This document shows, one piece after another, positions 1 through 42,723 of a DNA stretch of 42,723 bases. This DNA is from Defluviicoccus sp. Lineage in GTDB: Bacteria > Pseudomonadota > Alphaproteobacteria > MPNO01. The translations under genes and the position numbers were made by a program. Position 1 is the first letter of the stretch. Each line of letters begins with the position of its first letter. Location: the NCBI GenBank assembly GCA_028820505.1, contig JAPPIT010000105.1, forward strand, positions 1-42,723, written 5' to 3'. Under the pieces are notes generated by a model, which worked only from the letters and a program-made list of their open reading frames with translations, searched no databases and had not been told where the DNA came from.

Positions 1-7
1 CGCACCG

Positions 8-52
8 CGATGCCGCAAGACGTGGATGCCCGGAACAAGTCCGGGCATGACG
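8..52 (+). repeat. Dispersed palindromic repeat, copy A
   Basis: This 45-bp stretch is identical to 33661-33705. Its core is a hairpin: ATGCCCGGA (26-34), a 5-base loop, then TCCGGGCAT (40-48). A 30-bp part of it also occurs inverted at 33593-33622. The form resembles intergenic REP-type repeats found in many alphaproteobacteria. No function is shown by the sequence. Confidence 0.85.
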
Positions 53-152
53 GCGGGGGAAAGCGGGGCGACAGAGGGAACGGCGACGGGGCAGACGCCG
101 GCGCGCCGAAATCCGCGTCCCGAGCCCCCGCATCGAGTAGCCTTTATGATCC

Positions 153-190
153 CCCTTCGATACGCCGCTTAGCCGCTACTCAGGGTGAGG
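153..190 (+). repeat. REP-like unit 1 of an inverted pair
   Basis: The unit reads CCCTTCGATACGCCGC at its start and ends in TACTCAGGGTGAGG. Its reverse complement closely matches the unit at 217-255, so the two form an inverted pair with a 26-base spacer. The consensus (CCTCA-TCC-GAG...TTCGA-GG) is like a repeat widely seen between alphaproteobacterial genes. It lies just beyond the 3' end of the first gene (267-1091, minus strand) and could act as a 3' stem or terminator. Confidence 0.7.
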
Positions 191-216
191 TGTGGGTTGC
201 GGCGGCCAAGAACTTC

Positions 217-255
217 CCTCATCCCGAGTAGGCGCCGCAGGCGCCGTTTCGAGGG
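217..255 (-). repeat. REP-like unit 2 of an inverted pair
   Basis: The unit starts CCTCATCCCGAGTAGG and ends CGTTTCGAGGG; read on the other strand it aligns with 153-190 over its whole length with a few mismatches and one gap. It contains its own small palindrome (GGCGCCGCAGGCGCC). It sits 11 bases past the stop codon of the minus-strand PhyH gene. Confidence 0.7.
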
Positions 256-266
256 ACCGCCCCCGC

Positions 267-1091
267 CTACGCCTCCCGGGTCGCCTCCTGTTCGACCGCG
301 CGGTCCATGTAGCCGGCGAGGCTGCGTTCCATGGTCTCGACGCAGACGGGATCGAGGTCGAAGCGGGGCTCGGGATCGGCGTCCCAGTTGCCGTGACGGT
401 CCTCGCCCCTCACCAGCAGCGCCGAGCGCCGGCCGATGACGGACCGGACATGGCTCGGGATGTAGATGAAGGAAATCCCCATCCGGCGCCACGCGCTGCG
501 GTTGGGCTCCGAGCCGTGGACCAGGCGCTCGTGGTGGATCGAGAACTGCCCGGCGCGGAGTACGAGGTCGACCGCGCCCGAGTCGTCGATCCCGTCCAGC
601 GTCTGGCCGCGCGACAGCAAATTGTCCTTGTCGTAGGTCTCGACATGGACCAGCTCCTCGCCGCGATGGCTGCCCGGGATCACCCGGACGCAGCCGCTCT
701 CGGGCGTGGAATCGCTGAAGGCGAACCAGACCGTCGCCTCCTCGTGCGGGTCGAGCCCGTAATAGGCCGAATCCTGGTGCCAGGAGACGTAGGACGGATC
801 GCCCGCGCCCTTGAACCAGAAGGTCGACATGTAGACGAAAATGTCGGGGCCGAGCAGGTCCTCGACCGCGTCGAGGATCGCCGGGTGGCGCGACAGCTCG
901 ACCAGCCAGGGGAAGACGAGGTGGCCCTTGACGCGGAGCTGCTTGGTCGCATCGACGCCCGCCTCGCGCTCGTAGTCCTCGATGCGGCGGCCCAGCGCGC
1001 GGGCGTCCGCGGCGCTCATCGCCTCGACCGGGAACACATAGCCGTCCCGCTCGAAGGCGGCGATCTGTTCGGCGCTCAGTATCTTGCCCAT
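267..1091 (-). CDS. Phytanoyl-CoA dioxygenase family protein (PhyH 1)
   Basis: A 274-residue non-haem iron(II), 2-oxoglutarate-dependent oxygenase of the PhyH family. The metal ligands are visible: WHQDSAYYG gives His105 and Asp107, and LVHGSEPN gives the distal His192. Family members hydroxylate varied small molecules; the substrate here cannot be read from sequence. It is the last gene of a minus-strand run (PAP2 phosphatase, alpha/beta hydrolase, PhyH) with 25 bases between the hydrolase stop and its ATG, so it is probably co-transcribed. It is strikingly similar to the protein at 8628-9452: the ligands fall at identical residue numbers and the segments SWHQDSAYYGL and HHERLVHGS are shared. 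A third relative is at 10910-11725. Start is ATG at 1091. Confidence 0.93.
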   Translation of the reverse strand: MGKILSAEQIAAFERDGYVFPVEAMSAADARALGRRIEDYEREAGVDATKQLRVKGHLVFPWLVELSRHPAILDAVEDLLGPDIFVYMSTFWFKGAGDPSYVSWHQDSAYYGLDPHEEATVWFAFSDSTPESGCVRVIPGSHRGEELVHVETYDKDNLLSRGQTLDGIDDSGAVDLVLRAGQFSIHHERLVHGSEPNRSAWRRMGISFIYIPSHVRSVIGRRSALLVRGEDRHGNWDADPEPRFDLDPVCVETMERSLAGYMDRAVEQEATREA

Positions 1092-1116
1092 CGCGGCCTC
1101 CCGCTCTCTCTCCGGG

Positions 1117-1977
1117 TCACAGCCCCATCGCGGCGCGGACCGCGCGGGTCAGGCGCCCGTCGGGGTTCTGGTATTCGAAGACGATGTCGAAATGGTTGGT
1201 TTCCGGCAGGTCGATATATTCGGCGGCGAAGCCCTTCGCGCGCCAGGCGGCGGCGTAGTCGTCGGTCTGGCGCTTGAACTCCGAGGTCTCGTTGCCGCCG
1301 TAGGAGACGATCAGCGGGCAGCCCTTCTCGGGCAGGTTGTGGATCGGGCTGTTCCGCCGCGCCGCCGCCGCGTCGAGCTTCGCCCATTCGTTGACCTCCG
1401 AGAGGCGGATCGGCTCGAGGTCGAAGATGCCGGACAGCGCGCAGGCGCCCTTCACGATGTCCTCGGGCACGCCGAATTCCGCGTGCCAGCCGCCCGAGAT
1501 CATCGCGCCGGTCAGATGCCCTCCGGCGGAGCTTCCGGTCACGAAGATCCGCTCGGGGTCGGCGCCGAACGAGGCGGCGTTGTTCCGGGTCCAGGCGAGT
1601 GCCCGGCGGCATTGCGCGACGATGGTATCGAGGCTCGCCCCTGGCGCGAGGCTGTAATTCACCGTCACCACGGCGGCGCCGAGACCGACGAAGCACTCGG
1701 CCATGAAGGCGCTCTCCTTCTGGCTCAGCATCCGCCAGTAGCCGCCGTGGATGAAGAACAGGACCGGCGCGCCGCCGCCCGCCGGGAAGATGTCGACCAC
1801 CTCGTCGGCGCTCTCGCCGTAGCGCACGTCCTCCCGGCATTCCAGGGCCTCGCGCGCGCGAGCGCTGTCGGACGCGTAGCGGGCGATCGCCGCCTCGAAC
1901 ACGTCCACTGGCACGGTGCCGCGCGCCCGGTATTCGATGTCGAGCGTCTCCCGGTCGAAGCCGCGATAAACCGTCAT
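1117..1977 (-). CDS. Alpha/beta hydrolase, kynurenine formamidase (KynB/BNA7)-like
   Basis: 286 residues. The oxyanion-hole motif HGGYW is at residues 77-81 and the nucleophile elbow GSSAG places Ser150; a C-terminal GGNETSEFKRQ and NHFDIV supply the acid and His regions in the arrangement typical of arylformamidase-like esterases. The family hydrolyses N-formylkynurenine or other small esters and amides; without kynureninase genes nearby the true substrate is uncertain. I chose ATG 1977 (MTVYRGF); the frame stays open further upstream, but there it only overlaps the PAP2 gene. It lies 5 bases after the PAP2 stop and 25 bases before PhyH 1, suggesting one operon. A second hydrolase beside a PhyH gene occurs at 10040-10894. 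Confidence 0.88.
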   Translation of the reverse strand: MTVYRGFDRETLDIEYRARGTVPVDVFEAAIARYASDSARAREALECREDVRYGESADEVVDIFPAGGGAPVLFFIHGGYWRMLSQKESAFMAECFVGLGAAVVTVNYSLAPGASLDTIVAQCRRALAWTRNNAASFGADPERIFVTGSSAGGHLTGAMISGGWHAEFGVPEDIVKGACALSGIFDLEPIRLSEVNEWAKLDAAAARRNSPIHNLPEKGCPLIVSYGGNETSEFKRQTDDYAAAWRAKGFAAEYIDLPETNHFDIVFEYQNPDGRLTRAVRAAMGL

Positions 1978-1982
1978 TCCCG

Positions 1983-2762
1983 TCACCCTTCCGTAATCCG
2001 TCGTGCCGCGACCGGATCGCGCGGTATCCCCAAGAGGTCCGCCAACCGGTCCATCGCCCGGTCGAGCCGCCCGCCCAGCACGATCTCGCGATGGGCGTAC
2101 CACGCCATGGCGACGGTAAACACCCCGGCGAAGAACACGTCGCTCAGAAAATGCGCGCCCACCAGCATGCGGAACGCGCCCACGATCGAGCCGAACCCTA
2201 TCGCTGCCCAGAATACCCGCCGCCGCCAGCGCGGCGCCACGAGAAACGCGAGCGCGGCGAAGGCGAAGCCGTAGCTCGCCTCGCCCGAGACGAACGAGCA
2301 GTTGGTCTCGCACTGGTCGGCGATCGCGAGCGGCGGGGTGAACGTCTTGTCGCCGCCGAACTCGACGACGGCGCGCGGCCGGGCGCGGTCCCAGTGGTCC
2401 TTGAACACGTGGTTGACGATCAGCCCCGGCCCGAGGATCGAGAAGACGACGAGGAAGCAGATCGAGCGCCGCGTGAGACCGAACAGATAGCGGCCCCAGA
2501 GATGGCGCGCGGCGAGGGAGAGCAGGATTGCCGCGAACGCGACGTAACCGGCCCACAGGAACGCCTTGCGGATCGCTTGGACGTCGGGGTCGCGCGCCGC
2601 CGGGAACCCGTTGCCCGGATCGTGGAAGAGGCCGGCGAAGAACAAATCGATGGACGGGAAGCGGTAGAGGATGGCGCCGGCGATCGCCGAGACCGCGCAG
2701 AAGACGAGCAGGTTCCGCCGTCCGGCCGTGCGGGATTCGCGATGTGTCGCGGCGTCATCCAT
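1983..2762 (-). CDS. PAP2-family membrane phosphatase (LpxE-like)
   Basis: 259 residues with about six hydrophobic segments. The three PAP2 phosphatase motifs are present: KDHWDRARP (121-129), CSFVSGEAS (155-163) and R198-x5-H204-x3-D208. The second motif has Glu161 where classical members have the His of PSGH. The family removes phosphate from lipid phosphates such as lipid A, phosphatidylglycerol phosphate or undecaprenyl pyrophosphate. It is divergent from a PagL-like lipid A deacylase starting at 2867, so lipid A 1-dephosphorylation is a reasonable but unproven guess. A purine-rich GGGGGAGG lies upstream of ATG 2762. First gene of the minus-strand run to 267. Confidence 0.85.
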   Translation of the reverse strand: MDDAATHRESRTAGRRNLLVFCAVSAIAGAILYRFPSIDLFFAGLFHDPGNGFPAARDPDVQAIRKAFLWAGYVAFAAILLSLAARHLWGRYLFGLTRRSICFLVVFSILGPGLIVNHVFKDHWDRARPRAVVEFGGDKTFTPPLAIADQCETNCSFVSGEASYGFAFAALAFLVAPRWRRRVFWAAIGFGSIVGAFRMLVGAHFLSDVFFAGVFTVAMAWYAHREIVLGGRLDRAMDRLADLLGIPRDPVAARRITEG

Positions 2763-2866
2763 CGGCGCGTGCCGCCTCCCCCGGGCGAAGCAGGTTATCG
2801 CCGCCCGCCGTCGATTGCATCAGCCTCGCCCCCGCCTAAGATGGGCCGCCGTTCAAGGAGGGCCGG

Positions 2867-3457
2867 GTGTCAGGGTATCGTCTTCTCGCCATCGCGTTTT
2901 CGCTTCTCGCCGCGTTCGCCGCCGCTCCGGGGACGGCGCGCGCCGACAAGGCGGCGACCGGGATCGTGCTGGGCGGCGCGGCGTTCCTCGCCTACGGCCT
3001 GGCGGCCGGTCCGCCCCAGGACGACGAGCCCGACGCCGTCACCTTCGGCACCGGCATATTCGACGTCCACGACGCCGAAAACACCGCCGGGATGTTCCGG
3101 ATCGAGTACCGGCCCGCGCTCTGGGTCCTGCGCACCGGGCCGCTGCTCGGGATGGCCGGGACCACCGACGGCGGCATCCTCGGCTATGCCGGGTTCCGGC
3201 ACGACATCGCTTTCACGGACCGCCTGCTGATCTCGTTCAACTCCTCGCTCGCCGCCTATCCCGTCGAGGGCGACGGCAAGGACCTCGGCGGCGCCGTCCA
3301 GTTCCGCACCGGGTTCGACGTGCATTACAGGCTGGACGACGGGTCGAGGATCGGGGTCTCGTTCCACCACATCTCGCACGCCGAGCTGTTCGGCGACGAC
3401 AACCCGGGCGCCGAGACGCTCGGCCTGACCTACACCATCCCGATCGGCCGGTTCTAG
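2867..3457 (+). CDS. pagL: Acyloxyacyl hydrolase, PagL-like lipid A 3-O-deacylase
   Basis: 196 residues: a signal peptide ending near AARA-D (residue 26), then a small beta-barrel. The segment [10 protein letters not shown] followed by NPGAETL matches the PagL catalytic region, where His, Ser (H-x-S) and a downstream Glu form the triad. PagL proteins sit in the outer membrane and remove the 3-O acyl chain of lipid A. The start is GTG 2867, set by a perfect AAGGAGG at 2855-2861 five bases upstream. It is divergent from the PAP2 phosphatase and convergent with the crotonase, sharing the bases CTAG (3454-3457) as both stop codons. The exact symbol is by family likeness only. Confidence 0.8.
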
Positions 3458-4260
3458 CCCCCGCCGCCGATGAAGTCGGGGCGGCGCTTCTCCTTGAGGC
3501 TGGCGACGCCCTCCCGGACCTCGGGGCCGCCGAAGCCGAGGAATTCGAGCGCCAGCGAGGCGTCGAAGGTCGGCCCCGCCAGCCTGAGCCAGTTGTTGAG
3601 CGTGTGCTTGGTCCAGCGGATCGCGCTCGGCGCGCCGCGGGCGAGCTTGCGGGCGACGTCGCGGGCGGTGTCGAGCACCGCCTCGTCGTCCACGGCGAGC
3701 GAGACCAGCCCGATCCGTTCCGCCTCCTCGCCGCTCACCGCCTCGCAGAGCAGCAGATAGTATTTCGCCTTGGCCATGCCGCAGAGCAGCGGCCAGACGA
3801 TCGCCGCGTGATCGCCGGCCGCGACGCCGAGCCGCGTGTGGCCGTCGATCAGCCGCGCCGTCTTCGCCGCGACCGAAATGTCGGCCAGCAGCGCGCAGAC
3901 CAGCCCCGCCCCCACCGCCGGCCCCCTGATCGCCGACACCACGGGGGTGGAGCATTCGACCATGCCGTAGACCATGTCCTTCGCCTCGCGCCAGACGCGG
4001 ATGCGGGTCTCGTAGTCGAGCGTCATCTCCTCCACGAGGTCGAGGTCGCCGCCGGCGGAGAACGCCTCGCCCGCGCCCCGGATCAGCGCGACCCGGGTAT
4101 CGGGATCCCGGTCCACGTCGCCCCAGACCCTGGAAAGCTCGGCGTGCATCGCCGCGTCCGCCGCGTTCAGCCGCGCGGGGTTGTTGAGGACGATTTCGAG
4201 GATCCCGGGATCGGGGCGGGAGAATTCGAGACGCTCGTAGCTGGCAAACCTGTCGGACAT
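3454..4260 (-). CDS. Enoyl-CoA hydratase/isomerase (crotonase) family protein
   Basis: 268 residues of the crotonase fold. The oxyanion-hole segments are visible ([11 protein letters not shown] and [16 protein letters not shown]) and the [11 protein letters not shown] segment occupies the active-site loop. The glutamates of classical enoyl-CoA hydratase are not both present there, so the reaction could be hydration, isomerisation or another crotonase chemistry on a CoA thioester. The C-terminal KEKRRPDF tail is normal for the family. Start is ATG 4260. Its stop overlaps the PagL stop convergently. The next gene (4346) is divergent, leaving 85 bases for two promoters. Confidence 0.88.
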
Positions 4261-4345
4261 GGGTATCGGCCGCTCCCGTTCGGCGTGGCTCTGGACGCTC
4301 CGGCGAAGCTACCCTAGAACGACCTCCGGCGACACGGGGGACGGG

Positions 4346-5326
4346 ATGGCTCTCAATCTGAACTTCGCGTGCGGCAACTACGACCGCATGGACGCGCTCA
4401 AGTCGGGCGAGGTCGCGCCCGAGGGGATCGACCTCGAGTTCGTCGGGATCGACGCGCCGCGCGAGATCTTCGACCGGATGATGGGCGGGAACGGCTTCGA
4501 CGTCTCGGAGCTTTCCTCGTCGGAGTTCATCTCGATGACGGCGGTCGGCGACCGCCGATTCGTCGCGATCCCGGTGTTCCCGTCCAAGGCGTTCCGCCAC
4601 GGCTTCTTCTGCATCAACCGCAATGCCGGCATCGCCGGGCCGAAGGATTTGGAAGGCAAGCGCATCGGCGTGCCGCTCTACACCCAGACCGCGGCGGTCT
4701 GGTGCCGCGGCCATCTCGCCGAGGATTACGGCGTCGACCTCTCGACCGTCGAATGGGTCCAGGGCGCGGTCGAGAAGGCGGGAACGCACGGCACGCCCTC
4801 GGCGCCGGCGCTGCTCAAGCCGGCGCGCGTCGTGCAGAACGAGACCGGGCGCTCGCTGAGCGACATGCTAGCCGACGGCGAGATCGACGCGCTGCTCGGC
4901 TCGCGGCTGCCCGAGTCGCTCCGCACCCACCCGGACGTGGTCCGCCTGTTCCCGGATTTCCGCGAGGTCGAGAAAGAGCTTTACCGCAGGCGGCGGATCC
5001 ACCCGATCATGCATCTGGTGGCGATCAAGCGGGAGATCCACGAGGAGCATCCCTGGATCGCCGGATCCCTCTACGACGCCTTCGAGGCGTCGAAGGCGCT
5101 GGCGCTGGAACGCATGCGGGTCTCCGCCGCCCAGCGCTACATGCTGCCGTTCCTGGTCTCCGATCTGGACGAAATCGACGAGATCTTCGACGGCGGCGAT
5201 CCCTGGCCCTACGGAGTCGAGCCCAACCGCCCGACCCTGGAGGCGCTGGTGCGCTATCTGCGCGACCAGGACTTCATCGCCGAGGCGATGGATGTGGAGA
5301 CCCTGTTCGTCCCGGCGGGAGGCTGA
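4346..5326 (+). CDS. 4,5-dihydroxyphthalate decarboxylase (Pht5)-like / binding-protein-fold protein
   Basis: 326 residues. The start (NLNFACGNYDRMDALKSG), the central GKRIGVPLYTQTAAVW and the YRRRRIHPIMHLVAIK segment are characteristic of a group annotated as 4,5-dihydroxyphthalate decarboxylase, which has the NMT1/periplasmic-binding-protein fold but lacks a signal peptide. Members are common in catabolic clusters and many probably act on other substrates, or bind rather than decarboxylate. ATG 4346 was chosen over an in-frame upstream start because family homology begins there and GGGGGACGGG precedes it. It is divergent from the crotonase gene; no phthalate oxygenase genes are adjacent. 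Confidence 0.8.
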   Translation: MALNLNFACGNYDRMDALKSGEVAPEGIDLEFVGIDAPREIFDRMMGGNGFDVSELSSSEFISMTAVGDRRFVAIPVFPSKAFRHGFFCINRNAGIAGPKDLEGKRIGVPLYTQTAAVWCRGHLAEDYGVDLSTVEWVQGAVEKAGTHGTPSAPALLKPARVVQNETGRSLSDMLADGEIDALLGSRLPESLRTHPDVVRLFPDFREVEKELYRRRRIHPIMHLVAIKREIHEEHPWIAGSLYDAFEASKALALERMRVSAAQRYMLPFLVSDLDEIDEIFDGGDPWPYGVEPNRPTLEALVRYLRDQDFIAEAMDVETLFVPAGG

Positions 5327-5571
5327 CGGCGGGGCGCGGGTCGAAGGAGGTCTCCCGGACCGTCCAATACGCCGGACGACCGAATTGCTCGACCGCGAAC
5401 GACCTCCCGGTCGGCGGTACCCGCGACGCTTCGGGGCTCGTATCGCGGCACCCCAACACCGCAGCAAGATTCGGAATGACGAAGCCGGCATCGTCCTGCA
5501 ATCGTGCCGCCGTGACCGTGGCGGCCACCGGGCCGGGTTTGCCGGGATTTCGGATGCAGGAACCCAAGACC

Positions 5572-6492
5572 ATGAACCGCACGGAGTGGGGCCTCCTGGT
5601 CCTGCTCTCGGTCCTGTGGGGCGGCGCCTTCTTCTGCGTCGGCGTCGCGGTGGCCGAACTCCCGCCGCTGACGGTGGTGCTGGCCCGTGTCGGGATCGCC
5701 GCGGCGGTTCTCCTGGTGCTGTTGCGGTCTCTCGGTCGCTCGCTGCCGTGCGGCCTGTCCGCCTGGACGCCCTTCCTGGTCATGGGCCTGCTCAACAACG
5801 TGCTGCCGTTCAGCCTCCTGAATGCAGGGCAGACCATGGTCAGCGTCGGTCTGGCGTCCATCATGAACGGCATGACGCCTTTGTTCACGGCCCTGGTGAT
5901 GGCGTCGTTCCGGGAGGAAAGGCTGACGGCGAACCGGGCGGTCGGCGTGCTGCTGGGGATCGTCGGCGTGGCCGTTATCGCGCGGCCGGACGCGCTTTCG
6001 GAAGATGCGAGGCTTCTGGGGATCGGCCTCTGCCTCTCCGCCGCGCTCAGCTACGGATTTGCCGCGCTCTGGGGCCGCCGGCACCTGGCCGACGTCGCGC
6101 CGCTCGACTCCGCGACCTGCCAGCTCGTGTCGTCGACCCTCGTCATCTCGGTCGCGGTCGCCGTCGTCGATCGGCCATGGACGCTGCCCATGCCCGGGGT
6201 CGGGATCTGGCTGGCCCTGGCGGCGCTGGCCGTGTTCGGGACCGCGCTTGCCTACATCGTCTTCTTCGAGATCCTGGTCCGCGCCGGGGGCAGCAACGTC
6301 ATGCTGGTCACGCTGCTGATGCCGGTGACCGCGCTGCTGCTGGGGAACCTGTTCCTCTCGGAGCCGATCCTCGCGTTCGAGATCGCGGGGGCCGCAATCA
6401 TCGGTCTGGGTTTGCTGTTCATCGACGGCAGGGTTCCGCGCAGGATAGCCCGCCTTTTCGCCGCTCCGCCGGATACCCGTCGCCGCCGATGA
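5572..6492 (+). CDS. EamA-domain drug/metabolite transporter (DMT superfamily)
   Basis: 306 residues with about ten transmembrane helices in two EamA repeats: the first begins LLVLLSVLWGGAFFCVGVAV, the second near LGIGLCLSAALSYGFAALWG. DMT proteins mostly export amino acids, purines or other metabolites across the inner membrane; the substrate is unknown. ATG 5572 is preferred; an in-frame ATG at 5554 would add six residues. The C-terminal tail is Arg-rich. The 245 bases upstream (5327-5571) hold no convincing gene. Its 3' end faces the convergent phosphatase at 6595. Confidence 0.88.
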   Translation: MNRTEWGLLVLLSVLWGGAFFCVGVAVAELPPLTVVLARVGIAAAVLLVLLRSLGRSLPCGLSAWTPFLVMGLLNNVLPFSLLNAGQTMVSVGLASIMNGMTPLFTALVMASFREERLTANRAVGVLLGIVGVAVIARPDALSEDARLLGIGLCLSAALSYGFAALWGRRHLADVAPLDSATCQLVSSTLVISVAVAVVDRPWTLPMPGVGIWLALAALAVFGTALAYIVFFEILVRAGGSNVMLVTLLMPVTALLLGNLFLSEPILAFEIAGAAIIGLGLLFIDGRVPRRIARLFAAPPDTRRRR

Positions 6493-6594
6493 GCGCGCGC
6501 CGAAAGCAGCGCCCGGAATCGCCAGGCTTCGGGGAGCGGCCCGGTTTGGCGAGCGATGCGAAGCGCGAATTTGCCCGCCCTGCCGGGTGCGATC

Positions 6595-7197
6595 TCACCG
6601 TTGCGGGGCGATGAGGATTTCGTCGACCGCGGAAATCGTGCCGTCGCGCCCGATCTTGAGCAGGACGACCTCGCCCGAAGCGACGCCGAGGCCGGTGAGT
6701 GCCCTGATGTTCACATAGTGGGTGACCATGATAACGGTCTCTCCCGGCGGCAGACGAAACAGGAATTGCCGCAAGTCGGCGGTCTGCCGGTCGGCACGGG
6801 CCGGGCTTCGAAAAAATGAGTCGAGCGCGGGGAGGTCCTCGACCGGGCCGAGGTCGAGGAGCCTGGCCGTGTCGCGGCAGCGGCACCATTGGCTCGTGAG
6901 CACGCGGTCGACGGTCGCGCCGGCGGTCCGGATCGCCGCGCCGATCTCCCGCGCCTGCTGCCTGCCCCTCGCGCCGAGATTGCGCTGGGTGGCACAGTCG
7001 TCGAGCGTGAACGACGCGGGATCTCCAGTTCCGGGCGCATGGGCGTGGCGCACGATGGCGACGATGCCGGGCTCCGACAGGCGGGCGAAGCGCGCGTCGG
7101 CGGCTGTCGGTAGCGATGGGAGGCAGATGGCCGCCATCGAGACGATGGCGAGAAGCAGGCACGTCGGCGGCGGCGGCTGAAGAGAGCGAAGCGGCAT
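6595..7197 (-). CDS. Secreted histidine phosphatase family protein
   Basis: 200 residues with an N-terminal hydrophobic export signal (about 14-33). The phosphohistidine motif is VRHAHAPG (Arg50, His51, with His53 following), Arg106/108 are in WCRCRDTA and the second catalytic His160 is in MVTHYVNI. The family (branch 2-like, SixA/phosphoglycerate-mutase fold) transfers phosphate to an active-site His. The export signal suggests a periplasmic or lipid-anchored phosphatase of unknown substrate. It stands alone on the minus strand between the convergent EamA gene and the divergent thiolase gene, with 151 bases before the latter. Confidence 0.85.
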   Translation of the reverse strand: MPLRSLQPPPPTCLLLAIVSMAAICLPSLPTAADARFARLSEPGIVAIVRHAHAPGTGDPASFTLDDCATQRNLGARGRQQAREIGAAIRTAGATVDRVLTSQWCRCRDTARLLDLGPVEDLPALDSFFRSPARADRQTADLRQFLFRLPPGETVIMVTHYVNIRALTGLGVASGEVVLLKIGRDGTISAVDEILIAPQR

Positions 7198-7348
7198 GCG
7201 GATGTTCTACACGATATCGACGGCGATGCTGACGGGGCGGATGCGGGCGGAGCGGGGGCAAGCGGCGACGGCTCCGCTTCAACCCGAACCCGACATGTTC
7301 TAGTTTGCCCGCCACGACGATGCCTGTTCGAGCCGGGGAGCCGCCGCC

Positions 7349-8554
<1,206 letters not shown>

Positions 8555-8627
8555 CCGCTTCTCCGGACTTTCGCGCGCTTCGGTTCGGCGGCACAATGGG
8601 CCCGCCAACCGCCCGGGGAGGGTCGCC

Positions 8628-9452
8628 ATGCCCAAAGTCCTGACGCAGACCGAGGTCGATCAGTTCTGGAACGAGGGCTACTGCTTTCCCTTCGACTGCA
8701 TGACGACGGAGGAGGCGGCGGAGGCGCGGGCGAAATTCGAGGCCTTCGAGGCCGAGATCGACGACGACATCCACAAGCATTTGCGCGTCAAGGTCCATCT
8801 CGGCTTCATGTGGCTGTGGGAGCTCGCCCACCATCCGAAGATCCTCGATGCCGTCGAGGACCTGATCGGACCCAACATCCTGCTCTATCTGTCGACGCTG
8901 TGGTTCAAGAACGCGGGCGACGGCAAGCAGGTCTCCTGGCACCAGGATTCGGCCTATTACGGGCTCGAGCCGCATGACGTGATCACGCTCTGGCTCGGCT
9001 TCACCGATTCCAACGAGGAAAACGGCTGCGTGCAGATCATCCCCGGCACCCACAAGGAGCCGGACTACGTCCATGTCGAGACCTATGCTGAGGACAACCT
9101 GCTGGCGCGCGGCCAGACCATCGAGGAGATCGACGACTCGAAGGCCGTGAAGCTGGAGCTCAAGGCGGGGCAGTTTTCGCTCCACCACGAGCGGCTGGTG
9201 CACGGCTCGGCGCCGAATAAGTCGAACGACCGCCGGCTCGGCATGTCGTTCACCTACCTGCCGACCTATGTGCGCTGCAACCTGCCCAACCGCACCGCGG
9301 TGCTGTGCCGCGGCGTCGACGAGTACAACTACTGGCAGCGCGACCCCGAGCCGCGCCAGGACCGCGACCCGGTGTGCTGGGAGGCGATCCGCTTCTGGAT
9401 CGACGGCTACGCCGATCCCAACGTCACCCAGGAGGCGCTTGTCACCCGCTGA
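8628..9452 (+). CDS. Phytanoyl-CoA dioxygenase family protein (PhyH 2)
   Basis: 274 residues; same length and same metal-ligand numbering as PhyH 1: His105 and Asp107 in WHQDSAYYG, His192 in LVHGSAPN. Non-haem iron(II)/2-oxoglutarate oxygenase of unknown substrate. It contains the long shared block around ETYAEDNLLARGQT that is nearly the same in PhyH 1 (ETYDKDNLLSRGQT), so the two are recent paralogs or homologs acquired together. GGGGAGG upstream of ATG 8628 is a good ribosome site. It lies downstream of the thiolase on the same strand and overlaps the 3' end of the convergent peroxiredoxin gene by 11 bases. Confidence 0.93.
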   Translation: MPKVLTQTEVDQFWNEGYCFPFDCMTTEEAAEARAKFEAFEAEIDDDIHKHLRVKVHLGFMWLWELAHHPKILDAVEDLIGPNILLYLSTLWFKNAGDGKQVSWHQDSAYYGLEPHDVITLWLGFTDSNEENGCVQIIPGTHKEPDYVHVETYAEDNLLARGQTIEEIDDSKAVKLELKAGQFSLHHERLVHGSAPNKSNDRRLGMSFTYLPTYVRCNLPNRTAVLCRGVDEYNYWQRDPEPRQDRDPVCWEAIRFWIDGYADPNVTQEALVTR

Positions 9453-9897
9453 GCGCGTCGAGGTCGGCCAGCACCCGGTCGGGGTGGTCCGCCGGCTTCA
9501 CCGTCGCGTAGGAACGGGCGACGGTGCCGTCCGGCCCGATCAGGACCGATCTGCGCGGGGTCCTTGCGTCCTCGGCCGTCGCCACGCCGTAGGCGATGCT
9601 CGCCGACTTGTCGAGATCGCTCAGCAGGTCATAGGGAAAACCCTGCTTCTCCTTGAATCTCCCGTTCGCCTCGGTCGAGTCGAAGCTGACCCCGAGGATG
9701 ACCGCGTTCCTGTCGGTAAAGTCCTGGATTCGATCACGGAACCCCTGGCCTTCGATGGTTCAGCCGGGGGTGGAGGCCTTCGGGTACCACCAGAGAAGCA
9801 CGTAGCGACCGGCGAAATCGTCGAGGCTTACCGCGATGCCGTCCTGGTTGGGCATCGAAAACGACGGCGCGGCGGCGCCGGCTTCGATCAGGCTCAT
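9442..9897 (-). CDS. Peroxiredoxin with in-frame TGA at the peroxidatic position (probable selenoprotein)
   Basis: Read through one TGA, this is a full 151-residue AhpC/TSA-type (PrxQ/Bcp-like) peroxiredoxin. The TGA is codon 46 (9760-9762) and falls exactly where the peroxidatic cysteine belongs: PKASTPG-(TGA)-TIEGQGFRD fits the family motif PxxxTxxC. The frame then runs 105 further codons with conserved Prx features (VILGVSFDS, SVLIGPDGTV) to a normal TGA stop. Selenocysteine-containing peroxiredoxins are known in bacteria, so selenocysteine insertion is the simplest reading. There is no cysteine anywhere else in the protein, and the position of a Bcp resolving cysteine (five residues on) is Gln51. 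Alternatives are a nonsense mutation (TGC to TGA) or a sequencing error; conventional translation yields 45 residues. No selA/B/C/D gene is in the window. Confidence 0.8.
9735..9757 (-). promoter_or_regulatory. Candidate SECIS-like hairpin after the TGA codon
   Basis: Counting from the base after UGA, bases +3,+4,+6,+7,+8,+9 can pair with +25,+24,+23,+22,+20,+19, with U5 and C21 bulged and a nine-base loop GGCCAGGGG. A bulged U and G residues at the start of the loop are features of bacterial SECIS elements, but the loop is closer to the UGA than in the E. coli fdhF element. A competing pairing (GAACC with GGUUC, 9739-9761) also exists. Suggestive only. Confidence 0.3.
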
Positions 9898-10039
9898 GTC
9901 CTTCCCCGCTGCTTGTCGGTCCGCCTCGGGCGGCGGCCGCAGGGTAAAGCGAATCGGGGCACGGCGAAACCGGCCGGGTTTCGCGAAGACGGCCGACCCG
10001 CGTAACATTGGCGCAACGCATTTGCGCGGGAGACCGATC

Positions 10040-10894
10040 ATGGCGAGCGACGTCCGCACCATCGCGACCACCGATGTCGACTATCTCCATCACGGCGGCA
10101 AGCCGCTGGCGATGCGGGTGTTCGCGCCCGAGGGGGGCGGACCGTTCCCGGCGGTGGTCGACCTCCACGGCGGCGCCTGGAACCGGGGCGATCTCACCAC
10201 CTGCCGGGACCGCGACGAGGCGCTGGCGGATGCCGGCATCGTCGCCGCAGCGATCGATTTCCGCCATGCCGGCGACGGCTATCCGGCCTCGCTGGCGGAC
10301 ATCAACTACGCGATCCGGTGGTTCAAGGCGCATGCCGGCGAATTCGGCGCCGACCCGGACCGCCTCGGCCTGTGCGGCCAGTCGAGCGGCGGCCATCTCG
10401 CGATGCTGGCGGCGATGCGGCCGGAAGACCCGCGCTACGCCGCGATCCCCCTGGACGGCACTTCCGGCGCGGACGCGCGGGTGCGCTGCGTCGGCATGGC
10501 CTGGCCGGTGATCAATCCGCTGTCGCGCTACCGCCACGCCAAGCGGGTGCAGGCGCGCGACGTGCCGCCGGACTGGGTGGCGGAGATCCCGGAATGCCAT
10601 GACCGCTACTGGGTCACCGAGGAAGCGATGGAAGAGGGCAACCCGATGCTGGCTCTCGAACGCGGCGAGGCGGTCGAGACGCCCCCCGCGCTCTGGGTGC
10701 AGGGCCGGCCCGACGAGGTGCACGACTATCTCGACCTCGACAGCGGCGTCGACGTCAACGAGCCCGAGCGCTTCGCGCGCAACTACCGCGCCGCCGGCGG
10801 CGAGATCGAGGTGCTCTATATCGACCAGGCGACGCGGTCCTCGCCGACCTCCTTCGAGCCGCTGGCCCGGTTCTTCAACCGCCACCTGGGATAG
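10040..10894 (+). CDS. Alpha/beta hydrolase (esterase/lipase, HSL/BD-FAE-like)
   Basis: 284 residues. The oxyanion motif HGGAWNRG is near residue 44, the nucleophile elbow is GQSSGGH near residue 114, and the strand-helix pattern is that of carboxylesterases acting on small acyl esters. Start at ATG 10040 gives MASDVRTI; the frame is open upstream only as an overlap of the divergent peroxiredoxin gene. The DEVHDYLDLDSGVDVNEPE segment is likely the acid-containing loop. The terminal His is not certain (residues near the end read FFNRHLG). It is convergent with PhyH 3 (15-base gap), echoing the hydrolase-PhyH pairing at 267-1977. Confidence 0.85.
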   Translation: MASDVRTIATTDVDYLHHGGKPLAMRVFAPEGGGPFPAVVDLHGGAWNRGDLTTCRDRDEALADAGIVAAAIDFRHAGDGYPASLADINYAIRWFKAHAGEFGADPDRLGLCGQSSGGHLAMLAAMRPEDPRYAAIPLDGTSGADARVRCVGMAWPVINPLSRYRHAKRVQARDVPPDWVAEIPECHDRYWVTEEAMEEGNPMLALERGEAVETPPALWVQGRPDEVHDYLDLDSGVDVNEPERFARNYRAAGGEIEVLYIDQATRSSPTSFEPLARFFNRHLG

Positions 10895-10909
10895 ACGGCC
10901 CCGGACGCG

Positions 10910-11725
10910 CTACCGCTGCGCCCGCATCGCCGTCTGGTAGCGGGTCCAGGCCACGTCGAGAGCGGCGAGGCAGTCCGGGTCGAAGTCCGCCTTGGGCTCG
11001 GGGTCGGGCAGCCAGTTGCCGTCCGGGTCCCGGCCCCGCAGCAGGATGGCGGTCGCGCCGTCGAACTGCATTTGACGCACATGGCTCGCGGCGAAATGCA
11101 CCGCGAAGCCGATGCGCGGCCAGTCGGCCCGGTTGGGCTCCGACGAGTGGATCGTCTTGTTGTGGTGGATCGACATCTGCCCCGCCGCGAGCGGCATCTC
11201 GACCGCCAGGCTCTCGTCCACGTCGCGCACCGTCTGGCCGCGCACCAGCATGTTGTCGGGGTCGGGGATCTCGTCGTGAACCAGGATCTCCGGGCCGAGA
11301 TGCGAGCCCGCGACGATCCTCATGCAGCCCGCCTCGCTGGTCGCGTCGGTGAAGGCGATCCACGCGGTCACCGACTCCGGCGGCTCGAGCCCGTAATAGG
11401 TCGAGTCCTGGTGCCAGGAGATGAAGCTCGGATCGTGCGCCTTCTTGGCGAAGAAGGACGAGCCCCAGCACACGAAGTCCGGCCCCAGCAAATCCTCGAT
11501 CGCATCGACCAGGCGCGGCCGGCGGATCACCGCCCACAGCCACGGGAAAGGAAGATGCGCCTTGATCCGGTAGCGCGACTGCGCGCCGCCCTCGGTGCCC
11601 GCGTCGAGCGCCTCGTAGCGCGCCCTGAGCGCGTCCGCCTCTTCGGCCGACAACAGCTCGACGGGCCAGACCGCGCCGGTGCGGCGCCACTGTTCGAGCT
11701 GGACATCGTTCAGGACCCTGGGCAT
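10910..11725 (-). CDS. Phytanoyl-CoA dioxygenase family protein (PhyH 3)
   Basis: 271 residues. Iron ligands: His105 and Asp107 in WHQDSTYYG, distal His193 in TIHSSEPN. It is more diverged than PhyH 1 and 2 (for example FFAKKAHDPSF in place of FWFKGAGDPSY) but shows the same overall plan and the same C-terminal DPEP-x-D-x-DPxC pattern. 2-oxoglutarate-dependent oxygenase of unknown substrate. The start at ATG 11725 is 10 bases after the stop of the upstream flavin monooxygenase, so the two are probably one transcript and may act on the same compound class. Confidence 0.92.
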   Translation of the reverse strand: MPRVLNDVQLEQWRRTGAVWPVELLSAEEADALRARYEALDAGTEGGAQSRYRIKAHLPFPWLWAVIRRPRLVDAIEDLLGPDFVCWGSSFFAKKAHDPSFISWHQDSTYYGLEPPESVTAWIAFTDATSEAGCMRIVAGSHLGPEILVHDEIPDPDNMLVRGQTVRDVDESLAVEMPLAAGQMSIHHNKTIHSSEPNRADWPRIGFAVHFAASHVRQMQFDGATAILLRGRDPDGNWLPDPEPKADFDPDCLAALDVAWTRYQTAMRAQR

Positions 11726-11735
11726 CCGATCGACC

Positions 11736-13064
11736 CTAGACGGGGGCGTAGCGGCTTTCCGGGCGCCTCAGCCCCAGATTCTCCCGCAGCGTAGCGCCTT
11801 TGTATTCGCGGCGAAACAGCCCGCGCCGCTGCAGGACCGGCACCACGCGGTCGACGAAGTCGTCGAGCCCCTCCGGGAGATAGGGGAACATCAGGTTGAA
11901 CCCGTCGCTGCCCCGCGTCTCCAGCCATTCTTCCATCTCGTCCGCGATCCGCTCGGGCGTGCCGAGGATGCAGAGCCCGGAATAGCCGCCGAGGCGCTGG
12001 GCGAGCTGGCGCACCGTCAGGTTCTCGCGCTTCGCCAGCGCGATGGCGCGCTCGCGCCCCGACTTGGACGCGTTGCTCTCCGGGATCGAGGGCAACGGGC
12101 CGTCGGGGTCGAACTTCGAGGCATCGTGCCCGAGCGAGATCGAGAGCGAAGCGATCGCGCTGTCGAAATGCACCTTGCTGTCGAGCAGGGCGCGCTTCTC
12201 CCTCGCCTCGTCGAGCGAATCGCCCACCACCACCATGCAGCCCGGCAGGATCTTCATCTGGTCGGGATCGCGCCCGGCCTTCTCCATCCGGCCCTTGACG
12301 TCGGCATAGTACGCCTGCCCGGCCTCGAGGTTGGCCGCCGGAGCGAACACCGCCTCGGCGGTCTCGGCGGCGAGCTGGCGCCCGGCGTCCGAGGCGCCGG
12401 CCTGGACGATGACCGGCCAGCCCTGGATCGGCCGGGCGATGTTGAGCGGCCCCCGCACGTCGAAATACTCGCCCTTGTGACCGAGCACGTGGAGCTTGGC
12501 CGGATCGAAGAAGATGCCGGTTTCCTGGTCGCGCAGGAACGCGTCGTCGTCCCAGCTGTCCCACAGCCCGGTGACCACGTCGAAGAATTCGCGCGCCCGC
12601 CTGTAGCGCAGCGCGTGCTCGAGATGCTCGTCGCGTCCGAAATTGCGCGATGCGTCGGGGTTCGACGTCGTCACCACGTTCCAGCCCGCGCGCCCGCCGC
12701 TGATATGGTCGAGCGAGGCGAAGCGCCGGGCGACGTGGTAGGGCTCGTCATAGGTGGTCGAGCCGGTGGCGATCAGCCCGAGACGGTCGGTCGCCATGGC
12801 AAGCGCCGGCAACAGCGTCATCGGCTCGAACGAGGTGACGGTGGCGCTCCGCTTGAGCGCGTCCATCGGCATGTTGAGGACGGAGAGGTGGTCGGCCATG
12901 AAGAACGCGTCGAACCGCCCGCGCTCGAGCGTTTGCGCGAAGCGCTTGATGTGCTTGAAGTTGAAATTGGCGTCGGCGTAGGCGCCCGGGTAGCGCCACG
13001 AGCCGGTGTGGATGGTCACCGGCCGCATGAAGGCGCCGAAGCGCAGCATTCTCTTTTCCGCCAT
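11736..13064 (-). CDS. NtaA/SnaA/DmoA-family FMN-dependent monooxygenase
   Basis: 442 residues of the bacterial luciferase-like TIM-barrel family. The start (FGAFMRPVTIHTGSWRYPGA) and the internal RFASLDHISGGRAGWNVVTT, VIVQAGASDAGRQLAAE and LGTPERIADEMEEW segments are hallmarks of the NtaA/DmoA branch, which uses FMNH2 from a separate reductase to oxidise substrates such as nitrilotriacetate, dimethyl sulfide or long-chain alkanes. No flavin reductase gene is in the window. It is the first gene of a likely two-gene transcript with PhyH 3. The substrate cannot be assigned. Confidence 0.92.
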   Translation of the reverse strand: MAEKRMLRFGAFMRPVTIHTGSWRYPGAYADANFNFKHIKRFAQTLERGRFDAFFMADHLSVLNMPMDALKRSATVTSFEPMTLLPALAMATDRLGLIATGSTTYDEPYHVARRFASLDHISGGRAGWNVVTTSNPDASRNFGRDEHLEHALRYRRAREFFDVVTGLWDSWDDDAFLRDQETGIFFDPAKLHVLGHKGEYFDVRGPLNIARPIQGWPVIVQAGASDAGRQLAAETAEAVFAPAANLEAGQAYYADVKGRMEKAGRDPDQMKILPGCMVVVGDSLDEAREKRALLDSKVHFDSAIASLSISLGHDASKFDPDGPLPSIPESNASKSGRERAIALAKRENLTVRQLAQRLGGYSGLCILGTPERIADEMEEWLETRGSDGFNLMFPYLPEGLDDFVDRVVPVLQRRGLFRREYKGATLRENLGLRRPESRYAPV

Positions 13065-13132
13065 CGAATTGCCGCCCGCCCGTTAACAGCCCGCTCCCGC
13101 CGGGACCGATGATAGGGGGGCGCGGGTCGGCG

Positions 13133-14305
13133 TCAACGCGGCGCGTCGCCCAGAAGCTCCCGATAGACCGCAAGCGTCTCCCGCCGCATGGCCTCCAGGG
13201 TGAACCGGGCGCGGACATGGCGCATCGCGGCTTCGGCCATGTCGCGGCGCCGGCCGGGCGGCAGGTCGAGGGCTTCCGAGATCGCGCGGGCGTGTGCGCC
13301 GACATCGCCCGCCGGGACCAGCCATCCGGTCTCGCCGTGGACGACCGTCTCGCGCGTGCTCCCGTGTTCCGCCGCGACCAGGGGCCGGCCCATCGCCTGC
13401 GCCTCGACGGCGACGCGGCCGAAGGACTCGGGCTCGGTGGACGCCACCAGCACGACGTCGGCGAGGAGATAGGCGGCCGGCATGTCGTCGCAGACGCCGA
13501 CGAACCGCACGCGCCCGGCGAGCCCCGCATCGTCGATCGCCTTGCGGACGACCGCGCCGTAGCCGCCCTCTCCCTCGTTCGCGCCGACGAACAGGCACCT
13601 CGCATCGGGGCGGCCGAGCCGCGCCATCGCCGCCACTGCCGTCGCGTGTCCCTTCCAGCGCGACAGGCGCCCGGGGAGCATGACCACGGCCCCCACGCCG
13701 CCCGCGAGCCAGGCTTCGCGCAGCCGCCGCACGCGCCCGGCCGACACCCGCGCCGGATCGAAGACGTCCGGGTCGATGCCGCGGGGAACGGTCCTGAGGC
13801 GGGAGCGCGGGACCCCGTAGACCTCGGCGACGTGATCGGCGATGAAGCGCGATACCGCGATCACGCGCTCGCCCCGCGCCATGACCGCGTTGTAGCGGCG
13901 CTTGAGCGCCGTGCGCGCGGAGTAGAAACCGTGGAACGTCGTCACGAAGCGGGCGCCGCCGCGCCTGGCCGCGTACCGGGCGCTCCACGCCGGCGCCCGG
14001 CTCCTGGCATGGACGATCGCGATGTTCCGCTCGCGGATCAGCCGGTGGAGACGGCCGGCGTTCCGCCACATCGTAAGCGGGTTCTTGCTGTCCAGCGGGA
14101 GCACGACATGCTCGGCCCCGACATGCTCGATCCCGGCGACCAGGGGACCGCCGGAAGACGCCACGACCGCGCGCCAGCCGGCTTCGACGATGGCTTGCGC
14201 GATCTCGACGGTACCGCGCTCCACCCCGCCCACCTGCAAGGCCGGCAGCACCTGGAGGACGGCCGGCGCGGAGGCGGGCTCACCAGTCGGGTTCGGGCCG
14301 GTCAT
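13133..14305 (-). CDS. Glycosyltransferase family 4 (GT-B fold)
   Basis: 390 residues from ATG 14305; a GTG at 14335 would add ten residues and cannot be excluded, as neither has a strong ribosome site. The N-terminal VLQVLPALQVGGVERGTVEI is the acceptor-domain start of GT4 enzymes; the nucleotide-sugar side shows PGRLSRWKGH, FVGVCDDMPAAYLLADV and the E-x7-E motif in PESFGRVAVEAQAMG. Such enzymes transfer a sugar to lipopolysaccharide core, O-antigen or exopolysaccharide. No other polysaccharide genes are close, so the acceptor is unknown. Divergent from mmcB. Confidence 0.9.
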   Translation of the reverse strand: MTGPNPTGEPASAPAVLQVLPALQVGGVERGTVEIAQAIVEAGWRAVVASSGGPLVAGIEHVGAEHVVLPLDSKNPLTMWRNAGRLHRLIRERNIAIVHARSRAPAWSARYAARRGGARFVTTFHGFYSARTALKRRYNAVMARGERVIAVSRFIADHVAEVYGVPRSRLRTVPRGIDPDVFDPARVSAGRVRRLREAWLAGGVGAVVMLPGRLSRWKGHATAVAAMARLGRPDARCLFVGANEGEGGYGAVVRKAIDDAGLAGRVRFVGVCDDMPAAYLLADVVLVASTEPESFGRVAVEAQAMGRPLVAAEHGSTRETVVHGETGWLVPAGDVGAHARAISEALDLPPGRRRDMAEAAMRHVRARFTLEAMRRETLAVYRELLGDAPR

Positions 14306-14376
14306 CGGTCGCGAAACTGCCACAGCCCGGCGCACCCCGCTACCGCCATCGCGTTCGGACCCGGAAACGCGGCATT

Positions 14377-14391
14377 GTTCACGTTATGTGC
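14377..14391 (+). promoter_or_regulatory. Possible LexA (SOS) box upstream of mmcB
   Basis: GTTC, seven bases, then GTGC: seven of eight matches to the alphaproteobacterial LexA consensus GTTC-N7-GTTC. It lies 44 bases before the mmcB start. mmcB is DNA-damage inducible in Caulobacter. A perfect palindrome GTTCCGGAAC also occurs at 14414-14423. One mismatch keeps this tentative. Confidence 0.35.
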
Positions 14392-14434
14392 CAGCCTGTT
14401 ATGATCATGCTTTGTTCCGGAACCGACGGGACCG

Positions 14435-14893
14435 ATGCCCGACACCGCAATCGCGCCGAGCGCGCGGGGAGGCGATGCCGAAGAAGCCCGCATCCGGCGC
14501 GGCGTCGCCCGGCTGCTGACCGATCTCGGCTACGCCGTGCTCTACGAGTTCCGGCTCACCAACGGCCGCAGGGTCGACGTGATCGGGCTCAACGACGAGG
14601 CGGAGTTCGTCGTCGTCGAGGTCAAGTCTTCGGTCGCGGACTTCCGCGGCGACCGCAAATGGCGCGAATACCTGCCGTTCTGCGACCGCTTCTATTTCGG
14701 CGTGTCCGAGCGGTTCCCGGACCGTCTGCTGCCCGGCGATTGCGGAGTCATCGTCGCCGATGGCTATGGCGGGGCGATCCGCCGGGAGGCGGCGCAGGTG
14801 GCGGTCAACGGCACCCGCAGGCGGCGCCAGGTCGTCCGCTTCGCGCTGGCCGCCGCCGGGCGGCTTCAGCGCCGGATCGACCCCGGCATCTGA
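14435..14893 (+). CDS. mmcB: MmcB-family DNA repair nuclease-like protein
   Basis: 152 residues with a PD-(D/E)XK nuclease core: Asp48 in RRVDVIGL, then Glu62 and Lys64 in VVVEVKSS. Length, the RKWREYLPFCDRFYFGV segment and the core match MmcB (COG5321), an alphaproteobacterial protein linked to mitomycin C resistance in Caulobacter and often found in SOS or ImuABC-type mutagenesis contexts. It would act in the cytoplasm on damaged DNA; its exact substrate is not known. ATG 14435 follows GACGGGACCG. A near-consensus LexA box lies upstream. Divergent from the glycosyltransferase; the next gene starts 124 bases on. Confidence 0.85.
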   Translation: MPDTAIAPSARGGDAEEARIRRGVARLLTDLGYAVLYEFRLTNGRRVDVIGLNDEAEFVVVEVKSSVADFRGDRKWREYLPFCDRFYFGVSERFPDRLLPGDCGVIVADGYGGAIRREAAQVAVNGTRRRRQVVRFALAAAGRLQRRIDPGI

Positions 14894-15017
14894 AAGCGCG
14901 GACGCGGACGCGGCGCGGCGCGGTTGTGCGGCGGGAAATAATCGCTAGATTCGGGCGCTCGGGAGGCTCGGGCGGGAACTCCGATCCGGCCAGAAGAAAA
15001 TGGGAGAACGTGGCACC

Positions 15018-16037
15018 ATGAAATTCCGTACGGCAATCGCGGCCGCCGCCGTCGTGGCGGTCGCGCCGTCGCTGGCGGCGGCGGAGAAGAAGATCAGCCT
15101 GAAATACCTGACGGCCTGGGACGACCGGGTCCAGGGAACCAAGCTGATCGGCTACGCCTTCGGCAAGAAGGTCGAGGCGGCGACCAAGGGCAGGATCAAG
15201 GTTTCCTACTCCGGTCCCGAGGTGGTCAAGTCGCGCCAGCAGTTCCAGCCGGTTTCGCGCGGGGTGTTCGATCTGAATCTCTCGGTCGCGCCCTACTATA
15301 TGGGTGTGACAGCCGTTGCGTTGGGCGCCTTCGCGCTCCACGCCGATACCGAGGATTGGCGGAAGAAGGGCTACTGGCAGTATTTCGACGAGGAGATGCA
15401 GCGCTTCAACCAGAAGATGATCGTGCACGCGGTCGGCGGTAGCGGGGCCGACGTGTTCCACGTCATGCTGAAGCGGCCGGTCGACCCCAAGAGCCTGCAG
15501 CCGCTCAAGGGCCGCAAGATCCGCGCCAACGCCTTCTACACCCCGATCGTCGATCCGCTCGGCGGGTCGAGGGTGAACCTCAACGGCGGCGAGATCTATT
15601 CGGCGCTCCAGAAGGGCGTCGTGGAGGGCGCGGCCTGGCCGGTCCAGGGCGCCGTCGACTTCAAGTGGTACGAGGTCGCCAAGTACATGATGCGGCCCCG
15701 CTTCGGCGTCTCGCCTTACACCGTGACGATGAACATGGACCGCTTCAAGAAGCTGTCCAAGGCCGACCGGGAGCTCATGCTCAGGCTCGGACATGAGCTG
15801 GAGAAGGAGGTTCCCGCCCGGTTCGACGAGGGGACCAACAAGGAACTCAAGATTCTCGCGGAGAAGGGCGTCAAGGAGACCCATCTCCATCCCGACGTCG
15901 CGGCCAAGATGACGGCGGGCTTCGTCAAGGGCGTCTGGAACCTCGCGATCACCGCCAACAAGAAGACCTCCGCGCGCGCGCGGAAGCTCTACGAGATGGC
16001 GCGCGACAACGGTGATGCGCCCAAGACTTTGAACTAG
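15018..16037 (+). CDS. TRAP transporter substrate-binding protein (DctP family), orphan
   Basis: 339 residues with a cleavable signal peptide (about residues 1-23, ending SLAAA). The DctP fold is indicated by the PLKGRKIRANAFYTPIVDPLG segment with its helix-capping Arg and by NLNGGEIYSALQKGVVEGA, the conserved region that positions the substrate carboxylate. It delivers a periplasmic, usually carboxylate, ligand to a DctQ/DctM permease. No permease gene follows: a strong terminator at 16069-16105 ends the transcript and the next gene is convergent. ATG 15018 was chosen because GGGAG (15002-15006) lies 11 bases upstream and the signal peptide begins there. Confidence 0.88.
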   Translation: MKFRTAIAAAAVVAVAPSLAAAEKKISLKYLTAWDDRVQGTKLIGYAFGKKVEAATKGRIKVSYSGPEVVKSRQQFQPVSRGVFDLNLSVAPYYMGVTAVALGAFALHADTEDWRKKGYWQYFDEEMQRFNQKMIVHAVGGSGADVFHVMLKRPVDPKSLQPLKGRKIRANAFYTPIVDPLGGSRVNLNGGEIYSALQKGVVEGAAWPVQGAVDFKWYEVAKYMMRPRFGVSPYTVTMNMDRFKKLSKADRELMLRLGHELEKEVPARFDEGTNKELKILAEKGVKETHLHPDVAAKMTAGFVKGVWNLAITANKKTSARARKLYEMARDNGDAPKTLN

Positions 16038-16068
16038 ATCGACGGCGGCAGCAGTCGCCTCGCAAACA

Positions 16069-16105
16069 AGGGTCCGCGACCGGTGCCGCGGACCCTCTTC
16101 TTTTT
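16069..16105 (+). terminator. Rho-independent terminator of the orphan DctP gene
   Basis: A perfect ten-base-pair stem, AGGGTCCGCG (16069-16078) with CGCGGACCCT (16087-16096), an eight-base loop, then the T-rich run TCTTCTTTTT. It sits 31 bases after the DctP stop and 22 bases before the end of the convergent regA gene. Confidence 0.92.
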
Positions 16106-16127
16106 CCTCCCCGCCACGGACGGGGAC

Positions 16128-16700
16128 TCAGCCGGTCGTCTCTCTCGGGGCCCGCTTGGCGAGGATGCGCTGCAACGTGCGCCGGTGCATGTTGAGGCGC
16201 CGCGCGGTCTCGGACACGTTCCGGTCGCATTGTTCGTAGACCCGCTGGATGTGTTCCCAGCGGACCCGGTCGGCGGACATCGGATGCTCCGGCGGCGGCG
16301 GCAGGGCGTCCTCCCGGGCGAGCAGGGCGGCCTCGACGGCATCGGCATCGGTCGGCTTGGAGAGGTAATCCACCGCCCCCGCCTTCACCGCAGCGACCGC
16401 CGTCGCGATGTTGCCGTAGCCTGTCAGCATGACCACCCTCGTGTCGGCGCGAACGTCGCGTAGCGCCTCGACGATCTCGAGCCCGCTTCCGTCCTCCAGC
16501 CTGAGGTCGAGAACCGCGTAGGAGGGCGGGCGCTCGTTGGCGGCGACCATCCCTTCGGCCACCGACCCGGCGAGCTCGCAGCGAAAGCCGCGCGCTTCCA
16601 TGGCTCTCGCAAGACGGTTCCGGAACGGCGCGTCGTCGTCGACGATCAGTAGCGTTCTGTCGCGCCCCTCGGCGCGCGGGGACCGGTGTCGCTCGCTCAT
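16128..16700 (-). CDS. regA: Response regulator of the RegA/PrrA/ActR family
   Basis: 190 residues. The receiver domain has the acidic pocket Asp21-23 (LLIVDDDAPF), phosphoacceptor Asp65 (YAVLDLRLED), Thr93 and Lys115 (DYLSKP). A Pro-rich linker (134-137) leads to a Fis-type helix-turn-helix ending RNVSETARRLNMHRRTLQRI, the near-invariant RegA DNA-binding helix. RegA homologs control photosynthesis, respiration, carbon and nitrogen fixation in response to redox state. Its ATG overlaps the regB stop by four bases (16697-16700), so the pair is translationally coupled with the kinase first. Convergent with the orphan DctP gene. Confidence 0.93.
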   Translation of the reverse strand: MSERHRSPRAEGRDRTLLIVDDDAPFRNRLARAMEARGFRCELAGSVAEGMVAANERPPSYAVLDLRLEDGSGLEIVEALRDVRADTRVVMLTGYGNIATAVAAVKAGAVDYLSKPTDADAVEAALLAREDALPPPPEHPMSADRVRWEHIQRVYEQCDRNVSETARRLNMHRRTLQRILAKRAPRETTG

Positions 16701-18034
16701 GCGATCGCTTCCCGTCCGGTATCTATCGCCGTCTGCACCGTCCAGGGAACGGGCGGCCAGGTCACCGTCGCCACGGCGCCGTGCGGCTGGCGGTTCGAAA
16801 ACGTCAGCTGCGCGCCGGTCAACTCCAGCAGGGTGCGGGCGATGAACACGCCGAGCCCCATATGGCCGCCCTCCGCGTCGCGCGACGATACATAGGGCTC
16901 GCCCAGCCGTTCGAGCAGGCGGGGTGCGATTCCCGGACCGTCGTCGGTTACTGTAACGCGCCAGAAATCGCCGCTCCACCGCGTGGCGACGACGACCTCG
17001 CCGCGCGCGAACTGGATCGCGTTTTCGACCAGATTGCCGATCCCGTGAACCACCTCGGGAAGGTTCAGGACCAGGGGCGGCGGCATGTCCGGGCAGGATT
17101 CGTCCGGCGCGGCATCGAAGCGGAGCCGGATGCGGGACGTGGCGTGGCGCAGCGCGGCGGTCTCGATCAGGGTGTCGAGCCCCAGCTCGACCGATGACTG
17201 CGAGGAGGCGGCTTCGGCCGGGCCGCGTCCGAGATCGGCGAGAATCCGCCGGCACCGCTCCGCCTGTTCGATCAGGAGGTCGATGTCGTCGCCCAGCGGA
17301 CTGTCGTCGGGCAGTTCGCGGGCGAGCTCCCGGCTGACGACGGCGATGGTGCCGAGCGGCGTGCCCAGCTCGTGGGCGGCCGCGGCGGCCAGCCCGCCGA
17401 GCGCGGTAAGCTGCTGTTCCCGCGCCAGCGCCAGCTGCGAGGCGGAAAGCGCGTGCGACATTCGCCGCGCCTCCAGGGCAAGCCGCCATGCCAGGCCGGC
17501 GAAGAACGGGATTCCGACGGCGAGCGCGACCCAGCTGCCCAGAATGTAGACCGGCGGCAGGGTCAGTCCGCCGCCCTCCCAGGGGAGCGGCAAATGCCAG
17601 AAACCGAGCAGGGTAACCATGGCCAGCGCGACTCCGCACAGGATGGCGATGCGCCGCCGGTTCAGCATCATCGCCGACACGGTCACCGGGGCCAGGAACA
17701 GGAACGCGAACGGATTGGTGAGACCGCCGGTGAGGTAGAGGAGGACCGCGAGCTGGATCAGGTCGAAGGCGAGCAGCCCGGAGACCGCACCCTGCCGCAG
17801 ACTCTCCTGCACGGGGCGAACGGTCATCAGCACGATGTTGAGCAGGACCGAGGCGCCGACCACCGCGAATGCCTCCGGCAGAGGCACGGGAAAGCCGAAT
17901 CCGAAATGCACGACCAGCAACGCGGCCGCCTGTCCGCCGATCGCGCCCCAGCGCATCAGCGTCAGCGTGGCGAGCCGCGGCCGACTCCGGCGCGACAGAT
18001 CGGCGAGACCGGTCCGGTTCGCGTTTTGGTTCAT
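16697..18034 (-). CDS. regB: Redox-sensing histidine kinase of the RegB/PrrB/ActS family
   Basis: 445 residues: about six N-terminal transmembrane helices with the ubiquinone-binding loop GGLTNPF (103-109), H-box His221 (HELGTPLG), a conserved cysteine at 261 (AERCRRIL) matching the redox-active Cys265 of Rhodobacter RegB, then N box (NLVENAIQFA) and G boxes (DDGPGI, GLGVFIAR). It senses the quinone pool and thiol redox state and phosphorylates RegA. ATG 18034 is preceded by GGGGGAG. Unlike the Rhodobacter locus, no senC or hvrA is adjacent; the divergent neighbour is a SYLF-domain gene with 117 bases between. Confidence 0.93.
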   Translation of the reverse strand: MNQNANRTGLADLSRRSRPRLATLTLMRWGAIGGQAAALLVVHFGFGFPVPLPEAFAVVGASVLLNIVLMTVRPVQESLRQGAVSGLLAFDLIQLAVLLYLTGGLTNPFAFLFLAPVTVSAMMLNRRRIAILCGVALAMVTLLGFWHLPLPWEGGGLTLPPVYILGSWVALAVGIPFFAGLAWRLALEARRMSHALSASQLALAREQQLTALGGLAAAAAHELGTPLGTIAVVSRELARELPDDSPLGDDIDLLIEQAERCRRILADLGRGPAEAASSQSSVELGLDTLIETAALRHATSRIRLRFDAAPDESCPDMPPPLVLNLPEVVHGIGNLVENAIQFARGEVVVATRWSGDFWRVTVTDDGPGIAPRLLERLGEPYVSSRDAEGGHMGLGVFIARTLLELTGAQLTFSNRQPHGAVATVTWPPVPWTVQTAIDTGREAIA

Positions 18035-18151
18035 TCGACGCTCCCCCACCGCCCCGGCGGGCGGCGCGCGATTCTTGCAAACGGACGAATATCGTCCATC
18101 TTATCCGAACAGGGTGCCGAACCCGCGAACGCGTTCCGGTCGGAGACTTCG

Positions 18152-18841
18152 ATGCCACGACACATGACGTCCAGAACCGCCGCCGCGGCGATCGTGGCGG
18201 CCGTGCTGACGATCGCCGGGACGGTTGCGGCCCGGGCGGACTCGAAGCCCCAGGTCGTGGTCGACAACGCGCGCTACACGCTCGAGAAAATGGTCGGCCA
18301 CCCGGATTTCAAGCCGCTTCCGGGCCTGCTCCGGAAGGCCCAGGCGGTGCTGATCGTCCCGAGCCTGCTGAAGGCGGGCTTCTTTGTCGGCGGCGAGGGC
18401 GGCGCCGGGGTTCTGCTCGCGCGCGGGGAGGGGGGAGAGTGGAGCAATCCGGCGTTCTTCAGCATCGGCGCGGGGAGCTTCGGACTCCAGATCGGCTTCC
18501 AGGATTCGCAGGTCATGCTCCTGGTCATGTCGCGCAGGACGCTCGAATCGATGCTGGAGGCGAAAGTCAAGCTGGGTGCCGATGCGTCCGTCTCCGCCGG
18601 CCCCGTCGGCATCGGGTTCGAGGGAGGAACGGCGATCAATCTGCGCGCCGACATCTATTCCTACGCGCTCTCGCGCGGCGCGTTCCTCGGCGCCTCGTTC
18701 GAGGGCTCGGTCACCGTCGAGGACAAGGACCGCAACAAGGCCTATTACGGCCCGGACGCCACCGTGCAGTCGATCCTGATAAAGCAGCAGCATTCCAACC
18801 CGGGGGCGGCGGAGCTGCTCCGCGTTCTGAACGCGTATTAG
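18152..18841 (+). CDS. SYLF (Ysc84)-domain lipid-binding protein
   Basis: 229 residues with a signal peptide (cleavage near AARAD, residue 30) followed by a SYLF domain: LLRKAQAVLIVPSLLKAGF, GGEGGAGVLLAR, FGLQIGFQDSQVMLLVMS and the C-terminal YSYALSRGAFLGASFEG. SYLF domains bind phosphoinositides or other lipids; bacterial forms are usually secreted to the periplasm and poorly characterised. ATG 18152 has GGAG at 18142-18145; a second in-frame ATG is at 18164. Divergent from regBA, so regulation by that system is possible. Convergent with the TonB receptor (22 bases between stops). Confidence 0.85.
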   Translation: MPRHMTSRTAAAAIVAAVLTIAGTVAARADSKPQVVVDNARYTLEKMVGHPDFKPLPGLLRKAQAVLIVPSLLKAGFFVGGEGGAGVLLARGEGGEWSNPAFFSIGAGSFGLQIGFQDSQVMLLVMSRRTLESMLEAKVKLGADASVSAGPVGIGFEGGTAINLRADIYSYALSRGAFLGASFEGSVTVEDKDRNKAYYGPDATVQSILIKQQHSNPGAAELLRVLNAY

Positions 18842-18863
18842 GCCGCCGGGGCCTTCCCCGCGC

Positions 18864-21359
18864 TCAGAACCCCACGCTGAGCGCCAGGAAGAACGTCCGT
18901 CCCCATCCCGCCACGGTGGGGCCGTCCACGCTCCCCGGGTCCGCGGTGTCGACCGAGTAGCCCGCGTCGGTCAGGTTGAAGACGCCGCCCGTGATCCGGA
19001 CCCTTTCCAGCCCCACCGGGTTCGTCCAGTCCACCCTCAAATCGTGGCCGGTCCAGGGATCGAAGCTGCCCGTGCCTTCCTGGTTCTTGAAGCCCGAGCG
19101 GTGACTCACCGTCCAGATGGCGCGCACGCCGCCGCGCCGCGCGGAGAACCTGGCGCGCATCATGTCCTTCGGACGCACGACACGCACCGGGACGCCATCG
19201 ACAGTAAGATCGGTGTCCGTCTCCCGCCGCCACGTCCCGTAGGCGCCGAACCCGCCCCAGGAGGTTTCGAAGGTCGCTCCGAACCGGGCCATGATGCCCT
19301 CGGTTTTCGCATCGACGACGTTGGCGAACCTGTCGTGGATCAAGGGGTCGCCGTCCCACCGGACGCAATTGGAAGTCATGTCCTCGTCGCACTCCGGCAG
19401 GTTGCGAAGCGCCCAATCGGCGGTTTGATTCCCCGGTGCCCCGGTAAGCGACTCCCGAAACCACTCCACGCTGAGGCGGTAAGGCGCCTTCTCGAACGCG
19501 GCTTCCACGGCAAGCCGGTCGGCGGTCGTCGGGTCCAGATCGGCGTTCCCTTCCGTATTGCGCTGGACCTGGAGCTCGTTTCTCTCGGAGCATGTGCGGG
19601 GCGGGTCGCCGGGTCCGGGGTCGCACACGACATAGGGCCAGCTCTGGGACGCGGTGCCGTACAGCTCGGAAAACCCGGGAGCGAGCTGCCCTTCGCTCCA
19701 GGAACTCCGCACGGTCAGCACGTCGACGGGCCGATATTCGGCCCCGGCGCGCCAGGAGCGCAGCGTGCCCACGTCGTCTAACTCGTCCGCGCGGCCCGCG
19801 AACCGCAGGTCGAGCCGCTCCATCACCGGCAGGAGCGTTTCGGCGAACGCGGCCAGAATTTCGCGCTCTCCGGCGTAGCTCACACCTCCCGAGCCAAGAA
19901 CCTCCGAAACGTCGTACGCCGCACCTTCACGGTCGACGAACCGAAGGAAACTCTGCGCTTCCACCCGGCCGATCTCGACGCCCGCGGTCCATGCCGCCTT
20001 TCGCCCGCCGATCGAAAAGCCCGACCCCTCCAGCGCCGCGCGAAAACCCTGCGACTCGACGGCGGCGTCGGTTTCGTGGCGCAGGCTGGTGTTCAGAATC
20101 GCCTGCCGGTGGGCCTCGGCCCGGTTGGCCGGCGGGTTGCGCGGATTCCTGAGGTAGTAGTTGCCCGCCAGAATCTCCGCCGCCACCTTGCCTTCGTGAA
20201 CGAAAGTATTGCCCCTTACGGTCAAATCCTGCCGGAAGAGGTTCAGTTCGGCGTCGTAGCCGAGCCATGACGTCAGCCGGCCCTCGACGCCCGCCGTGAT
20301 GTCGTAGGCTTCGCTTTTTGTCCGCCAATTCCGGTTGCCGTGGGTCAGGAAGCGGTGACTGGCAAAGAAGACGTCGTTGTCGTCGGCAACCGGCGAGCCC
20401 GCATCATCGTTGATATCCCTGAGCAGGTCCTGGTCGGGAATAAATCTGAACGTGCCCACGGACGGCGCGTAGAGAAAGTCCGTGTCGAACCGGGAAAAGT
20501 TCGCCACGACACCGAACTCCGCGCTGTCGCCGAGCGGGTGCTTGGCGTTCAGAAGGAGATTCTGCTGCTCGACCTCGGCGGTCTCCCACATGATGCTGCT
20601 GTAGTTGTAGCCGCAACCCTTGTCTGTGGAGGGCACGGGCGGGCCGGGCGGGTCGAACAGCGGTCCGGTATAGCCGTCCGCCGGATCGCAATCGCCCAGC
20701 GCGACCGACCGGAAACCGGTAACGCCCCCTTCGCTGTCGCGTTTCACGATGAACACCGTGTTGCCGCCCCTGCTGATGTTCGACGCGTCGGCGAACGAAC
20801 CGCCCGGCTGCCATTTCCCGCGGCTGTAGTCCCGGTCGGCGGAAGCGATCGGCACGCGCTTGATGGTGTCCGCCGTCACGCTCAGATGCCCCTCGCCGAC
20901 CTTTCCGCCCCACGAGACGTTGCCCTGCCAGCCGTCGCCGCCCTTGCGGCCCGGCGCTCGGGTGAGCGCGCGCACCGCCACGCCGTCCCAATCCTCCCTG
21001 AGCACGACGTTGAGGGCGTTGCGGACGGTACTGCCGCCGAACGTGCCGAGGCTCTCGCCGCCGAGCAACTCGATGCGCTCCATGGCGGCAAGCGGCAAAG
21101 AGTCGAGGTCGCTCGCCGTCGAGGCATAGGGCGTGCCGTTCACCAGCACGGGCAGCGCCTGCCCGCCCGTCAGCAAATAGCGGAGGATCCCGGTATCCAG
21201 CAGCTCCTGAAGGTTCTGGGAGCCGGAGCCCTCGAGAAAGTCGCGATCCAACTTGACGACGACCCGAGGCGCGGGCGCGAGGGAGCCCGCGCGGACCGCA
21301 TCCGCCCCCAGTCCAGAAAAAAGGGCCAGCAAGATCAGGGAAGCAAACAGGGCTTTCAT
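18864..21359 (-). CDS. TonB-dependent outer-membrane receptor
   Basis: 831 residues. A signal peptide (MKALFASL...ADAVRAG) is followed by a plug domain: PVLVNGTPY, DLDSLPLAAMERIELLGGES and STVRNALNVVL are the standard plug landmarks. The rest is a 22-strand-type barrel with conserved RSSWSEGQLAPGFSEL and a C-terminal strand ending in Phe (LALSVGF). Paired cysteines in loops (for example CDPADG...KGCGYN) may form disulfides. Imports a scarce ligand (siderophore, cofactor or oligomer) across the outer membrane using TonB energy. No ExbBD or siderophore genes are nearby and the ligand is unknown. ATG 21359 starts the signal peptide. Confidence 0.92.
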   Translation of the reverse strand: MKALFASLILLALFSGLGADAVRAGSLAPAPRVVVKLDRDFLEGSGSQNLQELLDTGILRYLLTGGQALPVLVNGTPYASTASDLDSLPLAAMERIELLGGESLGTFGGSTVRNALNVVLREDWDGVAVRALTRAPGRKGGDGWQGNVSWGGKVGEGHLSVTADTIKRVPIASADRDYSRGKWQPGGSFADASNISRGGNTVFIVKRDSEGGVTGFRSVALGDCDPADGYTGPLFDPPGPPVPSTDKGCGYNYSSIMWETAEVEQQNLLLNAKHPLGDSAEFGVVANFSRFDTDFLYAPSVGTFRFIPDQDLLRDINDDAGSPVADDNDVFFASHRFLTHGNRNWRTKSEAYDITAGVEGRLTSWLGYDAELNLFRQDLTVRGNTFVHEGKVAAEILAGNYYLRNPRNPPANRAEAHRQAILNTSLRHETDAAVESQGFRAALEGSGFSIGGRKAAWTAGVEIGRVEAQSFLRFVDREGAAYDVSEVLGSGGVSYAGEREILAAFAETLLPVMERLDLRFAGRADELDDVGTLRSWRAGAEYRPVDVLTVRSSWSEGQLAPGFSELYGTASQSWPYVVCDPGPGDPPRTCSERNELQVQRNTEGNADLDPTTADRLAVEAAFEKAPYRLSVEWFRESLTGAPGNQTADWALRNLPECDEDMTSNCVRWDGDPLIHDRFANVVDAKTEGIMARFGATFETSWGGFGAYGTWRRETDTDLTVDGVPVRVVRPKDMMRARFSARRGGVRAIWTVSHRSGFKNQEGTGSFDPWTGHDLRVDWTNPVGLERVRITGGVFNLTDAGYSVDTADPGSVDGPTVAGWGRTFFLALSVGF

Positions 21360-21410
21360 CAGAAGTCCAACCCGGTCGCGAGCATTACGGGAATTGTCTA
21401 GTGTCTTGCG

Positions 21411-21446
21411 TGACAAAGTATATCAGAATCGTCTCCAAACTTGTCA
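21411..21446. promoter_or_regulatory. Inverted repeat in the TonB receptor upstream region
   Basis: TGACAAAGT (21411-21419) and ACTTGTCA (21439-21446) are inverted partners differing by one inserted A, in an AT-richer patch 52 bases before the receptor start. TTGTCA is also one base from a -35 hexamer in either direction. It could be an operator or part of divergent promoters; no -10 at the right distance is clear. Confidence 0.3.
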
Positions 21447-21526
21447 TAGGCATTTCAGCCATTGCGCGCGCGATTGAGGCGGAGCACAGTGGATGGAGCG
21501 CTTGGCGAGGATCGGAAACGCGCGAC

Positions 21527-21988
21527 ATGGCGCAAAGAGAAGACGACGCCGGAACTCCGGAGGCGTCATGCTTGCGATATCAGTTAAGGGTGGTCCTGGA
21601 GGACGCGGCGGCGGAGAGCGCGCGGGCTGGTACCGACCACCCGGCGCTCAGGCCGCTCGGCAAGGTCCTCGCCCGGCACGATGCCGCGCTGGTCTGCCAG
21701 TACGACGCCTTCGCCGGCTATTGCGCGGAGGCCGAGCGGAACGGGATCGACGGCTACCCGCTCTACGCCTGGACCCGGGCGACGATCGAGGATCCCGCCA
21801 GGAAAGCGAAATATCTCAGGTCCTTCTCGCTCCATGTCGCTGGCGCGGAGGTCTATGACGGGGACAGGGCGGACGCGCTGGAGAAGGATTTGCGGCCGCT
21901 GGTCGGCGGCGCGGTCGTGAAGACGCTCGCCCGGCACGACACCGACCCGGCGAACAACCCGCAGATGCCGGAACGCTACCGCCCCTGA
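21527..21988 (+). CDS. Hypothetical protein
   Basis: 153 residues from ATG 21527; the frame is open back to 21401 but that part lies in an intergenic AT-richer patch and does not look coding. I do not recognise the family. The protein is soluble, acidic and helix-rich, with repeated RHDAAL / LARHDTDP elements, an early Cys (Cys16), a YAWTRATIEDPARKAKYLRSF stretch and a Pro-rich end (ANNPQMPERYRP). No signal peptide or membrane segment is evident. It is divergent from the TonB receptor and convergent with the phytochelatin-synthase-like gene. Good third-position GC supports that it is a gene. Confidence 0.6.
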   Translation: MAQREDDAGTPEASCLRYQLRVVLEDAAAESARAGTDHPALRPLGKVLARHDAALVCQYDAFAGYCAEAERNGIDGYPLYAWTRATIEDPARKAKYLRSFSLHVAGAEVYDGDRADALEKDLRPLVGGAVVKTLARHDTDPANNPQMPERYRP

Positions 21989-22007
21989 GCGGCGGGCCGG
22001 CGGAGCC

Positions 22008-22802
22008 CTATCCCGGGTCCGAGATCAGCAGGTAGCCGCGGTTCTCCACGGTGTCGAAGGTGCGCATCGCGGCGATCAGGTCGTCGGCCTTGACCCACAC
22101 CCAGGGCGCGCGGTTGGGGTTGACGTCCATGATCAGGAAGGAATCGCTCGCCGCGTCGTAGGCGCCGAGCGGCGAGATGTGGCCGCCGCCGGGCTGGCCC
22201 AGCGACTTGCGCGCGTAGTTGACCAGCACGTAGTCGTCGCTGGTGGCGAGGTTGCGGGCGATCTCCCGCCTGATGGCCCCGGCGTCGGCGTCGTTGCCGA
22301 CCACCCGGACCGTCACGTCGAGCCCGTGGGCGCCGAGCACCCCGGCGAGCTGGCGGAGCTGCAACCCGAAATCGCGCACCCGCTTGCCGCCGATTCGGAT
22401 CGGTTTGCCGAGCACCTCGACCCGCGATTTGGTGCGTTCGTTCAGCACGTTGCCGGGCGTGTACTTGCCGAAGAACGGGTTGAAGCCCTTGGGAAGCCAG
22501 GCGCGCTCGTCTTCCGCGATGGATTGTTCGTCCTGCGGCAGGCCCTTCTTCCTGCCCAGCCGCAACGCGTTGAGCACGATCGCCGAGGAAACCGGGCCGC
22601 AGAAGATCTTGTTGTCCTGGCTGACGAAGTGATTGCTGAGGGGGAAGAAGTCCTTCCTGTGCGCGGAACGGGCGAAACGTTCCGCGCTCTCGTCGGAATC
22701 CCAGCCGACGAGAGCGGCGGCGGGCGCGGCCGCACCTTCCGGCGCGCCTGCGGCGAGGGCGCATGCGAGCGGCAGGAGCAACAGGGCGGTTCGCGGCTTC
22801 AT
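22008..22802 (-). CDS. Phytochelatin synthase-like cysteine protease, exported
   Basis: 264 residues: signal peptide (LLLLPLACALAAGAPEGAAA), then the papain-like phytochelatin synthase N-terminal domain. The triad is visible: Cys68 in KIFCGPVSSAIVLNAL, His208 in GGGHISPLGAYD, Asp226 in MDVNPNRAPW. Bacterial one-domain forms (such as Nostoc alr0975) mainly remove Gly from glutathione and make little phytochelatin. AAGGAG lies before ATG 22802. Its ATG overlaps the Rieske oxygenase stop (22799-22802), so it is co-translated with an oxygenase, an unusual partner for this family. Confidence 0.88.
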   Translation of the reverse strand: MKPRTALLLLPLACALAAGAPEGAAAPAAALVGWDSDESAERFARSAHRKDFFPLSNHFVSQDNKIFCGPVSSAIVLNALRLGRKKGLPQDEQSIAEDERAWLPKGFNPFFGKYTPGNVLNERTKSRVEVLGKPIRIGGKRVRDFGLQLRQLAGVLGAHGLDVTVRVVGNDADAGAIRREIARNLATSDDYVLVNYARKSLGQPGGGHISPLGAYDAASDSFLIMDVNPNRAPWVWVKADDLIAAMRTFDTVENRGYLLISDPG

Positions 22803-23827
22803 CCGGCGTCTCCTTCTTCCTCGATTCTCCGGGCCAGCATGCGGCGGAAGGCAAGGCCGGGCCCGTCCACGTTTATGTCGATCGAGGCCGCGCCCGGGCG
22901 ACGCTCGATATTCGCCTGCTGCGCGCCGAGGATCGCGATGTCCTCGCCGAAGACGCGGCGGAAATCGACCCGGAAGCTGTCGTCCACCGCGGGGTCGTCG
23001 AGCGCGAAGGACCTCGCATGCGCGTAGAAGTAATGCGTGGTGGTTCGGGTCTCGGGCGTAATCGCGTTGAGGTTGAAGAACTCGACCTTGGTGCCCTCGG
23101 GCGCGTCGGCCCCGCCGGCGCCGGGCGGCGCGCAGCCGGCATGGACGGTGTTGTAGGCCGGCAGCGTCGAGACCGCGACCTGCCAGCGGTCGACATTGCC
23201 TTCGAACCCGCCCATCCGGCCGTAGAGCGGCGGCGGCGGGGAATCCGCGACCATGCGCGACATGCGGACGTAGTCCTCGCCGCGCTCGCTGAGGATCGGG
23301 AAGTCGGCGACGTTGTCGGTGCCGATCGAGCCCGCATGCACGTAGGCGACGTGCGAGAGATCGAGCAAATTGTCGTTGAGCAGCAGGTAGTTGGCCTCGA
23401 CACAGAACGGCGCGCCGCCCCGGACCGGGCGCCATTCGGGGTGGTCCATCCACCACCAGTCGGGCACCGATGCGGGATCGGCGGCGTCCGCCTCGCCCAT
23501 CCAGATCCACACCCAGCCGTGACGCTCGACCACCGGGAAGCTGCGGACCCGCGCGCCGGGCGGGATCGACGACTGGCCCGGCACCGCGACGCACCGCCCG
23601 CCCGTATCGAAGCGGAGCCCGTGATAGCCGCACTGCAGCGCCTCGCCCTCGACCCGGCCCATCGAGAGCGGCAGCGCGCGGTGGCAGCAGCGGTCCTCCA
23701 GCGCCGCGAGCCGCCCGTCCGCGGTGCGGAACAGGACCACCGGCTCGTCCAGGATCGTCCGCGCGAGCGGGGTCTCGGCGACCTCGTCGTCCCACGCGGC
23801 GGCGTACCAGCAGTTTCGGAGGAACAT
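22799..23827 (-). CDS. Rieske non-haem iron oxygenase, VanA-like
   Basis: 342 residues. The Rieske cluster ligands are Cys47/His49 (RCCHRALP) and Cys66/His69 (QCGYHG); the mononuclear iron site is NDNLLDLSHVAYVH with His159 and His164. Length and the start (FLRNCWYAAAWDDEV) match vanillate O-demethylase oxygenase subunits and related O- or N-demethylases. These need a VanB-type reductase, which is not in the window. Middle gene of a three-gene minus operon: the amidohydrolase stop is 4 bases upstream and the phytochelatin-synthase-like start overlaps its end. Substrate unknown. Confidence 0.92.
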   Translation of the reverse strand: MFLRNCWYAAAWDDEVAETPLARTILDEPVVLFRTADGRLAALEDRCCHRALPLSMGRVEGEALQCGYHGLRFDTGGRCVAVPGQSSIPPGARVRSFPVVERHGWVWIWMGEADAADPASVPDWWWMDHPEWRPVRGGAPFCVEANYLLLNDNLLDLSHVAYVHAGSIGTDNVADFPILSERGEDYVRMSRMVADSPPPPLYGRMGGFEGNVDRWQVAVSTLPAYNTVHAGCAPPGAGGADAPEGTKVEFFNLNAITPETRTTTHYFYAHARSFALDDPAVDDSFRVDFRRVFGEDIAILGAQQANIERRPGAASIDINVDGPGLAFRRMLARRIEEEGDAG

Positions 23828-23831
23828 CGCC

Positions 23832-24782
23832 CTACCCCTCCGCCAGCCGGGGGAACAGGCGTTTCGCGTTTTCGTGCTCCATCATCGCCCGCGCCGCCTC
23901 GTCGAAGCCGTCGTAGCAGTCGGTCCCCGCGGTCTCAGCTGCCGCGACCGCATCGGGAATATAGGGGTAATCGGTGCCGAACAGTATCCGGTCGGGCGCG
24001 GCGAGGTCCTGCAGCGCGCGCAGCACCGTCGCATCGCCCGAGAGCGCGGTGTCGTAGTAGAGCCGCCCGAGATAGGTGGCGGCGCCCTCGGGGTAGTGCT
24101 CGCGGAAGCGGGTGAGGTCGTCGAAGATCCCGATCCGGTGGGCGAGCGCGGGCAGCGCGCCGCCGGCGTGCGACAGGATGAAGCGGATGTCGGGCATCTC
24201 CGCCAGCACCCCGTTGAAGAGCAGGCTCGCCGCCGCCCGCGCGGTCTCGCAGGGATAGTCGACGATCGGGCGCGGCACGACATAGTCGCGCTCGGCGCTC
24301 GCCGCCGGGTAGGTCGGGTGGATCAGGACCACGGCGGACCGCCGGTCGAGCTCGCGGTAGATCTCGCGGAAGTCGGGATGGCCGGCGGGACGGTCGTCGT
24401 TCCGCGTCAGGTGCATGAACCCGTCGAGCCCGATATCGCAGGCGCGCTCGATCTCCGCCAGGCAGTCGTCGACGTCGGGGAAGGGGAGCGCGGCGAACGC
24501 GCCGAAGCGGGGCGCGTGGCGGGCGACGAGCTCCGCGAGCCAGTCGTTGCAGCGCCGCGCGAGATCCCGGCACGCCGCCCGGTCGCCGTAGTAGATTCCG
24601 GGGGCGGAAAACGACAGGACCGCCGCCGCGATGCCGAGCCGGTCCATCAGCGCGAGCGAGATCTCCGGCGACCAGTCGGGGAACGGCCGGTAGGCGGTGC
24701 TGGGATACCCCCCCGCCGTCTGCGCCTCCCGGAAGAACTCAGGGAGAACATGGTGGTGGACGTCGATGCGGTCTTGTCTCAT
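23832..24782 (-). CDS. Amidohydrolase family protein (ACMSD/amidohydrolase-2 type)
   Basis: 316 residues of a TIM-barrel metal hydrolase. The metal site shows H-x-H at His9/His11 (DVHHHVLP), a barrel His in LIHPTYPA, a second in LSHAGGALPAL and the Asp of FGTDYPY. Relatives include 2-amino-3-carboxymuconate semialdehyde decarboxylase and gamma-resorcylate decarboxylase, so decarboxylation or hydrolysis of a ring-derived acid is plausible, fitting the Rieske oxygenase next to it. First gene of the operon 24782 to 22008. ATG 24782; the 223 bases upstream separate it from the divergent GPP34 gene. Confidence 0.9.
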   Translation of the reverse strand: MRQDRIDVHHHVLPEFFREAQTAGGYPSTAYRPFPDWSPEISLALMDRLGIAAAVLSFSAPGIYYGDRAACRDLARRCNDWLAELVARHAPRFGAFAALPFPDVDDCLAEIERACDIGLDGFMHLTRNDDRPAGHPDFREIYRELDRRSAVVLIHPTYPAASAERDYVVPRPIVDYPCETARAAASLLFNGVLAEMPDIRFILSHAGGALPALAHRIGIFDDLTRFREHYPEGAATYLGRLYYDTALSGDATVLRALQDLAAPDRILFGTDYPYIPDAVAAAETAGTDCYDGFDEAARAMMEHENAKRLFPRLAEG

Positions 24783-24887
24783 GGCGGGTGTGGGCTCGGG
24801 GGTGGGGTTGATACGGAACCACTATAGCGCGCCGCACGAGCCTTCGAAGCTGGAAGCGTACCGTCGCAAGACGTCGCCGACCGGTAT

Positions 24888-24906
24888 CTGTCCCCGATCG
24901 GGACAG
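24888..24906. promoter_or_regulatory. Perfect inverted repeat between divergent operons
   Basis: CTGTCCC (24888-24894), five bases, GGGACAG (24900-24906). It lies in the 223-base region between the amidohydrolase operon and the GPP34 gene, where a dimeric repressor could control either. No match to a known operator is claimed. Confidence 0.35.
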
Positions 24907-25005
24907 CGGCCGCGGCGGATTTGCGATGGAACCGCCGGGGCTCGCGTGCCATGATGCCGCGCCACAAGCTCGGATAACGCCTTGGGGGCGAGGGAGATAT
25001 TGCGC

Positions 25006-25659
25006 ATGTTGAGATTTTGCGAAGAGGTGATGCTGCTCCTCTTGAACGATAATGGCGGGAAGTTCGTCGACGTGCCCGCGCCGTCGCTCGATTGCGCGCT
25101 CGCCGGCGCGGTGCTGATGGACCTCGCCATGGAGAACCGCATCGATACCGATCCCGAGCGGCTGTTCGTGGTCGACCCGACGCCGCTGGACGACGATCTG
25201 CTCGACCCGACGCTGGAGCGCATCGTGGCTTCGACGGAGACCCGCGACGCCGCCTACTGGATCCGGGAAACCACCGCCCACGCCGACCTGATCCACGACC
25301 GGTCCCTCGCCCGCCTGGTCGAGCGCGGCATCCTCCGGCAGGAGGACGACCGCTTCATGTGGGTGTTCCACACGCGGCGCTACCCGGTGATCGACAACCG
25401 GACGGTGCGGGAGGTGAAGCTTCGCCTCATGGGCGTCCTGTTCAGCGACGAGATTCCGGACTCGCGCGATATATTGCTCATCTCGCTTTCCGACGTTTGC
25501 GGCATATTCGGCAGCCTGCTATCCACCGCGGAACTGGATTCGGCGGCGGAGCGCATCGCCCAGGTCCGCAAGCTCGACCTGATGGGGCGGGAGGTCACGA
25601 AGGCGGTACGGGAGATCGAAACCTCGCTCGCCGCGGCGATCGCCATGCCGATGCACTGA
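25006..25659 (+). CDS. GPP34 (GOLPH3/Vps74-like) family protein
   Basis: 217 residues. The start MLRFCEEVMLLLLNDNGGKF followed by LAGAVLMDLAMENRI and the DDDLLD/VERGIL spacing match the GPP34 domain, which in eukaryotic GOLPH3/Vps74 binds phosphatidylinositol 4-phosphate and Golgi glycosyltransferases. In bacteria the role is unknown; a membrane-lipid-associated role is inference. AGGGAGA (24991-24997) precedes ATG 25006. Downstream after 75 bases is a STAS protein on the same strand, with which it probably forms an operon. Confidence 0.85.
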   Translation: MLRFCEEVMLLLLNDNGGKFVDVPAPSLDCALAGAVLMDLAMENRIDTDPERLFVVDPTPLDDDLLDPTLERIVASTETRDAAYWIRETTAHADLIHDRSLARLVERGILRQEDDRFMWVFHTRRYPVIDNRTVREVKLRLMGVLFSDEIPDSRDILLISLSDVCGIFGSLLSTAELDSAAERIAQVRKLDLMGREVTKAVREIETSLAAAIAMPMH

Positions 25660-25734
25660 CGCGCGCCCCCGCGCCTTTCCCGGAGGTGGGGGAACCACCG
25701 ACAGACACCGACAGCTTTTCAGGAGACCGACAAG

Positions 25735-26073
25735 ATGGATGTTACGACGGAACGGCAGGAAGGCGTCCTGACCGCCCAGGTGGGCGGCCGGATCGACGGT
25801 TCGAACGTCGCCCAGTTCGAGGAAGCGATCCGCACCGCGATCGACGAGAACGACCGCGCCGTGCTGATCGACTGCGAGAACCTGGGCTATATCAGCAGCG
25901 CCGGCCTTCGCGCCGTGCTGATGACCGCCAAGACGCTGTCGAGCCGGAACGCCAAGTTCGCGCTCTGCTCGATGTCCGATCCGATCCGGGAGGTCTTCCA
26001 GATCAGCGGCTTCGACAAGATCGTCGCAATCCACCCGTCGAAGGCCGAAGCGCTCGCTTCCTTCGGTTCCTGA
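25735..26073 (+). CDS. STAS-domain protein (anti-sigma factor antagonist-like)
   Basis: 112 residues, a single STAS domain: the GRIDGSNVAQFEEAI start, central LIDCENLGYISSAGLRAVL and C-terminal FQISGFDKIVAIHPS. Ser55 in ISSAGLR aligns with the phosphorylated Ser of SpoIIAA. Such proteins release a sigma factor or other partner from an anti-sigma kinase when dephosphorylated. No HPK-type kinase (RsbW) or sigma gene is in the window, so the partner is unknown. An AGGAGA lies 10 bases before ATG 25735. Second gene after GPP34. Confidence 0.9.
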   Translation: MDVTTERQEGVLTAQVGGRIDGSNVAQFEEAIRTAIDENDRAVLIDCENLGYISSAGLRAVLMTAKTLSSRNAKFALCSMSDPIREVFQISGFDKIVAIHPSKAEALASFGS

Positions 26074-26096
26074 GCCGGCGGCCGCCCCGTCGCCGG

Positions 26097-27086
26097 TCAC
26101 GGCGCGGCGGGGGCGCGACAGGCATCCGCCGACGCCCGGACGAAGCCGGCGGCGGCGGCGAGATACCAGGGCAGCCGGCTTCCCTTCCCGTGAAACCCCA
26201 CATGACCGCCGCCCCGCGTGACGACGACGCGGAGGCGTGAAGAGGCGGCGACCGAGGGCGGCGGAACCCAGGGATCGTCGTCCGCGTGGACGATCAGCGC
26301 GGGCACGCGAAGCGCGCCGAGGGAGCGGGCCGGCGAACACGAGGCGTAGTAGTCCGCCGCGTCGCGAAATCCGGCTTCTCCGGCGGTCAGCGCATCGTCG
26401 AAATCCCGTATGTGGCGCGCCGCCGCGACGGCATTTTGCACCGCCGCCGGCGCGCGGCGCCAGACCGGCTCCGTTTCCTCCCTGAGGCGCGCGAGAAGCC
26501 AGCGCTCGTAGAAACGGTTCCGGAGGCGGGCGACGCGGTCGGCCGCGGCGGCGAGATCGAGCGGCGCGGAAATCGAGACCGCCGCCATGACGGTTGCAGG
26601 AAGGTACGGCGCCGCGGCGAGGCGAAGCGCCAGCGCGCCGCCCATCGAGTAACCCAGTACGACGATGCCCCGTTCCCGGATGGCGGGGTCGAGTTCCGCC
26701 GCCGCCAGGCAGGCATCGGCGAGGTCCCGCACCCGGCCCATGTGGTAGTGGCCGCGGGCAAGCGTCCGGCCGGGCGGCGATCCGCGCAGGTTGAGGCGGA
26801 TCGCCGGGTGGCCGGCCGCGAGAAACGCGCCCGCCGCCTGGAGCACGTGGCGGCTCGCCTCGCAGCCGGTGAGCCCCGGGACCAGGATTATCGCCGGCGC
26901 GGCGCCGTACCCCGGGTGATAGCGGGCGACCAGACGGTCCCCGCTGCCGTCGCGGAGCGGGATTTCGAAGCGCTGGCCGGACTCCGGCGGGATCCCGGCC
27001 AGCCTTCCCGGAAGCACGTTCCGTATCGTCTGCAGGTCGGCGGTGAGCCAGGGCCAGCGGCGCCGGAAGGGAGGAGCCGGTTCCAT
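26097..27086 (-). CDS. YheT-family alpha/beta hydrolase
   Basis: 329 residues. The start (FRRRWPWLTADLQTIRNVL) is the typical YheT entry; VPGLTGCEASRH forms the oxyanion region, GYSMGGALAL the nucleophile elbow and VHADDDPWVPP and GGGHVGF supply Asp and His. YheT (COG0429) members are esterases or possibly acyl-lipid hydrolases of unclear substrate. It stands 22 bases upstream of, and is in line after, the GyaR gene stop, so it may be in the same minus-strand transcript. Convergent with the STAS gene; a GC-rich short stem lies between the two stops. Confidence 0.88.
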   Translation of the reverse strand: MEPAPPFRRRWPWLTADLQTIRNVLPGRLAGIPPESGQRFEIPLRDGSGDRLVARYHPGYGAAPAIILVPGLTGCEASRHVLQAAGAFLAAGHPAIRLNLRGSPPGRTLARGHYHMGRVRDLADACLAAAELDPAIRERGIVVLGYSMGGALALRLAAAPYLPATVMAAVSISAPLDLAAAADRVARLRNRFYERWLLARLREETEPVWRRAPAAVQNAVAAARHIRDFDDALTAGEAGFRDAADYYASCSPARSLGALRVPALIVHADDDPWVPPPSVAASSRLRVVVTRGGGHVGFHGKGSRLPWYLAAAAGFVRASADACRAPAAP

Positions 27087-27108
27087 CGGCGAGCCGGTTC
27101 GCGGGGCG

Positions 27109-28095
27109 CTACAGACCGTCGGCGGGGAACACGCGGTCGGGCGGCGCGTGGCCGTCGACGAAGGTCTTGATGTTGATCATCACCCGCTCGCCCATCGCGA
27201 TACGTCCTTCCCGGGTCGCCGAGCCGAGATGCGGGGCGAGCACCGCGTTGTCGAGGCGGCGGAGGCTCTCCCCGATCTCCGGTTCGCGCTCGTAGACGTC
27301 GAGTCCGGCGCCGGCCAGCGCCCCCTCGGCGAGGCACCGGGCGAGCGCGGCCTCGTCGATGATCTCGCCACGCGCGGTGTTGACGATATAGGCATGGGGC
27401 TGCAGGGACCGCAGGCGTTTTTCCGACAGCAGGTGGCGGGTCTCGGACGTATGCGGGCAGTTGATCGAGATGAAGTCCATATGCGCCAGCATCTGGTCGA
27501 GATCCTCCCACCAGGTCGCTTCGAGTTCGGCCTCGACCTCGCGGTGGACGCGGCGCCTGTTGTGGTAGTGGATCGACATCGAGAAGCCGCGCGCCCGGCG
27601 CGCCACCGCCGTGCCGATGCGGCCCATCCCGACGATACCGAGCCGCTTGCCCGAGACCCTGTGGCCCATCATGAAGGTGGGCGTCCAGCCGACCCATTCG
27701 CCGGAACGTGCGAGGCGGTCGCCCTCGACCATGCGGCGCGGCGCGCTCAGCAACAGCGCCATGGTGAGGTCGGCGGTGTCCTCGGTGAGCACGCCCGGCG
27801 TGTTGGTGACGACGATCCCCCGCGCGGTGGCGGCGGCGAGGTCGATGTGATCGACGCCGACTCCGAAATTGGCGATCAGCTTCACCCGGCCGGGCAGTGC
27901 ACCGAGGACCGGCGCGGTGAGCTTGTCCGTGACCGTCGGGACCAGCACGTCGCAATCGGCGGCGGCGATGAGCGCTTCGGCCGACATCGGCTCGTCGGTC
28001 GGGTTGAGCCGCGTCTCGAACAGCTCCATGAGACGGATTTCGATCGCCTGCGGCAGTTTCCGCGTAACGAGGACGGAGGGTTTCTCGGTCGTCAT
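27109..28095 (-). CDS. gyaR: D-2-hydroxyacid dehydrogenase (glyoxylate/hydroxypyruvate reductase, GyaR-like)
   Basis: 328 residues. The Rossmann motif GIVGMGRIG, the catalytic Arg in NTARGEIID, the Glu in LDVYEREPEI and the His in APHLGSATREGR are all present. The enzyme reduces glyoxylate or hydroxypyruvate with NAD(P)H. Substrate-site residues NFGVGVDHIDL match GyaR members. Start ATG 28095. A GyaR gene divergent from an SH3-domain gene is a common alphaproteobacterial arrangement, in agreement with the neighbour at 28200. Confidence 0.9.
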   Translation of the reverse strand: MTTEKPSVLVTRKLPQAIEIRLMELFETRLNPTDEPMSAEALIAAADCDVLVPTVTDKLTAPVLGALPGRVKLIANFGVGVDHIDLAAATARGIVVTNTPGVLTEDTADLTMALLLSAPRRMVEGDRLARSGEWVGWTPTFMMGHRVSGKRLGIVGMGRIGTAVARRARGFSMSIHYHNRRRVHREVEAELEATWWEDLDQMLAHMDFISINCPHTSETRHLLSEKRLRSLQPHAYIVNTARGEIIDEAALARCLAEGALAGAGLDVYEREPEIGESLRRLDNAVLAPHLGSATREGRIAMGERVMINIKTFVDGHAPPDRVFPADGL

Positions 28096-28199
28096 CGATC
28101 CGGTCGTGGGCTCGGGCGTCCGACGCCTCTATCAACCCGGCGCGGCGTTGTCCAGAGCGGCCGCCGCCCGGCCGGGCATCCGTTATACTGCGTGCCGCC

Positions 28200-28712
28200 A
28201 TGGAACGGGGCACGGGATCGCGGATGCGACTCTGGACGATCGCCGCGGCCCTCGGCCTGATGGCGGCGGACGGGCCGGCGGCCGGCGCGAGCGAGCCCGG
28301 CACGGCGGGCGCCGAGAAGCCCCGCTTCCTTTCGCTGCGCGCGGCAAAGACCAATGTGCGGTTCGGGCCGGGACGGCGCTATCCCATCGCCTGGGTGTTC
28401 GTGCGGCGCGGCCTGCCGGTCCGGATCGTCGGCCGGTTCGAGACCTGGCGCCGGATCCGGGACTGGGAAGGGAGCGAGGGCTGGATCCATCAGTCGCTGC
28501 TGTCCGGGCGCCGGAGCGTCATCGTCCTCGACGGGCCGGCGGGGCTCCGCCGCAAACCGGACGCGAAGGCGCGCCTGGTGGCGCAGATCGAGCGCCGAGC
28601 GGTGGGCCGGCTGCTCCGGTGCGACGGCGCGTGGTGCTCGGTCGAATTCTCGGGACGGAACGGCTGGATCCGGAAGAAGGCGGTCTGGGGCGTCAGCGAC
28701 GCCGACCGCTGA
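28200..28712 (+). CDS. Exported SH3-like domain protein
   Basis: 170 residues with a signal peptide (LWTIAAALGLMAADGPAAGA) and two bacterial SH3-like repeats, about 45-105 (TNVRFGPGRRYPIAWVF) and 105-165 (LRRKPDAKARLVAQIE). These domains bind cell-wall or protein ligands in the periplasm. ATG 28200 was used; ATG 28224 (MRLWTIAAA) is an equally good start for the signal peptide. Divergent from gyaR with 104 bases between. Convergent with the LigB-type gene. Confidence 0.82.
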   Translation: MERGTGSRMRLWTIAAALGLMAADGPAAGASEPGTAGAEKPRFLSLRAAKTNVRFGPGRRYPIAWVFVRRGLPVRIVGRFETWRRIRDWEGSEGWIHQSLLSGRRSVIVLDGPAGLRRKPDAKARLVAQIERRAVGRLLRCDGAWCSVEFSGRNGWIRKKAVWGVSDADR

Positions 28713-28733
28713 GGCGCCGCGGCGGAGGCACTC

Positions 28734-29597
28734 TCACGCCGCCGCCGCTTCCTCTTCCGCCATGTCCCACCAGACGCACCCCATGCCGCAGCGGAGCTCG
28801 ACGGCGGGCTCGTAGCAGACCGTGCGCGCCTTGCGCTCGCCGACGGCGCCCATCGCGACGATCCAGGACAACAGCTCGGTCGTTCCGCCGTCGCCCGCCG
28901 CGGCCATCTTCTCGAGCGTCGTCTCCGCCACCACCCTCTCCGGCTCGCCCTCCTCGAGGAGGGCGAGAAAGGCGCGGTCGAACGCCTCGTCGACGTCGAA
29001 ATATTTGGGCCCGCCGGGATCGTGGCTGAGGCCGCCCGTCCCCATGATCGCGACCCGCTCGCCTGCCGGACGGCAGGTGCGCACGATGTCGGCGATCTCC
29101 CGCCCCACCCGGTAGCATTCCGCCGGCCCGGGCAAAGGCGGGACGATGCAGTTCATGTGGATCGGGACCAGCGGGACGTCGTAGTCGGGCGTCAGGTAGA
29201 GCAGCGGCACCGACCAGTTGTCGTCGAACAGCAGCCGGTCCTTCCAGGCAAGCCGCAGCCCGCGCCGGTCGCCCTCGCGAACCAGGGTCATGGCGAGATC
29301 GGGATGGCCCGCCACCTCGTAGTCCGGGACGTTGAGCCAGTCGGAGAACCATTCCGCGGGGCCGGTCCAGTGCGCGGCGGTGCCGACGCAGAAATCGGCC
29401 GAGGAATCGAGCGGCAGGTTGAGAAGGTGGTCGTTGGCGATGCCGACGATGACGTCGGGCCGGGTCTCGCGCAGCATGCGGCCGAGCCCGTGGAAGCCCC
29501 GGGTGAGGTTCTCCTGCTCCTCCGGGCTCGCCCGGTCGAGCCAGCCGGTCAGCCCCGGCGCATGCGACAGCGCGCAAACGGCAACGATTTCGGCCAT
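28734..29597 (-). CDS. Class III extradiol dioxygenase, LigB/catalytic subunit type
   Basis: 287 residues. The iron-ligand and catalytic histidines are apparent in ALSHAPG (His12), NDHLLNL (His57) and GTGGLSHDPGG, the signature of LigB-type ring-cleaving enzymes; MNCIVPPLPGPAECYR is also typical. It opens an aromatic ring next to a hydroxyl pair using Fe(II) and O2. No LigA small subunit is adjacent, though the last 25 residues may compensate. It is divergent from the TRAP operon starting at 29720, suggesting uptake and cleavage of the same aromatic acid. Confidence 0.88.
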   Translation of the reverse strand: MAEIVAVCALSHAPGLTGWLDRASPEEQENLTRGFHGLGRMLRETRPDVIVGIANDHLLNLPLDSSADFCVGTAAHWTGPAEWFSDWLNVPDYEVAGHPDLAMTLVREGDRRGLRLAWKDRLLFDDNWSVPLLYLTPDYDVPLVPIHMNCIVPPLPGPAECYRVGREIADIVRTCRPAGERVAIMGTGGLSHDPGGPKYFDVDEAFDRAFLALLEEGEPERVVAETTLEKMAAAGDGGTTELLSWIVAMGAVGERKARTVCYEPAVELRCGMGCVWWDMAEEEAAAA

Positions 29598-29659
29598 GAC
29601 GCCTCCTTGTCGGGGTCGAGCTTAGGGCATAACCGGCTCGCTTTGAACCGCCCGCGCGC

Positions 29660-29697
29660 TTGCCGGCTTGGCAATCGACTCGCCGATGCTCTAACCT
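29660..29697 (+). promoter_or_regulatory. Promoter/operator region of the TRAP operon
   Basis: A perfect inverted repeat TTGCC-GGCTT-GGCAA lies at 29660-29674. A -35-like TTGGCA (29668-29673) falls within it, and 18 bases on is TAACCT (29692-29697), a weak -10. A regulator binding the repeat would block this promoter. GGGAGG for dctP follows at 29707-29712. Confidence 0.4.
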
Positions 29698-29719
29698 CAA
29701 AAAAATGGGAGGATCTGCA

Positions 29720-30784
29720 ATGCATAGCGCAATTCGATGGCTCGCGGCGCCGATCGCCGTTGCCGCTGTCATGGTCGCCGGATCGGCGACCGCCAAGACG
29801 TACAATCTCACCTTCGCCGCGCCGCAGGGCGAGCACATGCCCTGGATCTCTCTGACCCGCACCACGTTCATCGCCGGGGTGGACAAGCGGCTCGAGGGAA
29901 CGGAGCACAAGATCAACTGGACCACGGCCTATGGCGGCACGCTCTCCAAGGTGGGCGGCACGCTGGAAGTGATCGAGGAAGGCATCGCCGATTCCGGCAT
30001 GCTCTATTCGCTGTTCGAACAGGCCAAGCTGCCGCTTCAGAACGTCGCCTACATGGCGCCTTTCGGCACCGACGACCTGGGCCTTGCGCTGCGCATCTTC
30101 CATGAGCTGCACGAGGAACTGCCGGAGATGTCGGGCTCGTGGGAAAAGCACGGCCAAGTCTTCGTCGCCCCGATCGGCTTCGACACGTTCTATCCGCTGA
30201 CCAAGTTTCCGATCGAATCGCTCAAGGATCTCAAGGGCCGCAAGCTGGCGGGCGCCGGGGCGGTGTCGCTCTGGGAGGCACCGATCGGCATCGTGCCCGT
30301 GCAGGGAAACTTCGCGGTCCATTTCAATAATCTCAAGACCGGGGTCTATGACGGGCTGATCGCCTTCACCACCGGCTACTACCCCAACAAGCTGCACGAG
30401 ATCGCGCGCTACGCCACCAAGGTCAATTTCGGCGCCATGCCGGGCGGCGGTGTGACCGTCAACAAGTCGGTCTGGGGCAAGCTGCCGGATGCGGTCAGGA
30501 AGGCCATGCGCGAAGCGGGGGTCGATTACCGCAACGCCCAGCACGAGAAGATGACCCGCCTAGTCGACACCTTCGAGGCCAAGATGAAGGCCGAAGGCGT
30601 GGTGTTCTCGCAGATGCCGCTCGACCAGAAGCTCGCCTGGGCGAAGACGATGCCCAATATCGCCAAGGAGTGGGCGGCCCGGGTCGAAGCCAAGGGTTTC
30701 GCCGGGAACAAGGTGCTCAAGGCCTATATGGACAAGCTCCGCGCCAACAAGGTCCCGCTGGTGCGCGAGTGGGACAAGGAATAG
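29720..30784 (+). CDS. dctP: TRAP transporter substrate-binding protein DctP
   Basis: 354 residues with a signal peptide (residues 1-25, AGSATA-K). The DctP fold is shown by SLKDLKGRKLAGAGAVSLWE and HFNNLKTGVYDGLIAF, where the Arg and Asn contact a carboxylate. GGGAGG seven bases before ATG 29720 fixes the start. First gene of dctP-dctQ-dctM-MBL hydrolase. It differs clearly from the orphan DctP at 15018. Its ligand is probably an organic or aromatic acid given the LigB gene opposite. Confidence 0.93.
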   Translation: MHSAIRWLAAPIAVAAVMVAGSATAKTYNLTFAAPQGEHMPWISLTRTTFIAGVDKRLEGTEHKINWTTAYGGTLSKVGGTLEVIEEGIADSGMLYSLFEQAKLPLQNVAYMAPFGTDDLGLALRIFHELHEELPEMSGSWEKHGQVFVAPIGFDTFYPLTKFPIESLKDLKGRKLAGAGAVSLWEAPIGIVPVQGNFAVHFNNLKTGVYDGLIAFTTGYYPNKLHEIARYATKVNFGAMPGGGVTVNKSVWGKLPDAVRKAMREAGVDYRNAQHEKMTRLVDTFEAKMKAEGVVFSQMPLDQKLAWAKTMPNIAKEWAARVEAKGFAGNKVLKAYMDKLRANKVPLVREWDKE

Positions 30785-30804
30785 GGCATCCGACAGTTTA
30801 GTCC

Positions 30805-30831
30805 GGGGCCGCGCGTGAAGCCGGCGGCCCC
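30805..30831 (+). promoter_or_regulatory. Intercistronic hairpin between dctP and dctQ
   Basis: GGGGCCGC (30805-30812) pairs with GCGGCCCC (30824-30831) around an 11-base loop, with no T run. It ends three bases before the dctQ GTG, where a ribosome site would be expected and none is seen. Such stems often protect the binding-protein message and lower permease translation. Confidence 0.6.
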
Positions 30832-30834
30832 GCC

Positions 30835-31425
30835 GTGACCGATCGGACGAGCCCGTCGGACGGTGCCGGCTGGCGCCGCTTCCTCACCTTCGAAGCGGCG
30901 GTCTCGGCGCTCAACTCGCTGGGCAGTCTGTGGATCGCCGTCCTCATGGTGGTCATCATTGTCGACATCGTGGGGCGGACCGTGTTCAGCATGCCCCTGC
31001 GCGGGGTGCCCGAGCTGGTGAAGCTCTCGATCGTCGCCATCGTGTTCATCCAGCTCGGCCACACGCTCCGGTCGGGTCGCATGACGCGCTCGGACGGGCT
31101 GCTGCGCATCTTTCGCACCCGGATGCCGCGGCTCTCGCATGCGATGACGCTGACCTTCAACCTGATCGGCGTCGGGCTGTTCGTCCTCATCTTCGATGCA
31201 AGCTATCCGTTCTTCGTCGAGGCCTGGACCACCGGCGAATATGCCGGCATCCAGGGCTATGTCAGCTACCCGGTCTGGCCGGTGCGGCTGATCATCCTGA
31301 TCGGCTGCGCGGTCGCCGCGATCCAGTATGGCCTGTTCGCCTGGCGCGACCTCTCGGTGGTGTCGGGCCGGCTGGCGCCCGCCGATCCGGACGACCGCAG
31401 GCGGCTCGCGGAGATGCTCAAGTGA
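30835..31425 (+). CDS. dctQ: TRAP transporter small permease DctQ
   Basis: 196 residues, four transmembrane helices (about 28-50, 65-83, 100-122, 148-168) with the DctQ landmarks VVIIVDIVGRTVF and GVPELVKLSIVAIVFIQLG. It forms the membrane complex with DctM. GTG 30835 is the only reasonable start and lies directly after the hairpin 30805-30831. Its TGA overlaps the dctM GTG in the sequence GTGA (31422-31425), so the permease genes are translationally coupled. Confidence 0.92.
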   Translation: MTDRTSPSDGAGWRRFLTFEAAVSALNSLGSLWIAVLMVVIIVDIVGRTVFSMPLRGVPELVKLSIVAIVFIQLGHTLRSGRMTRSDGLLRIFRTRMPRLSHAMTLTFNLIGVGLFVLIFDASYPFFVEAWTTGEYAGIQGYVSYPVWPVRLIILIGCAVAAIQYGLFAWRDLSVVSGRLAPADPDDRRRLAEMLK

Positions 31426-32753
31426 GCGGCGTAGAGATCGGGCTGATTTCCATTGGCGCGATCCTGCTGCTGATCTATCTCGGCATGCATGTGGCGGTGA
31501 CGCTTTGCGTCGTCTCGCTGATCGGCGTCTGGGCGGTCAAGGGCAACGTGACGCTTGCGACCAAGCTCCTCGCCATCGCCGCCTACGACACCGTCGCGGG
31601 CTACGTCTTCGGCGTGGTCCCGCTCTTCGTGCTGATGGGCCTCCTGGTCAGCGTCTCCGATCTCGGCAAGGACGCCTATGTGGTGGCCAACATCCTGATG
31701 CGCCGGATCCGGGGCGGTCTCGGCATCGCCACCGTTGCCGCCAACGCGGTGTTCGCCGCGGTGACCGGGATTTCGGTCGCCTCCGCCGCGGTCTTCACCA
31801 AGCTTGCGGTGCCGGAGATGATCTCGCTCGGCTACCGGCCCCGCTTCGCGGTCGGGGTGGTCGCGGGCTCATCGGTTCTCGGCATGCTGATCCCGCCCAG
31901 CCTGCTGCTGATCGTCTACGCCCTCCTGGCCGAGCAGTCGATCGGCGACCTGTTCATCGCCGGCATCGTGCCGGGCATCCTGCTGTCGTTCGCCTTCGCG
32001 ATCGCCATTCTCGGGATGGCGACGTTCCTGCCGAGGACGGTCATGCGCGAGGAAGCGGCGGGCGAGGAAGCGGGAGATGCGGCATCCGGCGAGCCGGTGG
32101 AGTCCATAGGGGCGGCGGTCTTCCGCCTGTGGCCGCTGCCGGTGCTGGTCTTCGCGGTGATCGGCGGGATCTATCTCGGCTGGTTCACACCCACGGAGTC
32201 GGGCGCGGTGGGGGCACTCGGCGCGCTCATCCTCGCCTTCGCCAGGCGCAAGCTTACCTGGGCCAATGTGTGGCAGGTGCTGGTCGAGACCGGCCACGTC
32301 ACTGTCTCGATCCTGATGCTGATCATCGCCGCCAACATCTACACGAGGCTGCTCGCCCTATCCGGCGTTCCGGTGTTCATCAACGACTTCGTCAACGGGC
32401 TCGAGTTCGGTTTTTTCACGTTGTTGATCTTCTACGCGGTGATCATCGTGATCATGGGCACGATCCTGGACGGTATCTCGATCATGCTCATCATGATCCC
32501 GATCTTCCTGCCCTTGCTGGAAGGCTACAACGTCGACCTGGTCTGGTTCGGGATCGTCACGGTGATCGCAGTCGAGATCGGCCTCTTGACCCCGCCGCTC
32601 GGCCTTTCGGCATACGTGATCAAGAGCACGCTCGATACCGACGAGATTTCGCTGGCCGACATATTCATCGGCGCGGCGCCGTTCGCGGTGGTGATGTTCG
32701 TCGTGCTTTTGCTGATCATCTTCTTCCCGTGGCTGGTGACCGGCTACGGCTGA
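31422..32753 (+). CDS. dctM: TRAP transporter large permease DctM
   Basis: 443 residues with 11-12 transmembrane helices. DctM signatures include VFGVVPLFVLMGLLVS, TGISVASAAVF, GSSVLGMLIPPSLLLIVYA, WFTPTESGAVGALGALI and LLTPPLGLSAYVI. It uses the sodium gradient to carry substrate released by DctP. The acidic cytoplasmic stretch REEAAGEEAGDAASGEP (about 209-225) is a normal variable loop. GTG 31422 overlaps the dctQ stop. A further gene follows after 37 bases. Confidence 0.94.
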   Translation: MSGVEIGLISIGAILLLIYLGMHVAVTLCVVSLIGVWAVKGNVTLATKLLAIAAYDTVAGYVFGVVPLFVLMGLLVSVSDLGKDAYVVANILMRRIRGGLGIATVAANAVFAAVTGISVASAAVFTKLAVPEMISLGYRPRFAVGVVAGSSVLGMLIPPSLLLIVYALLAEQSIGDLFIAGIVPGILLSFAFAIAILGMATFLPRTVMREEAAGEEAGDAASGEPVESIGAAVFRLWPLPVLVFAVIGGIYLGWFTPTESGAVGALGALILAFARRKLTWANVWQVLVETGHVTVSILMLIIAANIYTRLLALSGVPVFINDFVNGLEFGFFTLLIFYAVIIVIMGTILDGISIMLIMIPIFLPLLEGYNVDLVWFGIVTVIAVEIGLLTPPLGLSAYVIKSTLDTDEISLADIFIGAAPFAVVMFVVLLLIIFFPWLVTGYG

Positions 32754-32790
32754 CGACCCTTCCCACGCAAACGGATAGGAGGCCGGATCC

Positions 32791-33570
32791 ATGAATTACC
32801 GCGTGACTCCGCTTCTGCTCGGCGATGCCGTGGTTCCGGACGTGCTCGACGTGTTCTGGAGCCTGACCAAGGCGCGCGGGGCCTCGTCGGTGCCGATCCT
32901 CGCCTTCCTGATCGAGGGAACGCCGGACGGGCCGGTCCTGATCGACACCGGCATGCGCAGCGCGGAACGGGCCCAGGAGGTCCACGGGCTCGGGCCGCAC
33001 AACGTCGCGGACGACCAGACGATCCCGGCGCAACTCTCCAAACTCGGTTACGGGGTGGAGGACATCAAGTTTTGCCACCTCACCCACCTCCACTACGACC
33101 ACGCGGGCGGCTGCAACCTGCTGCCCAACGCGCGCTTCGTGCTGCAGCGGACCGAGCTGATGGCGGCCGCCGCGCCGATGGGGCCGGAACAGCTCGATAT
33201 CGGGGGTAAGGGCCTGTTCTTCGACCGCGCCGACGTCGCCGACCTGGTAGATCCGCTATGGAGCCGGGTGGATTTGATGGAGGGGGATTACGAACCGTAT
33301 CCCGGGATCCGCTGCGTGCTTTACGCCAACTCGCACACGCCGGGGCACCAGTGCATTTATGTCGAGACCGCCGACGGGGTCGTCGCGATCATCGGCGACA
33401 TCGCCCGGAAGCTCGACCTCAATATCGAGCAGGAGATCATGCCCGGCATCTATTACGACCTCGATTCGATGCGCCGGGCGTTGATCGACATCAAGTCGAA
33501 GGCCGACGTGATCCTCCCCACCCACGACTGGAACGTGCTCCCCGGCGGCAAGCCGGAGGGAGTCGCTTAA
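32791..33570 (+). CDS. Metallo-beta-lactamase-fold hydrolase (N-acyl homoserine lactonase-like)
   Basis: 259 residues. The zinc motif HLHYDH (His99, His101, Asp103, His104), the SHTPGH His, the IGDIA Asp and the THDWN His are all in place. Length and the opening LFLIEG/VLIDTGM region fit the AHL-lactonase-like branch, which includes many other lactone or ester hydrolases. AGGAGG lies 11 bases before ATG 32791. As fourth gene of the TRAP operon it probably acts on the imported compound or its ring-cleavage lactone rather than on quorum signals. Confidence 0.88.
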   Translation: MNYRVTPLLLGDAVVPDVLDVFWSLTKARGASSVPILAFLIEGTPDGPVLIDTGMRSAERAQEVHGLGPHNVADDQTIPAQLSKLGYGVEDIKFCHLTHLHYDHAGGCNLLPNARFVLQRTELMAAAAPMGPEQLDIGGKGLFFDRADVADLVDPLWSRVDLMEGDYEPYPGIRCVLYANSHTPGHQCIYVETADGVVAIIGDIARKLDLNIEQEIMPGIYYDLDSMRRALIDIKSKADVILPTHDWNVLPGGKPEGVA

Positions 33571-33592
33571 CGCCCCGTCCATTCTCCCAAGC

Positions 33593-33622
33593 CGTCATGC
33601 CCGGACTTGTTCCGGGCATCCA
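33593..33622 (-). repeat. Dispersed palindromic repeat, inverted copy B
   Basis: Exact reverse complement of 33676-33705 over 30 bases, with the same inner hairpin. It stands 22 bases after the MBL hydrolase stop. With copy C it could fold into one long stem and end transcription of both convergent operons. Confidence 0.85.
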
Positions 33623-33660
33623 AGTCCCTCCGCCGTCTCGCCCGGTCCCGGCTCGCGCCG

Positions 33661-33705
33661 CGATGCCGCAAGACGTGGATGCCCGGAACAAGTCCGGGCA
33701 TGACG
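33661..33705 (+). repeat. Dispersed palindromic repeat, copy C
   Basis: Identical over 45 bases to 8-52 at the left edge of the window. Together with copy B it fills the 181-base gap between the convergent MBL hydrolase and cupin genes; nothing else is seen in that gap. Confidence 0.85.
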
Positions 33706-33751
33706 AGGGGGGAACAACGCCGGGAGCTGTTCTACCTGAAACGGACAGGCC

Positions 33752-34348
33752 TCAGCGCGTATCGGGAAACCAGCCGGGGCCGGCGAGCTCGGTGGGCAGG
33801 TCGCCCGGGTACGTCTCGGCGTTCTCGACCTGCTCGACCCAGTCGAGGCCCATCGCCTTGAAGATCCGGTTGGTCATCACGATCAGCCGCGCCTCGTTGT
33901 CGGGGTCGGCGTTGACGTGTTGCTTGATGCAGTAGGCCGGGATGAAGACGAAGTCGCCTTTGGTCCACTCGTATTTTTTCGGCTCTTCCGCCCAGCTCCA
34001 CGTAAAGTCCACATCGACCTCGAACTGGACGTCCCAGTGGAGGTCGTAGCCCGACCCTTCGGCGACATAGACGATCTGCTCGGCGAGCTTGCGCGACCTG
34101 CCCGACTTCCCGCCGGGCTCGAGAAACTGCATGTAGATGTCGAGGCAGCACTCCGTGGTGTTGAGCTTCTCGTGGACCATGTGCTTCAGGAGCCCGTCCG
34201 GCGAGTTCTCGAACGGCATGTCCTTCGCCTTGATCACGGTCAGCCGCTGCCGGTAGTCGGCCCGGAAATCGGCCGATTCCTGCAGCCACTCAGCATAAAT
34301 GTCGGCGCTGTTGTCACCGAGCCTCGCGATATCCCTTTCGTCCGCCAC
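33752..34348 (-). CDS. Cupin-fold protein (second of a pair)
   Basis: 198 residues. A double-stranded beta-helix cupin is suggested by LDIYMQFLEPGGKSGRSRKLAEQIVYVAEG (first motif; the usual metal His residues are replaced there by Arg/Lys and Glu), YDLHWD and KGDFVFIPAYCIKQHVNAD with His at the second motif. Start is GTG 34348, with AGGAG eight bases upstream. It is 13 bases after its partner cupin and probably forms a hetero-oligomer with it. Function unknown; partners in catabolic loci include dioxygenases. Confidence 0.75.
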   Translation of the reverse strand: MADERDIARLGDNSADIYAEWLQESADFRADYRQRLTVIKAKDMPFENSPDGLLKHMVHEKLNTTECCLDIYMQFLEPGGKSGRSRKLAEQIVYVAEGSGYDLHWDVQFEVDVDFTWSWAEEPKKYEWTKGDFVFIPAYCIKQHVNADPDNEARLIVMTNRIFKAMGLDWVEQVENAETYPGDLPTELAGPGWFPDTR

Positions 34349-34361
34349 CGTGGCGCTCCTC

Positions 34362-34949
34362 TCAGATGTCCTTGGGAGGCGTCCAGTCCTCCCAGCCCGG
34401 CACCGGTTCCTTGGGGGGATACTTGGCGATCTTCTGGAACAGCATGTGCATGAAGAGGAAGAGCGGCTTCGCCTTCATCACCAGCAGCACCAGGTCCTCG
34501 TCCTCCGACGCGTTGAAGTGCTGGTGAACGCAGCCGTTCTCGACCACCATGATGTCGCCCGCCTCGTAGTCGAAGCGCCTGCCGTCGTGGATGTCGTAAC
34601 CCCTGCCGCGCAGACAGTAGAAGATCGCCGAGTTCATGTGGCCGTGGCGCTGGCCGGTGCCCTTGGGCGCGATCACCGAGATATGGGTCTCGATCGACTG
34701 GGCGATGTCGGTCTTCATCGGGTTGACGATGGACTTGTCGAAGAGCTGCGGCCCGCCGCGCCATTCCTGGTCGGCGGCGCTGTAGACCCGGGGCTGGTTG
34801 TAGAGCTCTTCCTGGAGCTCGCCGTAGGTGCCTTCGAGCGCGCGGACGAAGGTGCGCTTCCTCTGCCAGCGCTCCCAGACGACTTCCTTCGGCCGGTTGT
34901 GGCCGATGCCGGCTTCGATGCCGCCCGCCTCCGTCGACCGATCCGCCAT
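34362..34949 (-). CDS. Cupin-fold protein (first of a pair)
   Basis: 195 residues. The cupin motif 1 reads APKGTGQRHGHMNSAIFYCLRG and motif 2 GDIMVVENGCVHQHFNAS, giving His ligands for a metal. Gentisate 1,2-dioxygenase-like and related ring-cleaving cupins share this pattern. The first 40 residues (EAGIGHNRPKEVVWERW) are an extension. ATG 34949. It lies upstream of the second cupin in one transcript and is divergent from the truncated TauD gene 90 bases away. Confidence 0.8.
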   Translation of the reverse strand: MADRSTEAGGIEAGIGHNRPKEVVWERWQRKRTFVRALEGTYGELQEELYNQPRVYSAADQEWRGGPQLFDKSIVNPMKTDIAQSIETHISVIAPKGTGQRHGHMNSAIFYCLRGRGYDIHDGRRFDYEAGDIMVVENGCVHQHFNASEDEDLVLLVMKAKPLFLFMHMLFQKIAKYPPKEPVPGWEDWTPPKDI

Positions 34950-35038
34950 CGACCCGGCCCCCTTCGAAACTGCAATCGCGAAGCCGGTGGATTATATTTG
35001 GCGGCGATGGAGTGTCCAGCCGACCGTCGGAGATGGGG

Positions 35039-35362
35039 ATGAGGGTTGCGCCGCTTTCCGACGTTCTCGGAGCGGAAATCGCAGGGATCGACGTTGCCCG
35101 CGACCTCGACGGGGAATCGTTCGGGGCGGTGCTGGACGCCTTCCACCGCTACCGCGTCCTGGTCTTCCGCGAGCAGTTTCTGGACCCCGCCGATCAGGTC
35201 GCCTTCGCTTCCCGCTTCGGCCCCCTCGAGGTGCACGACAACCGGCGCTACAACCTGCCGGACAACGAGCACGTCATGGTGCTGTCGAACGACCTCAGGG
35301 ACGGCGAGCCGGTGGGCGTCCCCGATGCCGGGGACTCATGGCACACCGACCTGCGCACCTAG
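35039..35362 (+). pseudogene. TauD/TfdA-family dioxygenase, 3'-truncated
   Basis: Only 107 residues of a protein usually 270-300 long. The N-terminal TauD features are intact: VLGAEIAGIDVARDLD, FHRYRVLVFREQFLDP, ASRFGPLEVH and the first iron ligands in WHTD. The frame then stops at TAG 35360-35362, just after HTDLRT, at the edge of the recombinase module. The distal His and the Arg that binds 2-oxoglutarate are missing, so it cannot be active. GGAGATGGGG precedes ATG 35039. The other half is not in the window. Confidence 0.85.
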
Positions 35363-35472
35363 CGGTGCTAACTAACTGAAAACAGGGTCGTTTTTTCTCC
35401 CAAACCGAGTTGCATTCGGGCGGAATCGTGAACGGTTACTTCCCCGACTGCAACCGTGGCCGGGAGACCAAA
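35352..35472. other. Probable insertion junction and recombinase leader
   Basis: TauD homology stops at about 35360 and the integrase starts at 35473. Between them lie the short direct repeat CTAACTAACT (35368-35377), a T run (GTCGTTTTTTCTCCC, 35387-35401) and AT-richer sequence than the neighbours. The attachment site would be in this stretch. I could not find a second copy of it in the window. Confidence 0.45.
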
Positions 35473-36597
35473 ATGCCCAGACCCATCCTCACCGAAGCCC
35501 GAATCGGGGCGCTCGCGCCGCGCAAGAATGCCTACGAACTCCGTGACGCGAAGCTCAGGGGCTTCGGCGTCCGGGTGACGCCCTCGGGAGTGAAGCGCTT
35601 CTTCGTCCATTGCCAGCATAAGGGCGTACGCATCTGGAAGATTGTCGGCGCCGCCGACGCGATGGACGTGGGCGAGGCGCGTTCCTTGGCCAGCACCATG
35701 CTGGCCGCGATCCGGCGGGGCGAGACCGCGCCGGCCCGCCCCGAGGAGGCGCTCTTCGAGACCGTCGCCGAGACCGTGTTCCGGGAGCATGAAAGGATCT
35801 GGAAGCCGCGCACGCTCCACGTCAACCGGGGCTATCTCCGTAACCAGATCCTGCCCCGCTTCGCGGGCCGGAGCATCGCCGACATCGACGGCCGGGACGT
35901 GCGCAACTGGTTCGCGTCGCTGGCGGCCACCCCGGTCGCGGCGGACCGGTCCATGCCGATCCTCTCCGTCATCATGCGGGAGGCGGAATGGATGGGTCTC
36001 CGGCCCGAGGGCTCCAACCCGTGCCGGGGCATCAGGCGCTACCGCCGGAAGGGGCACGAGCGGTTCCTCTCCGACGACGAGATCCGCAGGCTGTCGGCGG
36101 TATTGGCCGAAAGGGAGCAAAGGCAACCCTCCCAGGTCGCCTCCGTCCGGCTGCTCCTGCTGACCGGGTGCCGCAAGAACGAAATCCTCACGCTCCGCTG
36201 GCCCGACTACCGAGAGGGCCGCCTGTTCCTCCGCGACAGCAAGACTGGACCCCGAACGGTCTGGCTGTCGCGGCCGGCGCGGACGATCCTCGACGCGCTG
36301 CCGCGATCCAGCGGATGGGTTTTTCCGGCGCCGCGGGCGGGCGGGCCGCGTGACGCGGACTGGCTGGACCGCTTCTGGCAGGATGTCCGCGCCGAGGCGG
36401 GCATCGAGGATGTCCGCATCCACGACCTCCGGCATACCCATGCGAGCGTCGCGCTGAGACTGGGCGCGACGGTACTCGCCATCGGCAGGCTGCTCGGCCA
36501 CGCCGATCCCCGGACCACCCTCAAATATACCCACCCCGCCGACGCGACGATCGCCGACGCCGCCGAGATCGTCGGCCGGGTGCTGGACGGGAGCTGA
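35473..36597 (+). CDS. Tyrosine recombinase/integrase 1
   Basis: 374 residues. N-terminal DUF4102-type arm-binding domain (ILTEARIGALAPRKNAYELR, GFGVRVTPSG), core-binding SAM-like domain (about 95-190), catalytic domain with Arg in LLLLTGCRKNEI, Lys in DSKTGPR, HDLRHTHAS and LLGHADPRTTLKYTH, ending with the Tyr nucleophile. This type integrates genomic islands and prophages. ATG 35473 follows GGGAG. It is followed after three bases by a second integrase, an arrangement seen in two-recombinase modules. Confidence 0.93.
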   Translation: MPRPILTEARIGALAPRKNAYELRDAKLRGFGVRVTPSGVKRFFVHCQHKGVRIWKIVGAADAMDVGEARSLASTMLAAIRRGETAPARPEEALFETVAETVFREHERIWKPRTLHVNRGYLRNQILPRFAGRSIADIDGRDVRNWFASLAATPVAADRSMPILSVIMREAEWMGLRPEGSNPCRGIRRYRRKGHERFLSDDEIRRLSAVLAEREQRQPSQVASVRLLLLTGCRKNEILTLRWPDYREGRLFLRDSKTGPRTVWLSRPARTILDALPRSSGWVFPAPRAGGPRDADWLDRFWQDVRAEAGIEDVRIHDLRHTHASVALRLGATVLAIGRLLGHADPRTTLKYTHPADATIADAAEIVGRVLDGS

Positions 36598-36600
36598 GGA

Positions 36601-37917
36601 ATGCCGGCAAGGGAACGCAGGAAGATCACCGACGCTGCCATCGCGCGCCTCCGCCCGAGAGAGCGCGAATATACGGTCTGGGACAGGAACATATCCGGTC
36701 TCGGGGTCCGGGTGCGGCCGACCGGCGGGAAGACCTGGGTCCTGCTGGAGGAGGTCGGCGGGCGCTCGAAGCGCGTTTCCCTCGGGCCGGTCTCGACGAT
36801 GGCCGTGGCGGAAGCTCGGCGGAGGTGCCATGAACGCCGGGCAAGACCGGAGCCGGCAGGTCTCGCCCGCCCGGTGCGGGCGGTTCCGCTCTTCCGGGAT
36901 TTCGTCGAGGGCGAGTGGAAGGAGGCGCATTTCGACCGGTACAAGCCTTCCTCGAAGAAGGGCATCCGGTGGGTGCTTGCGGTTCGCCTGCTGCCCGCGT
37001 TCGGGAGCAGGCCGCTCGACCGCATCGCTCCGACCGAAGTGGGGAAATGGTTCGATGCCTGGAGCCGCACCGCGCCCGGCGGCGCGAACAAGGGGCTCGA
37101 GCTCCTCCGTCAGATCATGAACTTCGCGATCGCCCGGGGACACCTCGAGAAGAACCCGACGCAGGACATCCGGCTCAACCGCCGCACCAGGCTCACGCGT
37201 TTCCTCTCCCGCGAGGAAATCGCCCGCCTGCACCGGGCGCTGGACGCGCAGACCCACGCGGGAAACCGCCAGCAGGCCGACATCGTCCGGCTGTTGCTGC
37301 TGACCGGATGCCGCAAGAGCGAAATCCTGCGGCTGCGCTGGTCCGAGATCCGGGAGGACGGCCTGGTCCTTGCCGACAGCAAGACGGGGCCGCGAAGGGT
37401 GCCGCTCAACTCCCAGGCCCGGCGTATCATCGATGGACAGCCGCGGACGGAAAGCCCCTTCGTGTTTCCGTCTCCGCTCGATCGGTCTCGGCCGAGGAGC
37501 CACGAACTTCCGCTGTGGTGCCGGGTTCGCGAGGAGGCGGGCATAGAGGATGTGCGCCTTCACGATCTTCGGCATACATATGCCAGCCACGCGGTCATGA
37601 ACGGCGTGCCGGTGCCCGTTGTCTCACGGATGCTCGGGCATTCCAACGTCCGGATGACGCTCCGATACGCCCATCTCGGCGACCGCGACATGGAACGGAC
37701 CGCCGAAAGCATCGGACGGTCCGTCGCCGCCATAATGGGCTTGGAACAGCCCAAGGCGGTTTACCGATCATCGAACGAACGCCCGACCGACCCCTCTCAA
37801 ATATGTCGGGCATTTTCGCTTGCCCGACACTCTCCTTACGGCGGAGGATCACGGGAAGACGCCGACCATGAAGCCGTTGTGCGGGAGCACAAGGCACCGA
37901 TCAACGCAACAGATTGA
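36601..37917 (+). CDS. Tyrosine recombinase/integrase 2
   Basis: 438 residues. Same architecture as the preceding gene: arm domain (KITDAAIARLRPREREYTVW, GLGVRVRPTGGKTW), core-binding domain, catalytic TGCRKSEI, DSKTGPRR, HDLRHTYAS, LGHSNVRMTLRYAH with Tyr nucleophile. The last 60 residues after GRSVAAIMG are Arg/Ser-rich and without family likeness, so the true end may be functionally earlier. Its ATG is three bases after the stop of integrase 1 (TGA-GGA-ATG), so the two are coupled. They are diverged in sequence and are not a recent duplication. Confidence 0.92.
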   Translation: MPARERRKITDAAIARLRPREREYTVWDRNISGLGVRVRPTGGKTWVLLEEVGGRSKRVSLGPVSTMAVAEARRRCHERRARPEPAGLARPVRAVPLFRDFVEGEWKEAHFDRYKPSSKKGIRWVLAVRLLPAFGSRPLDRIAPTEVGKWFDAWSRTAPGGANKGLELLRQIMNFAIARGHLEKNPTQDIRLNRRTRLTRFLSREEIARLHRALDAQTHAGNRQQADIVRLLLLTGCRKSEILRLRWSEIREDGLVLADSKTGPRRVPLNSQARRIIDGQPRTESPFVFPSPLDRSRPRSHELPLWCRVREEAGIEDVRLHDLRHTYASHAVMNGVPVPVVSRMLGHSNVRMTLRYAHLGDRDMERTAESIGRSVAAIMGLEQPKAVYRSSNERPTDPSQICRAFSLARHSPYGGGSREDADHEAVVREHKAPINATD

Positions 37918-38345
37918 AGAGAACGGAGATCGAAAATGAAATTTGCGAGGCTGGCCGCCCTGGCGACGTTCCTTGCGGTCCCCGCTTTGGCGGGTCAGGG
38001 CGTCGGCGACAAGGAAGTCGTCATCGGTTCGGTCAGCGACCTGTCGGGACCCTTTGCCGCCTTCGGCGCCCCCGCCGTCAGAGCCGCGCAGATGCATTTC
38101 ACGGCGGTCAACGCAGCCGGTGGGGTTCACGGAAGAAAAATCCGCTTCGTCGTCGAGGACAGCAGCTACCAGATGCCGAAGGCGCTGCAGGGCTACAACA
38201 AGCTCGTCAATCGCGACAAGGTCTTCGCGATGCTGCTCTCGCTCGGCACGCCGATGAACATCGCCGGTTACAAGCTCATGACCCCGAAAAACATTCCCAA
38301 CGTGTTCCCGCTGTCGTCGGCGCGGCAGATCCTGAGCGAACCGAT

Positions 38346-38475
38346 CCGGCTGCGCTTCGCCGGCGCCAGCTTCTATTACGACGAACTGCGGCAGGCGGCC
38401 CGTTACATGGCGAAGAACAACGGCGTAGCCAAGCTTTGCGCCATGTACATCCCGACCGATTTCGGCAAGGAGATC
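38346..38475 (+). repeat. Tandem duplication, copy 1 (130 bp)
   Basis: Identical base for base to 38476-38605. It encodes the segment beginning LRFAGASFYYDEL and ending DFGKEI in the correct frame. The gene's GATC at 38343-38346 and the GATC ending the unit are the likely recombination points. Confidence 0.95.
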
Positions 38476-38605
38476 CCGGCTGCGCTTCGCCGGCGCCAGC
38501 TTCTATTACGACGAACTGCGGCAGGCGGCCCGTTACATGGCGAAGAACAACGGCGTAGCCAAGCTTTGCGCCATGTACATCCCGACCGATTTCGGCAAGG
38601 AGATC
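38476..38605 (+). repeat. Tandem duplication, copy 2 (130 bp)
   Basis: Second identical copy. Joining at the two GATC sites would give an in-frame 129-bp unit; the junction has CCC (38475-38477) where CC is expected, and this extra C makes the unit 130 bp and breaks the frame. Confidence 0.95.
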
Positions 38606-39217
38606 AAGGCCGCGCTGGCGGACGAAGCCGGCGCGAGCCCCGCCTTGAGCTTCGTTGCGGAGACCGCGCACAAGCCCGACGAGGCCGATTTCGTCGGTTC
38701 GCTGCAGAAGCTGAGGGCCGCGGGGTGCGAAATGGTGGGTGTGGCGCTCACCGTTCGCCAGACCATCACGGTTGTGGGAACCGCGAAGAAGCTGGGTATG
38801 GCCAAGCTGAAGTTCGTCGGCTCGTCGGCCGCGTTCCACACCCTGATCGCCAAGGTGCCGGGAGGCGTCACCGAGGGTCTGTTCGCCGCCGCCGGCTGGT
38901 CGGACCTCGCCGCCAGGGCCACCACAAAGGAGTCCGCGGCCTTCATCGCGGCCTACATGAAGGCGACCGGAAAGCCTCCCGGCACGGGCGCTCTGCTGGG
39001 CTATGCCGGCGCGGTCGGTTTCACGATGGCGCTGCAAAGGGCGGGACGCGACCTCACGGTGGGCAGTTTCGTCAAGGCGATGGAGAGCCTGAACTACTAC
39101 GATCCGATCCTCGACAACCGGATCTCCTATTCGGCTGACGATCACCAGGGCGCGGACGAGATCGTGTTTTCCGTGGTCAAGGATGGCAACTGGCAGGAAC
39201 TCGCCCGGTTCAAGTGA

Positions 39218-39819
39218 CCGCGCTGCGGCGCGCGCGCCGTCAGCACTGCTCTTGCCTTCCGAATGCCCGGACCGGAAGCGCGTTTCGCATATTTCCTTGT
39301 CGATCAGGATCACAACGCGGTGGATACGCCTCGGAGAACCGGCCGTCTGACCAATGCGCGCGGTCCACCGTGATCCCATGCGAGACGCGCCGTGACCCGG
39401 ATTCCGCCGACCGCGCCGAGCAGTGCTACTGACAATCGGGTGCCGATGGGCTTCGGTCATTCTCGGGATCCGGTCGGCCGGACAGGTGCCGTTGCCCTCG
39501 ACCAGGATGGAGAGACCGACGTCGAGGACTGCGAACACGCGTCGCGGCGTCGCCCTTGCCGCTCAGCGTCTTGGAGCCGCGGAGGGTGCCGGCGCCGCTC
39601 GCCGCTGGCGGGGTGTCGTCGGTTGAAGCCTCGTCATTGACATCTATGTCCACGCGAAAATTCGAGGGCGCGGCATCATCCATTTGGACATTGAGCCTCG
39701 TGAATCGAGGCTGCTCGCACTCGGAACGGAAGTACATCCGCAGCCGATTGAAGACACAGTGTCGGAGACCACATGAACGGCGGGCAGTCAAGACTCTGAA
39801 TTCCGCTACATCCGATTTT
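39218..39819. other. 602-base region without a recognisable gene
   Basis: No confident gene. On the minus strand, two consecutive frames have protein-like composition: one starting MYFRSECEQPRFTRLNV (ATG near 39734) and, after about 39550, another reading VFAVLDVGLSILVEGNG. They would join by one frameshift and may be the rest of a decayed gene downstream of the SPOR gene. I do not recognise the family. The rest looks like non-coding, degenerate sequence. Confidence 0.4.
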
Positions 39820-40938
39820 CTACGGGCAGTCGATGTAGCGGACGGGGTTTCCGGGAAATCTGGCGTTCCACGCGGTGTCGAAGGCGGATCGGTCGCCGCC
39901 GGTTCGCGCCCGGACGGCGTGTTCGATCAGCGTTCTCGCATTTGCTGCGGACTTGGCAGCGTATCCCAGCTTCTTGAGTTGGGCGACACGGTCCTTGGCA
40001 TTGTCCGCGCTCTTGTAGAGGCCGAGGGAAATCCGCCCGGCCATCGGCCCCTTGGCGATGATCGCGACGTCCCGAAGGCCGCGACCGCGAAGCTCCTTCA
40101 ATGTCGCGGCAGTGCGAGCGTTCGGCCCGGCGGGCAGATATACCCGATAGTTCTTCACCACGCGGCGTTTCTCGTGGCGGATCTCCAGCAGTTCCGCGCC
40201 ATGAAGCTTCAACCATTCCGCCGATCGGGTGGCCGCGGCGCGGTTCTTGAACCGCGCCGCGTGCAAGCATCTCTGGCTCGACGCCGAGGGAGCCGCGGGC
40301 TTGGCCGATGGAACCAGCGCCGCGTCGTCGGAGTCCCGGGCGACCAGTGCCAGCGGCCCCTCGTTTGTCTTCGTCGACGGCGAAGGCGGCGTGGCGGCCG
40401 GGCGCAGAGGGACTTCGCCAACCGGTTCAGCCAGGGACGCTGAGCCAGGTGAGATTCGGACGGTGCCGGGTCCCGGCATTGCACCGACTCCAAGGTCTCG
40501 GGCCCGCGCATAGGCTCGTTCCGCGAGAGACCTGTAAACATCGCCGAGATTTGCGTATGCCGTAGCGTTTGGGTGTCGCTCCAACGCGTCCGTGAGGACG
40601 CTCCGGGCGGCTTCGAGCCGGCCCTGTCGCGCATAGAGGACGGCGAGGTTATTCAGGGGTTCGAACATGTCCGGCCGATCGCTCCGAAGCTGTTCGAAGA
40701 CTACGATCGCCTCCGATGTCTTTCCCTCTTTGGCGCGCAGAATCCCGTCCGCCAATCGCAGACGAGGCGCGCTCGGATCCCCTGTCAACAACGGGTCGAG
40801 CGCGCTTCGTGCTTCGGCATATTTTCCCTGGGAGATAAGGGAGACGACGTGTCTCGCCGGATCGTCGGCTGCCGCCGCGACCGCGCAGAGCACTGTCACG
40901 GCTACGCCGCAGGCAATTCCCGCCCTCATGCCGCTCAT
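39820..40938 (-). CDS. Exported TPR and SPOR-like domain protein
   Basis: 372 residues: signal peptide (GIACGVAVTVLCAVAAAA), then about three TPR units (ISQGKYAEARSALDPLL, LRAKEGKTSEAIVVFEQL, LAVLYARQGRLEAARSVL), a Pro/Ser/Ala-rich linker (175-240) and a C-terminal SPOR-like region (DVAIIAKGPMAGRISLGLYKSADNAKDRV). SPOR domains bind denuded peptidoglycan at septa; TPRs mediate protein contacts. ATG 40938 was chosen; 40929 and 40965 are in-frame alternatives. GC and codon use look a little lower than in the window's core genes. Neighbours are an integrase-linked region and a barrel fragment, so it may be accessory. Confidence 0.78.
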   Translation of the reverse strand: MSGMRAGIACGVAVTVLCAVAAAADDPARHVVSLISQGKYAEARSALDPLLTGDPSAPRLRLADGILRAKEGKTSEAIVVFEQLRSDRPDMFEPLNNLAVLYARQGRLEAARSVLTDALERHPNATAYANLGDVYRSLAERAYARARDLGVGAMPGPGTVRISPGSASLAEPVGEVPLRPAATPPSPSTKTNEGPLALVARDSDDAALVPSAKPAAPSASSQRCLHAARFKNRAAATRSAEWLKLHGAELLEIRHEKRRVVKNYRVYLPAGPNARTAATLKELRGRGLRDVAIIAKGPMAGRISLGLYKSADNAKDRVAQLKKLGYAAKSAANARTLIEHAVRARTGGDRSAFDTAWNARFPGNPVRYIDCP

Positions 40939-41166
40939 CGTGCGTACTCTCAGGCTGGATCTCATCGGGGCCGCTCACACATCGACGGTGTCCCTTGTCG
41001 CCAAGGACAACCGACCCGGAGCATAAGCCGACCCCGCCTGTCGGTCCATTGTGCCGAATGGTATCGAAGACAGACCAACACCGCATCGCATGTCCGCATC
41101 GGATCTCCACATCGAGGGGCGATTCGGATGTTCTCCATCGACAGTTCGCGCGTCATGACGATCAGA

Positions 41167-41850
41167 TCAGAAGCGGTGGCGAAGGGATGCGCGGATGGCG
41201 CGCAGGCGATCGCGCGGCCGGTCCCAGGCTTCCAGTCTTACCCGGGAGTGCGGCCTGTCGCGCAGGTCGATCCCGAGGCTCCGCCGCAGCGAGCCGTCGC
41301 CCGAATGCCGCGTGACGCCGGCGAAGGGGCGAACCGTCGGGAAGAGAGGCCCGCCCCGCAGACCGTATCCCGCCTCGCCCCGCAGCCCGACATCGGCCGA
41401 TCCTCCGCCGTCCGGAGACACCAGACGCGTGTCGAGCTCCACACCGAGACCGCGCCGGTCTTCGCCCGGGACGAAGCGGATACCGCCGGAAAGGCCCCAG
41501 GACTTGTACTCGTGGTCGCCGAGGCCGAAGGCGCCCTCGACGTTCGACACCAGGCTGAGACGGGGATCGAGAATACCATCGACGGAAACCGAGCCTCGCG
41601 CCTCGAGCTGTCCGCCCTCCGGTCCGTCGCCCGTCTGGTGCCGGTAGGCCACCGACAGGGACGGTGCGCCCCGTACCGGCGCGCTCCAGGTCAGCCCGGC
41701 GCGCCAGTCGCGGCCGCGCAGCGTGGGCAGCGCCGACGAAATCCGCCCCCCGCCCTCGATCTCGAAGGCGAAGGATTCGACGTCCGCCTCGGCTTCGAGC
41801 TCCCCGGCGAGAATGTCCGCCACCGGGACCGAACCGCCAGCGGCATACGA
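41167..41850 (-). pseudogene. Outer-membrane beta-barrel fragment (autotransporter C-terminus-like)
   Basis: About 228 recognisable residues. The alternating pattern and landmarks (GSVSVDGILDPRLSL, YKSWGLSGGIRFVPGEDRRGLGVEL, DVGLRGEAGYGL, ending RASLRHRF with a terminal Phe) match the C-terminal barrel of large alphaproteobacterial autotransporter-like repeat proteins. Such proteins are hundreds to thousands of residues long; here no passenger or signal peptide is found. The frame remains open upstream to an ATG at 42000 and beyond, but that part looks non-coding and is opposite another gene. I read it as an N-terminally truncated remnant; the left limit given is approximate. Confidence 0.6.
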
Positions 41851-42030
41851 GCGCAGGAGGCGTGGCCGTCGCGCCCGGGCGGCCTTCGAGCGGGTCGGGT
41901 CAGGCGTTGCGGACAGAGGACGGACATCCGGCTGCGACGTCGCGGCCGCGCTCGACCGGATGCACCGGTTCGACGTAGGCTGGGATATGCTGGATTTCAT
42001 CGACCTCGGGTGCCCGGCGGAGATCGCCCG

Positions 42031-42723
42031 GTGAGCCTTCCCGCGCCGCACGACGCTTTGTTCCGCGCGCTGGTCTCCAGCCCAGCCCGCGCCGGCGCGC
42101 TGCTGATGGAGTACCTGCCCGAGCCGGTCGCCGGCCTTCTCGATCCGGAGGTCCTGCCCGAGGCGATCGAAGGCAGCTTCGTCGACGCCGAGGGTGCGCG
42201 AACGCAGTGCGATGCGCTGTTCCGGATCAGGCTCAGGACCGGCCACGAGGCCCGCATATACGTGCTCCTGGAACACAAGAGCCACATCGATACGGGCACC
42301 CCGCTCCAGATCCTCAAATACATGGTCAACATCTGGCAGCGCGAGATCGCTGACGGTGGCGCCCGGGACGGGCTGCCGCCGATTATCCCGCTGGTCTTCT
42401 ATCACGGGAAAGGCCGGTGGACGGTGCCGCGCTCGGTGGCCGAGACGATCGATGCGCCCGACGAACTGGCGCCGTTCCTTCGGGATTTCGCCTATGTGCT
42501 GCACGATCTGGGGGAGATCGAGCCGCTGCGGCTGTCGGCGGCGCCCGAGGTTCGCGCCGGTCTTCTGGCGCTCAGGGTGGTGCATGCCGACGAGATCCCG
42601 GGCGACGTTCTCGATCTGATCGTCGGCGGCGCGGTTGCCGGGAGCGAATACGGGCTGCATCTTATGCGCTTCCGTAATGGGGCGGTTGCCGTCAAGCACG
42701 ACCTTCAACGGCCGACCGTCCTG
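42031..42723 (+). CDS. Rpn/YhgA-family recombination-promoting nuclease (PD-(D/E)XK), 3' end off window
   Basis: 231 codons to the window edge without a stop. The start SLPAPHDALFRALVSSPARA, then ARTQCDALFRIRL, IYVLLEHKSHIDTGTPLQIL and PLVFYHGKGRW are the signature of Rpn (YhgA-like, PF04754-type) proteins. Nuclease residues: Asp61, and Glu81-x-Lys83 in LLEHKSH. Rpn nucleases promote RecA-independent horizontal recombination and are widespread in mobile regions. The start is GTG 42031, overlapping in GTGA the stop of a short upstream frame. No inverted repeats or transposase partner are seen. Confidence 0.85.
   Translation, partial: MSLPAPHDALFRALVSSPARAGALLMEYLPEPVAGLLDPEVLPEAIEGSFVDAEGARTQCDALFRIRLRTGHEARIYVLLEHKSHIDTGTPLQILKYMVNIWQREIADGGARDGLPPIIPLVFYHGKGRWTVPRSVAETIDAPDELAPFLRDFAYVLHDLGEIEPLRLSAAPEVRAGLLALRVVHADEIPGDVLDLIVGGAVAGSEYGLHLMRFRNGAVAVKHDLQRPTVL

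Follow-up and report, generated by a model that had tools for sequence, protein, structure and literature searches.

Background and closest described systems

Peroxiredoxins with selenocysteine (Sec) in a TxxU motif (COG1225) were the second commonest family of the Sargasso Sea selenoproteome in 2005, with 43 sequences (PMC1088965), were among the most frequent families in the GOS data of 2008, with 253 sequences (PMC2398784), and are listed as a family in a 2026 review (PMC13188914), through which we also cite the characterised Sec-peroxiredoxin, PrxU of Eubacterium acidaminophilum (Sohling 2001, as cited in PMC13188914). In the Alphaproteobacteria, the one selenoprotein family detected by a survey of 2006 was FdhA (PMC1794560), and in a paper of 2021 FDH is still given as the principal use of Sec (PMC8124441).

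The gene described here lies in the window, by which we mean the whole stretch of 42,723 nucleotides that was analysed. It shares with the marine-metagenome proteins the domain family (COG1225/PF00578), the PxxxTxxU active site, and a SECIS element with G in a small loop; those sequences are largely unassigned reads, whereas the window gene is tied to the genomes of one alphaproteobacterial order. The TxxU peroxiredoxins are an already described family, which the window gene extends; it founds none. What is less usual is a predicted cysteine-free Sec form throughout a little-studied alphaproteobacterial order, cut short by standard gene calling. A literature search found no paper that describes a Sec PrxQ from this order, an absence that is no proof.

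PrxU likewise has Sec at the peroxidatic position but belongs to a different subfamily, since the window protein scores 38.7 bits with the NCBIfam PrxU model (NF040737), under the equivalog cut-off of 270. Among NCBIfam equivalogs, Bcp/PrxQ (PRK09437, thioredoxin-dependent thiol peroxidase) comes nearest, with 110.3 bits, under the cut-off of 140. Members of the latter group (E. coli Bcp and Xanthomonas PrxQ, PDB 5iiz and 3gkm) have their fold and active site in common with the window protein, which differs in having Sec for the peroxidatic Cys, GxG for ACG, and no other Cys. The 1-Cys protein AhpE of M. tuberculosis (1xxu, 4x0x) has the same fold, and recycling by an external thiol is expected of both, but it is only about 25% identical to the window protein and has Cys instead of Sec. 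Finally, 1-Cys PrxQ-like proteins of Nitrospinaceae (L099, L104, and L108-L110) share the TPGCTxEGxGFRDD motif and similarly have no resolving Cys; unlike the window gene, theirs have a Cys codon and no complete hairpin.

Gene, reading frame, and neighbourhood

The features of the locus are as follows.

9442..9897, minus strand: predicted Sec-containing PrxQ/Bcp-type peroxiredoxin gene (ATG at 9897-9895, stop TGA at 9444-9442; 151 residues)
9760..9762, minus strand: predicted Sec codon TGA, codon 46, at the peroxidatic position of PxxxTxxU; kept in the order and in most of the nearest homologues elsewhere
9726..9744, minus strand: putative bacterial SECIS hairpin GGGUUC-CGUGAUC-GAAUCC, from pairing and frozen synonymous codons
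9898..9910, minus strand: purine-rich stretch GGGGAAGGAC directly 5' of the ATG, resembling a ribosome-binding site by inspection only

Translated on the minus strand from 9897 to 9442, the frame reads MSLIEAG...YPKASTPG-U-TIEGQGFRDRIQDF...LSG, with U at residue 46 and a terminal TGA. The Pfam domain AhpC-TSA spans the internal TGA (residues 7-127; 1.7e-30; 106 bits against a gathering score of 26). Translation and domain match bear out the coordinates (9442-9897), the length of 151 codons, and the motif given for this peroxiredoxin in the original prediction, which also held that standard annotation would miss the gene; the mechanical open reading frame call does stop at the internal TGA. Peroxiredoxin calls truncated at UGA across the order would then be mis-annotated selenoenzymes.

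In three genus-mates (G001, G003, and G004) a PhyH-type dioxygenase gene adjoins the Sec-PrxQ gene, and on the other flank there is a match to the alpha/beta hydrolase gene, which consists of DNA similarity at the expected place. These neighbours are shared, and the Sec-PrxQ gene has therefore been inherited in place. Scans of the gap upstream of the gene for promoters and inverted repeats found nothing. The genome to which the window belongs comprises 228 contigs with 3.6% contamination, and the window and the sel genes are on separate contigs.

Conservation of the TGA codon and selection on the downstream frame

Homologues were sought in 97 genomes, 27 of the same order and 70 from other orders of the class. 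The Sec-PrxQ gene was found in 21 of the 27 order genomes, with 63-91% identity in the relatives and with one internal TGA each, always at the same codon. TGA is also present in most of the nearest homologues from other genomes, these wider carriers being mostly metagenome-assembled Rhodospirillales-like Alphaproteobacteria. Cys homologues align with Cys at codon 46, the catalytic position of PxxxTxxC, and homologues with either codon at this position, both of which had been proposed as a check, were thus recovered. Past the TGA, dN/dS within the genus is 0.12-0.19; sister genomes keep the TGA, and the gene shows the lack of decay that had been claimed for it. Because the same codon is TGA in 21 of 27 order genomes, the in-frame TGA is confirmed, at the level of sequence, as neither chance nor sequencing error.

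A pseudogene or a sequencing error, in which a Cys codon was changed to TGA and the remainder is still undecayed, would account for the end of a standard gene call at this codon, and a Cys-type PrxQ paralogue on contig C11 of the same genome would make the loss tolerable. It is nonetheless extremely improbable in the face of an identical TGA in 21 order genomes and beyond, the low dN/dS past it, the conserved hairpin, and the complete Sec machinery.

Two homologues are irregular in other respects. The Sec-PrxQ gene of G017 (L023, G017:C2:692091-692541) shifts frame near residue 120, which reflects either a true frameshift or a misassembly, and L076, on a contig labelled Flavobacteriales bacterium TMED123, is nested among alphaproteobacterial Sec-PrxQ sequences and probably represents a mis-binned contig.

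A putative SECIS hairpin

Bacterial SECIS elements have been described as a stem-loop right after UGA whose small apical loop contains G (PMC1088965), and the Sec-PrxQ hairpin has these features: its apical loop (9738-9732) begins 22 nt past the UGA and has G at its second position. At 9744-9726 it falls inside the interval 9720-9762, where a SECIS element had been suggested for checking. Each of the TGA homologues carries GGRUUC-CGUGAYM-GARUCC, or a close form of it, downstream of this codon. The full set of six pairs forms in each of 49 distinct TGA sequences and in none of 51 Cys homologues, and codon 54 is CGT in every one of those 49 versus 6 of the 51. Codons 53, 54, 55, and 57 are TTC, CGT, GAT, and ATC, respectively, in 19/19 members, whereas other conserved codons vary freely; the mean relative synonymous entropy is 0.23 over codons 52-58 and 0.76 in the 64 others, and a value as low as that of codons 52-58 was reached in 0 of 100,000 random draws. 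Since synonymous codons are frozen under the hairpin, this pattern points to selection on the RNA there as well as on the protein, and not on the protein alone.

None of the six pairs has changed on both sides and three of the six never vary; compensatory changes are absent because the hairpin hardly varies, and the case for it is made by the lack of synonymous variation and by the difference from the Cys homologues. Neither the window as a whole nor the SECIS element gave a match to an Rfam family. In L174, a TGA homologue found later, five of the six pairs are kept, as judged by inspection.

Selenocysteine machinery

The original prediction had stated that the organism would need SelA, SelB, SelD, and tRNA-Sec, and the genome supplies them all. 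Contig C102 carries selA (TIGR00474, 566 bits), selB (468 bits against a cut-off of 242), and a tRNA-Sec with anticodon TCA, and selD is on contig C56 (309 bits against a cut-off of 125), so that the combination of selA, selB, selC (tRNA-Sec, UCA), and selD by which bacterial selenoprotein synthesis is recognised is present in one genome. One further sequence matches the tRNA-Sec family (G000:C36:35714-35803; 49.8 bits against a gathering score of 47) and is most likely another long-arm tRNA. SelB scored over its cut-off in 26 of the 27 order genomes, including all 21 that carry Sec-PrxQ, versus 10 of the 70 genomes from other orders. Among ten Sec-PrxQ carriers outside the 97-genome set, nine have SelB; the exception is the genome of L084, possibly incomplete, in which none was seen. 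L078 and L085, the nearest two homologues with Cys, come from genomes that likewise gave no SelB over the cut-off.

The frame past the TGA is clearly under protein-level selection, as it would also be if the codon were read through or reassigned without Sec, for example, as Trp or by a near-cognate tRNA. We regard this as scarcely credible: TGA is an ordinary stop in this genome and terminates the Sec-PrxQ gene itself, the PhyH, thiolase, and hydrolase frames next to it have no internal TGA, selABCD are present, and homologues have Cys, not Trp, at position 46. The conserved TGA, the hairpin, and the Sec machinery all support the selenocysteine reading originally proposed. Together with the purifying selection and the peroxiredoxin fold, likewise read from sequence, they lead us to consider it very nearly certain that this is a genuine selenoprotein gene, whose UGA would be read as Sec by means of SelB and the hairpin and whose product would be a 1-Sec peroxidase of the PrxQ/Bcp fold.

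Active site and proposed mechanism

An AlphaFold model of Sec-PrxQ (mean pLDDT 97, pTM 0.92) has the peroxiredoxin fold and places residue 46 near the start of a helix spanning residues 44-55; its best PDB matches are Bcp/PrxQ structures, with a TM score of about 0.9 and 33-36% identity. Across the aligned Sec and Cys forms, Pro39, Thr43, Arg115, and the residue at position 46 never vary. The window protein contains no cysteine, and neither do 20 of the 21 order orthologues, two of those 20 being incomplete sequences. The position of the PrxQ resolving Cys, five residues past the peroxidatic one, is Gln51 in the window protein; order members have Asn, Gln, or Lys there. The resolving Cys, at +5 or elsewhere, that characterises 2-Cys Bcp/PrxQ proteins is absent. 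The original prediction mentioned neither this lack of cysteine nor the established status of the Sec-peroxiredoxin family.

We infer that Sec is actually inserted, that the protein is active as a peroxidase, and what kind of reductant serves it. SelA and SelD would make Sec-tRNA-Sec, which, with SelB, would be recruited by the mRNA hairpin just 3' of the UGA, and the ribosome would then read codon 46 as Sec. Set by Pro39, Thr43, and Arg115, Sec would act as the peroxidatic residue: peroxide would oxidise the selenolate to selenenic acid, which would in turn be reduced by an external thiol, either a low-molecular-weight thiol or a redoxin. Because the protein has no resolving cysteine, Sec-PrxQ should act as a 1-Sec peroxiredoxin that needs such an external thiol.

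It is also conceivable, albeit unlikely, that Sec is inserted into a protein that is not mainly a peroxidase but a redox sensor or a thiol/selenol transferase with a protein partner. The lack of any cysteine in the window protein would suit such a role, and order-mates contain a paralogous Sec group without the catalytic Thr for which other roles can be imagined; the invariance of Pro39, Thr43, Arg115, and residue 46, a full peroxidase active site, argues for the 1-Sec peroxidase instead. The window gene provides a natural test case for the question why a peroxidase would retain Sec when the same protein lacks a resolving thiol.

Other selenoproteins in the order

The window's genome also contains an unrelated, SelW-like selenoprotein gene (L163, C36:58913-59110), found in order-mates as well, with the motif EYCVRU (CxxU) and TGA at U. 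This TGA is followed by CCCUC-CGUGC-GAGGG, in which CGUG lies at the same distance past the UGA as its PrxQ counterpart; the energy model predicts the CCCUC-CGUGC-GAGGG hairpin in several relatives and prefers another fold for this piece in the window's genome. A search of that genome with the PrxQ hairpin model matched only the Sec-PrxQ gene, the SelW gene being missed because its hairpin differs outside the loop. Four order genomes (G002, G008, G015, and G018) have SelB without Sec-PrxQ, but all contain the SelW-like gene with TGA, which explains the presence of SelB there.

Sec formate dehydrogenase (Sec-FdhA) was considered as the reason for the Sec machinery and was rejected: in 8 genomes no match exceeded the TIGR01553 cut-off and no match had a stop inside it. 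With Sec-PrxQ, alphaproteobacterial use of Sec would extend beyond formate dehydrogenase, the sole family in the 2006 survey (PMC1794560).

Evolutionary history

Of the 54 Sec rows in a protein tree, 52 fall into one group together with two Cys rows (SH-aLRT 95), and the neighbour of this Sec group is a group containing the 1-Cys PrxQ-like Nitrospinaceae proteins, which also have GxG for ACG. The simplest reading is that the resolving Cys was lost first and that Cys was then replaced by Sec. The nested Cys rows L078 and L085 have modest support, no hairpin, and genomes without SelB over the cut-off, which suggests reversion from Sec to Cys. A single Sec clade was not rejected in a tree test (p-AU 0.49).

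We tentatively propose a wider scenario, which we consider possible but on balance doubtful as a whole. A distinct, cysteine-free 1-Sec PrxQ subfamily would have arisen from 1-Cys PrxQ and would be, with SelW, a main selenoprotein of an order with no sign of Sec-FdhA in the 8 genomes searched; some lineages, having lost SelB, may have gone back to Cys, and a duplicated Sec copy without the catalytic Thr would imply other chemistry.

Nine order genomes and two other loci carry a second Sec-Prx paralogue (L049-L057, L116, and L171; e.g., G009:C2:56518-56961), in which the motif is PRAFGxNU or similar, with Gly replacing the catalytic Thr at the third residue ahead of Sec. A sample of 289 genomes of the class, searched at E 1e-28, yielded no Cys form of it. 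The paralogue retains the same SECIS hairpin. Its copy in G011 (L049, G011:C1:773005-773460) is interrupted by a TAG towards its end and is perhaps decaying.
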